NCBI RefSeq assembly: GCF_000280055.1
Contig: NZ_ALAB01000028.1
Span: forward strand, 1-64,000
Length of the DNA: 64,000 nucleotides
Reading direction: 5' to 3'
DNA from: Alishewanella aestuarii B11
GTDB lineage: Bacteria > Pseudomonadota > Gammaproteobacteria > Enterobacterales > Alteromonadaceae
In this document: in pieces, positions 1 through 64,000 of the stretch
How the letters are laid out: the number at the start of each line of letters is the position of its first letter
How positions within the stretch are numbered: position 1 is the first letter of the stretch
Notes under the pieces: model-generated
What the model saw: the letters and a program-made list of their open reading frames with translations, nothing else
Told to the model about the DNA's origin: nothing
The model's database searches: none
Position numbers and translations under genes: made by a program

Positions 1-159
1 CAAAGCGCCGCCAGCGCGAACCCTTCGGGCAGCGTTTGGCTGGCGTTTCTACTGCGTTATCGCTTGTTCATGTAGAATAACTACACATCACAAGCTCTGC
101 CTTGTATAAACACCAGCCAAACGGCTGCAAAAACAAGCAGCAAACGTCAACACGCCCTA
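1..159 (-). repeat. MITE-like element, copy 1 (cut by window edge)
   Basis: The first 159 bases are the reverse complement of the left 159 bases of the element at 11811-12079, with one visible difference near the window edge (GGCGGCG here, GGCGGCA there). The right end is the same terminal inverted repeat, beginning TAGGGCGTGTTGACG when read on the minus strand. The other end lies outside the window. The TAG at its tip is the stop codon of the GGDEF gene next door. Confidence 0.85.
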
Positions 160-1656
160 GTTCAACAACTGCGGTGCCGGCATAGCCCGGCGCCGCTGCT
201 TATCCTGATACATCGCCACATCGGCCAGACTAAGCAGCAAATCCAGCTCCCGGCTATCACCACTATGCCAGCTGACGGTGCCGATACTGGGCCCGTGATA
301 CAACACCTTATGTGTGCCTAACGAGTAAACACCACTGCAGGTTTGCCGGATCCGGTTCACCAATAATTGCGCCTGCTCTTTCGAGATTTCCTGCGCCTGA
401 CATAACATCACGAACTCATCGCCACCCTGGCGGGCTACAAAGTCACCTTTACGTAAACACTCACTCAGCCGCTGCCCCACCTGGCGTAAAAATTCATCAC
501 CGGTTTCATGCCCGAACTGGTCATTAATTTGTTTAAACTTATCTAAATCGACAAAAATTAAATAAAACCCGAGTTGCTGACGGTTACCACGGGCAATTAA
601 ACGTTCCAGCTCTTCCAGCAAATAGCGGCGGTTTGGCAGCCCGGTCAAAGCATCATGCCTGGCGTGATACGTTAACTGTTCATTTAAATCAGAAAGTTGC
701 TGATGCTCCTGTAAGCGCGTTGCCAGCAATGACAAGGTATTGCCGATCCCGCTTAACATCAGCTGCTGTTCGCCAGTCAGGTGATCGTTAGCGCTGATCA
801 CCAGCAACCCTGCAACCACACCCTGCGCATCATAAATATTGAGTAACGAGCTGTGGCTACCACTGAACTGCGGTGGGCAGGTCGCACCAGGGAGAACCTG
901 TATATTCGAGCCTGTCACGGAAAGATCGGCCTGGCTAAGCCAACTCTCCAGTTCAGCCGCAGGTGCCGTCTCCTGCCACAGCCTTTGCTGATCGGCGCCG
1001 GTGCTAAAAGTAAAAATATGCTGCCATTGACCGCTTTGCCGCATTAAATCCGCGACCTGCTCTACCGCCAAAGGCAACGACTGAGCAGCAACGGCAAAAT
1101 CACTTACCGCAGCCAGCAACTTGACGGTACTTAGCTCCCGCTCGGCGCGGCTGGCGCGCAGCAGGGTGCTTTGTTGCTGCCTGTCGCGTGCCCACTGCAC
1201 ACTGATTAACTCGGCACACAGTTGTAAAATTTGCAGCAATTCCGGCCGATCCTGCAGCTGTAATTGCTGGGAACTAGCACCACAAAGTGTGCCGCAAACC
1301 TCCCCCACTGCGTCCACGACCGGCACACTCATATAGGTTTGCAACCCCAACGCTTTCGCCGCTGCCGAGTCCGGCCAGGTTGCAGCTACATCGCTGGTTA
1401 TAAAACGGCCACTTTCCAGTGCTCTTTTGCATAGGGTGTCATGCCAGGGGACTTCCAACCCTTCCGGTAGTTGGAGCTTGCCAGCATTTAACACATACTC
1501 AATACGTTGCACACCGGCCGGAAAATTGATACTGGTCAGGTAGGTCGACTCCAGCCCGGTAAGTTGCTGAATTAAGCGCAGCATCGGGCGGGTCAGATCT
1601 TCTATTGAATTGGCGCCGGCGACATAGCCAGCCAGCAAACTAAGTTGTGAGTCCAT
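157..1656 (-). CDS. GAF-GGDEF diguanylate cyclase
   Basis: Cytoplasmic diguanylate cyclase expected to make cyclic di-GMP from two GTP. There is no membrane segment. A GAF domain fills roughly residues 10-165 (SVPVVDA and GTLCG are typical strands), a linker follows, and the GGDEF domain occupies about residues 330-490. The active-site motif GGDEF is intact within RQGGDEFVML, and an RKGD exactly five residues upstream fits the RxxD inhibitory site, so product feedback is likely. I prefer the ATG at 1656 because AGGAG lies just before it; an ATG eight codons upstream has no ribosome binding site. The stop codon TAG is formed by the tip of the MITE-like repeat at 1-159, so the original C-terminus may have been slightly different. 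The GAF ligand is unknown. Confidence 0.9.
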   Translation of the reverse strand: MDSQLSLLAGYVAGANSIEDLTRPMLRLIQQLTGLESTYLTSINFPAGVQRIEYVLNAGKLQLPEGLEVPWHDTLCKRALESGRFITSDVAATWPDSAAAKALGLQTYMSVPVVDAVGEVCGTLCGASSQQLQLQDRPELLQILQLCAELISVQWARDRQQQSTLLRASRAERELSTVKLLAAVSDFAVAAQSLPLAVEQVADLMRQSGQWQHIFTFSTGADQQRLWQETAPAAELESWLSQADLSVTGSNIQVLPGATCPPQFSGSHSSLLNIYDAQGVVAGLLVISANDHLTGEQQLMLSGIGNTLSLLATRLQEHQQLSDLNEQLTYHARHDALTGLPNRRYLLEELERLIARGNRQQLGFYLIFVDLDKFKQINDQFGHETGDEFLRQVGQRLSECLRKGDFVARQGGDEFVMLCQAQEISKEQAQLLVNRIRQTCSGVYSLGTHKVLYHGPSIGTVSWHSGDSRELDLLLSLADVAMYQDKQRRRAMPAPQLLN

Positions 1657-1750
1657 CCCGCTCCTGTTCCTGTCTGTCATGGCTATTTAACTACGGTTGC
1701 AGTTGTTCGTTTAGCATAAGTGTAGTAGAAAACTAAGCGGAAGTAGTGAC

Positions 1751-3208
1751 TTACCTAAGCCCGCCTAAGGCTAAATATTTCAGGTAAGTATAATCATCAA
1801 GCCCATATTTTGAGCCTTCCCGGCCATAGCCGGACTGTTTTACCCCACCAAAAGGCGCAGCAGCATTAGAAATAATCCCGTCATTAATCCCCAACATCCC
1901 AAACTCTAATGCTTGTGCCACCCGAAATACCTGCCCCAGCAGCTGACTATAAAAATAGCCGGCCAGGCCATAATCGGTGGCATTGGCCAGCGCAATCGCT
2001 TGCTGTTCAGTACTAAAGCTGGTTATCGCCAACAGCGGCCCGAAAATCTCTTGTTGGAATAGCTGCATCTGCGGCGTAACGCCGGTCAACACCGTCGGTT
2101 CAAAAAACAAGGCTCCGGCCGGATGTGGGTTGCCGCCTAGCCGCAACTGCGCGCCATGCTGCAGTGCATCGTCCAGTAACTGCTGCACCTTAGCCACAGC
2201 TTTAGCCTCTATTAAAGGCCCAATAGTTACGTTTGGGTCAGTGCCGGCACCGACTTGAAGTGCCCGCACTTTAGGCAATAAGATTTGCAGGAACTGTTCG
2301 AGAATACACTCGTCAACCAATACCCGGTTGGCACAAACACAGGTTTGGCCGGCATTACGAAACTTGGCTGCGATTAACCCCTCGGCAGCAGCGTCCAGAT
2401 CGGCACTGGCAAACACGATAAAGGGTGCGTTGCCACCCAACTCCATACTAACGCGTTTCACGCCATCAGCGCACTGTTTTAGCAGTTGCTTTCCCACCGC
2501 AGTGGAGCCGGTAAAACTAAATTTGTTTACCAGCGGATGCCGGGTTAACACTTCGCCAAGTTGTTGGGCCGCAGTACCGACCAGCACATTAAAGATGCCG
2601 GCCGGTACGCCGGCACGCTGCGCCAATTCGGCACAGGCCAGCGCCGACAACGGCGTTTGTGCTGCCGGCTTCACCACAAAACTACAGCCCGCAGCAAGGG
2701 CGGCGGCAGCTTTGCGCATTAACATCGCATTGGGGAAATTCCATGGGGTGATCGCCGTCACGACACCTAATGGCTGACGCAATACCAGGATCTGTTTATC
2801 GGGCGCGGCCGGCGGAATAATATCGCCATAGAGACGTTTTGCTTCTTCAGCAAACCAGCTTAGGTAAGCAGCGCCATAACGAATTTCGGCCCGAGCCTCC
2901 ACCAACGGCTTGCCTTGCTCCAGTGTCAGTAATAACGCCAGATCCGCTTCATGTTGCTGCAGTAGCTGTTGCCAACGTAATAATATGGCCGCGCGTTCCG
3001 CAGCGGGCAGTGCCGCCCAGGCAGGCTGCGCCGCTGCTGCAGCTTCAACGGCAAAAACGGCCTCAGTTTCGCCCGCTTCGCTAACCGTTGCTAACACTTC
3101 ACCACTCGCCGGATTAACGACTTGAAAAACGCCTGCTTTTGACGCCAGCCATTGGCCGTTGATATAAGATGTGGTTTTAAGTAACGCCTGCTCAGTTAAG
3201 GCTAGCAT
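1751..3208 (-). CDS. NAD(P)-dependent succinate-semialdehyde dehydrogenase-type aldehyde dehydrogenase
   Basis: Aldehyde dehydrogenase superfamily, closest by motif to GabD/SSADH, which oxidises succinate semialdehyde to succinate in GABA and related catabolism. At 485 residues it has the usual GabD length. The catalytic Cys sits in NAGQTCVCANR (the extra Cys two residues on is a GabD-type trait) and the general-base Glu in MELGGNAPF. TPWNFPNAM and FTGST belong to the cofactor fold. A start at 3208 follows an AGGGGG ribosome binding site. It is a single gene between a cyclase and a small gene on the same strand, with no gabT or gabP beside it, so the physiological substrate is inferred only from sequence. 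Confidence 0.85.
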   Translation of the reverse strand: MLALTEQALLKTTSYINGQWLASKAGVFQVVNPASGEVLATVSEAGETEAVFAVEAAAAAQPAWAALPAAERAAILLRWQQLLQQHEADLALLLTLEQGKPLVEARAEIRYGAAYLSWFAEEAKRLYGDIIPPAAPDKQILVLRQPLGVVTAITPWNFPNAMLMRKAAAALAAGCSFVVKPAAQTPLSALACAELAQRAGVPAGIFNVLVGTAAQQLGEVLTRHPLVNKFSFTGSTAVGKQLLKQCADGVKRVSMELGGNAPFIVFASADLDAAAEGLIAAKFRNAGQTCVCANRVLVDECILEQFLQILLPKVRALQVGAGTDPNVTIGPLIEAKAVAKVQQLLDDALQHGAQLRLGGNPHPAGALFFEPTVLTGVTPQMQLFQQEIFGPLLAITSFSTEQQAIALANATDYGLAGYFYSQLLGQVFRVAQALEFGMLGINDGIISNAAAPFGGVKQSGYGREGSKYGLDDYTYLKYLALGGLR

Positions 3209-3288
3209 TAGCGGCCCCCTGCTTATAAAGGAATAACCGCTATTAAAACATGCCCTGCTGAGGGAATAAACCCGCCGATTGTTCGCAC

Positions 3289-3537
3289 TTAGCGTTTATA
3301 TTGGGTAGGACAGTAAGCGCGGCTAATCTCAGGGTTTCGCAATTTCAGATGTTTGGTTTTACGGCCACTGACTCTGGCCCGCCATAGCCGAAAACAACTA
3401 GCTTTTAATTCAGCCCGCATAAAGCGAATTAGCGCGTTTTCATTCAAGCCATATAGGTTTTCAATAGCCTCGAAGGGGGTACGATCTTCCCACGCCATTT
3501 CGATAATGCGCGAGCGCTGCTCATCATTAAAGGTCAT
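3289..3537 (-). CDS. TIGR03643 family small protein
   Basis: Small 82-residue protein matching the TIGR03643 family as I remember it: an N-terminal RIIEMAWEDRTPFEAIE, then a helix-turn-helix-like stretch (LYGLNENALIRFMRAELK) and the family tail SGRKTKHLKLRN. The function of the family is unknown; the basic tail and helical layout would suit nucleic-acid binding, but that is inference. Start chosen at the second ATG (3537), which lies about seven bases after GGAGG; the ATG two codons upstream abuts that site. In other genomes this family tends to sit near photolyase/cryptochrome genes, none of which is present here. Confidence 0.75.
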   Translation of the reverse strand: MTFNDEQRSRIIEMAWEDRTPFEAIENLYGLNENALIRFMRAELKASCFRLWRARVSGRKTKHLKLRNPEISRAYCPTQYKR

Positions 3538-3686
3538 TGGCATCCTCCATTACCGCATAACGCTGATATAGCTCCAGCGGTGCAAACTCCGAAAAAATAT
3601 TGAGAACCATAACGACTTATCAAAAAACCATAATGGTGATTAAACGTATAAACTGAGCTAACCGATTGCCTGGCAAGAAAATTTTT

Positions 3687-4082
3687 ATGCGTTTTTATTG
3701 GCTGTTATTGTTATTACTCGCAGGCTGTACCAGTGTGCCGGAAAAGGTGACGCCGGTCAGCCCTTTTGAGCTGGAGCGCTATCTGGGTACCTGGCATGAA
3801 ATCGCCCGCCTCGATCACCGCTTTGAACGCGGCCTAACTCAGGTAACGGCCGAATATAGCCTGCGCCAGGATGGCGGTGTGACAGTGCTAAACCGTGGCT
3901 TTGATATCGCTAATCAACGTTGGAAAAGTGCAACCGGCAAAGCCTACTTTGTTGATGACAGCAATACTGGTCGCTTAAAAGTATCATTCTTTGGGCCTTT
4001 TTACGGCGGCTATAATATTGCCAAGCTGGATCCGGATTACCAGATAGCCCTGGTGGTCGGGCCTAATCTGGATTACGCCTGA
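3687..4082 (+). CDS. blc: Lipocalin Blc-like outer-membrane lipoprotein, C-terminus lost by frameshift
   Basis: Bacterial lipocalin (Blc family), an outer-membrane lipoprotein thought to bind fatty acids or lysophospholipids. The signal sequence ends in the lipobox LLAGC. The lipocalin signature GTWHEIARLDHRFERG follows, and the barrel reads through GRLKVSFFGPFYGGYN to VVGPNLDY. Translation then stops, about 38 residues short of family length. The missing end is present in the +1 frame at 4083-4195, and one lost G (GCCTGGACT to GCCTGACT near 4079) would explain it. It is therefore a recent pseudogene, a strain-specific truncation, or a sequencing error. Start taken at the ATG at 3687 rather than the upstream TTG because it begins the signal peptide directly. 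Confidence 0.75.
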   Translation: MRFYWLLLLLLAGCTSVPEKVTPVSPFELERYLGTWHEIARLDHRFERGLTQVTAEYSLRQDGGVTVLNRGFDIANQRWKSATGKAYFVDDSNTGRLKVSFFGPFYGGYNIAKLDPDYQIALVVGPNLDYA

Positions 4083-4195
4083 CTCTGGCCCGCAAGCCGC
4101 AGTTATCCGCTGCAGAATGTGCGCCCTATCTGGCTGAAGCCGAGCGACTTGGCATTGCTCTGGATCAGCTGATCTGGCTGGCGCCTTGTCGCTAG
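4083..4195 (+). pseudogene. Out-of-frame C-terminal remainder of the lipocalin gene
   Basis: Read in the frame shifted by one base relative to the upstream lipocalin, this stretch gives TLARKPQLSAAECAPYLA, then a helix and LIWLAPCR before a TAG at 4193-4195. That matches the end of Blc proteins, where an aromatic-rich DYxW...L.RTP segment precedes a C-terminal helix. The restored protein would be about 169 residues, the usual lipocalin length. Confidence 0.7.
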
Positions 4196-4197
4196 CG

Positions 4198-4236
4198 CAA
4201 AAAAACGCCGGCACTGCGCTTTGCACAGGCCGGCGT
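4198..4236 (-). terminator. Intrinsic terminator of pepD
   Basis: ACGCCGGC at 4205-4212 pairs with GCCGGCGT at 4229-4236. Read on the minus strand the hairpin is followed by a run of seven T, 22 bases after the pepD stop codon. It lies immediately after the restored lipocalin reading frame on the other strand. Confidence 0.85.
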
Positions 4237-4257
4237 ATTGTTACTCTAAAAATGAAA

Positions 4258-5718
4258 TTAAGCTTTCGCGGGGATCCGCTCTAAAACCGCCAGCAGCAAC
4301 TGCCAGTACTGACCGACAGTTTCGATATTAACCATCTCATCCGGACCATGTGGGTAGCGGATAGTTGGGCCAATCGACACCATATCCATCTCTGGGTACG
4401 GCTTTTTAAACAAACCGCATTCCAAACCGGCATGGATCACCATAATCACCGGCTCTTTGTTATAGATTGCCTGATAAGTATCTTTAACAATCGCCATCAC
4501 CGGCGAAGCTGGATCGGGCTTCCAACCCGGATAAGCACCACTGAACTTCACCGCAACACCAGTCAGGGCCGCTAATGATGCCAGGGTGCTCTCAACCTGC
4601 TCGCGGCCGGAGTCGATCAGCGAACGGATTAAACAGACCACCTGAACGGTATCGCCGGTGGTGGTAACGACACCCAGGTTTAATGACGTTTCTACCACAC
4701 CGGCAATATCGTCGCTCATCCGCACGACACCGTTCGGGCAGGCATTAAGCAGGTGTAGTACCTTATGCTGGCTGTCATTATTCATCACCTGGGCCGGTAA
4801 AATGGTCTCGGCTACGGCGAATTTAATCGCCGGCTCCACGGCTGACAGTTCTTGCCGGATCAGGGTTTCAAAGGCGGCTACTGCCTGCTCTAAGCGGGCG
4901 CGGTTATCTGCGGCCAGCGTTACGGTAACGCCCGCTTCACGCGGAATCGCATTGCGCAGCGAGCCACCGCTGATTTCACTGACTTTCAGATCCAGTGCTG
5001 CCGCCTGCTCAACCAGAAAACGCGCCAGTAGTTTGTTGGCATTGCCGCGGCCAAGATGAATATTCACTCCAGAGTGGCCACCTTTTAAGCCACTTAGGTT
5101 TAAACGGTACGCCTGATGACCAGCTGGTACCGGTTGCCATTGCATGGGGATACTAAACTCGGCATCGACACCACCGGCGCAGCCCATATAGATTTCGCCT
5201 TCCTGCTCCGAGTCGGTATTAATCAGGATCTCGGCGTCGAGCAGGCCAGCTTCCAGACCAAAGGCACCGGTCATACCGGCTTCTTCGTCGATCGTTAACA
5301 GTACCTCTAACGGACCATGTTTAATGTCGTCACTACCTAAAATAGCCAGCGCCGACGCCATACCAATACCGTTATCTGCACCCAGCGTGGTGCCCCGGGC
5401 CGTGACCCATTCGCCATCGACATAGGCATCAATAGGATCTTTAGTAAAGTCGTGCACCTTATCGGCATTTTTTTGTGGCACCATATCCAGATGCGCCTGG
5501 ATCACTACGGTTTTGCGGTTTTCCATCCCCGCTGTCGCCGGCTTTTTAATGATCAGGTTGCCTACCTTGTCTTCCACGACGGTTAAACCTTTATCGCGGG
5601 CCCAGGCCTGAATATGCCGGCTAAGCGCCTGCTCATGTTTGGACGGATGTGGGATAGCACAGATTTGAGCGAACCATTGCCATAGCGGCTGCGGGTATAA
5701 ACTGGAAATAGCGGTCAC
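4258..5718 (-). CDS. pepD: Aminoacyl-histidine dipeptidase (peptidase D)
   Basis: Cytosolic M20-family dinuclear zinc dipeptidase that hydrolyses Xaa-His dipeptides such as carnosine, and other unblocked dipeptides. The 486 residues match E. coli PepD (485). Metal and catalytic motifs are in order: QAHLDMV near residue 75, LGADNGIGMA near 118, and DEEAGMTGA near 145 carrying the catalytic Glu pair. GLKGGHSGV marks the lid/dimerisation domain, and a C-terminal His is in YPHGPDE. Monocistronic, with its own terminator downstream and LysE 150 bp upstream. No oddities. Confidence 0.95.
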   Translation of the reverse strand: MTAISSLYPQPLWQWFAQICAIPHPSKHEQALSRHIQAWARDKGLTVVEDKVGNLIIKKPATAGMENRKTVVIQAHLDMVPQKNADKVHDFTKDPIDAYVDGEWVTARGTTLGADNGIGMASALAILGSDDIKHGPLEVLLTIDEEAGMTGAFGLEAGLLDAEILINTDSEQEGEIYMGCAGGVDAEFSIPMQWQPVPAGHQAYRLNLSGLKGGHSGVNIHLGRGNANKLLARFLVEQAAALDLKVSEISGGSLRNAIPREAGVTVTLAADNRARLEQAVAAFETLIRQELSAVEPAIKFAVAETILPAQVMNNDSQHKVLHLLNACPNGVVRMSDDIAGVVETSLNLGVVTTTGDTVQVVCLIRSLIDSGREQVESTLASLAALTGVAVKFSGAYPGWKPDPASPVMAIVKDTYQAIYNKEPVIMVIHAGLECGLFKKPYPEMDMVSIGPTIRYPHGPDEMVNIETVGQYWQLLLAVLERIPAKA

Positions 5719-5870
5719 AACAACTCCTGATCAAGGGGCAGAGAAATTGTCGTGATTTTATCACAACCTGTATCGCAGGCGCATAAGCCACCGGCTAATC
5801 GCCGGCGGGCTGCGATTAATAACGTAAAGCCGGATAGACAGTCGTCAGCTATTTCTTACAACTGACGGCT

Positions 5871-6494
5871 TTAACCCACTAACATCCAGACAGCGACGCC
5901 AAACATCAGGCTGGCGCCAATGCGGTTTAAATACTGTAGCCGGTTGGTTTTCGTCAAAAACAGCGCCAGCGCCTTGCCGCCACTGGCATATAGCAGCATG
6001 GAGCCAAACTCCAGCAGCAAAATAATGGCCACCAACACCAGTAATTGCGGCCAAAACGCCAGCTTACTATCGATAAAGGGCGGTAATAACGCCATATGAA
6101 AGGCCCAGCCTTTGGGGTTAGACACGGCGGTAATAAAGCCCTGACTAAACAAGGTTCGCCGCGGTAGTAACACCGACGCTGTGCCCAACCGCGGCACCGC
6201 CAGTTTGCCTTTGGCACGCCACATTTGGATGCCAATATAAGTTAGATAGGCGGCACCAAGCAGTTTAAACCACTGAAACAGGTCCGGAAACTTCAGCATC
6301 AGAGCGGCTACGCCTAATACCGCCGCCATGGCAACTAAACCCACGCCCAGCATCTCGCCCCACATCATCCAGAAGGTACGACGCACGCCCTGACTCATCC
6401 CCAAGGTCATGGCCAGCGTCATACACATGCCGGGCGTCACAGAAACAAATAAGAAGGTGGGAATAAAAGCGCCCAATAATGTCAGATTAACCAT
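5871..6494 (-). CDS. LysE/RhtB-family amino-acid exporter
   Basis: Inner-membrane translocator of the LysE/RhtB family, exporting amino acids or their derivatives. The 207 residues and six predicted hydrophobic segments fit the family. The conserved start is PTFLFVSVTPGMCMTLAMTLGMSQG (the TPG motif near residue 22 is diagnostic), and FITAVSNPKGWAFHMALLP in mid-protein is the second family motif. The substrate cannot be told from sequence; homoserine/threonine or leucine types are possible. It stands alone, divergent from the DUF502 gene. Confidence 0.88.
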   Translation of the reverse strand: MVNLTLLGAFIPTFLFVSVTPGMCMTLAMTLGMSQGVRRTFWMMWGEMLGVGLVAMAAVLGVAALMLKFPDLFQWFKLLGAAYLTYIGIQMWRAKGKLAVPRLGTASVLLPRRTLFSQGFITAVSNPKGWAFHMALLPPFIDSKLAFWPQLLVLVAIILLLEFGSMLLYASGGKALALFLTKTNRLQYLNRIGASLMFGVAVWMLVG

Positions 6495-6721
6495 AAGTAC
6501 CCCGGTAGACTCGCCGCTTATTCTGGCGATTTCCGCCTATTGCAGCAATAGCTAAACTAATTTTTGATCAATCTGTTTAACCCCGCACGTCGTTGCACCG
6601 TTAAAACACTGCCAGATATACAAATTATAATCTGCAAAGGTCAACCAGCCCCAGACTGGCGCCCGCTTCCTGATCACTGTTATGCTAGCGCTACTTTGAC
6701 TGTTGCAGATTGAAATCCCTG

Positions 6722-7327
6722 ATGAAAATAGTGGTAAGAAGTTTATTAAAAGGCCTGGCGATTGTACTGCCGTTAATTATTACTATCGAGCTGCTACGCT
6801 GGCTGCTGACCACGATCGAAAGCGTACTCGCCCCTGTGGTGCAATTGCTGATCCCGGCCAGCTGGTATCTGCCTGGCACGGCAATACTGTGTTTTGTGAT
6901 CGCCTGTGCAGTAATTGGTTTTAGCTCGCGCTGGGCTGGTGTGAACTGGCTCTGGCAGTTACCGGGCAAGGTATTAATGAAACTGCCGGGCAGCAAGCAA
7001 ATTTACGGCATGTTGCAAGATTTAATTGATGTGATGGCCGGCAAGAACTTTAGTGATGGTTCGGTGGTGATGGTGAAACTGCCATCATCTGAGATTGAAC
7101 TGATTGGCATTGTTACCAAACAAGGCGGCCAGGCAGAAGACCGGATGTCGTCACTGATGCAGGAAGAACAACTGGCGGTGTTTATCCCGATGGCCTACAA
7201 CGTCGGCGGCTACACCATTATAGTGCCACGCAGTTGCACCCGCAGCCTTGATATGAAGCCCGCCGAAGCCCTGCAACTGGTGCTTAGCGGTGGTTTGGGT
7301 AGCAGCAAAGCGCCGGGAAAATCATAA
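6722..7327 (+). CDS. DUF502 family membrane protein
   Basis: Integral membrane protein of the DUF502 family, whose function is unknown. Two hydrophobic segments occupy about residues 8-30 and 45-70, followed by a soluble domain. Family-typical stretches are LPLIITIELLRWLLTTIE near the start, PGSKQIYGMLQDLIDVM, and the glycine-rich VFIPMAYNVGGYTIIVPR near residue 165. Start placed at the ATG at 6722; a TTG four codons earlier is possible, and neither has a strong ribosome binding site. Transcribed towards, and ending 40 bp from, the convergent thioesterase gene. Confidence 0.8.
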   Translation: MKIVVRSLLKGLAIVLPLIITIELLRWLLTTIESVLAPVVQLLIPASWYLPGTAILCFVIACAVIGFSSRWAGVNWLWQLPGKVLMKLPGSKQIYGMLQDLIDVMAGKNFSDGSVVMVKLPSSEIELIGIVTKQGGQAEDRMSSLMQEEQLAVFIPMAYNVGGYTIIVPRSCTRSLDMKPAEALQLVLSGGLGSSKAPGKS

Positions 7328-7366
7328 GCGCCGCTATCGAAGACAGCCCCCCGGCGTTGCTTGCTG

Positions 7367-7786
7367 TTATTCGAGATCCAGATTTAAAGTGCGCAGCTCT
7401 TTTAACGTCTGGGACTGCAACATCTCTAAGGTTTTATGGTGCGGCTCTGGCCGTTGCGTTTGCGCATCTACCCGCACAAAAACGATATCATCGGCAAAGC
7501 AGATGGTTTTTTTGGTGGCCTTGTTACGCACCAGACAGCTTACAGTAATAGAGGTTCGGCCCACCGCTTTGGTGGCCAAACCAAACTCGACTACATCACC
7601 CAGCTTAGCCGGGCTTTCAAAACTGATGGCGCCCATATGCTTGGTCACCAGGCTATTGGTTTCTAACTGACAAATGGCGTAAATCGCCGCTTCCTCGTCT
7701 ATCCATTCTAATGCCCTGCCACCAAAGAGGGCATTGGCATAATTTAAATCACCTTGCATCACCAACCGACGGCTTAAAAAACGCAT
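7367..7786 (-). CDS. Hotdog-fold acyl-CoA thioesterase (YciA-like)
   Basis: Cytosolic acyl-CoA thioester hydrolase with a single hotdog domain, 139 residues. The conserved pattern DLNYANALFGGRALEWIDEEAAI carries the catalytic Asp on the long helix, and GDVVEFGLATKAVGRTSITV gives the following strands. By motif it belongs to the YciA/BFIT-type cytosolic thioesterases. The acyl chain it prefers cannot be told. Single gene, convergent with the DUF502 gene. Confidence 0.85.
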   Translation of the reverse strand: MRFLSRRLVMQGDLNYANALFGGRALEWIDEEAAIYAICQLETNSLVTKHMGAISFESPAKLGDVVEFGLATKAVGRTSITVSCLVRNKATKKTICFADDIVFVRVDAQTQRPEPHHKTLEMLQSQTLKELRTLNLDLE

Positions 7787-7925
7787 CTTCTCACCTGTAA
7801 CATCATTGTTTGAACGTTAAGTATATCCCTGTTGGCGTTTTGCACCAATCTCGCAATAGGTTTAATGATGGCTACAGATGCACAGAATTCAAGCATCTAA
7901 ACGATGACCAATATTTAACCACAAC

Positions 7926-7969
7926 GTTGCGCTATACGCACCACCCTGCTATGCTGCGTATAGCGCAAC
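7926..7969. promoter_or_regulatory. Twin palindromic operator upstream of higBA
   Basis: A perfect 15-base inverted repeat, GTTGCGCTATACGCA at 7926-7940 and its complement at 7955-7969, is separated by 14 bases. Each arm is itself nearly palindromic (TGCG-TATA-CGCA). It ends 16 bases before the higB start codon. Two such sites are what a dimeric HigA-type antitoxin would need to autorepress the operon. Binding by HigA is inferred from position and symmetry. Confidence 0.7.
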
Positions 7970-7985
7970 ACCCAACTCTGCGTCA

Positions 7986-8270
7986 ATGACTATGATTAAA
8001 AGCTTTAAGCACAAAGGATTGAAAAAATTCTTTGAAACAGGGTCAACCGCGGGTATTGATCCTAAACAGGCTAAGAAAATTAGTGTCCGACTTAGCGTAC
8101 TAAATCTAGCCAAAGAGATTAAAGATATCGATCTGCCCGGCTTTTTCCTGCATCCGTTGACCGGAGAGCGCAAAGGTCAATGGTCGATTACCGTTACCGG
8201 TAACTGGCGTATTACTTTTGAGCTGAGTAACGGTGATGTTTATATCGTTAACTATGAGGATTATCACTAA
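7986..8270 (+). CDS. higB: HigB/RelE-type toxin (ribosome-dependent mRNA interferase)
   Basis: Toxin of a type II toxin-antitoxin pair in the HigB/RelE (plasmid-maintenance killer) fold. The 94 residues include the opening MIKSFKHKGLKKFFETGS, which is diagnostic for this group, a basic middle (PKQAKKISVRLSVL), and the C-terminal active strand WSITVTGNWRITFELSNGDVYIVNYEDYH. HigB proteins cleave mRNA at the ribosome. The stop codon TAA overlaps the antitoxin ATG (TAATG), so the two are translationally coupled, in the toxin-first order typical of higBA. The twin palindrome directly upstream suggests autoregulation. Confidence 0.9.
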   Translation: MTMIKSFKHKGLKKFFETGSTAGIDPKQAKKISVRLSVLNLAKEIKDIDLPGFFLHPLTGERKGQWSITVTGNWRITFELSNGDVYIVNYEDYH

Positions 8271-8578
8271 TGGCTAATATGTATAACCCACCTCACCCGG
8301 GGGAGCTGATCAAAGAGGCCATCGAAGCATTGGATATTAGCGCCCGTAAGCTGGCTTTAGCGCTGGATGTTGCCCCCTCTACAGTACAAAGGCTGATTAG
8401 TGGTAAGTCCGACATGTCACCTGAGATGGCTATTCGCCTCTCTGCCGTGATTGGTAGCTCAGAGCATGTTTGGATGGGTATGCAGGATGCCTACGATCTA
8501 TGGCATGCTAAGCAGAAAATTGATGTCTCCAGACTACAGCGGTTACGCCGTCCCTCCCTTATTGCAGGAGATGCATAA
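8270..8578 (+). CDS. higA: HigA-type antitoxin (XRE family)
   Basis: Antitoxin and DNA-binding repressor paired with HigB. It begins with the family motif YNPPHPGELIKEAIEALD and continues as a helix-turn-helix (ISARKLALALDVAPSTVQRL, then SGKSDMSPEMAIRLSAV). Length is 102 residues, normal for HigA. It shares a base overlap with higB upstream and with the SRPBCC gene downstream (TAATG at both joints), so three proteins come from one message. It likely binds the palindromes at 7926-7969. Confidence 0.92.
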   Translation: MANMYNPPHPGELIKEAIEALDISARKLALALDVAPSTVQRLISGKSDMSPEMAIRLSAVIGSSEHVWMGMQDAYDLWHAKQKIDVSRLQRLRRPSLIAGDA

Positions 8579-9024
8579 TGTCAGGCAATACCATTACCCT
8601 ACATCGGGTAATAAAGGCCCCGCCAGAGCGGGTTTATCGCGCCTTTATAGAGCCGGAGGCGTTAGTAAAATGGTACCCACCGTACGGTTTTACCTGCCGG
8701 GTACTGCGTATGGACGCCCGGGTTGGCGGTGGTTATAAAATGGCTTTCACTAACTTTAGCAGCGGCAAAAGCCATAGCTTTGCCGGCACTTTCCTCGAGT
8801 TAGTGCCCAATAGCCTGATCCGCCTGAATGACCAGTTTGACGACCCTAATTTGCCCGGCCTGATGCAGGTAACGATCCGCTTAAAGCCGGTATTAATAGG
8901 CACCGAACTGACGATCGAGCAAAGCGGTGTACCGGAAGCCATCCCGGCTGAATTCTGTTATGCCGGCTGGCAGGAATCCTTGCAGCTACTGGCGCTGCTG
9001 ACGGAGCAGGAGGTCAGCGATTAA
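8578..9024 (+). CDS. SRPBCC (AHSA1-like) domain protein coupled to higBA
   Basis: A 148-residue START/Bet v1-like domain protein of the AHSA1 group, with the typical opening ITLHRVIKAPPERVYRAFIEPEALVKWYPP and closing WQESLQLLALLTE. The fold has a hydrophobic ligand cavity; the biochemical role of members like this is generally unknown. It starts on the last base of the higA stop codon, so it looks like a third member of the toxin-antitoxin operon. Whether this is functional linkage or an accident of operon fusion cannot be told here. Confidence 0.85.
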   Translation: MSGNTITLHRVIKAPPERVYRAFIEPEALVKWYPPYGFTCRVLRMDARVGGGYKMAFTNFSSGKSHSFAGTFLELVPNSLIRLNDQFDDPNLPGLMQVTIRLKPVLIGTELTIEQSGVPEAIPAEFCYAGWQESLQLLALLTEQEVSD

Positions 9025-9153
9025 CTGAGACGAAAGCCCCGCTATACACCATTGTTTGAGCACGCAAATAATTTTTCTTTACCGGCTACTGTTTTCAGTG
9101 CGCACAAGGCTTTATGATCGCAGCCCTGTTATTGCCCTGCGCGATTACCTTCA

Positions 9154-10071
9154 ATGCAAAATATCCTGCTGTATCTGATTACCGTCCTGATTTGGGGTTC
9201 GACCTGGTTTGCCATTGAGTTTCAGCTGGGCGAAGTGGCCATTGAAGTCTCGTTGTTGTATCGCTTTGCGCTGGCTGCGGCACTGATGTGGCTGTACTGC
9301 TGGTATCGCAAGCTGGATATGCGTTTTTCGCTGCGCCAGCATGGCTTTATTCTGCTGCTGGCCAGCCTGAATTTTGCGCTGAATTTCCTGTTTATCTATC
9401 AGGCGCAGCAATATCTGACTTCAGCCATGACGGCGATTGCCTTTACAACCATGTTGCTGATGAACATTATTAACACCCGGCTGTTTTTCGGCAAACCGGT
9501 TGCTAAACGTATCTATTTTGGCGCCTTGCTCGGTATCGCCGGTATTGTCGTATTGTTCTGGCCGGATTTGGACGGTATCGATTTCACCAACACCAGTTTA
9601 CTTGGCTTAATCCTGATCTTATCCGGCGCTCTGTCAGCGTCCTTTGGCAATATGGTCAGTGTGCGCAATTCGCGGGAGCAAATGCCGATTATGCAGGTCA
9701 ATGCCTGGGGTATGCTGTATGGCAGCCTGGTACTGCTGGCCGCCGCACTGATCAAGGGCCACAGCTTTACTTTTAGTACTGAGCCGGCCTATCTGCTGTC
9801 GCTGGTCTACCTCGCGGTATTTGGTTCGGTGATTGCTTTTGCCAGTTACTTTGCGCTGCTAAAACAAATTGGTCCGGAAAAAGCCAGCTACACCATAGTA
9901 CTGTTCCCGTTAGTGGCAGTGGTGCTAAGTACCCTGTTTGAAGATTTTCACTGGACCAGTTACACCTTTAGCGGCTTTGCGCTGGTGCTGCTGGGGAATG
10001 CCATAGTACTAACGCCTTTTGATCGCATTCGGGCCCTGCTTAACCGTGAGCAGCCAAAGCTAGCCAACTGA
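9154..10071 (+). CDS. EamA/DMT-family transporter
   Basis: Inner-membrane drug/metabolite transporter of the EamA family with ten predicted transmembrane segments in two repeats (305 residues). The opening LLYLITVLIWGSTWFAIEFQLG and the first-repeat end QYLTSAMTAIAFTTMLLMN are typical, and the second repeat ends FSGFALVLLGNAIVL. Substrates range from amino acids to nucleotides and are not predictable from this sequence. Monocistronic, reading towards the convergent DNA ligase gene. Confidence 0.88.
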   Translation: MQNILLYLITVLIWGSTWFAIEFQLGEVAIEVSLLYRFALAAALMWLYCWYRKLDMRFSLRQHGFILLLASLNFALNFLFIYQAQQYLTSAMTAIAFTTMLLMNIINTRLFFGKPVAKRIYFGALLGIAGIVVLFWPDLDGIDFTNTSLLGLILILSGALSASFGNMVSVRNSREQMPIMQVNAWGMLYGSLVLLAAALIKGHSFTFSTEPAYLLSLVYLAVFGSVIAFASYFALLKQIGPEKASYTIVLFPLVAVVLSTLFEDFHWTSYTFSGFALVLLGNAIVLTPFDRIRALLNREQPKLAN

Positions 10072-10139
10072 GGTGCGTAGCAGAGTTAAGTCGCTTTGAA
10101 ACCTATCGAAGTACCAGCTTAAAAACGATAGCAGCGTGG

Positions 10140-10970
10140 CTAGAACGCCTGTCGCTCCCGTAAAAATCGGGCAAAGCGCGGTATACCCTTGCTGGTGTAA
10201 CCATTATAACGATAAGTAATTTCGCTACCGATGGCCGGCGGTGTTTGCCGCAAGGCATCGGTTAAGCCGCTGCCAATAGCAAACTCCAGCCCTTCAGGTG
10301 TTCTGACAATAAGCGCCCCTACCATGCCCTGATATTTCCCCCTACCAGGCCGATAGCCAATCACTGTCGCTTCGGCATCCTGATAGGTTTTAAGTTTAAG
10401 CAAATCTGCGCTGCGGCCGGTTTTATAGTGCGCATCCTGATGATGCAGCATTAAGCCCTCAGCGCCAGCCTGCTCCAGCTGTGCCAACGTTGCCAGTAAG
10501 GTTGCTCTGTCCGCAACGCGAAACTGCGGTACTACCTGCAGATAAGGGCTATTTTGCTGCTGTACCAGCAGTTGCATCATCCTGATCCGTTCAGTAAAAG
10601 TCCCCTCTGCCTGCGGCAGTTCAAAAATATAATAGGCTAACTGCTGCCACTCACTGCTCACTGGCTGCTGCTTGCTCACCGTACTTAAGATTTGTGCAAA
10701 CTGCTGCCTGGCAAGCCACAGCTCACCATCGAGCGGCCGTGGTGGAAAGTCAGCCGTAAACCAGGCTGGCGCCTGAATAATATTGCCACCACGGGAAATC
10801 AGCTGTTTGCCATCCCAGTAAGCCCGCACACCATCCAGCTTTTCACTTACCCAATACTGACTAACATCAATATTATTCTGATAATCCTGTGCCAACAGCA
10901 GATCAGGCTTTGTCACAGCCAATAGTGGAAAACTACCGAGCACCAGCAAAAAAATTAACATTTTAAACAT
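10140..10970 (-). CDS. Small ATP-dependent DNA ligase with signal peptide (Lig E type)
   Basis: Minimal ATP-dependent DNA ligase (276 residues) that seals nicks in duplex DNA. The nucleotidyltransferase motif I is EKLDGVRAYWDG with the adenylated Lys near residue 44, motif III is in FELPQAEG, motif IV in AEGLMLHH, and motif V in LLKLKTYQDAEATVIGY. An OB-fold ends the protein. A hydrophobic N-terminus (MFKMLIFLLVLGSFPLLAV) looks like a cleavable signal, so the enzyme is probably periplasmic, as described for Lig E in naturally competent proteobacteria. The ATG at 10970 follows AAGGAAG at good spacing; an ATG seven codons upstream does not. Confidence 0.9.
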   Translation of the reverse strand: MFKMLIFLLVLGSFPLLAVTKPDLLLAQDYQNNIDVSQYWVSEKLDGVRAYWDGKQLISRGGNIIQAPAWFTADFPPRPLDGELWLARQQFAQILSTVSKQQPVSSEWQQLAYYIFELPQAEGTFTERIRMMQLLVQQQNSPYLQVVPQFRVADRATLLATLAQLEQAGAEGLMLHHQDAHYKTGRSADLLKLKTYQDAEATVIGYRPGRGKYQGMVGALIVRTPEGLEFAIGSGLTDALRQTPPAIGSEITYRYNGYTSKGIPRFARFLRERQAF

Positions 10971-11077
10971 TATTTTGCTTCCTTTATGCAAAATAATGAG
11001 TGTAGCCGCTGAGCGCCTGAGCGCAACTTAGCTGGATACTGGCAAGACTGAAAACGGTGACAAAAGGCTAACGCGGG

Positions 11078-11776
11078 TTAATCCAGTACCGGTTTTAGAT
11101 AGCCTGCGCCCAGTTGCCGCATCTGTTGTTCAACCCAACTGACGCGTTGCTGTAGGTAGGGTGTTAACTGATTCGGATCGCGCCGGCGCGGGCTTGGCAA
11201 CAGCACTGCTAATCTGGCAGCCTGATTGCGGCTTAACTGGCTGGCTGATTTACCAAAGTAATACTGACTGGCCGCTTCCACACCATAAATACCGGGTCCG
11301 AATTCGGCGATATTCAGATATACCTCCAGAATACGCTTTTTGCCCCAAAGCCCTTCCAGACTTAGCGCTAAAGCTGCCTCCAACCCTTTTCGCAGCAAAC
11401 TGCGGCCAGGCCATAACAACAGGTTTTTTGCCGTTTGCTGGGTGATGGTACTGGCGCCACGCAAACCGCCGCCATCGTCAAAGCGCTCCAACGCATTACG
11501 GATTTCATTGATATCGACACCAAAGTGCTGCGGGAAGCGCTGATCTTCTGACGCCACCAGCGCCAGCGGTACATGTGGCGGCAATTGTGCTATGTTGATC
11601 CACTGCTGCTGCACCGGATACGGGCTTTGCAGCATAAAGGCGGTGGTAGGCGGCGGCACAAAACGTAAGATCAGAAGTAAAATTAAGACCAACGCTAACA
11701 ATAGCAGTGCCAGCTGCAAGGCACGCCAACATAGCAACCTAAGCCAACCGAATACACCGCGCTTCTGCTCTGTCAT
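11078..11776 (-). CDS. mtgA: Monofunctional peptidoglycan glycosyltransferase
   Basis: Membrane-anchored GT51 glycosyltransferase that polymerises lipid II into glycan strands. An N-terminal transmembrane helix (residues about 12-38) precedes the catalytic domain, which shows motif 1 ASEDQRFPQHFGVD with the catalytic Glu, motif 2 GASTITQQTAKNLLL, motif 3 RKGLEAALALSLE and motif 4 KKRILEVYLNIAEFG. There is no transpeptidase domain, and the 232 residues match MtgA. Monocistronic; the MITE-like repeat lies just upstream. Confidence 0.95.
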   Translation of the reverse strand: MTEQKRGVFGWLRLLCWRALQLALLLLALVLILLLILRFVPPPTTAFMLQSPYPVQQQWINIAQLPPHVPLALVASEDQRFPQHFGVDINEIRNALERFDDGGGLRGASTITQQTAKNLLLWPGRSLLRKGLEAALALSLEGLWGKKRILEVYLNIAEFGPGIYGVEAASQYYFGKSASQLSRNQAARLAVLLPSPRRRDPNQLTPYLQQRVSWVEQQMRQLGAGYLKPVLD

Positions 11777-11810
11777 CTTGCCTCTTTAGTCACTTGCAAC
11801 CGTCAATTAT

Positions 11811-12079
11811 TAGGGCGTGTTGACGTTTGCTGCTTGTTTTTGCAGCCGTTTGGCTGGTGTTTATACAAGGCAGAGCTTGTGATGTGTAGTTATTCTACAT
11901 GAACAAGCGATAACGCAGTAGAAACGCCAGCCAAACGCTGCCCGAAGGGTTCGCGCTGGCGGCACTTTGCTCTTTGTCACTCGTCACTTATTTAGAATAA
12001 CTAAACCGCGCTCCTCGTTTCGCGATCAAAGCGCCGCCAGTGCGAACAAAATCTAAGCAGCAAACGTCAACACGCCCTA
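11811..12079 (+). repeat. MITE-like element with 25-bp perfect terminal inverted repeats
   Basis: A 269-bp non-coding element lies between mtgA and yihY. Its ends (11811-11835 and 12055-12079) are perfect 25-base inverted repeats starting TAGGGCGTGTTGACGTTTGC. The outermost TA at each end could be a duplicated TA target, as for mariner/IS630-type transposons. Internal inverted repeats (CAGCCGTTTGGCTGG with CCAGCCAAACGCTG; CGCTGGCGGC with GCCGCCAGTG) would give a strongly folded transcript. A second copy opens the window at 1-159. No transposase reading frame is inside, so it must be mobilised in trans. Confidence 0.85.
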
Positions 12080-13029
12080 GTACCCGTTTGCTCATTCGGC
12101 GGCGAGTCGATGATAAGCTCCCGATGCACACATACCGCAACATTTTTCGGCCGGATAGGCTTACCTCGCCCTTCCAGATGGGCACGGGTAAAGGCCGCGC
12201 CAAACAACAAAATCATCGAAGAATAATTCACCCATAGCAGTAATAATGCCAAAGAACCGGCAGCGCCGTAAGCCGAGGCTGTCGCGGTATAGGCCAGATA
12301 AACAGAGATAAAAGAACGACCGATAGTAAATAACAAGGCGGTAATAAAGGCCCCTAATAGTACGTCACGCCAGGCCAGCAGTACGTCGGGCAAAATTTTA
12401 AACATGGCGCCAAATAGCAAGGTGATCACCAGTAAGGATAGGCCCCATTCCATACCCACCATCGCCCAAGCGGGCACGGGCAACCATTCCTCCGCAAACG
12501 CCATTACACTACGCAGTGCCACCGACAGCAGTAATGACACCATCATAATAAAACCAATCGCCAGAATAATGGTTAACGATAACAAGCGGCTTTTCAGCAG
12601 CGCCCAAAGGTTGTTACGCTTTGGCCGCGGTGCTACACCCCAGATCTGATTCAGAGATTGCTGCATCTGTGCAAACACTGTGGTAGCACCAATAATGGTG
12701 GCAACAATACCGACTAACGCCGGGATAAAGCCGCTTTGATCAATTTGCGAATTAACCACGGCAGTCTGTATCACTCCAGCCGCTTCTGACCCTAAAGTTT
12801 CTTCGAGCTGGGTAAATAACTCCCCTTGCACCGCCCGCTCACCAATAACCAGCCCGACCAGTGCCACCACGACCACTAAAATAGGCGCAATCGAAAACAC
12901 CGTAAAAAATGCCAGCGCGGCAGCATAAATAAAGGCCTGGCTATCAAGCCAATGCCGAAAGGCTGCCGCCAGAATACTCAGCCAGTGCCGCACTGTGTTG
13001 GGAAGTTTATTGAAGATATTACTCAGCAT
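12067..13029 (-). CDS. yihY: YihY/UPF0761 family inner-membrane protein
   Basis: Polytopic inner-membrane protein of the YihY (formerly RNase BN/BrkB) family, with about six hydrophobic segments. Family stretches are ALAFFTVFSIAPILVVVVAL near residue 40, GIVATIIGATTVFAQMQQSLNQIWGV near 110, and AYGAAGSLALLLLWVNYSSMILLFGAAF near 260. E. coli YihY is not an RNase; its role is unsettled. The last codons (RAC and stop TGA) are read from the terminal inverted repeat of the MITE-like element, so the insertion has replaced the native C-terminal tail. That tail is outside the conserved domain and the gene is probably still functional. Confidence 0.88.
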   Translation of the reverse strand: MLSNIFNKLPNTVRHWLSILAAAFRHWLDSQAFIYAAALAFFTVFSIAPILVVVVALVGLVIGERAVQGELFTQLEETLGSEAAGVIQTAVVNSQIDQSGFIPALVGIVATIIGATTVFAQMQQSLNQIWGVAPRPKRNNLWALLKSRLLSLTIILAIGFIMMVSLLLSVALRSVMAFAEEWLPVPAWAMVGMEWGLSLLVITLLFGAMFKILPDVLLAWRDVLLGAFITALLFTIGRSFISVYLAYTATASAYGAAGSLALLLLWVNYSSMILLFGAAFTRAHLEGRGKPIRPKNVAVCVHRELIIDSPPNEQTGTRAC

Positions 13030-13280
13030 GCCCGATATTACCTTTGCCGCGACGCGCGCTTTATTTCTGTTTGTATCAGTGGTCTATGATAGCAAGAAAG
13101 TGTCAGCACAAAAGTCAGTTTAGCCATTACCATGGAGGTTATCGCTAAGCTTGCCTGTTAAGACACTAAATCACAATCACTTACGTCAAGCCTAGTGCCC
13201 CAGAGCTGACCATTTGCCCTACTCTAGAGCAAGGGTTACACTGCGTTTATCAGCTAACCATCTGCAACGCGGGGCCCGGT

Positions 13281-13679
13281 TTGAATTTCTTACCAATACT
13301 GCAGTTATTACAACAACGGTTGCCAAATTTAATGGCAGTTTACGCCTTTGGCAGCCAGGTAACAGGCACCGCCGATAAAAACAGTGACTTAGATTTAGCT
13401 GTGCTGGTCGCAGGCTATGCCGATGTGATTGAACTTTGGGATATTAGCAGTGACCTTGCTGAGCTGGCGAACTGCGAAGTCGATCTACTCGACTTTCGCG
13501 CCGCCACTACCGTTATGCAGTATCAAATCCTCACCACCGGTAAATGCCTGTACGCTATCGACAGCAGCGTCGGTATATACGAAGCCATGGTGTTATCACA
13601 AATGACGGCACTAAACGAGGCCCGCGCTGGTTTAGTGCAGGATATTAGAGAACAGGGAGCAGTGTATGGCCGTAACTAA
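13281..13679 (+). CDS. mntA: MntA-type nucleotidyltransferase antitoxin
   Basis: Minimal nucleotidyltransferase of the MNT family (132 residues). The catalytic signature is complete: GSQVTGTADKNSDLDLAVL matches GSx10DxD, with a third acidic residue in CEVDLLDF. In characterised MntA-HepT pairs the MNT protein adds AMP groups to HepT and so neutralises it. The gene starts with TTG at 13281 and overlaps hepT by 14 bases, the standard arrangement. The C-terminal 35 residues extend past the catalytic core as a helix. Confidence 0.88.
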   Translation: MNFLPILQLLQQRLPNLMAVYAFGSQVTGTADKNSDLDLAVLVAGYADVIELWDISSDLAELANCEVDLLDFRAATTVMQYQILTTGKCLYAIDSSVGIYEAMVLSQMTALNEARAGLVQDIREQGAVYGRN

Positions 13680-14112
13680 GCTACCGGATGATGTATTACT
13701 GAATAAAGCTGCGACTATCGAGCGCTGTGTTAAGCGAGCACGGGATGAATATCAGCAAGATCCGCTCAGTTTCGCCAGCAACTTTACCCGTCAGGATGCC
13801 GCGATTTTAAATATCCAGCGCGCTTGTGAAGCGGCACTGGATATGGGCCAACATCTGATCCGCAAATACAAACTAGGTATACCGCAAAGTTCGCGTGATG
13901 TATTTACCCTGCTTGCCACAGCAAACTTCTTACCAGCGGAATTAGCCGAAAAGATGAAAAAGATGGTCGGCTTTAGAAATATTGCTGTGCATGAATATCA
14001 ACGTCTGCAACTGGCAATAACCGAGTATGTGATTACTCAGCGATTAGATGATTTTAGCGAGTTCAGCCAACTGCTGCTCAGCAAAGATGAGGCTTTTACA
14101 TCCCCACAATAA
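13666..14112 (+). CDS. hepT: HepT-type HEPN toxin (ribonuclease)
   Basis: HEPN-domain toxin partner of the upstream MntA, 148 residues, all-helical. The active-site motif RNIAVHEY matches Rx4HxY: Arg and His form the RNase centre, and the Tyr is the residue AMPylated by MntA in studied systems. The family N-terminal segment is KAATIERCVKRARDEYQ. It shares 14 bases with mntA, implying coupled translation. Such modules act as toxin-antitoxin and possibly anti-phage systems; there is no sign of other defence genes beside it. Confidence 0.9.
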   Translation: MAVTKLPDDVLLNKAATIERCVKRARDEYQQDPLSFASNFTRQDAAILNIQRACEAALDMGQHLIRKYKLGIPQSSRDVFTLLATANFLPAELAEKMKKMVGFRNIAVHEYQRLQLAITEYVITQRLDDFSEFSQLLLSKDEAFTSPQ

Positions 14113-14123
14113 GACCTGTTGAC

Positions 14124-16373
14124 CTAAACCAACTGGCGACGGGCATTAATCAGCTTTAGCAGCTCCGACGTGGCCGTGGCATCTGCCAGGGCGCGGTGGT
14201 GGTTATTAAGTTTAATCTCAAACTCCTCGCATAACTTACCCAGGCTATAGGATTGCAGTCCCGGGTAATAGCGGCGCATATTCACTACCGTGCAGAGCTG
14301 CGGCATATCGAATGTGATATCACAGCGGGCAAACTCGCTACGGATAAAGCCGTAATCGAACTTAGCGTTATGGGCAACAAAGACTGCGCCTCGTAAAAAC
14401 TCGGCAAGCTTGTCGGCAATATCAGCAAAGATGGGCGCATCGGCCACCATGGCGTTGCTGATACCGGTTAAACGGCTGATAAAAGACGGGATAGTGCGGC
14501 CAGGATTAAGCAGGGTGCTAAAGGTGTCTAACACCTCGCCAGCCTGGACTTTTACCGCGCCAATTTCAATCACCCTGTCGGTGCCAGCTTTGCCGCCGGT
14601 AGTTTCGACATCCAGCACCACATAGAGCCGATTGGGGTCGACTATCCACTGCAGTTTTTCAATCCGGGCGTTAAAACCGGCGTTATTCAGGGCTAGCAGC
14701 CGGGCGAGCTGATGGCGCTGAATTTTATCGCCGGGCGCTTTAACTTCGATAAACTGCAGCTGCTGATCTTTAATCAGCAATAAATCCGGGTAGCCACTGC
14801 TATGGCGGTTAAAGTCCTGCGCCATGGCACGGAGTATTGGCGCAAGAGCACTCTCAGCCGGTTCGCCGCTTTTGTCATTTTCACCATTTTTCTGATGGCT
14901 GCGCGGCGCGTATTGCAGCAAAGGTAATAGCTGTTCAGCGAGATCGCTATGCCAGTAAAAAAGGCTATTGGCTTTGCCATAATGCGCGGTTAACGCGCTT
15001 AGCAGGATGGTTGCGGCATTAGGCGCGGCTAGCAGTGTTAATTTATGCTCGATGGTTGTTTGAAATTGCTCATAAAAGCCACCCGCACTTAAATTACGTG
15101 GCCGCCGCTCGAACGGGTTATGCAGCGCACTGTCCTGATGTTCGAATAACTCATGCCAGAACCAGAGGCCAAACAACGCCAGCCACAGGTTATTTTCACT
15201 ATGAAACGCCCGATAACCGAGCGCCTGATAATGCGCAATCAGCCCGGCTTCTGCTTTCCCCAGATAGAGCTCGTCTACGCCAATTTGCGGGGCGGCGTGC
15301 AGCAGCTGCGTCAGCTGCGAGCGGCGCTGACTCTGGCTACCGGCAGTAAACTTACGCTGATAAAAATCTTCAGCAAATAGCCATTCTTCATCACAGCTGG
15401 GATCTTCTAACAGTTGTTGCAGGTGCTGTTGGCACTGAATAGTATCACCTTGCTGCCAGTACAGCCGCACCAGACGCTCGCTGGCCGGAAAGCCATTGCT
15501 TTGATGGTAAAAGGCCTGCGCCAATGGTAGCAGTTTCTGCTGCTCAGCCAATTTGCCAAGCTGATAGCAGCGTTCGCTGCGTTTGGTCACGAGCTCCGGA
15601 GTAGTGCCAGACGGCCACTGCTGTACTTGCTCCAGCCATGGACTTAACAGCGATTCGGCATCAGCCGGCTGTTGTTTTAGCTGTTTACTTAAATCGGCCA
15701 GTGCCCGTTTGGCTTGCGCTAATTGAAAGGCCAGCTCAGCGGTCGCCAGCTCGGTAAAGCGCGGGCTAAATTGCTGCTTAAACTGACCGGTTTGCCGGAT
15801 CCCGAGATCGCGCAGGGTAAACAGTGAAAGGTTAGGCTCGACCCGTCCAAAATAAAGAAAATACAGATAATTAAGCGCATCCAACCGTTGCAATGCCACA
15901 TACTGTTGCGGCAACTGTGCGATCAAACCCAGCCAATCGACCGGCAACGTCAAGGCCGCGCGCAGCAGCTCGGGCTTGCTGTGGCTTTTTTTTGCATTTA
16001 AGGGGGATGTCAACTGCGGCGCGGCCAGTTGTAACAACTGCCACAGCGTCGCTTTAGTGAGCCGCAGCCAAAAATCAGGGAGTTCGGCTGCACTAAGCAT
16101 TGCGATAAAACCAGCCTGTTGTAGCTCTGCTAATAGCGGCGCTACCGGGCCAATTTCGGCATAGTACAGCTCACTGTCGGCAAACACCCGGCCTTTGCGG
16201 TTAAGCATCCGCACCAGCAGCTGTTGCGCTGGCATGCTGAGTTGTTCGAAATCGGCAAGCCAGGTGCTGGCAGAGGGGGTTAGACAAGGGCCATAATGCG
16301 TTTTTACAAACTGCAGCAACTCCTGAAAGTGCTGCAGATAGTAACGGGCATCTAGCTCTGGTCTAACCGTCAT
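14124..16373 (-). CDS. FAN1-like VRR-NUC nuclease fused to a DnaQ-like 3'-5' exonuclease
   Basis: A 749-residue two-enzyme protein. Residues about 1-540 resemble the helical DNA-binding and TPR-like body of bacterial FAN1, a structure-specific nuclease linked to interstrand-crosslink repair. The VRR-NUC core follows (GYPDLLLI, then FIEVKAPGDKIQRHQ), giving a PD-(D/E)XK active site around residues 530-560. From about residue 582 a DEDDh exonuclease begins: LDVETTGG, then FVAHNAKFDYGFI near 672, and HHRALADATAT near 728 with the final His and Asp. All catalytic positions of both domains look intact. It ends 11 bases after the convergent hepT gene and starts four bases downstream of the antiporter gene, which is probably co-transcribed. 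I do not recall this fusion as a characterised protein. Confidence 0.85.
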   Translation of the reverse strand: MTVRPELDARYYLQHFQELLQFVKTHYGPCLTPSASTWLADFEQLSMPAQQLLVRMLNRKGRVFADSELYYAEIGPVAPLLAELQQAGFIAMLSAAELPDFWLRLTKATLWQLLQLAAPQLTSPLNAKKSHSKPELLRAALTLPVDWLGLIAQLPQQYVALQRLDALNYLYFLYFGRVEPNLSLFTLRDLGIRQTGQFKQQFSPRFTELATAELAFQLAQAKRALADLSKQLKQQPADAESLLSPWLEQVQQWPSGTTPELVTKRSERCYQLGKLAEQQKLLPLAQAFYHQSNGFPASERLVRLYWQQGDTIQCQQHLQQLLEDPSCDEEWLFAEDFYQRKFTAGSQSQRRSQLTQLLHAAPQIGVDELYLGKAEAGLIAHYQALGYRAFHSENNLWLALFGLWFWHELFEHQDSALHNPFERRPRNLSAGGFYEQFQTTIEHKLTLLAAPNAATILLSALTAHYGKANSLFYWHSDLAEQLLPLLQYAPRSHQKNGENDKSGEPAESALAPILRAMAQDFNRHSSGYPDLLLIKDQQLQFIEVKAPGDKIQRHQLARLLALNNAGFNARIEKLQWIVDPNRLYVVLDVETTGGKAGTDRVIEIGAVKVQAGEVLDTFSTLLNPGRTIPSFISRLTGISNAMVADAPIFADIADKLAEFLRGAVFVAHNAKFDYGFIRSEFARCDITFDMPQLCTVVNMRRYYPGLQSYSLGKLCEEFEIKLNNHHRALADATATSELLKLINARRQLV

Positions 16374-16377
16374 AGGC

Positions 16378-17349
16378 TTAGCTAATCACCGTACTAATCA
16401 GATAACCGGTATAACCGATAAAGACCAGCAGCAACAGCGCGCCTTCCAGCCGGTTGATCCGCCCTTGCTTTTTATAGCCATAGCCCATCACAAACAGCGC
16501 TGCGGTTAGCACGGCCATTAGCGTCCAATCACGGGTCAGGACTACCGCTTCCACCGCCATAGGCTCAATCGCCGCCGCGATACCGACCACGGCCAGCGTA
16601 TTAAACAGGTTGGAGCCAATTACGTTACCCAGCGCAATATCATGCTCGCCCTTTTTAATCGCAATCAGCGACGAGGCCAGTTCTGGTAAAGACGTACCAA
16701 CTGCGACCACTGTTAAGCCGATTATCAGATCACTGACGCCCAGGCTTTGTGCGATAAACACCGCGCCGTACACCAGTAACCGCGAGGCCAGGATCAGTAA
16801 CGTCAGGCCAACCAGCAGCCAGATAATGGCCTGCTTTAGCGTCATTTGCTCGGCACTGGCCAGCTCGTCGCCCATTTCCACTGCCATCGCATCCTGGGGA
16901 TTACGCATGCCCTGCCATACCGACCAGCCCATTAACACAAAAAATACCGCCAGCAAGCACCAGGCATCAAAGCTGCTAAGTTGATGATCGAACAACTGCC
17001 AACCGGCGAACAGGGTAATTAACATTAAAATGGGCAGTTCTTTACGCAGCACCTGAGAATGCACAGCGATAGGACTTAACAGCGCTACCAAACCGAGGAT
17101 CAGCGCAATATTGGTAATATTGGAGCCGTAGGCATTACCCAGTGCCAGTGCCGGATTACCATCAGCCGCAGCCATGGCAGAGACCACCATTTCCGGTGCT
17201 GAGGTACCAAAACCGACAATCAACATACCGATTAACAGCGGCGGCATACCGGCATACTTTGCTGTCGCCGCAGCACCATCGACAAATTTATCTGCGCTCC
17301 AGACTAACAGCGCCAAACCCGAAATCAGAGCTAACACGGCCCACAACAT
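16378..17349 (-). CDS. Calcium/sodium antiporter (YrbG family, CaCA)
   Basis: Inner-membrane cation/Ca2+ exchanger of 323 residues and about ten transmembrane segments in two inverted halves. The two alpha-repeats that form the ion site are GFGTSAPEMVVS (near residue 46) and AVGTSLPELASS (near residue 216), each followed by a GNxxGSN motif (GNAYGSNITN and GNVIGSNLFN). These features define the YrbG-type Na+/Ca2+ antiporters. The nuclease fusion gene begins only four bases after its stop codon. Confidence 0.9.
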   Translation of the reverse strand: MLWAVLALISGLALLVWSADKFVDGAAATAKYAGMPPLLIGMLIVGFGTSAPEMVVSAMAAADGNPALALGNAYGSNITNIALILGLVALLSPIAVHSQVLRKELPILMLITLFAGWQLFDHQLSSFDAWCLLAVFFVLMGWSVWQGMRNPQDAMAVEMGDELASAEQMTLKQAIIWLLVGLTLLILASRLLVYGAVFIAQSLGVSDLIIGLTVVAVGTSLPELASSLIAIKKGEHDIALGNVIGSNLFNTLAVVGIAAAIEPMAVEAVVLTRDWTLMAVLTAALFVMGYGYKKQGRINRLEGALLLLVFIGYTGYLISTVIS

Positions 17350-17484
17350 AGCTTACTTCTCCTGAAGGTGAACTGCGTTTAGTGTAGCATGGCGCCAAAA
17401 TGGCTAATAGCTGGCCAGCACAGCTTTTTTTGCAGCCCTAACCGCGAGCTGCTAAGCTGCTTAAAAAGCCCGAAGGAGAGGTTG

Positions 17485-17667
17485 ATGGCGTTAATTGGTA
17501 TCTTAGCAGTGTTATTTTTGGTGCTGTTTTTACTACTGCCCTTACTGGAAAAATATGGTAGCAAGGGTGAGCAAGCCGAACAGGACTATCGTAAATATGG
17601 CCGCTGGATCTTGCCACTGGTCGCTATTTTGTTACTGGCGCAATTAATTAAGATGCTGCTTGGTTAG
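17485..17667 (+). CDS. Small two-helix membrane protein
   Basis: A 60-residue protein with two hydrophobic helices, ALIGILAVLFLVLFLLLPLL and WILPLVAILLLAQLIKMLLG, joined by a charged loop (EKYGSKGEQAEQDYRKYGR). I do not recognise the family. The ATG at 17485 follows GGAGAGG at good spacing, which favours this start over a longer version beginning 32 codons upstream. It is transcribed divergently from the antiporter gene. Confidence 0.6.
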   Translation: MALIGILAVLFLVLFLLLPLLEKYGSKGEQAEQDYRKYGRWILPLVAILLLAQLIKMLLG

Positions 17668-17747
17668 GGCACTAAATAATTTAAAAAATAATAGTTTAAA
17701 AATTCAACACCAGCATACTTTTAGACTATTTGATGCTGTAGTGCTAA

Positions 17748-18569
17748 TTATTGCCAGCTCAGTGGATTTAAGCGATAAAATCGGCTAAGTAACTGATATA
17801 AAGCCGGATGTTCGGTATTAAGCTCAGCCGGCTTTTCAAAGAATACTTCAGTCAAGACCGCAAAAAACTCCGCCGGGTTGGTGGCACCATAGGGATCAAG
17901 CAATACAGGTAACCCCAGCGCCAGCCGCTGCTGCAAGTCGTCATACGCTTGCTGCATTACGCTTGACCACTGCTGATAATCACTACTACGACTTAGCACC
18001 GGCGCGCCCTGGGTCGGCCCCTGCTCCTGATCCAGTTGATGGGCAAACTCATGGATCACCACATTATGGCCATCGTGCGGATCGGCAGCACCCGAGAGCG
18101 TGTCCTGCCAACTTAGAATGACCTTGCCCTGGCCCCAGGACTCACCGCTGAGCACCCGTTGTTCCTGCCGCACCAAGCCCGCAGCATCGGTTTGTGCTGT
18201 GTCAACAATAAAAGCAGAGGGGTAGATCAGAATACTGCGTAATGCCGGGTAATAGTGATTTGGGCGGTTAAGTAATAGCAGGCAGGCCTGAGCGGCGATG
18301 GTCACCCGCATTTCATCGGTTACCGTCAGGCCATCGCAACCAATAAAGGCTTTTTCGGCGATAAAAATCTGCATATGCTTTTTTAACTGCAATTGCAGAT
18401 CGGCTGGTAAGGCGCGGAAATAAGGCATCCGCTGTTTCAGAATTTTACGCCAGGCTTCAGGAAAGGGCCTGGCAGCAATGCGCTGGCGCTGCCAACGCCG
18501 GTAATAAGGTTGCCCCAGCACTAAACCAATAATCAACAGCGTCAGTACAGCTAAAATAAGTAGCGGCAA
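17748..18569 (-). CDS. mtfA: MtfA-type zinc peptidase (DgsA anti-repressor)
   Basis: Zinc-dependent peptidase of the MtfA family. In E. coli MtfA binds the glucose repressor Mlc (DgsA) and so relieves repression of ptsG. The metal site is VIHEFAHQLDQEQG (HExxH) near residue 170 and the downstream Glu lies in ATNPAEFFAVLTEVFFE, where AEFFAVxxExFFE is the family hallmark. Unlike E. coli MtfA it has an N-terminal transmembrane helix (residues 1-20), a form common in marine gammaproteobacteria. 273 residues, monocistronic. Confidence 0.9.
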   Translation of the reverse strand: MPLLILAVLTLLIIGLVLGQPYYRRWQRQRIAARPFPEAWRKILKQRMPYFRALPADLQLQLKKHMQIFIAEKAFIGCDGLTVTDEMRVTIAAQACLLLLNRPNHYYPALRSILIYPSAFIVDTAQTDAAGLVRQEQRVLSGESWGQGKVILSWQDTLSGAADPHDGHNVVIHEFAHQLDQEQGPTQGAPVLSRSSDYQQWSSVMQQAYDDLQQRLALGLPVLLDPYGATNPAEFFAVLTEVFFEKPAELNTEHPALYQLLSRFYRLNPLSWQ

Positions 18570-18674
18570 AAGGGTGCTCCGGCACGATCAGTCGAACTCT
18601 TTCAGTGGGGTAAAGTCTGATAAAATTCAAGCTGTGTCAGGTTGTGTGCACGCCCTATGCAGAGGAGTTTCGCC

Positions 18675-19151
18675 TTGTTTAATTTTCTGAAAAACCTGCT
18701 GGAAAAAGCCGCTGAAGGCTTACCCGGTGCAGCCGCCAGCCATCAACCCTGGCAGGCAGCCGGCCTCAGTGAGCCACAATTTATGGCAGTGGTGCTGTTG
18801 CTGCAGCTAAGCCATGCCGATTTCGACAGTACCGAGCAGGAACAACAACTGGTCCTGCATTATATTGAACGGGAATATGCGCTGGCCAGGCCACAAGCAC
18901 AGCAGGTATTGGCGCAGGCCAATCAGCTGGCCGCTGATGCCACCTGTTTGCATGCCTATACGTCGAAGTTGAAAGTATTAACAGAGCCAGAGCGGCTGGC
19001 GTTATTGAACCAGCTATGGCAACTGGCCTGGGCCGATGGCAGTGTCGACCCGAATGAAGAAATGATGCTGCGCAAGGTAGCGGATTTACTCTTTATCCGA
19101 CACAGCGACTTTATCAAAGCCAAACTGGCCAACCAACCAGCTGAAGGCTAA
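18675..19151 (+). CDS. TerB-family protein
   Basis: Single-domain TerB-like (tellurite-resistance B) protein of 158 residues. The acidic helix pairs of the fold are visible as VLLLQLSHADFDSTEQEQQLV and LWQLAWADGSVDPNEEMMLRKVADLL, the latter being the standard TerB signature around a metal-binding loop. No other ter genes are present, so a role in tellurite resistance is not implied. Start chosen as TTG at 18675, seven bases after AGAGGAG; an ORF beginning 33 bases upstream has no comparable site. The stop overlaps that of the convergent gene by four bases. Confidence 0.8.
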   Translation: MFNFLKNLLEKAAEGLPGAAASHQPWQAAGLSEPQFMAVVLLLQLSHADFDSTEQEQQLVLHYIEREYALARPQAQQVLAQANQLAADATCLHAYTSKLKVLTEPERLALLNQLWQLAWADGSVDPNEEMMLRKVADLLFIRHSDFIKAKLANQPAEG

Positions 19152-19489
19152 CGCGGCTCAGATTCGTCTTTACGCAGCACCTCACCTTCGATCACTGTGC
19201 CTTGTTGCTGCCGCTGCCCGGCGTAAGGATTGGCGCCATCTTGCTGGGCTTGCTGATAACGAGCCGCCTGCTCACGGAATTGCCGCATCCGTTGCCGGTG
19301 CCGGAATAGCAAAATCGGGATCAGGATCCAACTGAGCAGCAATGCAAACAGCAGAAAGACCGCACCCACCAGCAACATCACGCCCAATACCAGCCATGCC
19401 AGTAGGCGCTGCAAAAAACTGCCCTGGCTACGTAGCTGAAACTGCCGTTGCCACGCCGAAGCTTGTTGGCGAAAAGAAGGATCGATCAT
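19148..19489 (-). CDS. Hypothetical small membrane protein
   Basis: A 113-residue protein with a long hydrophobic stretch (residues about 28-62, enough for one or two helices), flanked by a basic RHRQRMRQFREQAARYQQ segment and a polar, Gln- and Glu-rich tail ending in IEGEVLRKDESEPR. I do not recognise a family; the tail ending with IEGEV resembles many short gammaproteobacterial membrane proteins of unknown role. It overlaps the convergent terB-like stop by four bases. Confidence 0.6.
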   Translation of the reverse strand: MIDPSFRQQASAWQRQFQLRSQGSFLQRLLAWLVLGVMLLVGAVFLLFALLLSWILIPILLFRHRQRMRQFREQAARYQQAQQDGANPYAGQRQQQGTVIEGEVLRKDESEPR

Positions 19490-19509
19490 AGGTTTCCTTT
19501 AAAGTTGCC

Positions 19510-19534
19510 GCCGGTAGCAACCTCAGCTACCGGC
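19510..19534 (-). terminator. Hairpin after natB
   Basis: GCCGGTAGC at 19510-19518 pairs perfectly with GCTACCGGC at 19526-19534 around a seven-base loop. It lies 44 bases after the natB stop codon on the minus strand. The following bases are only modestly T-rich, so it could be a weak terminator or an mRNA-stabilising hairpin. Confidence 0.45.
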
Positions 19535-19577
19535 AGGCATTATAGCCATTTTGGCTGAGTTTAGGCTGAATAGTTCA

Positions 19578-20759
19578 TCAATCAGCCTTGTTACTGAGCG
19601 CCCAGCGCATAATATCTCCCCAGCTTGGCTCCTTGCCATACATCTGCATGCCACGTAAAAATATCCGGCCTGCTACCCGGCGCAGCCAGTACAGGGTGGC
19701 AAGCAACAGCATTAACGACAGCAACGGCTGCCACCAGGGCAATTCAACCAGCGCCATCCTGACCGGCATCGCCGCAAAGGAGGTGAGCGGCAGCCAACTT
19801 AATAACGTCATGGCCCAGCCGGTGGGGCTATCGATCACCAAATAAGTAAATAACAGCGGTAGCCAGGTGATCATCATCACCGCGCCCTTACCACTGGTAT
19901 TGGGATCGTCAATCGAGGCAGCAATAGCGGCCATAAAGGTCGCACACAACACTACGCCAAGCAGGGCAAAGGGCAGTAACCAGGCTAAGACCCCAAGATT
20001 CAGCCAGTCCAGCTGCAGCGGTTTATTGGCAAACACCAGTACCGCCACCAGAAAACCCAGTAACATCATCAGCGTGGTGGTAAACATGGCTTTTAACGCA
20101 CTCAGGCTATGACCCAGTACCTTGCCATCGATCCATTGCTGCGGTGTTACTATGGCAAATAACTGCTCTGTTACCCGATGCTGCTTTTCGCCGGTAATGC
20201 TCATTAACAGTTGACCAAAGGCAGTGGTAAGCCCCATCAACAGCATAAACAGCACCGCCAGGGCGATCAGTTTTTCCGGCCGATCTTTTCCCTTATAGTT
20301 GTCATCGAGGTAACGCATTTCAAGGCTGACAGGCTGCTGTAATGCCGCCAACTGCTCTGCCGACCAACCCTGCGCGGCGGCATACTGCTGCCGGTAGTGC
20401 TCCAGCAGCACGCTTTGTAACTGCTGTTGCCACTTTTTACCGGCCTTGGTATGGATCAGCACCTGCTCATCGCCTGGCTCCAGCACCGCATGCCAGGTTT
20501 CGTCCTGCTGCAGCTGTCGCAACTGCTCTTCCAGGCTGACCGTCGGCTGCTGAAACTGAAACTGGGCGCTACTTTCCAGACTAAAGCCGGCCGGTACTGC
20601 GATCCGATATTGCTGGCGGCCTTCATCCACAAAGTAACTCCAGGCAAAAATCGCTCCCATTACCCCCAACATCAGCAAATACGAGATCAGCTGTTGCTTC
20701 CATTTAAAAAACCGTAAAAATTCCCATTTGGCGACGACCAGACTTTGCCGCGAAATCAT
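19578..20759 (-). CDS. ABC-2 type exporter permease (NatB-like)
   Basis: Permease subunit of an ABC exporter with the NatB layout: an N-terminal transmembrane helix (about residues 22-42), a large extracytoplasmic domain (about 45-165), then five or six helices. The stretch PEKLIALAVLFMLLMGLTTAFGQLLMSITGEKQHRVTEQLF, opening the membrane domain, is typical. NatAB in Bacillus exports Na+; the substrate here is not known. The start ATG overlaps the stop of the ATPase gene by four bases (ATGA), so the pair forms one operon. Confidence 0.88.
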   Translation of the reverse strand: MISRQSLVVAKWEFLRFFKWKQQLISYLLMLGVMGAIFAWSYFVDEGRQQYRIAVPAGFSLESSAQFQFQQPTVSLEEQLRQLQQDETWHAVLEPGDEQVLIHTKAGKKWQQQLQSVLLEHYRQQYAAAQGWSAEQLAALQQPVSLEMRYLDDNYKGKDRPEKLIALAVLFMLLMGLTTAFGQLLMSITGEKQHRVTEQLFAIVTPQQWIDGKVLGHSLSALKAMFTTTLMMLLGFLVAVLVFANKPLQLDWLNLGVLAWLLPFALLGVVLCATFMAAIAASIDDPNTSGKGAVMMITWLPLLFTYLVIDSPTGWAMTLLSWLPLTSFAAMPVRMALVELPWWQPLLSLMLLLATLYWLRRVAGRIFLRGMQMYGKEPSWGDIMRWALSNKAD

Positions 20760-21688
20760 ACTGCTTGCTCCTGTTGCTGATGTTGGGTCATCGCATTCAG
20801 ATATAACTGATGCAAGTCCGGATTTTGCATTGAGATATTTTTCAACGCACAGTAAGGCAGCAGCTGCTGTAAACAGGCCGACAGCTGTTGGGTTTCATTA
20901 AGTCGCACCAACAGCCGCTGCGGTGTCTGTAGCAGCCAGCTGTATCCGGCTAGCCAGCGGTCGAGCTGCTCACTGCTAATCGGCTGCTCGGTTTCAATCA
21001 CGACTTCCGGTTGTGGCTGAGCCTGGCTGCGGATCTGCGCCAGAGTACCGGCCAGTACTGCCTGCCCTTTCGCCATCAACAGCATATGATCTGCCAGTTT
21101 TTCCACCATCGCCATCTGATGGGCGCTTAAAATCACTGTCATGCCATCGGCACGCAGTTGTTGTAAAAACTGCACCACTTTTTCCTGATTCAGCGGATCC
21201 AGACCAGAAAAAGGCTCATCCAGAATCACCAGTGCCGGACGGTGGATCACCGCAGCAATCAGCTGAACTTTTTGCTGATTGCCCTTGGACAACTGCTTTA
21301 AATCCTCTTTCCGCCGATCCGTTAATTCAAAAACATTGAGCCAATGTGTCAGTTGCTGCTCGGTTTCTGCGGCAGATAAACCATGCAACTGCGCCAGAAA
21401 GCGCAGATTTTTTTCGACACTCTTGTCAGCATAAAGTCCACGGTCTTCCGGCAAGTAGCCGAGATAACGGCGGGGCACATGGTCAAATTCGCCCCCATCA
21501 TGCTGTACCAGAATATGGCCGGCATCGGGACGGGTCATACCGACCAGCATCCGGATAATCGATGACTTACCGGCGCCATTGGGTCCGAGCAGCGCAAAAA
21601 TCTCGCCTGGCTGGATCTGGAAACTAACACCGCGCACTGCCTGTACTGTGGCATAGTGTTTTTCAATCTGTGTGACTGTAATTTGCAT
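20756..21688 (-). CDS. ABC exporter ATP-binding protein (NatA-like)
   Basis: ATPase subunit pairing with the downstream permease. Walker A is GPNGAGKSS near residue 35, the Q-loop follows in YLPEDRGLY, the signature is LSKGNQQKVQL near residue 140, Walker B is LVILDEPFSGLDP, and the switch His is in SAHQMAMVEKL. A C-terminal extension of about 100 residues resembles the accessory domain of NatA/CcmA-type ATPases. First gene of the two-gene operon; a MITE-like element occupies most of the upstream intergenic region. Confidence 0.92.
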   Translation of the reverse strand: MQITVTQIEKHYATVQAVRGVSFQIQPGEIFALLGPNGAGKSSIIRMLVGMTRPDAGHILVQHDGGEFDHVPRRYLGYLPEDRGLYADKSVEKNLRFLAQLHGLSAAETEQQLTHWLNVFELTDRRKEDLKQLSKGNQQKVQLIAAVIHRPALVILDEPFSGLDPLNQEKVVQFLQQLRADGMTVILSAHQMAMVEKLADHMLLMAKGQAVLAGTLAQIRSQAQPQPEVVIETEQPISSEQLDRWLAGYSWLLQTPQRLLVRLNETQQLSACLQQLLPYCALKNISMQNPDLHQLYLNAMTQHQQQEQAV

Positions 21689-21796
21689 TGTTACTTAATC
21701 CTTTGCTGCACTCGCCCCACTTTACCATTATGGCCTGTTGAACTTAACCGCTTTTCTTAGCATAAATGTAACAAAAAGTATGTTTGTGCAGCAGCT

Positions 21797-22062
21797 AGAG
21801 CACCATGTAGTTTAAAAAGTCGACACCAGCGAGCGCCAAAAAGTGCGCAGGCAAGGCAAGTTTTTAAAGGTTTAGTGGGTCTAAATCGAGAAAACTTAAC
21901 GCAGCATGCGCGCTTTATGGCCTCGCCCTTCGGGAAGGCCTGAAAAAACCTCACTCTGCGTTCTGATTGCTCGAAAGAGCGCCACTATTCCTTCGCAATC
22001 ACGCCTTGATTGAGGTTTTTTCAGGCATTCTGGTGCGCACTTTTTAAACTACATGGAGCTCT
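21797..22062. repeat. MITE-like element of a second type
   Basis: This 266-bp segment fills most of the 475-bp gap between natA and the dehydrogenase gene, which otherwise holds only promoter-sized flanks. Its ends form imperfect inverted repeats: AGAGCACCATGTAGTTTAAA at 21797-21816 and the complement of AGAGCTCCATGTAGTTTAAA at 22043-22062, extending to about 25 bases with one mismatch. Inside, GCCTGAAAAAACCTCA (21938-21953) is exactly complementary to 22011-22026. No protein is encoded. Its sequence is unrelated to the repeat at 11811-12079. Confidence 0.75.
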
Positions 22063-22164
22063 CAGCCGGCTGTTCGACGATAGTCTTAGTAATATCAGCT
22101 GCATTAGCCCCTTAGCTATGCTAAAACAGCTTTTTCTGAAACGGCGCCAGGAACTCTAAAGCCT

Positions 22165-23100
22165 ATGCGTTACCAAATCGTATTTGCCGATGCCGCTACT
22201 CTGGGCGATGCCGATTTATCGGCTTTGCACCTTGCTAACTGTCAGCTTCAGGTCTATGCCCACAGCAGCGCCGACGAGCTGCCGGCACGGCTGCAAGATG
22301 CCGACATCGCTATCGTCAATAAATGCCGCCTAGACGCGGCGCTGATTGCCAAACTGCCACGCCTGAAAGCTATTATGGTGGCGGCAACCGGTATGGATAA
22401 TATTGATCTACAGGCGGCCAGGACGGCAGGAATTCAGGTGTTTAATGTTACCGATTATGCCGGCACGGCTGTGCCACAGCATGTCTTCGCCTTGCTGCTA
22501 GCACTGAGTAATCAGCTTTTCAGTTACAGCACAGCGGTACAACGTGGCGACTGGAGTCGTAGCCAGAGTTTCTGTTTGCTGGATTACCCCATCTTTGAAC
22601 TGGCCGGCAAAACTATGGTGATTGTCGGCTATGGTGTCTTGGGTCAGGCAACGGCTGCCTTAGCCAGGGCCTTTGGTATGAAGGTATTGATCGCCGAGCG
22701 GCCCTCTGCCACAGAGATCCGCCCCGGCCGCCTGGCATTTGGCGCGGCACTGGCAGAGGCAGATATTGTCTCCCTGCACTGCCCTTTGACCGCTGATACC
22801 CGGCATATGATTAATAAGAACAGTCTGGCAGGGTTAAAAACCGGCGCTGTGCTGATCAATACGGCGCGCGGTGCGCTGATTGAGCCTAATGCGCTGCTTG
22901 AGGCCTTAAAAACCGGGCAGGTCGGCGCGGCTGCACTTGACGTTCTTAGCACTGAACCGCCCCCGGCCTCGGATCCGCTGCTAAATTGCAAGCTACCCAA
23001 TTTGTTAATCACGCCCCATATTGGCTGGGCCAGTCGTGAGGCGCGAACCAGAATGGTGTTAAAGATTGCCGACAATATTCAAGGTTTTCTCGAACGCTGA
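22165..23100 (+). CDS. D-2-hydroxyacid dehydrogenase (glycerate/hydroxypyruvate type)
   Basis: NAD(P)-dependent D-2-hydroxyacid dehydrogenase of 311 residues. The catalytic-domain motif AATGMDNIDLQAARTAGI, the nucleotide site GYGVLGQATAALARAFG, the signature NTARGALIEPNALLEALKTG with the catalytic Arg before it, the Glu in LSTEPPP, and the His in TPHIGWASREAR are all present. It is closest in form to hydroxypyruvate reductase/glycerate dehydrogenase (HprA), but substrate is not certain. Single gene on the plus strand, with the MITE-like element just upstream. Confidence 0.88.
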   Translation: MRYQIVFADAATLGDADLSALHLANCQLQVYAHSSADELPARLQDADIAIVNKCRLDAALIAKLPRLKAIMVAATGMDNIDLQAARTAGIQVFNVTDYAGTAVPQHVFALLLALSNQLFSYSTAVQRGDWSRSQSFCLLDYPIFELAGKTMVIVGYGVLGQATAALARAFGMKVLIAERPSATEIRPGRLAFGAALAEADIVSLHCPLTADTRHMINKNSLAGLKTGAVLINTARGALIEPNALLEALKTGQVGAAALDVLSTEPPPASDPLLNCKLPNLLITPHIGWASREARTRMVLKIADNIQGFLER

Positions 23101-23239
23101 GTCAGCCGCTAAAAACTGTTATAATAATTAGCTGTTTTAGTAATAAGATACTACCCGGCAGAACGGATGCTCTGCCCAACATCAGCAAAGAGTGCCACTT
23201 GCATTGGATGCGCCGGGGCGATAAAAATAAGAGCTTTCT

Positions 23240-25276
23240 ATGCGTTTTCTTTATGTTTTTTTGTTGGCGGTTGGAATAAGTCTGCCAGTGCAGGCTGCTA
23301 ACCTGACAGAGCGGCTGAGTGAAGTAGACAAAAGTAAAGCTGCTGCCGAACAATTTATTTCCAGTCTGCAAAACCAGGCACTAACGACCTTAACTGCCGA
23401 AGACTATCTGGTGTTGTCAGTCAGTTATCAGACAGTCAATAACAGGGATGCTGCCCTGGATGCGGCCAGTAAGGCGGAGCAACTGGCTACTACCCCTTAT
23501 TTACAGGCGTTAAGCCTGTTTCATAAAGCACAAATTCACGGCATTTATTTTCAGAATGCTGAGATGGCTCTTCAGCAGCTACTGGCTGCCGAACAACTGC
23601 TGCTTAACAGCGACGAGCAACCCAGCCTGCGCCTGCTTAATGATGTACTACGCAGTTTCGCTTCTGCCTATAATCTGCTTGGACAGTTAGCTACGGGTTT
23701 GGAGTATGCGGAGCGTAGTCTGGCACTGGCACGACAACTGGGTGAGCCGTCGCGGGAGCTAACCTCACTGATTATCAGTGGCCGGCTGGCATTGCAGGAT
23801 AATCAATATCAGCGCGCCTTTTACTACTTACAGCAAGGTTTGACGCTGGCCAATCAGCTACAGGATTTTGAAAGTCTGGCTTCAATCCACTTCAGGCTGG
23901 GAATGGCGTTTCGTAAGTTGGATTTGCACCAGGATGCGCTGGAACATTTTCAGCAGGCAGCAGAGCGCTACCGCGCTTTGGATCTGCAATCTAATTATAC
24001 CCATGCGTTGATTTATCTGGCTGAAACCTATCTGGAAGAGCCAGTACAGGCGGAGCAAGCGCAACTGTTGTTGGAAGAAGCACGACACATCGCCGAGCAG
24101 CAGCAAAACTTACTGCGCATTGCGATGGTCAACTACAGCCTGGCCCGCACCGCCTTGGTACAGCAACAATTGGCACCCGCCGAACAATTATATCAACTGG
24201 CGTTGCAGCAATTCCGCCAAATAAACTCTGCGACCTATCTCCAGGAAATTACGCTGGCATTAGCGCGGCTCTATATCCAGCAGCAGCGTTATCCGGAAGC
24301 AGAGCAATTGCTGGCCGACATCGCGCCAGATATTAATGCCGCGGCAACTTACCTTAAGCTACGCTTCTACAACAATAAATCCGACCTGGCTGCTGCGCGC
24401 CAGCGGTGGCAGACAGCTTATCTGGCGCAGCGGCCGGCGATGCAGTTAGCACAGCAAGAGCAAAGCGAACAATTAAGAAGCAGTATGGCCCAGCTGAAAG
24501 GGGGCTTAACCGATAACAACCAGGTGAGCCAGCAGTCAGCTGAGCTGAAGCAACTGCAACTACAACTCGCCGCCGCCGAATCCAGACAGGTTCTACTGCA
24601 GTTATTGTTAGTCGGACTGATTTTTACTGCTTTCGTGATCTGGCAATTATACCGTCGGCAATTACCGGTAGCCACGACAACGCCTGCGCCGGAATTGGCA
24701 CCAAAACAGTGGAGCCAGTTCCGTGAAAAAGTAAAACAGACCAATCAACGTACTGCACCACACTTAATAGTATTACTGCCGCGTAATCGCACCCTGCTGC
24801 AACAAAAATATGGCAGACGTTGCGTCAGCGAGTTGCTGGAACAAGTACGTCAGCAACTTAACCTGCCGGAAGTTACCGCCAGTTTTAGTGGCAGTGAAAT
24901 GCTGTGGCTATGTTGCGACGATGAGCAGAAATTGCCGCAACTACAACAACAGGCGATTGCGCTGTTGGAACAAAAGCTGACTGAGCTTGGCGCCAATCCT
25001 GAATTACTGACCCTGAACTTGCCACTGCAGGACCTGCTTGGCGAGCACTGGCAAAAAGAGGATCTGAATGGTCTGGCAGAGCTGGTCTGGCTCTGCTGGT
25101 ATCTGGCCGGGCAACAGTTAAACTCTGGTTCCTTGTGGCAACTGGTTGTCTACAGCAGCCATCCCCGGCCCTGTGAATGGCAGGCAGACAATTTGCGTGC
25201 CGATATATTAAATGCGCTGAAACTGGGTGAATTAACACTGCAGTTAAACGGCAATCAGCTGTCGTTTCAACTCTGA
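23240..25276 (+). CDS. TPR-repeat membrane protein with GGDEF-like C-terminal domain
   Basis: A 678-residue protein with a signal peptide (MRFLYVFLLAVGISLPVQA), a periplasmic region of about eight TPR-type helix pairs (residues about 50-400; for example HFRLGMAFRKLDLHQDALEHF), a short coiled-coil, one transmembrane helix (about 455-475, LQLLLVGLIFTAFVIWQLY) and a cytoplasmic domain of about 190 residues. That domain has the feel of a degenerate diguanylate cyclase: TLLQQKYGRRCVSELLEQV followed by ASFSGSEMLWLC where active enzymes have a G-G-D/E-E-F loop. Catalysis is therefore unlikely; sensing or scaffolding is inferred. It overlaps the convergent pseudouridine synthase gene by ten bases. 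Confidence 0.75.
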   Translation: MRFLYVFLLAVGISLPVQAANLTERLSEVDKSKAAAEQFISSLQNQALTTLTAEDYLVLSVSYQTVNNRDAALDAASKAEQLATTPYLQALSLFHKAQIHGIYFQNAEMALQQLLAAEQLLLNSDEQPSLRLLNDVLRSFASAYNLLGQLATGLEYAERSLALARQLGEPSRELTSLIISGRLALQDNQYQRAFYYLQQGLTLANQLQDFESLASIHFRLGMAFRKLDLHQDALEHFQQAAERYRALDLQSNYTHALIYLAETYLEEPVQAEQAQLLLEEARHIAEQQQNLLRIAMVNYSLARTALVQQQLAPAEQLYQLALQQFRQINSATYLQEITLALARLYIQQQRYPEAEQLLADIAPDINAAATYLKLRFYNNKSDLAAARQRWQTAYLAQRPAMQLAQQEQSEQLRSSMAQLKGGLTDNNQVSQQSAELKQLQLQLAAAESRQVLLQLLLVGLIFTAFVIWQLYRRQLPVATTTPAPELAPKQWSQFREKVKQTNQRTAPHLIVLLPRNRTLLQQKYGRRCVSELLEQVRQQLNLPEVTASFSGSEMLWLCCDDEQKLPQLQQQAIALLEQKLTELGANPELLTLNLPLQDLLGEHWQKEDLNGLAELVWLCWYLAGQQLNSGSLWQLVVYSSHPRPCEWQADNLRADILNALKLGELTLQLNGNQLSFQL

Positions 25277-26097
25277 ACTAATGACGCTGGCAGCAGGAAT
25301 TGCTGTTGGCGTCGTTTAAGGGGGCAGAAAAACGCCAACTCTACCGCCTGCAGCGCCAGGCCTGTGGTGCTTTTGTTTTGCCGGCCGTATTGCGGATCGC
25401 CCATCACCGGGCAGTTTATAGCAGCGAAGTGTCGACGGATCTGATGCTTGCGACCACTTATCAGTATTACCTCTAGCAAACTGGTATCGGTTAAACTGCA
25501 ATACTCCAGCAAACTAAAACGACTTTCTGATGCCTTGCCATCCAGCGGCAGTGCAATCCTACCCTGACTCAGCACGTCAGCAGGCAAAGCGCCCTTTACC
25601 CGTACCCGGTACTTTTTGATAATAGCCCGCTCAGCGATGAGTTTGCTCAGGGCCGCTGCGGCCTGTTTATTATGTGCCAGCAAGACTAAACCACTGGCTT
25701 CACGATCAAGACGGTGCAGCAGGAACACGGGGCGGGCGGGTGTAAAGTGTTGCTCGGCAAAGCGCAATAAGCTGAGATGATCGCCCCATTCATTACCTTG
25801 CGACAACATACCGGCAGGCTTAAACCAGACAGTATAGGCCTTTTCATCAGCCAGCAGCTGCGCCGCAGCACAATCCCGGCTTAAAATTTCACTGTCATAG
25901 TGCAGCGCCAGCCGATCACCGGCTTTCAGCATAAACTGGGCGCGTCTTAGTCGTTTTACCGGCTTGGCAATTAACTGCACGGCGCCCTTGTTCATTGCAT
26001 CTTTTAATCGACCTTTCGGCAACTCCGGCACTGCCGTACTGAGTAGCTCTATGGCGGTGACGGGGGCTGTAGCGGTGATCTCTCGGCTTAATTTCAT
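25267..26097 (-). CDS. RluA-family RNA pseudouridine synthase
   Basis: Pseudouridine synthase of the RluA superfamily, converting a uridine in rRNA or tRNA to pseudouridine. The catalytic Asp lies in HRLDREASGLVLLAHN (about residue 131), and the later motif ISGRKHQIRRHFAAINCPVMGDPQYG is standard. The N-terminal 75 residues include an S4-like segment (KGRLKDAMNKGAVQLI). It is not the RluA orthologue, which lies at 31775-32422; the RNA target is not predictable. It sits 32 bp after the membrane-sensor gene, probably in one transcript with phoH. Confidence 0.85.
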   Translation of the reverse strand: MKLSREITATAPVTAIELLSTAVPELPKGRLKDAMNKGAVQLIAKPVKRLRRAQFMLKAGDRLALHYDSEILSRDCAAAQLLADEKAYTVWFKPAGMLSQGNEWGDHLSLLRFAEQHFTPARPVFLLHRLDREASGLVLLAHNKQAAAALSKLIAERAIIKKYRVRVKGALPADVLSQGRIALPLDGKASESRFSLLEYCSLTDTSLLEVILISGRKHQIRRHFAAINCPVMGDPQYGRQNKSTTGLALQAVELAFFCPLKRRQQQFLLPASLVQS

Positions 26098-26129
26098 CGG
26101 TTCTTTGTCACCGCAACGGCGGTGTTCCC

Positions 26130-27158
26130 TTATGGTTTCAGACGATTGATCTTATCAAAAAGCTCTTCCCAGCCGCGAGGAATATGCCGCACCCCACCCT
26201 GATCGCGTAATAAACGCTCGATATGAATCGTCAGCCGCTTTACTGGTTGCAAGGTTTTCTGGCGGTAGCGATACAAAAAGGCCCACAACGCCAGCGACAG
26301 CACCAGCAAATAACCCAACCAGAAGGTCAGTAATGCTAGCAGTCCGGCACCGAACAAACTTTGCCGCTGCTCCAGCATAACCAGGGACAGAGGTTGCTTT
26401 CCGATCCGCTGCAACTGCAATACACGTTGCTCCAGGTCGCGCAATGGCGTCTGGCTATTACCTAATAATTTGCCATGCTCGTCCAACAGGAAAAAATCGG
26501 TTCCAGGCAACAGCTTCTGAAAAGGCTCAAGCAAAACGGCTGAGTCAATGACAAAGATCAACCAACCGCCATGCCCATCGGCAAAGCTTAAACGGCGGCT
26601 TAGCAAAATTTTGTTCGTTTCCAGGTGGCTCAAACCGGCTTGCTCGGCAACCGGTACCTTACGCTGCTGCTCAAGCCAGGGCTGTAAAGTCTGGATTTGC
26701 AGTAGCGAGAGCTGTTGCGGCGTTAAATACACTAAATCCTGATCCGACCAATACAGCACGCGATCCAACCATGGGTACAGGGTTCTGGCGGTATTCAGCG
26801 CTGCTTCAGAACGGCTTAAAAAATGCAGTTCGTTATTGGATAAGCGCTGTGCCGAGCGCAAACTTGCTATATCAGGTGTTTGGCCGTCAAGGGTATAAAG
26901 GGGGGAATTAAATACGGATAGCAAGTCCGCTTGTTCCAACAACGCCTGTTGCTGCATGCTGTCAGCAAACTTTTGTAAAGGTAATAACTGCGCATCCAAA
27001 TGCAGCGCCTTAATGGCCAGGCGCTGACTCTGCAACTCCATTCGCTGCTCCAGTGTCAGCAAGAAATGCACTGTTGCCGCAGCAAAACTTAATAGCAACA
27101 CAAAAAACGCACCCAGACGCCGGGTGCGTTGATATTCAGAAAGGATCGGGTTCTGCAT
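26130..27158 (-). CDS. Orphan two-helix membrane sensor-like protein
   Basis: A 342-residue protein with a transmembrane helix at about residues 16-38, a periplasmic domain of about 225 residues, a second helix (about 265-290, LLTFWLGYLLVLSLALWAFL) and a short cytoplasmic tail. The layout and the periplasmic pattern (SRRLSFADGHGGWLIFVIDS) are those of the input half of a Cache-type receptor or membrane diguanylate cyclase, but no output domain follows: the protein ends about 45 residues after the membrane, near RGWEELFDKINRL. I do not recognise a named family. The ATG at 27158 follows AAGGA at good spacing and is preferred over one seven codons upstream. Downstream of phoH by 90 bp. Confidence 0.65.
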   Translation of the reverse strand: MQNPILSEYQRTRRLGAFFVLLLSFAAATVHFLLTLEQRMELQSQRLAIKALHLDAQLLPLQKFADSMQQQALLEQADLLSVFNSPLYTLDGQTPDIASLRSAQRLSNNELHFLSRSEAALNTARTLYPWLDRVLYWSDQDLVYLTPQQLSLLQIQTLQPWLEQQRKVPVAEQAGLSHLETNKILLSRRLSFADGHGGWLIFVIDSAVLLEPFQKLLPGTDFFLLDEHGKLLGNSQTPLRDLEQRVLQLQRIGKQPLSLVMLEQRQSLFGAGLLALLTFWLGYLLVLSLALWAFLYRYRQKTLQPVKRLTIHIERLLRDQGGVRHIPRGWEELFDKINRLKP

Positions 27159-27248
27159 CGGCTGTCCTTGCAGCAGCATTTAACTCAGCTGAACATACTA
27201 CGTTTTGGCGCAGAGTTAAATACCACGGGCCATCTGGCCCGATTCTGC

Positions 27249-28640
27249 CTACAGATTAGCCTCGGCAAAGGACGCCAGCCGGCTACGAACCACCCCGTTC
27301 AGATTAATGGTAGTACTGCCCTCAAAGTTCTTAAAACGTTCGACAATATAGGTTAGCCCTGAGGTCACCGCGGTCAGATAGTTGCTGTCAATTTGCGACA
27401 GGTTACCGGAGCAGATTAACTTGGTGCCCTCGCCGCAACGGGTAATAATAGTTTTTAACTGCGCAGCACTGAGATTCTGGCATTCGTCGAGGATCACTAT
27501 CGCATTTTGAATGCTGCGGCCGCGCATAAAGTTAACCGACTTAAACTGGATATTGGCTTTCTCCATAATGTAATTCACGCTGGCGTGCGGATGCTCATCG
27601 GTTTTGTGCAGCACTTCCAGCGAATCGGTGATGGCCGCCAGCCAAGGCGCCATTTTTTCCTCTTCTGAGCCGGGTAAAAACCCAATCGACTCAGCAATTT
27701 CCGGAGTATTACGGGTGACGATGACCTTATCGTACATGCCTTTCTCAATCACCAGCTCTAACGCAGCGGCAAGGGCTATCAGGGTTTTACCGCAACCGGC
27801 GGGGCCAGTCAGGATCACCAGATCCATCTGTGGATCCAACAGCGCCTGTAACGCCATTGCCTGATAGATATTTTTCGGATGAATACCCCAGGCATGGCGG
27901 TGCATCATACGTTCCACACCATAATCCGCAATCTTCAGCTCTGTCTCAGTGATCGCCAGCACCTTGCCGGCAAAGGTTTCTGCTTCATCAATCAGATATT
28001 CATTTACATAAGCATTCGGTAGTACCTTGCGGCTGATATAGTGCACGACCTCGCGCCCCTCATTGACGGTACGGCATTCGCCAACCTGTGACCAGAACTC
28101 GCCGCTAAACTTGTAATAGCCTTTATACAGAAATCTGACATCGTCAATTAACTGGTCAGTGCGGTAATCTTCGACCAGCTTCAACCCGGCGCCCTTGGCC
28201 TTTAGCCGCATATTGATGTCTTTTGTCACTAATATGACTTTGACCGGACTCTTTTCGCGCTGTAAATAAAGGGCAGTATTAATAATCAGGTGATCGTTTT
28301 CACCACCGGGTAAGCCCGGAATTTCATCTTTCAAATGGTGGTCGTTAATAATAAAGATATGTCCGCTGGGTCTTTCATCACTGCGGGCCGGTAAGGCCAC
28401 GCCGTGCAACATCTGTTCGGGTGATGCATCTTTCAGCACATCCTCCAGCGCCCGGATCGCCACCCTGGCATCACGGCTAACGTCCTTATGCCGATCTTTA
28501 ATATGATCCAGCTCCTCCAGTACGGTCATCGGGATTACAACATCATGTTCTTCGAAGTTCAGAAAAGCGAAAGGTTCGTGCAGCAGAATATTGGTATCAA
28601 GGACGTAGATCTTCTTCTCTTTCGATTTTTTCCGCGCCAT
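27249..28640 (-). CDS. PhoH-family protein with N-terminal PIN domain (PhoH2/YlaK type)
   Basis: Fusion of a PIN-type ribonuclease domain and a PhoH ATPase, 463 residues. The PIN domain opens KIYVLDTNILLHEPFAFLNF and has the acidic residues in TVLEELDHIKD and VTKDINMRLKAK. The PhoH domain has Walker A GPAGCGKTLIAL near residue 252 and Walker B AIVILDECQNLS. Related PhoH2 proteins unwind and cleave RNA; the physiological target here is unknown. The ATG at 28640 lies eight bases after AGGAG; a GTG two codons upstream is too close. First gene of a likely three-gene run with the membrane sensor and pseudouridine synthase. Confidence 0.92.
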   Translation of the reverse strand: MARKKSKEKKIYVLDTNILLHEPFAFLNFEEHDVVIPMTVLEELDHIKDRHKDVSRDARVAIRALEDVLKDASPEQMLHGVALPARSDERPSGHIFIINDHHLKDEIPGLPGGENDHLIINTALYLQREKSPVKVILVTKDINMRLKAKGAGLKLVEDYRTDQLIDDVRFLYKGYYKFSGEFWSQVGECRTVNEGREVVHYISRKVLPNAYVNEYLIDEAETFAGKVLAITETELKIADYGVERMMHRHAWGIHPKNIYQAMALQALLDPQMDLVILTGPAGCGKTLIALAAALELVIEKGMYDKVIVTRNTPEIAESIGFLPGSEEEKMAPWLAAITDSLEVLHKTDEHPHASVNYIMEKANIQFKSVNFMRGRSIQNAIVILDECQNLSAAQLKTIITRCGEGTKLICSGNLSQIDSNYLTAVTSGLTYIVERFKNFEGSTTINLNGVVRSRLASFAEANL

Positions 28641-28869
28641 AGGCACTGCTCCTTTTTGTTTTCACCCACAGATTTTTGCATCCTATTAGTTCAGCATAGT
28701 GCATCCATCTCAGACTGCTATACTGAGTGACAGTTTTTTTAAACTACCCTGTGACTACCTTGCGACATTCAGATGACAGAAAAATGACCGCAGCCGCTTG
28801 TTTTGCAGATGCATCAGAGCGTTTTTCGCTGTACCATGGCGCCCCATTTTTAGACTGCCAGGATTACGT

Positions 28870-31773
28870 ATGAGATTTGCACTGGGCCAGCGTTGGATTA
28901 GCGACGCGGAATCAGATTTAGGGTTAGGAACCGTTATCGCAATTGAAGGACGGATGCTAACGTTATTGTTTCCGGCCAGTGGCGAAACACGGCTCTATGC
29001 CCAGCAAGAAGCTCCGCTAACCCGCGTTACCTTTAATGTTGGCGACCAGATTAAAAGTGCAGAAGGCTTCAGTATTCTGGTGCAGGAGTTAAGCGAGCAA
29101 CAACAGCTGCTCAGCTATCATGGCGTGCGCACCGATAACGGTGAGCCGGTGGTGTTGCGCGAAACTTTTCTCGATCACTTTCTCAGTTTTAATAAGCCGC
29201 AGGACCGCCTGTTCGCGGGTCAGATCGACCGCTTCGAGTACTTTCCACTACGTTTCCAAAGCTGGCAGATGCAGCAACAACTGCAGCAAAGCCCACTGCG
29301 TGGCCTGGCCGGTGGCCGGGTGAGTTTGATCCCGCACCAACTGTATATCGCCAGCGAAGTTTCCCAGCGTCACGCACCACGGGTGTTATTGGCTGACGAG
29401 GTCGGCCTGGGTAAAACTATCGAAGCGGGCCTGATCCTGCATCAACAATTACTGACCGGGCTAGCCAGCCGGGTACTGATCGTGGTACCGGAATCGCTAC
29501 AACATCAGTGGCTGGTTGAAATGTGGCGCCGTTTTAATCTGCGCTTTTCGATCTTTGATGAAGAACGTTGCCAGCAAGCACAATTAGATGCTGACAATCC
29601 CTTTGATACTGAGCAACTGGTGTTATGTAGCCTGGAGTTTCTAACAAAAAAGAAAAGTTGGCATGAACAGGCAGTAGGTAGTCACTGGGATATTCTGGTG
29701 GTCGATGAGGCACATCATCTGCAGTGGCAACCTGAGGCGGCAAGCACGGAATATCAGCGCATTGAGGCACTGGCGCAGGATACGGTCGGCCTGATTCTGC
29801 TTACTGCGACACCTGATCAGCTTGGTCATCAGAGCCACTTCGCCCGTTTGCGCCTGCTTGATCCTGACCGTTTTTATGATTATCAGGTGTTTTTAGAGCA
29901 AGAGCAGACGTATCAACATATTGCCGCCCTGGCGCGCCGCTTGATGCAAACAACGGACCCTGATGCCGAATTAGTGACAGAGCTGAGACAACTGTTAGCT
30001 GACAATGAAAGTCGCAAGCTAGTTGAACAGTTAAGCCAGCAGCCTGAGACGATGCCTGCGATCAAAGAGGCATTGCTGAAACAATTACTGGACCGTCACG
30101 GCACAGGCCGCATCCTGTTCCGTAACAGCCGTGCCGGTATTAAAGGCTTTCCAAAACGCCATGCGGTTCCGGCGCCGCTCAGCTTGCCTGCCCAGTATGA
30201 AAATGCATTAAAGGTGTTTCAGAATTTGCAGCAGGACGCACCACTGCTACACCGGGTGCAGGCACAACTCTTTCCCGAACAGGTATTTCAGGATTTTGAG
30301 GGTTCGAGCAGCCAGTGGTGGCAATTCGATCCCAGAGTCAGCTACTTGCTGGATCTGTTAAAACAACATCGGCCGGCGAAGTTTCTGGTGATTTGTAGCA
30401 AAGCAGCCACCGCCATAGCGCTAGAGGAGGCGTTACGCACCCTGGCCGGAGTAAGAGCCGCTGTGTTTCACGAAGGCATGAGCATTCTGGAGCGTGATAA
30501 AGCCGCGGCCTACTTTGCGCAGGAAGAATACAGCGCCCAGGTACTGCTATGCTCAGAGATCGGTAGTGAGGGCAGGAATTTCCAGTTTGCGCATCATCTG
30601 GTGCTGTTCGATTTACCACTGAATCCGGATCTGCTGGAACAGCGTATCGGTCGCCTGGACCGGATCGGGCAGCAACAGGATATCCAGATCCACTTACCCT
30701 ATTTTGCCGGCACCGCGCAGCAATTGCTATTTGACTGGTATCAGCAAGGCTTGGATGCCTTCGCCCAAACCTGCCAGAGCGGACGAATTATTTTTGAACA
30801 ACAACAGCAACAGCTGTTGCAACTGCTTGCCTCGGCGGCCTGTCAGTCTGAATCGGTTCTGGCTTTTATCAGCGACACCGCAAGCCTGGCAGCCCGGTTA
30901 CGACAGCAACTGGAGCAAGGACGTGATCAGCTACTTGAACTTAACTCCGCTGGCGGTAGCAAAGCAATCGAGTTAGCGACAGCAATCAGTCAGTTGGATC
31001 AGGATGTGCGGTTACCGATGCTGATGTTTAAAGCCTGGGACCTGCTGGGCGTCGCTCAGGAAGATCGCTCAGACACCAGCATTATCTTGCGCCCGTCGGA
31101 ACAATTGCAGCTGAACTACCCCGGGCTGGACGATGAAGGCACTACCGTCACCTTTGACCGCTTAACGGCGCTGGCAGAGGAAGATATCCAGTTTCTAAGC
31201 TGGGATCACCCGATGGTCACCGGCACTTTGGATCTGCTAAGCAACGAGCACTTTGGCAATAGCTCTGTCGCCCTGCTACCGAACAAGGCGTTACCGGTCG
31301 GCAGCTTCTTTGTCGAACTGATTTTTATCGCTGAAGCCAGCGCACCGGCTATTTTGCAGCTTAACCGTTATCTGCCGCCAACGCCCATTCGCTTGCTGCT
31401 GGACAAAAGCGGTAAAGATCTGGCGGCAAAAGTGCCCTTTGATAACTTTAACCGTCAGCTAAAACCCGTAGGTCGGCAAACCGGAGCCAAATTGGTTAAT
31501 GCGTTACAGAATCTGATCCATCCTTTACTGGCTGCGGCGGAGCAACAGGCAAACAGTCAACTGGCGGCACTCAAAGCTGAGGCTGTTAGCCAGTTACAAC
31601 AGCAATTGACTGCCGCAATCCAACGTCTGCTGGCGCTGCAAAGCGTTAATCCACTGGTTCGGCCGGAAGAAATTCATCACCTGCAAGCACTGCGGCAGCA
31701 AGGCGAGGAATACCTTGCGAAGGCTCGTCTAAAACTAGATGCGATCCGGGTTATCGTAGTGAGCCACGACTAG
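28870..31773 (+). CDS. rapA: RNA polymerase-associated ATPase RapA (HepA)
   Basis: Swi2/Snf2-type ATPase that binds RNA polymerase and helps recycle it from post-termination complexes. At 967 residues it matches E. coli RapA (968). The N-terminal Tudor-like region starts MRFALGQRWISDAESDLGLG. Helicase motif I is LADEVGLGKTIEAGLIL, motif II VVDEAHHLQW, motif III LLTATPDQLG, and motif VI in LEQRIGRLDRIGQ. The start at 28870 is fixed by homology and by AGGA six bases upstream; the ORF could extend 24 codons further but without similarity. rluA follows one base later, as in E. coli. Confidence 0.96.
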   Translation: MRFALGQRWISDAESDLGLGTVIAIEGRMLTLLFPASGETRLYAQQEAPLTRVTFNVGDQIKSAEGFSILVQELSEQQQLLSYHGVRTDNGEPVVLRETFLDHFLSFNKPQDRLFAGQIDRFEYFPLRFQSWQMQQQLQQSPLRGLAGGRVSLIPHQLYIASEVSQRHAPRVLLADEVGLGKTIEAGLILHQQLLTGLASRVLIVVPESLQHQWLVEMWRRFNLRFSIFDEERCQQAQLDADNPFDTEQLVLCSLEFLTKKKSWHEQAVGSHWDILVVDEAHHLQWQPEAASTEYQRIEALAQDTVGLILLTATPDQLGHQSHFARLRLLDPDRFYDYQVFLEQEQTYQHIAALARRLMQTTDPDAELVTELRQLLADNESRKLVEQLSQQPETMPAIKEALLKQLLDRHGTGRILFRNSRAGIKGFPKRHAVPAPLSLPAQYENALKVFQNLQQDAPLLHRVQAQLFPEQVFQDFEGSSSQWWQFDPRVSYLLDLLKQHRPAKFLVICSKAATAIALEEALRTLAGVRAAVFHEGMSILERDKAAAYFAQEEYSAQVLLCSEIGSEGRNFQFAHHLVLFDLPLNPDLLEQRIGRLDRIGQQQDIQIHLPYFAGTAQQLLFDWYQQGLDAFAQTCQSGRIIFEQQQQQLLQLLASAACQSESVLAFISDTASLAARLRQQLEQGRDQLLELNSAGGSKAIELATAISQLDQDVRLPMLMFKAWDLLGVAQEDRSDTSIILRPSEQLQLNYPGLDDEGTTVTFDRLTALAEEDIQFLSWDHPMVTGTLDLLSNEHFGNSSVALLPNKALPVGSFFVELIFIAEASAPAILQLNRYLPPTPIRLLLDKSGKDLAAKVPFDNFNRQLKPVGRQTGAKLVNALQNLIHPLLAAAEQQANSQLAALKAEAVSQLQQQLTAAIQRLLALQSVNPLVRPEEIHHLQALRQQGEEYLAKARLKLDAIRVIVVSHD

Positions 31774-31774
31774 T

Positions 31775-32422
31775 ATGCTATTGGATTATCGCCCACCTCT
31801 GTCACCCTATCTGGACATTTTGTATCAGGATGACCAGTTAGTGGTGTTGAATAAACCCAGTGGCCTGCTCTCTGTGCCAGGCAAAGCTGCCGAGCATTTT
31901 GACAGCTTGCAATACCGAGTACAGCGGGTCTGGCCACAGGCAAGTGTGGTGCACCGGCTGGATATGGCAACCTCAGGTCTGATGGTAATGGCACTGACCA
32001 AGGAAGCGCAGCGTGAACTCAACCGGCAATTCTCGGAACGGACGATCAAAAAACGCTATCTGGCGAGGGTAAGCGGTTGTATTACGGCAGATCGGGGGAG
32101 TATTGAGTTACCATTGATCTGCGACTGGCCCAACAGGCCCAAGCAAAAGGTTTGCTACCAATATGGGAAAGCCTCACTGACTCATTTCCGGGTATTACAG
32201 CGCACTGCAGACAGCAGCCTGGTTGAACTGGAGCCGGTAACCGGACGCTCACACCAGCTCAGAGTACACCTACAATTCCTTGGCCATCCGATCCTGGGCG
32301 ATAAATTTTATAATCCGGATTTTCAACAAATCGGGCGGCTGCAGCTACATGCTACCGAGCTCTGTTTAGTACACCCGGAAACTGCAGAAAAACTGACTTT
32401 TTTTGCAAAATGTCCGTTTTAA
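31775..32422 (+). CDS. rluA: Dual-specificity rRNA/tRNA pseudouridine synthase RluA
   Basis: RluA forms pseudouridine at position 746 of 23S rRNA and 32 of several tRNAs in E. coli. The 215 residues match that enzyme. The catalytic Asp lies in VVHRLDMATSGLMVMAL, the conserved ISIVYED-like opening is seen as ILYQDDQLVVLNKPSGLLSVPG, and the C-terminal motif is VTGRSHQLRVHLQFLGHPILGD. It begins one base after rapA stops, so it is translationally linked; this gene pair is also adjacent in E. coli. Confidence 0.95.
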   Translation: MLLDYRPPLSPYLDILYQDDQLVVLNKPSGLLSVPGKAAEHFDSLQYRVQRVWPQASVVHRLDMATSGLMVMALTKEAQRELNRQFSERTIKKRYLARVSGCITADRGSIELPLICDWPNRPKQKVCYQYGKASLTHFRVLQRTADSSLVELEPVTGRSHQLRVHLQFLGHPILGDKFYNPDFQQIGRLQLHATELCLVHPETAEKLTFFAKCPF

Positions 32423-32585
32423 GCTAAAATTTAGAACTTTATTAACCTAACATTCAGTTTTACTGGTTAAGATGCCACTGTCGTAAAATTAAACGCTTAA
32501 ATTTGTTCAAAACTAATAATACTGTCAAAACAATATGGTAAACTATTACAAGTTTGCTAAGTTAGATGAATCTAAGGAGAAACGG

Positions 32586-33665
32586 ATGAAACTTAAAGCA
32601 ACCGCTATTGCCGTTCTGGCTGCATTACCTTTATTAAGCGCACAAGCCTTTGCTAATGCACCTTCTGCACAGGATCTGGAGAAGAAAGTTTTCGGCTCTT
32701 TATTCGGCGAAGCATATTTCACTGACACCCGTAAAGGCGAATCTGCCGCATGGGGCAATGTTGACAATGGCTGGGGCGCAGGTCTGGAAATTGGTTACCG
32801 GGTTAACCAAAACTGGGCAGTTCGTGCTGAATATGCACGTCAAAGCCTGGATTCACTGACACAGAGTTCACGGGTAACTGGCGACCGTTTTGGTTTTGAC
32901 GCTATGTACCACTTAAATAACTCCAACCTTTATCTGGTCGGTGGTTGGAAACATTTTGAGAATGAAGCCTACTCTGACGCTTTAAATATCGGTGTGGGTT
33001 ACCGTTACTTTGTTAACGAAAGCTTAGCCCTGTTTGCTGAAGGTAACCGTTTCCGTGGTATCAATAAAGGTAACTGGAATGATGCCTCAATTAAGTTCGG
33101 CGCCAGCTGGATTTTTGGTGCAACACCTGCTGCAGCCCCAACTCCGGCACCACAGCCAGAGCCGGCACCAGCACCTGCTCCTGTTGTTGTAGATTCAGAC
33201 GGTGACGGCGTACCTGACAGCCAGGATCGCTGCCCTAACACGCCAGCGGCACACAAAGTGGATGCCCAGGGCTGTACTATCTACACCGAGAAAATGGACC
33301 GTGTTGGTGACGTAGATATCGAAGTTCGCTTCGCTTTCGACTCTGCCACTGTGTCGCCAGAAGGCCGCACTGAAGTTAACAAACTGGCAGCGTTCATGAA
33401 GCGTTTCCCAGAGTCAGTGGTTTTCATCGAAGGTCACGCCTCTAACATCGGTAAACCAGAATACAACATGCGCTTATCTGAACGTCGTGCTAAAGCCATC
33501 GCTGACCTGTTAGTTGCTCAGGGCATCGAAAGCTCACGCATTACCTCAAAAGGCTTTGGTGTAACTCAGCCTCGCGTACCTGGTAACAGCCGTGAAGCTC
33601 ATGCTGCTAACCAGCGCATCGAAGCTAAAGTAACTGCCAAAATCAAAGAGCCAGTGATGCGTTAA
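32586..33665 (+). CDS. OmpA-family outer-membrane porin/anchor
   Basis: Outer-membrane protein with a signal peptide (cleavage near AQAFA), an N-terminal eight-strand barrel (residues about 30-175), a Pro/Ala hinge (residues about 178-198), a calcium-binding thrombospondin-3-type repeat (DSDGDGVPDSQDRCPNTP), and a C-terminal OmpA peptidoglycan-binding domain (VRFAFDSATVSPEGRTEV and the diagnostic NMRLSERRAKAIADLL). 359 residues, typical of the OprF/OmpA hybrids of marine gammaproteobacteria. The ATG at 32586 follows AAGGAG. Codon use is markedly biased towards common codons, suggesting high expression. A strong terminator follows. Confidence 0.92.
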   Translation: MKLKATAIAVLAALPLLSAQAFANAPSAQDLEKKVFGSLFGEAYFTDTRKGESAAWGNVDNGWGAGLEIGYRVNQNWAVRAEYARQSLDSLTQSSRVTGDRFGFDAMYHLNNSNLYLVGGWKHFENEAYSDALNIGVGYRYFVNESLALFAEGNRFRGINKGNWNDASIKFGASWIFGATPAAAPTPAPQPEPAPAPAPVVVDSDGDGVPDSQDRCPNTPAAHKVDAQGCTIYTEKMDRVGDVDIEVRFAFDSATVSPEGRTEVNKLAAFMKRFPESVVFIEGHASNIGKPEYNMRLSERRAKAIADLLVAQGIESSRITSKGFGVTQPRVPGNSREAHAANQRIEAKVTAKIKEPVMR

Positions 33666-33681
33666 TCGCCACTTAATGCTC

Positions 33682-33712
33682 AAAAAAGCCGCTGACAACA
33701 GCGGCTTTTTTA
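33682..33712 (+). terminator. Intrinsic terminator of the ompA-like gene
   Basis: GCCGCTG at 33688-33694 pairs with CAGCGGC at 33699-33705 around a tetraloop ACAA. It is preceded by six A and followed by seven T, so it can also act on the opposite strand. It lies 16 bases after the stop codon. Confidence 0.93.
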
Positions 33713-33802
33713 TTTTCCGGGGTATTAGATAAAATTTCAGTTGCCGCGCCGGGCGAAGGCTGCTAATTTTTAGCTCGCTATACTAAGCTCCGGGAACGAG
33801 TA

Positions 33803-34138
33803 ATGATGTCTTGTTTTGTCAAATTCTGTTTAGCTGCCACCTTGCTGCTTGGTAGCACCACACTGCTAGCTGAAACAGCCAACTCTGAGTCTTTAGTTCA
33901 ATTGGAACAAGCTTCGCATGTTTGTAATGATGAACATGAAGCAAAACGACTGGCCGCCAATGACCACTTAAGAGAAATGGCCAAAGCACTGGTTGAATTT
34001 AAAGCCACTAAGTATTGTTTTATTTTACAACCGTCGGTACTGGTCAGATTGTTGGAACACCACGGTAGCTATGTTAAGTTCAGTCACGATAACAAAGTCC
34101 TGTATACCTTCAGTGAGCACCTGCAAAGCGCAAACTAA
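33803..34138 (+). CDS. Hypothetical secreted protein with two cysteines
   Basis: A 111-residue protein with a clear signal peptide (MMSCFVKFCLAATLLLGSTTLLA, cleavage near LLAET). The mature part is mostly helical and has two Cys, one in SHVCNDEHEAK and one in TKYCFILQP, which could form a disulfide in the periplasm. I do not recognise a named family with confidence; the spacing faintly recalls short DUF3718-like proteins. It follows the ompA-like terminator and has its own promoter-sized upstream gap. Confidence 0.6.
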   Translation: MMSCFVKFCLAATLLLGSTTLLAETANSESLVQLEQASHVCNDEHEAKRLAANDHLREMAKALVEFKATKYCFILQPSVLVRLLEHHGSYVKFSHDNKVLYTFSEHLQSAN

Positions 34139-34243
34139 CCCTTAGCTAAAAATGTGGTCCAGCTGCAAGCTATAATACTGTCAGCGGCTTAAGTTTTAGC
34201 CGCCATGACCGATACGGTATTATCTGGCTCATCGGGTGTCACT

Positions 34244-34996
34244 ATGCCAACATTTCGCGCACTGCCATTAGTAGCTCTGTTATTGGTTACCTGCCCTGCC
34301 CTGGCAAACTGGCAGGATATTGTGCGCCAGCACCCCAGCCTTGAGCTTACAACATTAACGACTGCAGAAACCTCAATTCAGCTGGCCAGGGTGCCTGCCG
34401 TTACCCGTCAGAGCAAAGGTACTGTCATCTTTATGCCAGCACAGCAGCGTCACCTGCTAAGTCCGCAGCTTTGGGGGTTTCTGTTTCAGCATTTGCCGGC
34501 TTTTGGCTGGAGCATTCTGGCCCTGCCTGAACTTGAAGCACATCAGGCGCAGGACGCCAGCACTGCGTTGGCAGCAAACAAAGCCCAGTTGGCTGCCCGC
34601 TGGCAAGCATTACAGCAGTTGCAGCCGGCACCCACAGGCCCGCTAATCATCCTGGTCCAGGGTGAGGTTGCTGGTGCCTGGCATGCATTGCTGATGGAGC
34701 AGGACGAACTTAATATTGCCGCCGTAGTCAGTATCGGGGCCTATCTGAAAGATCCGACGCTACAGCTACAGCTACAACAACAGATGACTAATCTAAAGGT
34801 CCCAGTCCTGGACCTGCTTACCGGCGCCGACCATCCGTGGTCAGCAACGGATAGTCAACAGCGGCAACTGTTGGCACGAGCACAGTCTAACCCTCTGTAC
34901 CGGCAACGTTATTTACCCGATATGCATTATCATGCCAGCCAGCAGGAGTGGCTGTTCAAAGAAATCTTTGGCTGGCTCAGTAGTTTAGGATTCTAA
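34244..34996 (+). CDS. DUF3530 family secreted protein
   Basis: Secreted protein of about 250 residues with a signal peptide (MPTFRALPLVALLLVTCPALA) and an alpha/beta-hydrolase-like pattern: GTVIFMPAQ as an early strand, HLPAFGWSILALPEL, ILVQGEVAGAWHALLM near the middle where a nucleophile elbow is expected, and VPVLDLLTGADHPW. The usual G-x-S-x-G nucleophile is replaced by QGEVAG, so hydrolase activity is doubtful. This matches my memory of DUF3530 (gammaproteobacterial, function unknown). The ATG at 34244 begins the signal sequence directly; the upstream start would put 13 polar residues before it. Confidence 0.7.
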   Translation: MPTFRALPLVALLLVTCPALANWQDIVRQHPSLELTTLTTAETSIQLARVPAVTRQSKGTVIFMPAQQRHLLSPQLWGFLFQHLPAFGWSILALPELEAHQAQDASTALAANKAQLAARWQALQQLQPAPTGPLIILVQGEVAGAWHALLMEQDELNIAAVVSIGAYLKDPTLQLQLQQQMTNLKVPVLDLLTGADHPWSATDSQQRQLLARAQSNPLYRQRYLPDMHYHASQQEWLFKEIFGWLSSLGF

Positions 34997-35001
34997 CGCT
35001 C

Positions 35002-35784
35002 CTAACCCGCTTTCGCCCGTTGCTGCTTGATAAATTCATACGCGGCCTGTATTTCCTGCGACCTTTGCTTGGCAACCTCCAGCATCGCCGCTGGCACCCC
35101 CTGCGATACCAGTTTATCCGGGTGATGCTGAGCCATCAGCTTACGGTACGCTCGCTTCAACTCCAACTCGCTGCATTCGGGACTGCAATCCAATAGTTGA
35201 TAGGCTCCCGCTAACGTAAGCCCCTGAACATTGCCGGTAGTTTGCTCCTGCCGTGACTGGTAGGAACGTAATAATTGCTCCAGCACCGGCTGCGCGATCT
35301 TAAGCTCCTGTGCAATAACGGTTAGCAGACGCCGTTGCTCAGGCACAATCTTGCCTTCGGCCCAAACCGTACCCAATTGCACTTCTAAAAATAATTGCAG
35401 CACTTCTGACCGCGAGCGATAGCACTGATAAAACGCTTGTAACTGCTCCCGAAACGGGAAGTTTACTGCTTTACCATCACGGAACGCTGCCTGCGCCTCG
35501 CGTTGCTGGCTGGTGGTTAATCCCAGCTGTTGCATAAAACGATTGGCCTGTGCAATATGCGCTTGCGTTACCACGCCACGCGCTTTCGCCAGGTGCCCCA
35601 TCACCGCAAAACTGCTGTACATAAACAGAATTTGCTCGTCTTCAGGTTGCAGCCGGTGACGTAATTGCGCCCAACGTTTCAAAAACCATTGGTCAGCAAG
35701 ATGTCCAAGCAATACACCCAGTACCAGCCCCGGCAATTTTAGTAATGCCAGGCCGAATAAGGCTCCTAATACTTTACCCCACAC
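35002..35784 (-). CDS. djlA: Membrane-anchored DnaJ-like co-chaperone DjlA
   Basis: DjlA is a type III DnaJ co-chaperone of DnaK, anchored by one N-terminal helix that includes glycine-spaced residues (VLGALFGLALLKLPGLVLGV). A TerB-like central domain follows (residues about 45-165, ending LGTVWAEGKIVPEQRRLLTVIA), then a C-terminal J domain with the HPD motif in YRKLMAQHHPDKLV. E. coli DjlA starts almost at the membrane helix, so I prefer GTG at 35784, eight bases after GGAG; a GTG 24 codons upstream (35856) is the alternative. Divergent from lptD, as in E. coli. Confidence 0.88.
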   Translation of the reverse strand: MWGKVLGALFGLALLKLPGLVLGVLLGHLADQWFLKRWAQLRHRLQPEDEQILFMYSSFAVMGHLAKARGVVTQAHIAQANRFMQQLGLTTSQQREAQAAFRDGKAVNFPFREQLQAFYQCYRSRSEVLQLFLEVQLGTVWAEGKIVPEQRRLLTVIAQELKIAQPVLEQLLRSYQSRQEQTTGNVQGLTLAGAYQLLDCSPECSELELKRAYRKLMAQHHPDKLVSQGVPAAMLEVAKQRSQEIQAAYEFIKQQRAKAG

Positions 35785-35944
35785 CTGAACTTCTCCGTCT
35801 TCACTTAACCTAAGCAGCTGTCCTGCCGGGTAATCCTGACCTTCACTCAGCCGCACTATATCGGATTAGCAGGATTTCTAAAATTGATTTATCATAGCAA
35901 ACCCGCGCAACGCGGCACGGGTAGCGCATTAACGAGAAGAAGGC

Positions 35945-38209
35945 ATGAAACAGGGTTTAAGTTTAGCAGGACTCATCTGGGCGGCTTTGCACGCCACACA
36001 GGCACAAGCCCAACAACCTGCTCCTGCACTCTGTTACCAACCGTTAAGTATCCCCGAAGCGCTGCAATCGGCTACCCCCTCCGATAACAGTATCCGCATA
36101 TTTTCTGACACCGTAAGCTTACAGGATAATCAGCAGGCTGATTTTTCCGGCCAGGTACAGATTATGCAGCGCGATACGCTTTTGCAGGCACCAAGAGCCC
36201 GCTATAGCGCCAGCAATCAACAGTTGATTGCCGATGGTGGTATTGAATATTACAACAGTGACCTTTATGTCAGTGGCAGTCGCTTTGCTGCGGATCTGGC
36301 AAACAATAGGGCGCAATTATCGGACGCCCGCTATCAGTTTATCAGTCAAGCCGGCCGGGGCGAGGCCAAAGCCCTGGTCGCCTCTACCGAACAGTTACAG
36401 CTGAATCAGGCCTTATTTACTACCTGTCCTCAACAGGATAATAGCTGGGGGCTATATGCCGAGGAAATTACCATTGCGGCAGACTCAGGCTGGGGCGAAG
36501 CGCATCATGCGGTCTTCCGCATCAAGGATGTGCCGGTATTTTATATTCCCTATCTGACCTTTCCGGTTGATGATCAGCGCAAAACCGGCTTGTTAATTCC
36601 CAAAGTCGGCAGCTCACAGCGGGTCGGGTTAGATTTAGAACTCCCCTATTATTTTAATCTGGCACCCAACTATGATTTGACACTGACCCCCCGCTATATG
36701 AGCAAGAGAGGGACTCAGTTAAAATCAGAATTTCGCTATCTGACTGCAGCACACCAAGGGCAGCTGCAGCTGGAGTATTTGCATAACGACAATGATAAGC
36801 CAACCGGTTTTGGACAACGTTATCTGGGCCATATCAGCCATCGCTCAGACTTTAGCGAGCGTTGGCGTGGCTACGTGGATTTTACCGATGTCAGTGATGA
36901 TGCCTATCTGACGGAACTGGGCTCCGATTTCAATAGCCAGAGCGATACCCAGTTATATCGTGAAGCTAACCTTAGCTATTTTGGGGATAGAGTTCATTCT
37001 CAGTTGAAGTTACAGGGTTTTGAAATCCTGGGAAACTACAACAGGGCCTATCAGGCCATGCCACAACTCAGTCTGGCATCGGCTAACCCGCTGCAGCTGA
37101 CTGATAATCTGCAAGGATTATGGCAGGCTCAGTATGCGCATTTTCGCAACGCCGATGCGTTCTACACCGCTGCCGATCGGATCCACCTGGAACCGACAAT
37201 CAGATTACCTTTTATCACCCCGGCTTTTGAATTAACCGCCGAAAGCAGTCTGCTGTACACCTATTATCAACAGCAAAGTGAGCAACAACTCGACGCTGAG
37301 CAGGAAAAAATTAGCCGGACACTGCCCAAGGTTCGTTTGCATGCCCGGGTAAACTTTGAGCGCGAATATGACTGGTTCGGTGAACAAGCATTGCAAACCT
37401 TTGAGCCACAACTGCAATATCTGTATATTCCTTACCGCGATCAGAGTCAGATCGGTCTTTATGATACGACCCGCTTGCAGGACGACTACTATGGTCTGTT
37501 CCGGCAGAATCGCTTTTCCGGTTTGGACCGGATAAACGAGGCCAATCAACTGACTGTGGGTTGGACCACCCGCTTTTACGATAATACTGATAATGAGTTG
37601 TTCCGTTTTAGCCTTGGTCAGATCTTCTTTCTGAAAGAACCGGAAGTGACCAACGATGTGCTGACCCAGGATCTGGTTTCAACCGAATCGATGCTCGCGT
37701 CGGAAATGATTTGGCATTGGTACCGCCGTTGGTACGTTAGCAGTGCATTACAATATGATATCGATAGCAAAAAGCTGATAAAAAGTAATGCCAGTTTAGA
37801 CTACCGTGGTAGCGAGAATACCTTGTTGCAATTGAACCATCGTTACAGTCGGGCTGTCTCAGGTGTGGAAATCCAGCAACTGGGCTTATTTGGTGCTATC
37901 CCTCTGCAACAAAACTGGCAACTGATCGCCAGTTACTATCGGGATGTGACAAATCATCGTATGATAGATGCCAATCTCGGACTGCAATATGAATCCTGCT
38001 GCTGGGCAGTACGTTTTGTCGCCAGAAGGCAGGTAAGAGCCGATCTGGAAAGTGGTATCACCGATCTGAACCAATTTGCCCGTCTGGACAGCGGCTTTAG
38101 CCTGCAGTTTGTGTTTAAAGGCTTTGGCGATAAAGCAGGTTTTGGCGTTGCCGATATGTTGTCGAATGGCATTTTTAGCTACCGGCGCCCGTATTTACTA
38201 ACAAATTAA
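35945..38209 (+). CDS. lptD: LPS assembly outer-membrane protein LptD
   Basis: Large beta-barrel that, with the lipoprotein LptE, inserts lipopolysaccharide into the outer leaflet. A signal peptide (ending AQAQ) is followed by the periplasmic OstA jellyroll (residues about 45-185) with YSASNQQLIADGGIEYYN, the barrel entry FYIPYLTFPVDDQRKTGLLIP, and a 26-strand barrel. Four Cys, in ALCYQPL, FTTCPQQ and the adjacent pair in YESCCWAV, correspond to the disulfide-forming set of E. coli LptD. 754 residues. First gene of the run lptD-surA-pdxA-rsmA-apaG-apaH. Confidence 0.96.
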   Translation: MKQGLSLAGLIWAALHATQAQAQQPAPALCYQPLSIPEALQSATPSDNSIRIFSDTVSLQDNQQADFSGQVQIMQRDTLLQAPRARYSASNQQLIADGGIEYYNSDLYVSGSRFAADLANNRAQLSDARYQFISQAGRGEAKALVASTEQLQLNQALFTTCPQQDNSWGLYAEEITIAADSGWGEAHHAVFRIKDVPVFYIPYLTFPVDDQRKTGLLIPKVGSSQRVGLDLELPYYFNLAPNYDLTLTPRYMSKRGTQLKSEFRYLTAAHQGQLQLEYLHNDNDKPTGFGQRYLGHISHRSDFSERWRGYVDFTDVSDDAYLTELGSDFNSQSDTQLYREANLSYFGDRVHSQLKLQGFEILGNYNRAYQAMPQLSLASANPLQLTDNLQGLWQAQYAHFRNADAFYTAADRIHLEPTIRLPFITPAFELTAESSLLYTYYQQQSEQQLDAEQEKISRTLPKVRLHARVNFEREYDWFGEQALQTFEPQLQYLYIPYRDQSQIGLYDTTRLQDDYYGLFRQNRFSGLDRINEANQLTVGWTTRFYDNTDNELFRFSLGQIFFLKEPEVTNDVLTQDLVSTESMLASEMIWHWYRRWYVSSALQYDIDSKKLIKSNASLDYRGSENTLLQLNHRYSRAVSGVEIQQLGLFGAIPLQQNWQLIASYYRDVTNHRMIDANLGLQYESCCWAVRFVARRQVRADLESGITDLNQFARLDSGFSLQFVFKGFGDKAGFGVADMLSNGIFSYRRPYLLTN

Positions 38210-38220
38210 TGTAGGAAATT

Positions 38221-39510
38221 ATGAAGTTACAACAACTTATCTGTGCATTCTTGCTTGGCGCCGCCAGCCTGGCACTCTGCGCCGCTGAACGTGAAGTCGA
38301 TCGGGTGGCAGCTATTGTCGATAATGGCGTGATTTTAAAAACCGATATTGATGAGATTGTTGAACGGGTTAAACGCAATGCGCAAGCGCAAGGTCAAACC
38401 TTGCCATCTGACCAGGCACTGCGTACTCAGGCAACAGAACGCTTGATTATGACCAGTTTGCAGCTACAAATGGCACAGCGTATGGGTTTGCAAATTTCCG
38501 ATGCCCAGCTCGACGATACGATTCGTAATATCGCTCAGGGTGAAAATATGACCCTGGAGCAGTTCCGTCAGCGCGTCACCTCAGAAGAGGGTAATTATGA
38601 GCGCTTCCGGGAAAAGGTTCGCGAAGAAATTATTACCAACGAGGTGCTGCGCGCTAACGTACAACGCCGGATTTATATCAGCCCGCAAGAAGTCGATAAC
38701 CTGCTGAAACTGATGGAAGAACAAGGCGCCATTAATGAACAGTACAAACTGGGCCATATTCTGATTGCCATTCCGAGCCAGGCAACGACTGAGCAAATCA
38801 ATGACGCACGCGAGCGTGCCGAGCAGGTCATTAAGTTACTGCGCGAAGGCAGCGATTTCCGCCGGATTGCCATTGCCTCCTCCAGTGCGGCCAATGCTTT
38901 GGAAGGTGGTGAACTGGACTGGATGGGTATTAACGAAATGCCAACCCTGTTCTCGGAAGCCATTCGTGGTCGCAAAAGAGGCGATTTAGCAGGGCCTTTA
39001 CGCTCAGGCGCCGGCTTTCACATTCTGACTATTTTCGATATTCGTGGCGAAAACGTGACCGAATTACAGGAAGTTAAAGCCCGGCATATTTTGGTGAAAC
39101 CTTCGATTATCGTCAGTGAAGAACGTGCTCGCGGCTTGCTAAACGACATCCTGCAAAAGGTTCAGGCTGGTGAAGCCGACTTTGCCGAGATGGCGAAACA
39201 ACATTCTGAAGATCCGGGCTCGAAACTAAACGGTGGCGAACTCGGCTGGAGTGAGCCTGATGTTTACGTACCGGCGTTCCGCGATACCCTGAACCGTCTG
39301 CAATTAAATGAAATCAGCGAACCCTTCCGTACCGAACACGGTTGGCATATTGCGCAACTGTTGGATCGTCGTACTGTGGATGCCACTGCCGATCGTAAGA
39401 GAGAGCAGGTATACCGGATGATCTTCAACCGTCGTTTCAACGAGGAATCCACCAGCTTCCTGCGCGAACTGCGTGATGAAGCCTATATTGAAGTTCTGGC
39501 CGATAACTGA
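38221..39510 (+). CDS. surA: Periplasmic chaperone and peptidyl-prolyl isomerase SurA
   Basis: Periplasmic chaperone that carries unfolded outer-membrane proteins to the BAM complex. 429 residues: signal peptide (to about residue 21), SurA N-domain opening [20 protein letters not shown], first parvulin domain (about 173-275, starting [13 protein letters not shown]), second parvulin domain (about 285-385, [11 protein letters not shown] and [16 protein letters not shown]), and a short C-helix. It follows lptD by 11 bases and shares a base with pdxA (TGATG), as in E. coli. Confidence 0.96.
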
Positions 39511-40505
39511 TGACCTTGCGCCTGGCAATAACCCCCGGTGAACCTGCCGGTATAGGTCCTGATCTGGTACTGGCGTTGGCACAACAGGCCTGGCCGGTTG
39601 AGTTGGTTGTTTGCGCTAACCTGCAGTTGCTGCGCGACCGCGCACAGCAACTGGGTTTGCAAGTACAGTTTTTACCCTTTGATGCAGCAGTACCTGCGAA
39701 ACCTCAGGCAGCAGGTACGCTGACAGTTCGGGACTTTCCGCTGGCCGCTGCCGTCGTTGCTGGCGAGCTCAATGCTGCCAACGGTAACTATGTCGTCGAG
39801 ACCTTAACGGCAGCCGGCGCAATGGTGATTGCGGGAGAGGTCGCTGCCATCGTCACCGGACCAGTGCACAAGGGTATTATCAATCAAGCAGGTATTGCTT
39901 TTAGCGGCCATACCGAGTTCTTTGCCCAGCAATCCAACACCCCTTATGTGGTGATGATGCTGGCCACTGAAGGTTTAAGAGTGGCACTGGCTACCACCCA
40001 TATTCCGCTGGCCTATGTTGCCAAAGCCATTACCCGTGAACGTTTATTAAAAGTGCTGACCATCTTGCATCAGGATCTGCAGCAGAAATTTGGCATCCCT
40101 GAACCGAAAATTTATGTGTGCGGCTTAAACCCGCATGCCGGTGAAGGAGGTCATCTGGGCCGCGAAGAAATTGATGTGATTATCCCGGCATTAAATGAGC
40201 TGCGCTCGACCGGGATGCAACTGTTCGGCCCGCTACCTGCCGATACCCTGTTTCAACCCAAATATCTGAACGATGCCGATGCCGTGTTGGCCATGTATCA
40301 CGATCAGGGGTTACCGGTTCTGAAATACAAAGGCTTTGGCCGCTCAGTAAATATCAGCCTGGGCTTACCCCTGATCCGGACCTCTGTCGATCATGGTACC
40401 GCACTTGATCTGGCTGGCAGCGGCAAAGCCGATCCGGGCAGCCTATTTCATGCTGTCAGAGAAGCCATTCAACTGGCACAACGCACCCTGGATAATCATG
40501 ACTGA
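39510..40505 (+). CDS. pdxA: 4-hydroxythreonine-4-phosphate dehydrogenase
   Basis: NAD-dependent enzyme of pyridoxal 5'-phosphate biosynthesis, oxidising 4-phosphohydroxy-L-threonine before condensation by PdxJ. 331 residues. [13 protein letters not shown] at the N-terminus and [14 protein letters not shown] are conserved; metal-binding His and Asp residues are in [19 protein letters not shown] and [16 protein letters not shown]. Its start overlaps the surA stop and its end overlaps rsmA by eight bases, so the genes are translationally coupled. Confidence 0.96.
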
Positions 40506-41316
40506 CAATGTTCATCAGGGCCACCGCGCCCGCAAACGCTTTGGCCAAAACTTTTTACATGATCCTCAGGTCATTGGCAGAATCGTCAAAGCGATAGCAC
40601 CGAAAAGTACAGATCTGCTGGTCGAAATTGGCCCTGGACTGGGTGCGCTGACTGAACCGGTTGCTGAGGCGGCAGGAAAACTCACAGTCGTAGAGCTGGA
40701 CCGCGATCTGGCTGAGCGTCTGCGCCAACACCCTACCCTTGCTGACAAACTGCAAATCTTTCAGGCTGATGCCATGAAGTTTGATTTTCGCCAGTTAATC
40801 CAGCCCGGGCAAAAGCTCAAAGTCTTTGGTAACCTGCCATACAATATTTCTACGCCTTTACTGTTTCATCTGTTTGAATTCGCGGATGAAATTGAAAACA
40901 TGCATTTTATGCTACAAAAGGAAGTGGTAGATCGGATGACGGCCAGCCATGGGGGTAAGGACTATGGTCGCCTCAGTGTGATGACACAGTACTATTGCAA
41001 GGCACTGCCGGTCGTGCAGGTGGGGCCAGGCGCCTTTAAGCCGGCGCCGAAAGTCGATTCTGCAGTGGTACGCCTGATCCCTTTCCCCAAAGCTGAGCGG
41101 GCCGCCGTTGACCCGGCCATCCTAAACCGGGTTTGTCTGGAAGCCTTTAATCAGCGCCGTAAAACACTGCGCAATGGCTTCAGTAATTTCGCCACTGCTG
41201 AACAAATTGAAGCCCTGGGCATCAACCCGGGGTTAAGACCCGAGCAACTTCCAGTTACTGACTTTATCCGCGTTGCGCAGTGGCTGGCGACACAGGAAAA
41301 GACGGATGCAAGCTGA
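40498..41316 (+). CDS. rsmA: 16S rRNA dimethyladenosine transferase RsmA (KsgA)
   Basis: SAM-dependent methyltransferase that dimethylates two adjacent adenines (1518, 1519) near the 3' end of 16S rRNA, a late checkpoint of small-subunit assembly. 272 residues. [12 protein letters not shown] opens the protein; the SAM motif is [15 protein letters not shown]; the catalytic motif is [14 protein letters not shown]. The start ATG at 40498 lies inside the last codons of pdxA, and the end overlaps apaG by 11 bases. An ORF extending 35 codons further upstream is only the pdxA region read in another frame. Confidence 0.96.
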
Positions 41317-41683
41317 ACATCAGGTCAAGGTTTCGGTAGACAGTTTTTATCTTGGCGCTCAGTCTGATCCCGCCGAACAACGTTATGTGTTTGCTTACTG
41401 TGTCAATATTACCAATCACAGCAGCCTGCCAGTGCAGCTGCTGCGACGCTACTGGCTGATCACCGATGGCAACGGTAAACAAACTGAGGTCGCCGGTGAC
41501 GGGGTGATCGGGGTACAGCCGGAGCTGCAACCGGGTGAAACCTACAGCTATACCAGTGGTGCAGTATTAGAAACCCCTGTCGGCACTATGCAGGGTTACT
41601 ACGAAATGATTGATGCTGCCAAACACCCCTTTCAAACCCCTATCCCGCTGTTCCGACTGGCCATGCCGCACGCGCTGAACTGA
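41306..41683 (+). CDS. apaG: ApaG domain protein
   Basis: Small fibronectin-III-like protein (125 residues) of the ApaG family. [31 protein letters not shown] and the glycine-rich [20 protein letters not shown], then MQGYYEM, are the conserved blocks. The role is poorly defined; ApaG is linked genetically to magnesium/cobalt tolerance and is always near apaH. Start at 41306 overlaps the rsmA end, and the stop TGA overlaps the apaH ATG (TGATG). Confidence 0.93.
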
Positions 41684-42489
41684 TGGCTACCTACGTTATC
41701 GGCGATTTACAAGGTTGCTTTGAACCGCTGCAGCGCCTGCTGGCAGCGCTGAATTATCAACCGGCGCAGGACAGCTTATGGTTCTGTGGTGACCTGATCG
41801 CCCGCGGTCCTGATTCCTTAGCCTGCCTGCGCTTTGTTAAGCAACTGGGCAGTGGCGCCCGGGTCGTACTGGGTAACCATGACCTGAACTTTATTGCCCA
41901 CTATTATGGCTATGGCAAAATTAAAGCCGCCGATAAGCTGGAGGCGCTGCTGGCAGCGCCGGACTTAGCAGAACTGGTGCGTTGGCTATGTCAACAACCC
42001 TTATTACAACGCGGGCCAGAGGATACCTATTGGATGTTACATGCCGGCCTGGCCCCGGACTGGGACCTACCGACGGCAATTAGCGCCTGCGCCGACGTTT
42101 CCCGGCAGTTACAGCAAGATCCCGTGCCACTTCTCGCCGCCATGTACGGTAACTTACCGGCACGCTGGGCAGATGCCCAAACTGAAGAGCAACGCTGGCG
42201 CTATACCATTAACGCCTGCACCCGGATGCGCTTTTGCCATCCCGACGGCGCACTAGAGCTATCCAGCAAGGCTGCGCCAGAAAATCAACCGGATTTGGTA
42301 CCCTGGTACGAATTCTGGCGCAATAAACCTCATCCTGAGTTATTATTCGGCCACTGGGCCGCGCTCAACGGTCAAAGTCCGATAGCCGATATTCAGGCGC
42401 TGGACACAGGTTGTGTATGGGGAAATCTACTGACCGCCTATTGCGTTGAAAGCAGACAACGTTATAGTGTCAGAGCAGAACAACAATAA
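41683..42489 (+). CDS. apaH: Bis(5'-nucleosyl)-tetraphosphatase (symmetrical) ApaH
   Basis: Metallophosphatase that cleaves Ap4A to two ADP, and removes Np4 caps from RNA in E. coli. 268 residues. The dimetal motifs are in order: IGDLQGCFEPL, CGDLIARGPDSL, LGNHDLNF, and the later LHAGLAP and FGHWAAL. Last gene of the lptD-to-apaH run; no strong terminator is visible in the 85 bp before the chemoreceptor gene. Confidence 0.95.
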   Translation: MATYVIGDLQGCFEPLQRLLAALNYQPAQDSLWFCGDLIARGPDSLACLRFVKQLGSGARVVLGNHDLNFIAHYYGYGKIKAADKLEALLAAPDLAELVRWLCQQPLLQRGPEDTYWMLHAGLAPDWDLPTAISACADVSRQLQQDPVPLLAAMYGNLPARWADAQTEEQRWRYTINACTRMRFCHPDGALELSSKAAPENQPDLVPWYEFWRNKPHPELLFGHWAALNGQSPIADIQALDTGCVWGNLLTAYCVESRQRYSVRAEQQ

Positions 42490-42574
42490 TAGGTTAGGCT
42501 TGGCCACTCGGCCCCGTCTTTGCTGCATAAGACAGTACAGTCCGACCACATAATTCGATCAAACTGGAGTTGTT

Positions 42575-44584
42575 ATGAAGTTGACCGTAAAACTAAGGGT
42601 AGTTGGCGGTTTCAGTGTGATAACCTTGCTGTTGCTGATTATTGGCTTTACCGCCTACTCGCAACTGAGCAGCATTAGTTCCTCTACCGCCGAAGTAAAC
42701 AATGTTTCAATCCCGGCTTTAGAAAACAGTGCGTTAATGAAGAGCGAGTTTGTGCTGATGAGTAAAATCAGTCTGCAAGCCTTTAATGCACCGACCAACG
42801 AACAGATTAGCAGCCTGCGCGAGCAATTTGCTGCTGAACAACGCGCTTATTCGACCGCTGCCGCAGAGCTTAACAAAGCAGTACAGCAACAACAACGCCT
42901 GCGGGAAGCGACACAACCTGTTGCGGCAGCCTTTGACGCCTTTATCCCACTTTCGAATCAGTTATTTGATCAACTGGCACAAAACCTTCAGTTACAAAGC
43001 AGCATCGACAGCAAAATGGCCGAGCTGGAAGGGCATGCTGATGATATGGCGTCCTTACTGCTCGATTTTACTGACTTAAGCAATGTGCGCAACCGCTTTC
43101 CACGTGCTTATCAGGCTGCGACACAAATGGAGACCGGGATTAATAGTCTGATCAGCGTGGTAGTGGATTTGAACCGCACCAGCAATGACAATACCGCCAG
43201 TACTATCAATAATGATATTGCATTCCGGTTACAGGACTTAGAAACCCAGCTGCAAGTTATGCTGAGCGAGGCGTCACAGGTTGCCATGCCACAAGAGCTG
43301 GCCGATAAACTACAAGACGTAGCCCAGTTATTAGATGCCAGCCAAGGCATACCCGCCCTGAAAATGCAGTTTTTGCAGGGCAAAACCCGAGCGTCACAGC
43401 TGCTGCAACAAGCGGACGAACAAACCAGCATGGCGATCACCCGTCTGAATGCTTTATTGAACCAAAGCACCCGGGTAGCGGCAGAAATTCAGGAGCAAAG
43501 CCGTAGCAGTGTTAGCAATGCCGTCACCGCGATCTTTATCGTCATGCTGTTTTCTGTGCTGATCGCGGTCTTTATTGCCTACCGTACCGTGTTTGCGATT
43601 GTTAAGCCGCTGGAAAAAGTCAACGCCATGCTAAGTGTCGTTGCCTCTGGTGACCTGACACAGAAGCTGGATGACCGCAGCCAGGATGAATTTGGTGATC
43701 TGGCACGCAATATCAATAAGGTTAACCAGAGCCTGCAGCAACTGATCCAGGGTATTATCTCACGTTCAACCCAGCTGGCTGCGGCCTCAGAGCAAACCTC
43801 AGCTATCACGCTACAAACCACCCAGGCTATCCGCGAGCAGAAATCTCAGGTTACCCAGGCAGCAACCGCCACCACCGAGATGAGCAGTACCTCACAAGGT
43901 GTACTGCAAAGCTCGAATGATGCGCTTAACGAGATCAAAAATGCCGATAAAGAAGCCGAACGGGTTAAAGGCATTTCACTGGAAAACAAAGCCATCATTA
44001 TCCAGCTGTCACGCGAAGTAGAGCAAGCATCGCAGGTGATCAACAAGCTGCATAAAGACAGCGCCTCTATTGGTAGCATCCTCGATGTGATCCGCGGCAT
44101 TGCTGAGCAAACCAACCTGCTGGCATTAAACGCCGCCATTGAGGCCGCCCGGGCCGGTGAACAAGGCCGCGGCTTTGCCGTTGTGGCCGATGAAGTACGC
44201 TCACTGGCCAGCAAGACACAGGCTTCGACCCAGGAAATTCAGGCGATGATCCAGGCGCTGCAAAGCGGTGCTCATGCTGCGGTAGAAGCGATGAACAAAG
44301 GTAAGAAACAAGCCGAGGATTGTGTTGCCAAGACGGAAGTCGCCACCTCAGCACTGGATTCGATTACCCATGCTGTACATCTGGCTCACGACATGAGCGA
44401 ACAGATTTCCAGTGCCGCCAAAGAGCAGCATCAGGTATCAGCTGAGATCAGCGGTTTGCTGGAGTCTATTGTGGCCATTGCCGAACAAACTGCTTCAGGT
44501 GCCGAACAAACCTCAGCCTCCAGCCATGAAGTGGCGAAGCTGGCGGAAGAGCTACGCCGTTCAGTCGATCAGTTTAAAGTGTAA
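42575..44584 (+). CDS. Methyl-accepting chemotaxis protein
   Basis: Inner-membrane chemoreceptor of 669 residues. Transmembrane helix 1 (about 10-32) and helix 2 (about 312-335) flank a 280-residue helical periplasmic ligand domain. A HAMP domain follows ([23 protein letters not shown]), then the cytoplasmic coiled coil with the signalling hairpin [37 protein letters not shown]. It lacks a C-terminal CheR-binding pentapeptide (ends VDQFKV). The ligand is unknown. Monocistronic with its own terminator. Confidence 0.94.
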
Positions 44585-44599
44585 CCTGACTCAGACGCC

Positions 44600-44629
44600 A
44601 AAAAGGCCAGCGTGATGCTGGCCTTTTTT
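44600..44629 (+). terminator. Intrinsic terminator of the chemoreceptor gene
   Basis: GGCCAGC at 44605-44611 pairs with GCTGGCC at 44617-44623 around GTGAT, flanked by five A upstream and six T downstream. It lies 16 bases after the stop codon and may work in both directions. Confidence 0.92.
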
Positions 44630-44699
44630 AATTTGCTGTTTTGCTATTTGACGGCTTGCTTGTTGCCTTAAACGTAGCTCAGTCACTACGCTGTAATGC

Positions 44700-45188
44700 C
44701 TACTGCCGTTCCAGGGTAATAAAACGATAACCCAGCGGATTCTCTGCGCTCTGTGGATGTTCCTCGCGCGCGATCTCCTGCCAGTTGCCCGCAGCACGGT
44801 AATCTGGGAAAAAGGCGTCTCCGGCGGTTTCAAGCGCGATTTCAGTCAGGTATAAGCGCTGGGCCAGCGGCAGACACTGCCGGTAAATCTCGGCACCGCC
44901 AATAATCATCACTTCCGGCTGTTCCGCCAATAAGGCTAACGCCTGCTCGATGCTACTGACCCACTCGACCGGGCTATCGGCAGGTGGCGTTTGCCGGCTG
45001 ATAACGATATTACGCCGTCCTGGTAAGGGCCGGCCAATCGACTCAAAGGTCTTACGCCCCATTACCACCGGCTTACCGAGCGTGACTTTTTTAAAGTGTT
45101 GTAAATCAGCGGGTAAATGCCAGGGCATTTGGTTATTTAAACCAATCACCCGCTGCTGCGCCATCGCGGCGATCATCGAAATCCGCAT
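44700..45188 (-). CDS. folA: Dihydrofolate reductase
   Basis: NADPH-dependent reduction of dihydrofolate to tetrahydrofolate; target of trimethoprim. 162 residues as usual for chromosomal FolA. ISMIAAMAQQRVIGLNNQMPWHLPADLQHFKK contains the Met20 loop and the catalytic Asp; GKPVVMGRKTFESIG and IGGAEIYRQ bind cofactor. Conserved residues are unremarkable, so it is a standard sensitive-type enzyme. It starts eight bases downstream of cgtA and is likely in the same transcript. Confidence 0.95.
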   Translation of the reverse strand: MRISMIAAMAQQRVIGLNNQMPWHLPADLQHFKKVTLGKPVVMGRKTFESIGRPLPGRRNIVISRQTPPADSPVEWVSSIEQALALLAEQPEVMIIGGAEIYRQCLPLAQRLYLTEIALETAGDAFFPDYRAAGNWQEIAREEHPQSAENPLGYRFITLERQ

Positions 45189-45196
45189 CGTCTGAC

Positions 45197-46378
<1,182 letters not shown>

Positions 46379-46436
46379 TTAGGAACCTGACTTATGCAGC
46401 CAAGTATAACCTATGTCGGGGGGTGCGGAAAATTTA

Positions 46437-46463
46437 TAAAAAAACCCCGCACCAGGCGGGGTT
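46437..46463 (-). terminator. Intrinsic terminator between rpmA and cgtA
   Basis: AACCCCGC at 46443-46450 pairs with GCGGGGTT at 46456-46463 around ACCAG. On the minus strand it ends in a run of seven T about 20 bases after the rpmA stop. It should limit read-through from the highly expressed ribosomal genes into cgtA. Confidence 0.92.
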
Positions 46464-46481
46464 CTTTCGAAGATCTGCAGC

Positions 46482-46739
46482 TTATTCGCTGACGATGCTA
46501 ACGAACTTACGGTTGTGTTCGCCTTTCACTTCGAATTTCACTTTACCGTCGGTTAAGGCGAATAAAGTGTGGTCTTTACCGATACCAACGTTGCTGCCGG
46601 CATGGAACTTAGTACCACGCTGACGCACAATGATGTTACCTGCTAATACAGACTCACCACCGAAACGCTTAACACCTAAGCGTTTAGCTTCTGAATCGCG
46701 ACCGTTACGAGTGCTACCTACACCTTTCTTACTTGCCAT
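46482..46739 (-). CDS. rpmA: 50S ribosomal protein L27
   Basis: L27 lies near the peptidyl-transferase centre, its N-terminal tail reaching the P-site tRNA. 85 residues. The sequence [20 protein letters not shown] and later [20 protein letters not shown] are highly conserved. It starts with MASKKG as in other gammaproteobacteria, with no cleaved extension. It follows rplU by 15 bases. Confidence 0.98.
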
Positions 46740-46754
46740 GTGTCGATACTCCTG

Positions 46755-47063
46755 TTACGCGCTGATGCTGGTGATTTTCACTTCAGTGAACCACTGACGG
46801 TGGCCCATCTGCTTACGTGAATGCTTACGACGACGGAACTTGACGATCTTGATCTTATCGCCACGGCCATGACTGACCACTTCCGCTACTACTTTACCAC
46901 CTTCAACTAAAGGGGCACCGATGCTGATGGCTTCGCCGTTAGCGATCATCAGCGGGGTAAATTCGATTGTTGCGCCTGTTTCCAGGTCTAACTTCTCCAG
47001 ACGAAGAGTCTGACCTTCCGTCACACGGTGCTGTTTGCCACCACTTTGGAAAACCGCGTACAT
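46755..47063 (-). CDS. rplU: 50S ribosomal protein L21
   Basis: L21 binds 23S rRNA and assists subunit assembly. [20 protein letters not shown] at the start and [22 protein letters not shown] near the end are diagnostic; 102 residues. I place the start at 47063 by homology; the ORF could open seven codons earlier. First gene of the rplU-rpmA(-cgtA-folA) run and divergent from ispB, the arrangement seen in E. coli. Confidence 0.97.
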
Positions 47064-47278
47064 AGTTAACTCCGTACAAAGCACGCCATCGCTTGTAAAT
47101 AAAGGGGCGTGTTAATTCAATTCACAGGGCGCGAATTGTACGCAATTTCCCCCACAGCCGCAAGCACAATTATGAAAAAGATCTGCTGTCGCAGAAAAGG
47201 ATCCAGATTTCATTTTAGCCAGGGCGGCTAATAGTGTAGAATTGACCTTATTCAGAGACTTAACGCAGTTGTTGGCAG

Positions 47279-48250
47279 ATGACGCTCGACGAAATACAAC
47301 GCCTCGCGGCAGCCGATATGACGGCAGTAAACCAGCAGATATTCTCTCAGCTCAGCTCCGACGTGGCGCTGATTAACCAACTTGGTATCTACATCGTCAA
47401 TAGCGGCGGTAAAAGGTTACGCCCTTTACTGGCGGTATTAGCTGCCCGGGCACTGGGGTATCAGGGGCAGCAACATATTAGTGTTGCGGCTATTGTCGAG
47501 TTTATTCATACCTCGACCCTGCTACACGATGACGTGGTGGATGAGTCAACTATGCGCCGCGGTAAAGAAACCGCTAACGCGCTGTTCGGCAATCAGGCCA
47601 GTGTATTAGTTGGTGATTTCCTGTATAGCCGCTCGTTTCAGATGATGGTGTCATTAAACAGCATGCGCGTAATGCAGGTACTGGCCGATGCCACTAACAT
47701 TATCGCTGAAGGCGAAGTGCTGCAGCTGATGAATGTGAATGATCCTGATACTACCGAGCAAAGCTATATGCAGGTCATTTACTGCAAAACGGCCAAATTA
47801 TTTGAAGCGGCAACCCAGTTAGCCGCCGTCATTTCAAATCAGCCCGCTGCCATCGAGCAAGCGATGCAGGCCTATGGCATGCATTTGGGTACCGCCTTTC
47901 AGCTAATTGATGATGTGCTGGACTACCAGGCCGATGCTGCCGAACTGGGTAAGAATATCGGGGATGATCTGGCCGAAGGCAAGCCCACCCTGCCGCTGCT
48001 CTATGCGTTAAAACAAGGCAACGCCCGGCAGCAACACTTAATTCGCGAGGCCATTACCGAGGGTAACGGTATGCAGCACTTTAGCGAAATTATGGCAGCC
48101 TTAGAGCAAACCGGCGCCTTTGACTACACCCGTGACAAAGCAGTACAAGAAGCGAAAGCCGCGCAATTAGCGTTGCAACCACTGCCGGATAGCCCCTATA
48201 AGCAGGCGCTGTTAGCATTGGCCGATATCGCTGTATCACGCAGTCACTAA
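47279..48250 (+). CDS. ispB: Octaprenyl diphosphate synthase
   Basis: Trans-polyprenyl synthase making the isoprenoid side chain of ubiquinone/menaquinone from farnesyl diphosphate and IPP. 323 residues. The first Asp-rich motif is LLHDDVVDESTMRRG and the second LIDDVLDYQADA; GGKRLRPLL binds IPP. Product length (C40) is assigned by orthology to IspB and its position opposite rplU, not by chain-length residues. A bidirectional hairpin separates it from mdh. Confidence 0.95.
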   Translation: MTLDEIQRLAAADMTAVNQQIFSQLSSDVALINQLGIYIVNSGGKRLRPLLAVLAARALGYQGQQHISVAAIVEFIHTSTLLHDDVVDESTMRRGKETANALFGNQASVLVGDFLYSRSFQMMVSLNSMRVMQVLADATNIIAEGEVLQLMNVNDPDTTEQSYMQVIYCKTAKLFEAATQLAAVISNQPAAIEQAMQAYGMHLGTAFQLIDDVLDYQADAAELGKNIGDDLAEGKPTLPLLYALKQGNARQQHLIREAITEGNGMQHFSEIMAALEQTGAFDYTRDKAVQEAKAAQLALQPLPDSPYKQALLALADIAVSRSH

Positions 48251-48314
48251 AGGGTGCTGTCACTTAAGGGTGCTTTCACTTACAGGTGATAGCACAAACC
48301 GAATCCGCAAAAAC

Positions 48315-48339
48315 ATAAAGGCGCCAACGGCGCCTTTAT
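48315..48339. terminator. Bidirectional terminator between ispB and mdh
   Basis: ATAAAGGCGCC at 48315-48325 pairs with GGCGCCTTTAT at 48329-48339 around AAC. It lies between two convergent genes and is flanked by A-rich sequence on the left and a short T run on the right, so it can serve both. Confidence 0.88.
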
Positions 48340-48357
48340 TGTCGATTACCGCTTAGC

Positions 48358-49296
48358 TTAGTTGTTCTTAACGAACTCTTCACCCAGCGTAATGTCGGCT
48401 TTCAGGGTGCCTAACATATCGGTCATGGCTTTGTGTTCAAAAGCACTCAGCTCACCGATTGGCAGCAGGTGTTCGACACCGTTTTTGCCCAGTACGATTG
48501 GCTGAGCGAAGAAACGGGCATATTCACCGTTACCTTCTACATAAGCGTATTCAGTAACCGTTTTACCTTGTAAACCTTTAACCAGTGACAAACAGAAACG
48601 GGCAGCAGCCTGACCCATAGACAGGGTAGCCGATCCGCCACCCGCCTTAGCTTCAACAACTTCAGTACCGGCGTTCTGAATTCTGTGAGTTAGAGATTTT
48701 ACTTCCTCATCCGAGAAACTAACATCAGCCACTTGTGATAATAATGGCAGAATAGTGGTGCCACTGTGACCACCGATAACAGGCACTGCCACATCAACAG
48801 GGCTTTTGCCTTTTAATTCAGCAACGAAGGTTTCAGCACGGATCACATCCAGCGTCGTCACACCGAACAGGCGACGCGGATCGTAAGTACCGGCTTTTTT
48901 GAACACGTCAGCAGCGATAGCAACAGTGGTATTGACCGGGTTAGTGATAATACCCACCAGCGCTTTCGGGCAATTTTCAACAATGGCTTCGGCCAGAGTT
49001 TTTACCACACCGGCGTTGATATTGAATAAATCAGAGCGGTCCATACCTGGCTTGCGCGGCATACCAGCAGGGATCATCACGATATCAGCACCAAGGAGCG
49101 CCTTGCTCAGGTCTTCTTTACCAAAACCCGTTACTTTTACTGCGGTTGGGATATGGCTTAAATCAACTGCCACGCCCGGTGTTACTGGAGCCAGATCATA
49201 TAAGGCTAAGTCTGTGCCGGCAGGTAAATCTAATTTCAGTAATAAAGACAGTGCCTGACCGATACCACCGGCTGCACCTAATACGGCAACTTTCAT
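48358..49296 (-). CDS. mdh: Malate dehydrogenase
   Basis: NAD-dependent TCA-cycle enzyme interconverting malate and oxaloacetate. 312 residues as in E. coli. [20 protein letters not shown] is the nucleotide site; [14 protein letters not shown] carries substrate-binding Arg residues of the mobile loop, [10 protein letters not shown] the next Arg/Asp, and [13 protein letters not shown] the catalytic His. The start at 49296 gives the standard N-terminus; the ORF could open four codons upstream. Divergent from argR, as in E. coli. Confidence 0.97.
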
Positions 49297-49511
49297 GATT
49301 CTCTCCAATTTTACAGTTCAGAATAACCGCGCCAACAATACTGAAATGGCGGCGAAAATACAAATATCTTACGCCTAAAGTCTAAACAATTTCGGCAGTT
49401 CAGCCGATGCCAAAGCATCTAAATAGCGTAAAGGCTATTTTACTGTACCAACTGCATTGTTGCGCGATTTTTGTTAGTATCCGGGAAAAGAATAATGCGG
49501 AAACTCAAACT

Positions 49512-49979
49512 ATGACAAAACAAAACCGCCAGGAAGCGCTGATCCATGCATTTAAAGCCTTATTGAAAACGGAAAGTTTTGGTTCTCAGGGCGAAATTGT
49601 CGATGCGCTGAAAAAAGAAGGGTTTGATAACGTTAGCCAGTCCAAAGTCTCCCGTATGCTGAGCAAATACGGTGCGGTACGCACCCGTAATGCCAGACAG
49701 GAAATGGTCTACACCCTGCCACCGGAGCTGGGGGTACCTACCACCAAAAGCCCGCTACGGCAGTTGGTGCTGGATATCGAGCACAACGATGTGATGATTA
49801 TTATCCGTACCAGCCCGGGTGCGGCGCAACTGATTGCCCGCTTGCTGGATTCAGTTGGTAAAGCGGAAGGCGTATTGGGGACCATCGCGGGTGACGATAC
49901 GATTTTTATTGCGCCGATTAGCGTGAAAAATATCGACTTTACTTTGCAAAAAGTGACGGAGTTATTCGAAAAGGTCTGA
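49512..49979 (+). CDS. argR: Arginine repressor ArgR
   Basis: Arginine-dependent hexameric repressor of arginine biosynthesis; also a recombination accessory factor in E. coli. 155 residues: winged helix (residues about 1-70, with [20 protein letters not shown]), and a C-terminal hexamerisation and arginine domain ([33 protein letters not shown]) with the GTIAGDDT arginine-binding loop. The ATG at 49512 matches E. coli ArgR; an ORF opening 35 codons upstream has no similarity. Its last 18 bases overlap the end of the convergent DyP gene. Confidence 0.95.
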
Positions 49980-50912
49980 GGATGTACCAAGGCTGCCATT
50001 AGCGGCAGCCTCCAGAAAGCCCAGAGCAGGAACAAAAAAGGCCGCGGCTAAATCGATGCGGTAGAAATCCAGCAGGCTGTCGTAATATCGCCCTTCATTT
50101 AAGCCTAAGCGGTAATGCCATTGCTGTGCAAAGCGCTCGGCCTGATGACTAAAGTTCAGCACCAACAGGCCCTGACTATTGCCCTGCGCAAAAGGCATAT
50201 TTTGTTGCAGCAGAGGGAGCGGTGCTAACCCGCCAGCCAGACTGCACTGCAGATGGCTGTTAGGCAACAGTCGCTCAGCCGGTAGCGGCTTGCCATCGGT
50301 TTTCGCAAACCCCAGAATCTCTTCCTGTTGCGCTACGGTCAGTTGCTGCCAGTGTTTCAGGTCCAGGTTGGCACGATAAAAATGCAAATAACTACCGCCA
50401 GCGAACATGGGGGAATCGACAGCCGGCACCAAAGCAGCCTGACGCCGTTTTATACCGCGGGGATTCTGCGGCGCATCCGGAAAACCGGTAAGTTGCCTGC
50501 CATCCAAATAACGGAAGCCGGAGAGTTGCTCAGACACTTCAATATTCGCCAGCAACAGCTGCTGGATCTGTTGTAGCGCAATATAGTTTACATCCAAGCG
50601 ATCCGATCTGACCTGGATCAGTAAATCAGCCATACTGCAGCTCACTGCCAGATGCTCTGAAGGTAGTACCGGAAAGGCCTGCAAGCCTGACGGGCGTTGC
50701 CAGGGATAAAGGCTATCCCAATAATGACTACTGATAGCCACCAGACCGGTTAGCATCGACTCCGAAAAATGTTCGGCCAAGCGTTGCAACATTTGTGGAA
50801 TGCGCAGCAGCTTTTGCCGCAAAATGGCTTCCTGCCCGTCCAGGACGTTACACAGCAAATAGCTCGCATGTAAATTTGCTTCGGCACAAATGCCTAATTG
50901 TTCCCGCGCCAT
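49962..50912 (-). CDS. DyP-type peroxidase-like haem protein (YfeX-like) with altered active site
   Basis: A 316-residue protein aligned by eye with the YfeX group of dye-decolorising peroxidases. [19 protein letters not shown] (residues 133-151) matches the YfeX stretch that contains [27 protein letters not shown] the next block, and [10 protein letters not shown] the block with the proximal haem ligand (His220). The catalytic Asp is kept (Asp146), but the second Gly of GxxDG is Ala, and the distal Arg of YfeX (VRQSLPYG) is replaced by Gln (LQQNMPFA, Gln236). Haem binding is plausible; classical peroxidase activity is doubtful. It has no signal peptide. The alignment rests on my memory of E. 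coli YfeX. Monocistronic, convergent and overlapping with argR. Confidence 0.8.
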
Positions 50913-50992
50913 GCCAGTGTAAGAGTTCCGGTCTGTTTAATATCCTTGCCCCTAGTATACCCTAAATCAGTCTAAGCTTAATCCCCCGAAAG

Positions 50993-51014
50993 TTTGTGAG
51001 ATATATCTCACAAA
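50993..51014. promoter_or_regulatory. Perfect 22-bp palindrome, operator candidate
   Basis: TTTGTGAGATA is followed at once by its exact complement, giving a gapless 22-base palindrome in the spacer between the DyP gene (81 bp from its start codon) and the CsrB-like RNA (about 170 bp from its likely start). The TGTGA and TCACA halves are eight bases apart, not six as in a CRP site. The cognate regulator is unknown. Confidence 0.6.
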
Positions 51015-51126
51015 AGACGCAGCCAAAACGCTATTTTTAGCCACCACCTTAGGAACAAAATACAATAAACATCTGTATTTAAATAACTTATTCAAATTAA
51101 CCACTATCTTACAACTTTATGACTAA

Positions 51127-51144
51127 GGTACGAATTGTCTTACA
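51127..51144 (+). promoter_or_regulatory. Possible GacA/UvrY box upstream of the CsrB-like RNA
   Basis: GGTACG-N6-CTTACA fits the GacA/UvrY consensus TGTAAG-N6-CTTACA at 10 of 12 positions. It lies about 45 bases before the likely transcription start; a -10-like CATAAT sits at 51171-51176, and no good -35 is visible, as expected for an activator-dependent promoter. A second CTTACA half-site lies about 35 bases upstream. Confidence 0.45.
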
Positions 51145-51182
51145 TGCCCCCAAAAGCTGCGGCAAAGGTGCATAATACTCAC

Positions 51183-51636
51183 ATCGACGGAATGATAGCT
51201 GACAGGAAGTTAGCTGGCAGGATGCCCGACAGGAGTCGAGCGCTTTAATGCGCAGCAGGTGCCGGATGCACTGAACAGGCAGGATGCACAAGGAAGAAAC
51301 AGGACACCTTCAGGATGAAGAAGGCTCGGCAGGATGAAAGAGCTTTGATGGACAGCCTTGGATGGCAATATTGTTCCCGGGTCGCAGGCTGCGGCCAGGC
51401 AGATGGTAGTAAGGATAGCCGTTACCATCATAGGATAAGTCATCGTTGATGACGGCAGGATGCACTAGCGGGCACCGGAGTGCCCACTACCGGAACTCAG
51501 GATACTGACCGGATGTCAGTTGCAGGATGCTCAGGCGGGATGCCATCAGGACGAACAGGATTTGCCTCAGGGATCGAGGTTGCAATGGATGCATCAGGAA
51601 TCAGTGGCCGCGCAGTTTGCGGCCAGCTTCCTTTAT
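51183..51636 (+). ncRNA. csrB: CsrB-family CsrA-sequestering regulatory RNA
   Basis: This interval encodes no credible protein and is dense in GGA: I count about 26, six of them inside an exact CAGGATG, the classic CsrB repeat. Several lie in hairpin loops: GTGC-CGGAT-GCAC (51259-51271), CTTC-AGGAT-GAAG (51308-51320), GGGCAC-CGGA-GTGCCC (51470-51485), ACTGAC-CGGAT-GTCAGT (51504-51520) and GGC-GGGAT-GCC (51534-51544). These are CsrA-binding structures as known from E. coli CsrB/CsrC. A terminator-like hairpin at 51605-51625 closes the unit. The 5' end is estimated from a -10-like box; length about 450 nt. CsrA itself is not in the window. Confidence 0.85.
51605..51634 (+). terminator. Terminator hairpin of the CsrB-like RNA
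   Basis: TGGCCGC at 51605-51611 pairs with GCGGCCA at 51619-51625 around a seven-base loop, followed by GCTTCCTTTAT. The T-tract is interrupted, so termination may be leaky; T-runs near 51648 and 51662 could serve as later stops. Confidence 0.6.
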
Positions 51637-51778
51637 ACGACCTCACTTTTTTCGCCCCAGCTTTTTTACCCCAAATACACGCTAATATTTTTTTCAGCTA
51701 ATACCAGCTACCTTTCTGGCCGCCTTATTTTCGCTTGCCTTTGCACACCCGTGCCTGGCGCAACAGTTCCGCTGACAG

Positions 51779-51808
51779 ATAAAAAAACCCCGCGGCTTTC
51801 ACCACGGG
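51779..51808 (-). terminator. Intrinsic terminator of amtB
   Basis: CCCCGCGG at 51787-51794 pairs with CCACGGGG at 51801-51808 (one mismatch) around CTTTCA. Read on the minus strand it is followed by seven T. It lies about 135 bases after the amtB stop codon. The stretches on either side of it (51640-51778 and 51809-51942) show nothing else that I can support. Confidence 0.85.
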
Positions 51809-51942
51809 GCGTCAAATTCAGACAAAGGACAAGGATAGACGTGTTTAGGTGGTTCAGGTTTAGTGGGGATTGCCGGTTAGCGGTGCTAACAGGGTTTCGC
51901 CCACAGGCTCCCGCAACGTGCCACCTGCACGCTGCGGGCTGC

Positions 51943-53211
51943 TTACTTTACCGAGGCGACAAATTCAGGATAGGCTTCGATACCACACTCTGAGCTGTCG
52001 ACACCCTCGTATTCGGCTTCTTCGCTGACCCGGATACCGATCACTAATTTCAGTACGAACCATACTAATAAACTGGTGGCAAATACCCAACCGAAGATGG
52101 TCAGAGCACCAATAAGCTGGCCGCTAAAGCTGCTATCGGCATTAGTAATAGGGACTAACAATAAGCCATAGAAGCCAACCACACCGTGCACCGAAATCGC
52201 ACCAACCGGATCATCGATTTTGCTTTTATCCAAAGCCAAAATTGAAGCGACCACTAATACACCGGCTATCGCACCGAAGATCGCGGCTTGTAATGGTGTC
52301 GGCGTCGAAGGTTCAGCAGTAATCGCCACCAATCCCGCCAGGGCGCCGTTTAGCGCCATGGTCAGGTCGGCTTTGCGGAACAGGATCACCGAGGTAATCA
52401 GGGCGGCAACCACGCCTGAGGCAGCGGCGGCGTTGGTATTCAAAAACACCACCGCAACACTGTGCGCATTGGCAATATCGCCCAGTTTTAATACCGAGCC
52501 GCCGTTAAAGCCAAACCAACCCATCCACAGGATCAAAGTACCTAAAGCTGCCAGCGGCATATTGGCACCTGGGATCGCATTGACTTTACCGTCTTTACCG
52601 TATTTGCCTTTACGGGCGCCTAACAGTAATACCCCGGCCAATGCAGCTGCAGCACCCGCCATATGCACTATGCCTGAGCCGGCAAAGTCAGAGAAACCCA
52701 GATCGCCTAAGTTATATAAGCCAAATACTTCTTTACCGCCCCAGGTCCAGCTGCCTTGCATCGGGTAGATAAAGCCGGTCATGACCACGGCAAAGGCTAA
52801 AAAGGCCCATAATTTCATCCGCTCCGCTACAGCACCAGAGACAATCGACATTGCTGTCGCGACAAAGACCACCTGAAAGAAGAAGTCAGAAGCACCGGAA
52901 TAGACAGCGTCACCGGTAAAATCATCTTGCTCCGCAAAGGAGGCTAAAGTGGCATCAACATCAATTTCAGCGATACCTTGCAGGAAAATGCCGCCATCGT
53001 ACATAAAGTAGTAGCCGCAGACTAAATACATGATGCAGGCAATCGAATAGAGCGCGACATTCTTAGTCAGAATTTCGGTAGTGTTCTTGGCCCGCACCAG
53101 ACCGGCTTCCAGCATCGAAAAGCCCGCCGCCATCCACATCACCAGCACCCCACAGATCAGGAAGTAGAAGGTGTCCATTGCAAACTGTAAATGATAAATT
53201 TGTTCTTGCAT
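51943..53211 (-). CDS. amtB: Ammonium transporter AmtB
   Basis: Trimeric inner-membrane ammonium channel of 422 residues and eleven predicted helices. The twin pore His are in GSGIVHMAGAAAALAG and ISVHGVVGFYGLL; the first family motif is TFYFLICGVLVMWMAAGFSMLEAGLVRAKN. There is no clear cleavable signal. GlnK binds the cytoplasmic face under nitrogen sufficiency and blocks the channel. It lies 11 bases downstream of glnK in the standard glnK-amtB operon. Confidence 0.95.
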   Translation of the reverse strand: MQEQIYHLQFAMDTFYFLICGVLVMWMAAGFSMLEAGLVRAKNTTEILTKNVALYSIACIMYLVCGYYFMYDGGIFLQGIAEIDVDATLASFAEQDDFTGDAVYSGASDFFFQVVFVATAMSIVSGAVAERMKLWAFLAFAVVMTGFIYPMQGSWTWGGKEVFGLYNLGDLGFSDFAGSGIVHMAGAAAALAGVLLLGARKGKYGKDGKVNAIPGANMPLAALGTLILWMGWFGFNGGSVLKLGDIANAHSVAVVFLNTNAAAASGVVAALITSVILFRKADLTMALNGALAGLVAITAEPSTPTPLQAAIFGAIAGVLVVASILALDKSKIDDPVGAISVHGVVGFYGLLLVPITNADSSFSGQLIGALTIFGWVFATSLLVWFVLKLVIGIRVSEEAEYEGVDSSECGIEAYPEFVASVK

Positions 53212-53222
53212 GGCAAGGCTCC

Positions 53223-53579
<357 letters not shown>

Positions 53580-53608
53580 CTAATTATGCTGTTCGCTTAA
53601 AAAGATAA

Positions 53609-53623
53609 GAAAACCTTGTGCCA
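53609..53623 (-). promoter_or_regulatory. Sigma-54-type promoter of glnK-amtB
   Basis: On the minus strand, TGGCAC at 53623-53618, five bases, then TTTC at 53612-53609, gives the -24/-12 spacing of an RpoN promoter (consensus TGGCAC-N5-TTGC, one mismatch). It ends 47 bases before the glnK start codon, which fits NtrC-dependent expression under nitrogen limitation. Confidence 0.75.
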
Positions 53624-53680
53624 AGATTTTTATTTGATATAAAACATACACTTAAGCTTTATGGCTTACAGTTGGCGAAA

Positions 53681-53707
53681 AAAAACGCACCAGTTTAGTG
53701 CGTTTTT
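53681..53707. terminator. yacL terminator overlapping a possible NtrC site
   Basis: AAAAACGCAC at 53681-53690 pairs perfectly with GTGCGTTTTT at 53698-53707 around CAGTTTA, giving a terminator with T-runs on both strands, 76 bases after the yacL stop. The core GCAC-N7-GTGC also matches the NtrC enhancer pattern, about 70 bases upstream of the sigma-54 promoter of glnK. Confidence 0.75.
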
Positions 53708-53782
53708 CCCTGCCAGAGTGCAAGCCAGTACCCGTATCAGCGATCTGAAAAGCATCGTATCGGCATGACGTTATGTAGCAGG

Positions 53783-54172
53783 TTATGCCGGCAGAAACTC
53801 CTGCCAGGCTTGTAGCAACAGTAACAAGTCTGCCAGCCCGCATTCGCTTACAAGCCCGCTTTCATCCAGCTGTAAATCGTCGTCCAGCTCCTCCGGTAGT
53901 AATTGTACGGCCAACTCACCGCTCTCCGTCGCCAACAGACTATTATGGCAAACCCGCACTTCCTGCTGCTGTACCAGTAAGCTAAATTCTCGCCCCTGAT
54001 ACTGCCAGTCCTGGTAGGGCTTGAGTGCCTGTAGCTGGTTTAGCAGCGGCTGGTAAGCACTGGCGCGGTGGGCAAACTCATCCAGCAGAAATTGCTGCAG
54101 CGCCGCTTGTTCAGTGGCGAGTTTAAGCCGGTAGCGCCGGCTGTCGCGATCATAGATAAAGTCGTATTCCAT
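53783..54172 (-). CDS. yacL: YacL/UPF0231 family protein
   Basis: Small acidic protein (129 residues) matching the UPF0231 family, of which E. coli YacL is the type: it begins MEYDFIYDRDSRRYRLKL where YacL has MDYEFLRD, and ends with an Asp/Glu-rich block (LLPEELDDDLQLDESG) and GLADLLLLLQAWQEFL. Function unknown. In E. coli yacL also lies just after acnB, and the same order holds here, which strengthens the assignment. Start set at the ATG at 54172 by homology; a TTG three codons earlier is possible. Confidence 0.88.
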   Translation of the reverse strand: MEYDFIYDRDSRRYRLKLATEQAALQQFLLDEFAHRASAYQPLLNQLQALKPYQDWQYQGREFSLLVQQQEVRVCHNSLLATESGELAVQLLPEELDDDLQLDESGLVSECGLADLLLLLQAWQEFLPA

Positions 54173-54206
54173 CTTTGCCAACTGTTTGCTTTATTGCGGC
54201 TGCAGA

Positions 54207-54237
54207 AATAACAACGCCTGCACAAGGCAGGCGTTGT
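54207..54237 (-). terminator. Terminator hairpin after acnB
   Basis: ACAACGCCTG at 54211-54220 pairs perfectly with CAGGCGTTGT at 54228-54237 around seven bases. On the minus strand it is followed by TATTTCT. It lies 18 bases after the acnB stop and just before yacL. Confidence 0.8.
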
Positions 54238-54254
54238 TAGTCGTTACTAAGTGC

Positions 54255-56852
54255 TTACACCGCTTGCTGGATAATTACATTATCCGCTTTTTTGGTGTAC
54301 TGCGGCATCTTATGGAAGTTCAGGTAGCGATAGGTATCGGCTGCCGTAGCATCGATCTGTTTCGCATATTCCATATATTCTGCCACTGTCGGTAATCTTC
54401 CGATAATTGAAGATACCGCAGCCAGTTCAGCTGACGCCAGATACACGTTAGCACCCTGACCTAAACGGTTCGGGAAGTTACGGGTAGAAGTAGACACCAC
54501 CGTTGACTTCTCAGCTACGCGTGCCTGGTTACCCATACAGAGTGAACAGCCTGGCATCTCGGTGCGGGCACCCACTTTGCCATAAATACCGTAGTAACCT
54601 TCTTCGGTCAGCTGGGCCTGGTCCATCTTAGTCGGTGGCGCGATCCATAACCGGGTTGGTAACTGGCCTTTGAACTTATCCAGTAACTTACCGGCAGCAC
54701 GGAAGTGACCAATGTTAGTCATACAAGAACCGATAAAGACTTCATCAATCTTGTCGCCGGCAACTTCAGACAGTAAACGGGCATCATCCGGATCGTTTGG
54801 TGCACACAGCACTGGCTCTTTAATCTCAGCAAGATCGATTTCGATCACTTCAGTGTATTCAGCATCAGCATCGGCTTCCATCAGCTGTGGATCTTTCAGC
54901 CAGGCCTGCATCGCATTGATCCGGCGCTCGATAGTGCGCACATCACCGTAACCTTCAGCGATCATCCACTTCAGCATCACGATATTCGATTCCAGATATT
55001 CGGCAATCGACTCTTTTGACAGCTTGATGGTACAACCGGCTGCTGAACGCTCAGCAGACGCATCAGATAATTCAAACGCCTGCTCTACGGTCAGATTCGG
55101 TAAACCTTCGATTTCCAGAATGCGGCCAGAGAAGATGTTCTTCTTACCTTTCTTATCAACAGTCAGTAAACCTTTCTGAATGGCAACATAAGGAATGGCG
55201 TGCACTAAGTCGCGCAGCGTAATACCAGGCTGCATTTCGCCTTTAAAGCGCACCAGTACCGACTCTGGCATATCCAGTGGCATTACACCGGTAGCCGCAG
55301 CGAACGCCACTAAACCTGAACCTGCCGGGAACGAAATACCAATCGGGAAACGGGTATGTGAGTCACCACCGGTACCCACAGTATCTGGCAGCAACATACG
55401 GTTTAACCAGCTGTGGATAATACCATCGCCCGGACGCAGTGAAACACCGCCACGGTTCATAATAAAGTCTGGCAGAGTATGATGCGTATCCACGTCAACC
55501 GGCTTCGGATAAGCGGCTGTGTGACAGAACGACTGCATCGTCAGATCGGCAGAGAAACCTAAACAGGCTAAGTCTTTTAACTCGTCACGGGTCATAGGGC
55601 CAGTGGTGTCTTGTGAACCCACTGTGGTCATCTTCGGCTCACAGTAAGTGCCCGGACGCACGCCTTTCACACCACACGCCTTACCTACCATTTTCTGCGC
55701 CAGCGTAAAGCCTTTGCCAGTGTCGGCTTTGGCTTGTGGGCGACGGAATTTGTCAGAGGCAGCTAAACCTAAGAACTCACGGGCACGGTCAGTTAAACCA
55801 CGGCCGATAATCAGTGGAATACGGCCACCGGCACGCACTTCATCAATTAACACGTCAGTTGCCAGGCTGAATTCAGCCAGCACTTCGCCGCTACCATGGC
55901 GCACGATTTTGCCTTCATATGGCAGAATGTCGATCACATCGCCCATCTCGAGCTTGCTGACATCAACCTCAATTGGCAGTGCACCTGAGTCTTCCATGGT
56001 ATTGAAGAAAATCGGCGCAATCTTACCGCCTAATACAAAGCCGCCACCGCGCTTGTTCGGTACGTATGGAATATCGTCACCCATAAACCACAGCACTGAG
56101 TTAGTGGCTGATTTACGTGATGAACCGGTACCCACTACGTCACCGACATAAGCCAGTGGGAAACCTTTTTGTTTCAACTGTTCCAGCTGCTTGATCGGAC
56201 CAACAGTACCAGGCTGATCCGGTTCGATACCTTCGCGGCTGTTTTTCAACATGGCTAACGCATGCAGTGGGATGTCCGGGCGTGACCAGGCATCCGGTGC
56301 AGGTGATAAATCGTCGGTGTTGGTTTCACCGGCTACTTTAAACACGGTAACGGTAATTTTCTTCGCCAGTTCTGGCTTGGCTTCAAACCATTCGGCGTCA
56401 GCCCAGCTTTGCAGTACTTGTTTGGCATACTGATTACCGGCATCCGCTTTCTCGGTGACGTCATGGAAAGCATCGAAAATCAGTAAGGTGTGTGACAGCG
56501 CCTTGGCGGCAACTGGCGCCAGCTTGGCATCATCCAGCAGGCTGATTAGTGGCTCAATATTGTAACCACCCATCATAGTACCCAACAGCTCAACGGCACG
56601 CTCGGCACTGATTAACGGGCTCTTCGCTTCGCCTTTGGCGACCGCCGCCAGGAAACCGGCTTTAACATAAGCGGCCTCATCAACGCCAGGCGGAACCCGG
56701 TTGACCAGCAGATCTAAAATAACCTCTTCCTCGCCTTTTGGCGGGTTCTTTAATAATTCAACTAAGGCAGCAACTTGCTCAGCATTTAAGGGCTTAGCTG
56801 GGATACCCTGGGCGGCGCGTTCCGCCACGTGTTCACGATATTCTTGTAACAC
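54255..56852 (-). CDS. acnB: Aconitate hydratase B
   Basis: Main TCA-cycle aconitase (citrate to isocitrate), with a [4Fe-4S] cluster. 865 residues, as in E. coli AcnB (865). The HEAT-like domain at the N-terminus ([20 protein letters not shown]), the swivel domain placed before the catalytic domains, and the cluster ligands in TQDTT-type and [14 protein letters not shown] plus [13 protein letters not shown] (three Cys) define type B. AcnB apo-protein is also an mRNA-binding regulator in E. coli. Followed by a hairpin and yacL. Confidence 0.97.
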
Positions 56853-57046
56853 AGTTATGTCCTCTTGGTCGTTGCTTGCAGTCTGGTCACTGCAACGTCA
56901 TTCCGGTGAATGAATGGGCTCAATTATAAGAAAGATCAGAGCAAAAGCATATTAACACTAATGCACACACACTTATAATGGTTATAAATTTGCTGAATAC
57001 AAAGCGTCAGGCAGGTAATTTTAATTTATAGTGGTCTGACCAAGGC

Positions 57047-57096
57047 AGCAAAAAGCCGTGGCACCTTGCGATTTCCAAACAAGGTAACCACGGCTT
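57047..57096 (-). terminator. Long-stem terminator after the M13 peptidase gene
   Basis: AAGCCGTGG at 57053-57061 pairs with CCACGGCTT at 57088-57096, and inside it ACCTTG pairs with CAAGGT. On the minus strand the stem is followed by TTTTT-rich sequence, 25 bases after the stop codon. Confidence 0.82.
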
Positions 57097-57121
57097 GATT
57101 ATAGTGACAGCGCGCTATGGA

Positions 57122-59200
57122 TTACCAGATCTTAACGCGCTGCTCGACCGGTAAATACATCGCATCACCTTCTTTAATATCAAAGGCGGTATAAAACTCC
57201 GGCATATTTGGCAGCACGCCAATTACCCGATAATGGGCTGGCGAGTGCGGACCTGTGCTTAGCTGACGACGCAGCGCTTCTTCGCGGAACTTGGTGCGCC
57301 AGATTTGGGCCCAGCTGATAAAGAAGCGTTGTTCACCGGTAAAGCCATCCATCACCGGTGCTTGCTGACCATTTAGTGATAACTGATAGGCTTTCAGGGC
57401 TACCGTCATACCGCCGAGGTCACCGATATTCTCACCCAGTGCCACTGCACCGTTCACATTAACACCCGGCAGCGGCTCAAAGCGATTATACTGACCAATC
57501 AGCTTGGCACCGCGGGCCTGGAACTGAGCTTTATCCTGCTCGGTCCACCAGTTACGCAGGTTACCGTCACCGTCGTATTTAGCACCCTGATCGTCAAAGC
57601 CATGGCCGATTTCATGGCCAATTACTGCACCGATACCGCCGTAGTTTACGGCATCATCGGCTGCCATATTAAAGAACGGTGGCTGCAAAATGGCGGCCGG
57701 GAACACGATTTCGTTATTCACCGGGTTGTAGTAAGCGTTGACCGTTTGCGGTGTCATAAACCATTCGTCTTTATCGATTGGCTTGCCCAACTTGCTCACC
57801 ATCTCATCATAGCCCCAGTGACTGGCACGGATAAAGTTACCGACCAGATCATTGGCCTTGATCTCCAGCGCGGAGTAATCTTTCCACTTGTTCGGATAAC
57901 CAATTTTCGGCGTAAATTTGCTCAGTTTTTCCAAAGCCGCGACCTTGGTGTCTTCGCTCATCCACTCCAGCTCTTTGATCGACACCTCATAGGCTTTAAT
58001 CAGATTGGCAACCAGCACTTCCATCCGTGCCTTAGCGGCAGGGCTGAAATGACGCTCAACATATAGCTTACCAGTCAGCTCGCCCAGCACCTGATCGGCA
58101 GCATCGACAGCGCGCTTCCAACGTGGTTGTTGCTCCTGAATACCACTTAAGGTGGTGCCATAGAACGCAAAACGACGGTCAGCAAAGGCACTGTTCAGCT
58201 TATCGGCGTAGCTGTTAACGGTTTTAATGGTCAGGTAGTCCTGCCAGCTTTGCAGATCGCTGCCGGCAATCACCTGGCCTAAGCCAGCAAAATAACTTGG
58301 CTGACGCACAATAATATCGCTGACCTGAGCCAGCTTTACGCCCTCAGCATAGGCAGCCCAATCAAAGGCGCCCAGGCTATTATTCAGCTCTGTGTTGCTG
58401 AGTTTATTGTAGGTCTTATCGGCATTACGGCTATCGAGACGGGTCCAGTGATGTTCTGCCAGCGCTTTTTCCAGCTGATACACCCGCTCCGCTGCGGCAG
58501 CCGCATCGCTATGGCCTGCCAGCGCGAACATATCGCTCAGATAGGCTTTATATTCACTGATAATTTTCAGTGAGGCCTCATCATCTTTAAAGTAGTAATC
58601 GCGATCTGGTAACCCCAGGCCACCCTGATTTAAATACACCGCATACTGGGTAGAGTTTTTCGCATCGTTATTAACAAACCAGCTAAATGGAATCGCAATG
58701 CCATCACGTTGTAAGCGGGCAAATATTGCGGGTAGCTGTGCCTTGTCACTTAGCGCTTTAATCGCATCCAGCTGCGGCTGCAGCGGGCTTAAACCCAGCT
58801 CTTCGATAACAGACTGGTCCATAAAGCTGTTATAGAAGTGTCCCAGCTTTTGTTCGTCCGAACCGGCGGCTAAATCAGTCCGGGCAGAGACTTCTTCGAT
58901 AATGGCTTTTACCGCCTGCTGCGATTGATCTGCCAGAATATGGAAAGAGCCATAGGTGGCTTTGTCGGCAGGAATTTCAGTTTCAGCCAGCCATTTGCCA
59001 TTTACCGCCAGGAAAAAATCCTGACCAAAGGCCACGCTTGAGTCAAAGTACTGGGTATCAATACCTGATACCAGGGCAGCCTGTTGCTGGGTAACTGCAG
59101 GTTTGGCCGCCGCACTTTGCTCGGGGGCATTTTGCTTACCACAGGCACTCAGGCCAAGAGCCAGGGCTACCGCACTGGCCACTAAGGTGATTTTTTTCAT
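57122..59200 (-). CDS. M13-family zinc endopeptidase lipoprotein (PepO-like)
   Basis: Neprilysin-type metallopeptidase of 692 residues, secreted as a lipoprotein: the signal peptide ends in LGLSAC with the lipobox Cys at about residue 20. The catalytic site is VIGHEIGHGFDDQGAKYD (HExxH) near residue 538, with the third ligand Glu in ALGENIGDLGG, and NAYYNPVNNEIVFPAAIL forms the conserved substrate cleft. C-terminal CXXW of eukaryotic members is replaced by VKIW. It likely degrades peptides in the periplasm; specific substrates are unknown. Confidence 0.93.
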   Translation of the reverse strand: MKKITLVASAVALALGLSACGKQNAPEQSAAAKPAVTQQQAALVSGIDTQYFDSSVAFGQDFFLAVNGKWLAETEIPADKATYGSFHILADQSQQAVKAIIEEVSARTDLAAGSDEQKLGHFYNSFMDQSVIEELGLSPLQPQLDAIKALSDKAQLPAIFARLQRDGIAIPFSWFVNNDAKNSTQYAVYLNQGGLGLPDRDYYFKDDEASLKIISEYKAYLSDMFALAGHSDAAAAAERVYQLEKALAEHHWTRLDSRNADKTYNKLSNTELNNSLGAFDWAAYAEGVKLAQVSDIIVRQPSYFAGLGQVIAGSDLQSWQDYLTIKTVNSYADKLNSAFADRRFAFYGTTLSGIQEQQPRWKRAVDAADQVLGELTGKLYVERHFSPAAKARMEVLVANLIKAYEVSIKELEWMSEDTKVAALEKLSKFTPKIGYPNKWKDYSALEIKANDLVGNFIRASHWGYDEMVSKLGKPIDKDEWFMTPQTVNAYYNPVNNEIVFPAAILQPPFFNMAADDAVNYGGIGAVIGHEIGHGFDDQGAKYDGDGNLRNWWTEQDKAQFQARGAKLIGQYNRFEPLPGVNVNGAVALGENIGDLGGMTVALKAYQLSLNGQQAPVMDGFTGEQRFFISWAQIWRTKFREEALRRQLSTGPHSPAHYRVIGVLPNMPEFYTAFDIKEGDAMYLPVEQRVKIW

Positions 59201-59313
59201 TGTTATATCCTGTTATACGCGGGAAAAAAGAGTGAACATCTCATCTTACGCCCTCTGTCTGGCCTTGCCAATTTGTGCCAGGCATAAAGTTGTAACAAAG
59301 TATGAGAAAGGCC

Positions 59314-60405
59314 TTAACTGCTGCTTTCCAACGCAAAACCATGTTCGCCCTGCTCAAAAATGACATTAGCCCGCCCCACCAACAGCGGATCGGGGAGCCC
59401 TATCGCCGCCGCATCTTTGTTCTCGTATGGCAGGCGCTGCAACACGTAACGCATCGCATTAAGGCGGGCCCGTTTTTTACAATCGGATTTAATCACCGTC
59501 CAGGGCGCATAGCTGGTATCCGTTGCAGCAAACATCGCTTCTTTGGCCTGAGTATAGTGATCCCATTTATCCAGCGATGCCAGATCGATGGGGCTTAACT
59601 TCCACTGCTTTAACGGATGGGCTTCTCGCTCGGTAAAGCGGCGCCGCTGCTCGTCGCGACTAACGGAAAACCAGAGCTTAATCAGATGAATGCCGCTACG
59701 CACCAGTTGGCGCTCAAAGTCTGGCGCTTGCAGCATAAATTCCTGATACTCCTCATCACTGCAAAAACCCATTACCCGCTCAACACCCGCTCTGTTGTAC
59801 CAGGAGCGGTCAAATAACACGATTTCCCCCCGGGTGGGTAGCTGTGCCACATAACGCTGAAAATACCACTGCCCCTGCTCAACCGTGGTCGGTTTCTCGA
59901 GCGCAACCACGCGGGCGCCACGCGGATTCAGATGCTCCATAAAGCGCTTGATGGTGCCGCCTTTGCCTGCCGCATCCCGCCCCTCAAACAGGATCACCAG
60001 GCGCTGGCCGCTGGCTTTAACCCAGTGCTGTAACTTTAACAGTTCGACCTGCAGCTGATATTTCTGCTGTTCGTAGCTTTTGCGACTTAAGCGGTTCTGG
60101 TAAGGATAGCCGCCACTGCGCCAGTCAGTGGCCAATTGCTGGTCGGCTTTCAGACGGCGTTTTTCTGACTGCGCCGATTCGCCCTTAAGTAACGCCTTAC
60201 TCAGTTGTGTCAGATCATCCGGTGACAAGCCTTCCAACATCGCCAGTAAATGCTCGGATAACTGGTGCAAATCGCCAGCCGCCCGGGCGGCAATAATGTC
60301 TTCAATCGCTACTGCCTTGGCCTGCTGACTGGCGCTAAGCCTTTGTGTCACCCGTTCAGTTTGCGGATCCTGCGCTGTCGTCTCAGCCTGGACTTTCTCG
60401 GTCAT
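59314..60405 (-). CDS. ppk2: Polyphosphate kinase 2 (PPK2 family)
   Basis: Polyphosphate-driven nucleotide kinase, phosphorylating ADP, GDP or AMP from polyphosphate. Walker A is GRDAAGKGGTIKRFM near residue 154; Walker B with the lid is IVLFDRSWYNRAGVERVMGF; the Arg-rich lid is SVSRDEQRRRFTERE. The 363 residues carry a 100-residue helical N-terminal extension. The class I or II assignment needs the residue after the Walker Asp and is not certain here. The second of two adjacent ATGs (60405) lies five bases after AGGAG; a longer ORF would overlap the upstream gene. It follows the DUF3612 regulator by 20 bases. Confidence 0.92.
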   Translation of the reverse strand: MTEKVQAETTAQDPQTERVTQRLSASQQAKAVAIEDIIAARAAGDLHQLSEHLLAMLEGLSPDDLTQLSKALLKGESAQSEKRRLKADQQLATDWRSGGYPYQNRLSRKSYEQQKYQLQVELLKLQHWVKASGQRLVILFEGRDAAGKGGTIKRFMEHLNPRGARVVALEKPTTVEQGQWYFQRYVAQLPTRGEIVLFDRSWYNRAGVERVMGFCSDEEYQEFMLQAPDFERQLVRSGIHLIKLWFSVSRDEQRRRFTEREAHPLKQWKLSPIDLASLDKWDHYTQAKEAMFAATDTSYAPWTVIKSDCKKRARLNAMRYVLQRLPYENKDAAAIGLPDPLLVGRANVIFEQGEHGFALESSS

Positions 60406-60425
60406 CATATCTCCTACGCGCTGTG

Positions 60426-61934
60426 TTAAGTGGCAACCTCGCATTGATAACAACTGGGCGAGCGCGGGCAGCTGCCGCCCCGGGCGCAAATCAGTTGTGC
60501 GGGTTTATTCATGCTACGGCTAACCCAGTTGATATTCAGAATATTGGCCACCCGCTTCAAGGTGGTTTGAATATTTTGCGGCACAGTAGCAGCGCCACCG
60601 TAACTGATACAACGTGCCTTCATCTCCTGCGCCAGCGCATCGGCATCCAGCCCCTGAGCCGCCAGAGCCGGATTCAAATCAATACCAGCACATAATACAT
60701 GGTCATTACCGGCCAAATCTTTGACCTTGGTCGACTCACAGCAATAAATTCTCGGTTGTCCCTGCACATCCAGTAAAGATAGTTGCGCCGCACTACCCGA
60801 TTCTTTTACCTCAAACATCCGGAATACCGCCCAGTGTTGGCACGGGTCCTGGACTTGTCGCATATTGCCCCAGGGCAGCGGGATACCATTACCGCGATAC
60901 ACTGCCTTTAATTTACCGGGGCTGTACGCATCAAAATAGTGCCAGTGCGGATAGGGTGATACTGCCGTCATCCGCCGCATCGCCACCGAAGCCGACACTT
61001 CAGCCTGCAAGTGACTGGCAATTTCGTAGCCACGCCGCTCCAGCAACTGCCGGAATGGCTGTTTCGGGCACAGCAGCGCACCGGCAAAAAAGCTCGACTC
61101 AAAGTCGCGCCAGGCATGCAAAATGTCCTGCGGTGCCATGCTACTGCTGTCAGCGAACACATCGTCATGCGCCCCGCCGACTGCCATGGAGCTTTTCACG
61201 CCATCTTTGTTATGCAGTACCGCATGGCCAATATGTACTGCCAGCTCATATTTTAGCCGGGTTGGCCATTGCTGCAGGATCCGGTGCAAATGCAAACTCT
61301 GCGGTGGCACAAAAAACGAGGTCTGAATATTATTCGAGCGGACGCCCAATTCGTCGATTAGCTCACGCGGCGCTTCATCAAACCAGTGAATACTCAGTCC
61401 CAGTTGTTTGACAATGGCCAGCAATTCGTCAACCGATAACGGTAGCCGCTTTAACCCCACTTCTTCAGCGGCGCGCTCCAGCTCAGGAAAGTGGTTCTGG
61501 TGATGCTCCTGATGGGCGCGAATTAATAGCTGAGCAAACTGCCGGCCACTGGTGCCGGTTTGCGACAACAACTCTGGGATCGCAATTTGCAGAATATCGC
61601 CGCTAAACAAAAAGCCTGGCTCCAACGGCATACCATTTAAGCCACCCTTGCTTTGCTTCGGTAGCACCAGATCCTGCTCCTCCGCTTCGCCATCCAAAAA
61701 CCAGTCCAGCTCTTTTTGAAACACCTGCGCAATAACTTCCAACATTTCGACGGCCGGCACCCGCTTACCGCGCTCAATCATCGATAAATAAGATACCGAG
61801 GGCGCCGCTTCCGGATTCAGCCGCACACAACGGGTCGACAGATCTTCAATAGTTAAGTTATTGCGTTTACGCAAATTTCTTATTTTAGTGCCCAGAAAAT
61901 GGGACTTACGCAGCAGACTTTTGTTGATTTTCAT
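60426..61934 (-). CDS. XRE-family DUF3612 transcriptional regulator
   Basis: A 502-residue regulator of the XRE/ImmA-IrrE type with a DUF3612 C-terminal half. The helix-turn-helix is at about residues 14-70 (IEDLSTRCVRL, then SVSYLSMIERGKRVPAVEML). A middle region has an IrrE-like stretch (ELAVHIGHAVLHN) in which the HExxH Glu is replaced, so protease activity is unlikely. The C-terminus ends in a four-Cys patch (CARGGSCPRSPSCYQC). Relatives of this ScfR/RamB/PrpR-like type sense acetate, propionate or glyoxylate-shunt metabolism, an inference here. Divergent from the malate-synthase-like fragment; ppk2 is downstream. Confidence 0.85.
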   Translation of the reverse strand: MKINKSLLRKSHFLGTKIRNLRKRNNLTIEDLSTRCVRLNPEAAPSVSYLSMIERGKRVPAVEMLEVIAQVFQKELDWFLDGEAEEQDLVLPKQSKGGLNGMPLEPGFLFSGDILQIAIPELLSQTGTSGRQFAQLLIRAHQEHHQNHFPELERAAEEVGLKRLPLSVDELLAIVKQLGLSIHWFDEAPRELIDELGVRSNNIQTSFFVPPQSLHLHRILQQWPTRLKYELAVHIGHAVLHNKDGVKSSMAVGGAHDDVFADSSSMAPQDILHAWRDFESSFFAGALLCPKQPFRQLLERRGYEIASHLQAEVSASVAMRRMTAVSPYPHWHYFDAYSPGKLKAVYRGNGIPLPWGNMRQVQDPCQHWAVFRMFEVKESGSAAQLSLLDVQGQPRIYCCESTKVKDLAGNDHVLCAGIDLNPALAAQGLDADALAQEMKARCISYGGAATVPQNIQTTLKRVANILNINWVSRSMNKPAQLICARGGSCPRSPSCYQCEVAT

Positions 61935-61935
61935 T

Positions 61936-61973
61936 TTGTAAAATTCACACTGTAAAATTTTTATTGTGAAATT
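61936..61973. promoter_or_regulatory. Three direct repeats at 14-bp spacing between DUF3612 gene and malate-synthase-like gene
   Basis: TTGTAAAATT (61936-61945), CTGTAAAATT (61950-61959) and TTGTGAAATT (61964-61973) are three near-identical 10-base direct repeats, each starting 14 bases after the last. They begin directly at the start codon of the regulator gene and lie in the divergent promoter region. They look like an operator array for the DUF3612 regulator. Confidence 0.65.
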
Positions 61974-62080
61974 ATGCTTAAAACTAATCTAGACTAGATT
62001 TCAAGCAATAGCAAAAGCTAGTGCCAAAACTAAGCCTTATCAGAGGCAAAATACCGACCCTACCCGATGAGGAACACAAG

Positions 62081-62578
62081 ATGACAACTTTAGCTAACCC
62101 ACTGCAGCAGGAGCTGCATATCCAGCAGCAAATCCAATTGATCACCGAGCTGAACCAACAGCATGTGCGCCAGGTCATGGATTACTCAAAAGGTTTTCTG
62201 GACAAAACCTTCCCACTGGCCCGGGGTTCGCATAAAGATGTCGCCAGCTATGTGGTGTACTACCAGCAACTACTGGCGTTTTTTCATGATGGCAGTACCA
62301 GCGGTTTAAAAGAACCGGCACAATTTATTGCCCTGATTGGCCACCGCGAATCACCAGAAGCGCTGTTGCTGCAGAATGAAGAGCGCCATGTTGAATTGAT
62401 CCTGAACCGGCGTGGGCTACAGGGTAGTCAGGATCCGGCTGGCATTGACGATATTCAGCTGCAAACCACCACGCCGGACTGCAATTGGTTTAGCCTGATC
62501 AGTGGCCGGCAGATCAGCTGCCGCAGCCGTGCGGAAAAAAGCTTTACCGCCAAAGATGGTCAACCCTTTCAACTTTAA
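62081..62578 (+). CDS. Free-standing malate synthase G-like domain (MSG fragment)
   Basis: A 165-residue protein that aligns by eye with one internal segment (about residues 160-345) of the 723-residue malate synthase G. FLDKTFPLARGSHKDVASY corresponds to MSG FLDESLPLENGSYQDV, LKEPAQFIAL to LRTPAQFVGY, ALLLQNEERHVELIL to CILLKNNGLHIELQI, QDPAGIDDIQL to DDPAHINDVIV, and FTAKDGQPFQL to YTAADGSEISL. About 35 residues carrying the CEDSVAAVDAEDK active-site part are missing, and the TIM-barrel catalytic residues lie outside, so it cannot be a synthase. Start at 62081 with GAGGA seven bases upstream. It is divergent from the DUF3612 regulator. Confidence 0.7.
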   Translation: MTTLANPLQQELHIQQQIQLITELNQQHVRQVMDYSKGFLDKTFPLARGSHKDVASYVVYYQQLLAFFHDGSTSGLKEPAQFIALIGHRESPEALLLQNEERHVELILNRRGLQGSQDPAGIDDIQLQTTTPDCNWFSLISGRQISCRSRAEKSFTAKDGQPFQL

Positions 62579-62584
62579 GCTGCT

Positions 62585-62608
62585 CCGGCAACCTGCTGCG
62601 GTTGCCGG
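62585..62608 (+). terminator. Hairpin after the malate-synthase-like gene
   Basis: CCGGCAACC at 62585-62593 pairs perfectly with GGTTGCCGG at 62600-62608, seven bases after the stop codon, followed by CGTCTTAC. The stem is strong but the T-tract is weak. Confidence 0.5.
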
Positions 62609-62669
62609 CGTCTTACTCCGGGGTTAAGCTGTGTGCATCTGCTTGTCGTGAGATCTGGCCTAACCCTGA

Positions 62670-63581
62670 ATGCTTGAACTTAAACACCTGAAAACACTAA
62701 CAACACTGGCAAAAACCGGTAGTTTACAGGCGGCGGCGCTGGAACTCTGTGTTACCCAATCCGCCCTCTCCCATCAACTGGGTCAGTTAGAGCAACGGCT
62801 TGGGCAAAGGTTATTTCAGCGTAAAAGTCAGCCGCTACAGTTTACGGCTAGCGGCCAGGCGTTGCTGGAATTGGCACAGCGGGTGCTGCCTGATGTGGCA
62901 CACACACTCAGACAGTTACAGCAGCCTGGCGACGCAAACGCCACTTTAGTATTAAGTGTGGAGTGTCATGCCTGTTTTCACTGGATCCTGCCGGCACTGC
63001 GTCTGTATCGGCAGCAGAATCCGGCACTGACCATCACCCTCAGCCATGAAATTGAGCATGATGCTGTCACCAGTTTATTAACTGGCGAGCTGGATATTGT
63101 GCTAACCACCGATCTGCGCCATGCCGACAAGTTGCAGCTTTATCCGTTATTTGAGCTGGAGTTAGTGTTGTTGGTGAGCCCGGATCATCCGTTGGCTCAG
63201 GCAGAGCAGATTACACCGGCGCTGCTGCAGCATGAGGTGATCCTAAGCTACCCGATCCCAGCTGAGCGGCAGGACTTATTCCGCTGTTTTATGCCGGATC
63301 TCAGCTTTAAAGGTCAACTCAAAGCCGTCGCCCAAGGCAGCCAAATTGTGCAATTGGTCGCAGCGGGCCAGGGCATTGCTGCCCTGCCGCGCTGGATGGC
63401 GGAACCCTTTGCCAGTCAAGGCCTGTTGGTTAGCAAAACCCTGGGTACTGCTGGCTTATGGCGCCCGATGTATTTGCTACACCGGCCTAATCAGGCCCCT
63501 GCCAGCGCACTTGCTGCTCTGGCAGAGGTGTTCCGGCAAGCCGCACCAGAGTCAACCCGCCCGGTTCAACTCCCAAAATAA
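62670..63581 (+). CDS. metR: LysR-family regulator MetR
   Basis: Homocysteine-responsive activator of methionine-biosynthesis genes (metE, metH, glyA in E. coli). 303 residues: winged helix-turn-helix at the N-terminus (LKHLKTLTTLAKTGSLQAAA, QSALSHQLGQLEQRLGQRLF), then a periplasmic-binding-protein-like effector domain. The MetR-specific match is strong: RKSQPLQFTASGQALLELA and VECHACFHWILPAL correspond to MetR RKSQPLRFTPQGEILLQLA and IECHSCIQWLTPAL, and GIAALPRWMAEPFASQGLLV closes the domain. No metE or other methionine gene is in the window. Confidence 0.9.
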   Translation: MLELKHLKTLTTLAKTGSLQAAALELCVTQSALSHQLGQLEQRLGQRLFQRKSQPLQFTASGQALLELAQRVLPDVAHTLRQLQQPGDANATLVLSVECHACFHWILPALRLYRQQNPALTITLSHEIEHDAVTSLLTGELDIVLTTDLRHADKLQLYPLFELELVLLVSPDHPLAQAEQITPALLQHEVILSYPIPAERQDLFRCFMPDLSFKGQLKAVAQGSQIVQLVAAGQGIAALPRWMAEPFASQGLLVSKTLGTAGLWRPMYLLHRPNQAPASALAALAEVFRQAAPESTRPVQLPK

Positions 63582-63582
63582 T

Positions 63583-63604
63583 TCAGGCTCCCGCAGGAGC
63601 CTGA
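63583..63604. terminator. Hairpin between metR and the edge gene
   Basis: TCAGGCTCC at 63583-63591 pairs with GGAGCCTGA at 63596-63604 around CGCA, between two convergent genes. T-runs are short on both sides, so it is a weak bidirectional terminator at best. Confidence 0.5.
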
Positions 63605-63631
63605 TTGCTAAATCGGTTATTACAACAGACT

Positions 63632-64000
63632 TTATTCCGCAGCCTGCTGCGCAACCTGCGTTGACGCAATACCGTTGATGCTCATGGTCAGGCGTTGCAG
63701 ATTTGCCACCGTCAGCTCTGAATTGTCCAGCTTAACCGCCAGCATCAGATCCTGCAGCGCAGCCACTTTATCACCGGCCATCAGGTTCATTACGGCTCTG
63801 TTATTCAGTGCCAGTGCCCGCATCTCGCGTTTAGCGGAGCGCGGCACGGCCTGCAAAGTACCGGCACGCTGCACGGCGTCAGTACAGGCTGCCTCGGCTG
63901 ATGCGAAGTCAGCAGTGCGGCTGTACGCGACACACAGGCTTAACTGGCGGAAGAACGGATCCGTATCGGCCTGACGGGGGCTCACCGCCTGTTCGATCCC
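63632..64000 (-). CDS. Hypothetical TPR-like protein (5' end outside window)
   Basis: The reading frame is open to the window edge, so the gene is partial and its start lies outside; a GTG inside the window is not necessarily the start. The visible 120 or so residues form helix pairs resembling TPR units, for example AYSRTADFASAEAACTDAVQRA and ALNNRAVMNLMAGDKVAALQDLMLAVKLD. Two Cys (LCVAYS and AACTDA) are spaced about 17 apart. This looks like the C-terminal part of a tetratricopeptide protein of unknown role, possibly periplasmic. Confidence 0.6.
   Translation of the reverse strand, partial: GIEQAVSPRQADTDPFFRQLSLCVAYSRTADFASAEAACTDAVQRAGTLQAVPRSAKREMRALALNNRAVMNLMAGDKVAALQDLMLAVKLDNSELTVANLQRLTMSINGIASTQVAQQAAE

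Follow-up and report, generated by a model that had tools for sequence, protein, structure and literature searches.

A predicted CsrB-type small RNA gene beside a DyP-type peroxidase gene in Alishewanella aestuarii B11 and its conservation in Alishewanella and Rheinheimera

Results and Discussion

A GGA-rich region between the DyP and amtB genes

The window analysed, a contiguous stretch of 64,000 nucleotides from Alishewanella aestuarii B11, carries a DyP-type peroxidase gene and the ammonium transporter gene amtB, separated by an intergenic region of about 1 kb in which a small RNA gene is predicted (Table 1). The length of the predicted RNA, about 454 nt, depends on its end having been set 12 bases beyond the hairpin motif. 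The stretch 51183-51636 contains 26 GGA, 16 AGGA, 13 CAGGA and 6 CAGGATG motifs, and none of these four counts is reached by any of 2000 dinucleotide shuffles (GGA mean 14.0, maximum 24; CAGGATG mean 0.15, maximum 2). The richest 420-base stretch of the whole window starts at 51178 and holds 26 GGA, the best value elsewhere being 14 and the peak on the reverse strand (TCC per 420 bases) likewise 14. An initial annotation, made from the sequence alone, had reported about 26 GGA and six CAGGATG, counts which are thus borne out; the -10-like box and the terminal hairpin that it had described are also present. It had further claimed at least five short perfect hairpins whose loops contain GGA. Eleven non-overlapping short hairpins that carry GGA in the loop or at it were counted; 300 dinucleotide-shuffled sequences average 4.0, and none of them reaches 11. 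Shuffles that preserve the GGA tokens have a higher mean, 7.7, and 11 is attained by 25 of the 300; the hairpins of this single sequence are therefore only mild evidence. Folding of 51183-51636 alone, a check proposed in the initial annotation, gives a mildly unusual result, slightly better than shuffled sequences (z -1.98; 4 of 100 shuffles equally stable). The case for real hairpins rests on the relatives of this RNA and not on the single sequence.

Table 1. Features of the locus and of the second RNA. Positions are those of the window, except in the last row.
Feature	Position	Strand	Remarks
DyP-type peroxidase gene	49962..50912	-	divergent from the RNA; Pfam Dyp_perox_N and Dyp_perox_C
UvrY/GacA-type 18-bp perfect palindrome TGTGAGATATATCTCACA, predicted activator site	50995..51012	.	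conserved in the genus
GGTACG-N6-CTTACA, candidate box of the initial annotation	51127..51144	+	10 of 12 positions match TGTAAG-N6-CTTACA
-10 promoter element CATAAT (predicted)	51171..51176	+	[CG]ATA[AC]T in 31/31 loci
CsrB-type CsrA-sponge RNA gene (predicted)	51183..51636	+	GGA density, Rfam CsrB match, held-out model R2, covariation in relatives
Terminator-like hairpin TGGCCGCGCAGTTTGCGGCCA, weak T tract after it	51605..51625	+	motif pattern in 28/31 genus loci
amtB ammonium transporter gene	51943..53211	-	convergent with the RNA; Pfam Ammonium_transp
Second GGA-rich RNA (predicted, 303 bases)	G000:C1:202856-203158 = L059 1030-1332	-	box, 8 GGA, strong terminator

Eight short open frames overlap 51183-51636. 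With tblastn, seven of them have counterparts in 3-6 of 31 loci of the genus (Alishewanella/Rheinheimera; the count includes the A. aestuarii locus), and several of these contain stops. For the eighth frame, 51520-51993, such matches extend to 12 of the 31 loci, but its alignments other than those to A. jeotgali and A. agri cover 51643-51990, past the RNA and towards amtB. Within the RNA, the tblastn comparison of the 31 loci shows no reading frame common to the genus, in agreement with the earlier view that the short frames are not real genes. Outside the RNA, the plus-strand translation of 51784-51990 can be traced in some ten genus loci in addition to the near-identical one; this signal may reflect a conserved amtB 3' region or an antisense signal. 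A strong terminator-like site is found on the minus strand at 51787-51810, downstream of amtB, and the weak hits to NsiR1, suhB and other Rfam families at this site appear to reflect a resemblance between terminators.

Conservation and covariation in Alishewanella and Rheinheimera

The DyP gene, the activator box, the -10 element and the GGA-rich stretch occur together in all 31 genus genomes, the RNA adjoining the DyP gene in each of them, while amtB is seen in 14 of the 31 fetched stretches (2-3.3 kb each). The DyP protein of the window shares 99.7% identity, over its length, with its counterpart in Alishewanella jeotgali, 78% with the one in A. agri and 65% with one from a Rheinheimera. Most of the 28 RNAs that were measured are 327-391 nt long with 18-25 GGA, compared to 454 nt and 26 GGA in the window, and longer forms are also found in A. 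jeotgali (454 nt), A. agri (438 nt) and two further loci (L013, 535 nt; L025, 491 nt).

Two alignments were made, one with 28 of the 31 RNAs (A2; L010, L021 and L041, which are without the hairpin pattern, were left out) and one with 15 of the 31 (A1), the window copy and those of the named Alishewanella genomes lying outside the latter. Guided by the RNAalifold result and by the sequence, 10 local hairpins comprising 50 pairs were named on A1, most of the hairpins with GGA in the loop. The paired cells amount to 98.0%, compared to 94.2% when shuffled, and fall to 23-53% when the partner is slid by 1-3 columns. Two-sided (compensatory) changes are found at 18 of the 50 pairs, compared to 4.1 when shuffled, and none of 500 shuffles reaches 18. 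As the structure was derived from the same 15 sequences the paired percentage is favoured, and more weight attaches to the two-sided changes. The covarying structure is thereby established on 15 shorter relatives, a set outside which the longer Alishewanella form lies. In A1, 17 columns of GGA are conserved in 60% or more of the relatives, 10 of them throughout the 15, so that the alignment of related genomes called for in the initial annotation does reveal conserved GGA loops.

A covariance model (R2) was built from A1, and hence without the window copy and the copies from the two named Alishewanella genomes; its single match in the A. aestuarii genome lies at 51209-51636 (59.4 bits, E 1.4e-15). 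Among CsrB-type loci of the order the model gives 20-38 bits in L002, L003, L004, L006, L008 and L014, and below 15 bits in L005, L007 and L026. A search of 50000-52500 with 4227 Rfam families places CsrB/RsmB (RF00018) as the best match, over the whole model length (29.1 bits, E 1.3e-5), the next-best family having an E of 1.8, and this is the sole Rfam CsrB match in the genome. The gathering score of RF00018, 71 bits, is not reached, nor is that of any Rfam family anywhere in the 64-kb window, and the Rfam matches in 50000-52500 with E values of 10 or less include no RsmX, RsmY or RsmZ family. The covariance-model search that had been suggested for this RNA gives a CsrB match under the cut-off and, up to that E value, none to RsmX/Y/Z. 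At E 0.001 or better, Rfam CsrB is found in 33 of 41 genomes (own and 40 relatives). These include 24 of the 25 genus genomes, all under the cut-off, the one missed (G005) carrying the RNA nevertheless, as well as 9 of the 16 genomes outside the genus, 5 of them above the cut-off. Since no score in the 25 genus genomes attains 71 bits, the RNA is not filed under RF00018 as curated. Elsewhere in the order, five CsrB matches stand in tandem, about 700 bases apart, at G032:C1:4533806-4536939 (L004), and another relative (G025, C1) has six.

Promoter and predicted activator site

An exact copy of TGTGAGATATATCTCACA occurs at a single place in the 3.59-Mb genome, compared to about 4e-5 expected from the base composition of the window, and the box is found at the RNA with 0-3 mismatches in all 31 genus genomes. 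The [CG]ATA[AC]T element keeps a nearly equal distance to the box in the 31 loci. From the centre of the box to the predicted +1 there are 179.5 bases in the window and 178.5-180.5 across 28 genus loci, which is close to the 182.5 bases by which the box centre precedes the start of E. coli K-12 csrB, as measured from the sequence record. According to Zere et al. 2015 (PMC4682653), phosphorylated UvrY protects the palindrome TGTGAGAGATCTCTTACA at E. coli csrB, centred at -183/-182, and TGTGAGATATATCTCACA is close to this footprinted site. The upstream box pointed out in the initial annotation, GGTACG-N6-CTTACA, does exist, but the conserved box is the palindrome at 50995-51012. A 10-of-12 match is found at the position of the former in 3 of the 31 genus loci, and it is probably not the main activator site.

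The palindrome starts 83 bases from the start codon of the DyP gene. This short distance, together with the adjacent position of the DyP gene in all 31 genus loci, suggests that DyP may share the control, and the box could serve this divergent gene as well, or instead.

The Csr cascade and the identity of the RNA

The partners expected of a Csr sponge are encoded in the genome. A single csrA gene is present, its 66-aa product scoring over the NCBIfam CsrA cut-off and retaining Leu4 and Arg44, residues known to bind RNA. The UvrY homologue is 62% identical to E. coli UvrY (281 bits, compared to 102 for the next match) and is over the NCBIfam UvrY/SirA/GacA cut-off, while the BarA homologue is 39% identical to E. 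coli BarA over residues 5-906 (590 bits, compared to 227 for the next match). BarA responds to metabolic end products. By analogy with the systems of E. coli (PMC4682653) and Shewanella oneidensis (PMC3171408 and PMC11045786), UvrY phosphorylated via BarA would bind 50995-51012 and switch on transcription. The GGA motifs of the RNA would then, as in known sponges, bind many CsrA dimers, whereby mRNAs would be released from CsrA.

Taken together, the Rfam match (although under the cut-off), the presence in all 31 genus genomes, the covariation, the spacing of the box and the CsrA, UvrY and BarA homologues support the initial reading as a CsrB-family regulatory RNA, and on these sequence comparisons 51183-51636 almost certainly encodes a CsrB-type small RNA. 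The related claim, that it is the Csr sponge RNA of this lineage, holds as far as the CsrB type is concerned but not as to its being the only one, since a second RNA of like design exists at C1:202856-203158 and probably shares the CsrA-sponge task.

The many GGA in hairpins and the module GGACAC-N3-CAGGATG (51302-51317 in the window) are held in common with E. coli CsrB and RF00018. So are the UvrY-type 18-bp palindrome at about -180 (PMC4682653 for E. coli) and the BarA, UvrY and CsrA homologues. The RNA differs from E. coli CsrB in its predicted length (about 454 nt, compared to 369 nt annotated in E. coli), in its weak T tract and in its neighbours, DyP and amtB here and syd and yqcC in E. 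coli. Similar in size are CsrB1 and CsrB2 of Shewanella oneidensis, predicted at 420 and 421 bp, for which PMC3171408 gives CsrA-binding motifs and a UvrY box, as here, and a demonstrated dependence on BarA and UvrY, a system also represented by homologues in A. aestuarii. According to the same paper, the two csrB genes of S. oneidensis are split by a transposase, whereas in A. aestuarii one csrB-type gene and a different second RNA were found.

The kinship to CsrB may nevertheless be questioned, as GGA motifs can arise convergently, the Rfam CsrB score is under the cut-off, and the second RNA has the same design with little sequence likeness (R2 gives it 9.0 bits). A GGA-rich CsrA sponge of independent origin, or one of the RsmX/Y/Z kind, would account for these observations without descent from CsrB. 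This is, however, unlikely. No RsmX/Y/Z family is found among the matches up to E 10, and the box is spaced as in E. coli csrB. Moreover, E. coli csrB is hit by R2 in the correct orientation, at a modest 24.0 bits (130 kb searched, E 4.3e-6), and the matched part, 812-1010 of L035, leaves the 3' end with the terminator outside; against E. coli csrC the score is 9.8 bits (E 0.1). A csrB match outside the terminator, together with the module found in both this RNA and E. coli csrB, argues for descent from CsrB rather than chance likeness. The likeness beyond the terminator thus favours such descent, the scores being modest and R2 having been built from relatives.

The position of the RNA between amtB and DyP, with the box 83 bases from the DyP start codon, might instead suggest a cis-acting leader or attenuator of either gene. 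As amtB is convergent and DyP divergent neither lies downstream of the RNA, however, and amtB is seen in fewer than half of the fetched genus stretches (14 of 31). In addition, three loci of the order (L008, L014 and L026) have CsrB matches and the box with no DyP gene found in the 3.3-kb stretch, all of which makes a cis-acting role highly improbable. The short open frames could likewise be taken to mean a repeat artefact or a short protein gene. Those inside the RNA are not common to the genus, though, and the alignment is rich in indels while the hairpins are kept, which leaves this reading with hardly any credibility beside that of a CsrB-type RNA.

The RNA is ordinary in kind, a CsrB-type RNA below the Rfam cut-off, and no report of it in Alishewanella or Rheinheimera was found in the open-access literature, which was covered mostly as titles and the beginnings of abstracts. 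Its value lies in placing the BarA-UvrY-Csr switch in a genus where the Rfam cut-offs report nothing in the window, and in making a predicted start, an activator site and an alignment available for tests.

A second sponge-like RNA

When up to three mismatches are allowed, the box occurs at one other position in the A. aestuarii genome, G000:C1:203327-203344 (3 mismatches), upstream of the second GGA-rich RNA of Table 1; the conserved palindrome can thus lead to sponge RNAs missed by sequence models. This RNA is flanked by a di-heme cytochrome c gene, presumably encoding cytochrome c4, and by a methyltransferase-domain gene, and beyond the cytochrome gene lies engB (NCBIfam YihA/YsxC, 233.9 bits), divergent from the RNA. 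The same arrangement, with the box at up to three mismatches, is found in 26 of the 31 genus genomes, where the centre of the box lies 175.5-177.5 bases from the predicted start and the RNA holds 7-9 GGA. Two alignments contain 23 (A4) and 17 (A5) of the 26 copies known at that stage, and RNAalifold on 23 of the 26 gives 39 pairs, 12 of them with two-sided changes. As a covariance model of the second RNA (R1) finds it in the remaining five genomes as well, the RNA is present in all 31; three of these five have a recognisable or degenerate box and in two (G020 and G022) none was seen.

Across 119 genomes of the order, under stricter filters, R1 matches 19 (own included) and leaves 100 without a match. 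Fourteen of the 18 matches in other genomes adjoin the cytochrome gene, 13 of the 14 with engB and 12 with the methyltransferase gene. Besides the own match, those not counted are G047 (11 GGA, another neighbourhood), G025 (2 GGA at the locus), G026 (terminator only) and G057 (no hit to any of the three neighbour genes). Because R1 is blind to gene neighbours, the shared neighbourhood provides independent support. The 14 loci contain 6-16 GGA. A UvrY box is recognised among them in G082 only, and none in the 13 genomes of other genera or families (L084-L095, L097), suggesting a different control of the second RNA there.

The neighbourhood is reminiscent of E. coli csrC, which starts divergently beside yihA (engB); the orientation is alike, while here the cytochrome gene intervenes. 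Against R1, E. coli csrC obtains 24.9 bits when the terminator is included and 4.7 bits when it is left out, and several CsrB-type loci of the order obtain 20-28 bits, a level like that of csrC. The gathering score of Rfam CsrC (RF00084), 61 bits, is reached in none of 40 genomes (all 31 genus genomes plus 9 of the 14 other order genomes). Among the 19 weaker CsrC matches listed, 18 cover the last part of the model only and one is full-length, the end-of-model matches being noise that arises in four unrelated control genomes too. Weak full-length matches are those of L061 (26.2 bits) and L089 (24.4 bits), the former absent for its genome (G005) in the 40-genome search. The second RNA is accordingly regarded as a sponge-like RNA, possibly CsrC, and its kinship to CsrC as suggestive. 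In Alishewanella and Rheinheimera it shares the box of the CsrB-type RNA, whereas 13 of the 14 other genomes are without a recognised box, which would imply that the control was rewired between families. That it represents an ancient sponge of the CsrC type which has stayed next to engB and the cytochrome gene in several families of the order, under control rewired in this way, is a tentative proposal with somewhat less in its favour than against it. With the second RNA, hypotheses on how the CsrB/CsrC pair arose could become testable. A TGTAAGA/TGTAGGA-like half-site is often seen 5 bases past the palindrome of the second RNA; it resembles TGTAGGAGA at E. coli csrB, whereas the loci of the first RNA are without a half-site at that position.
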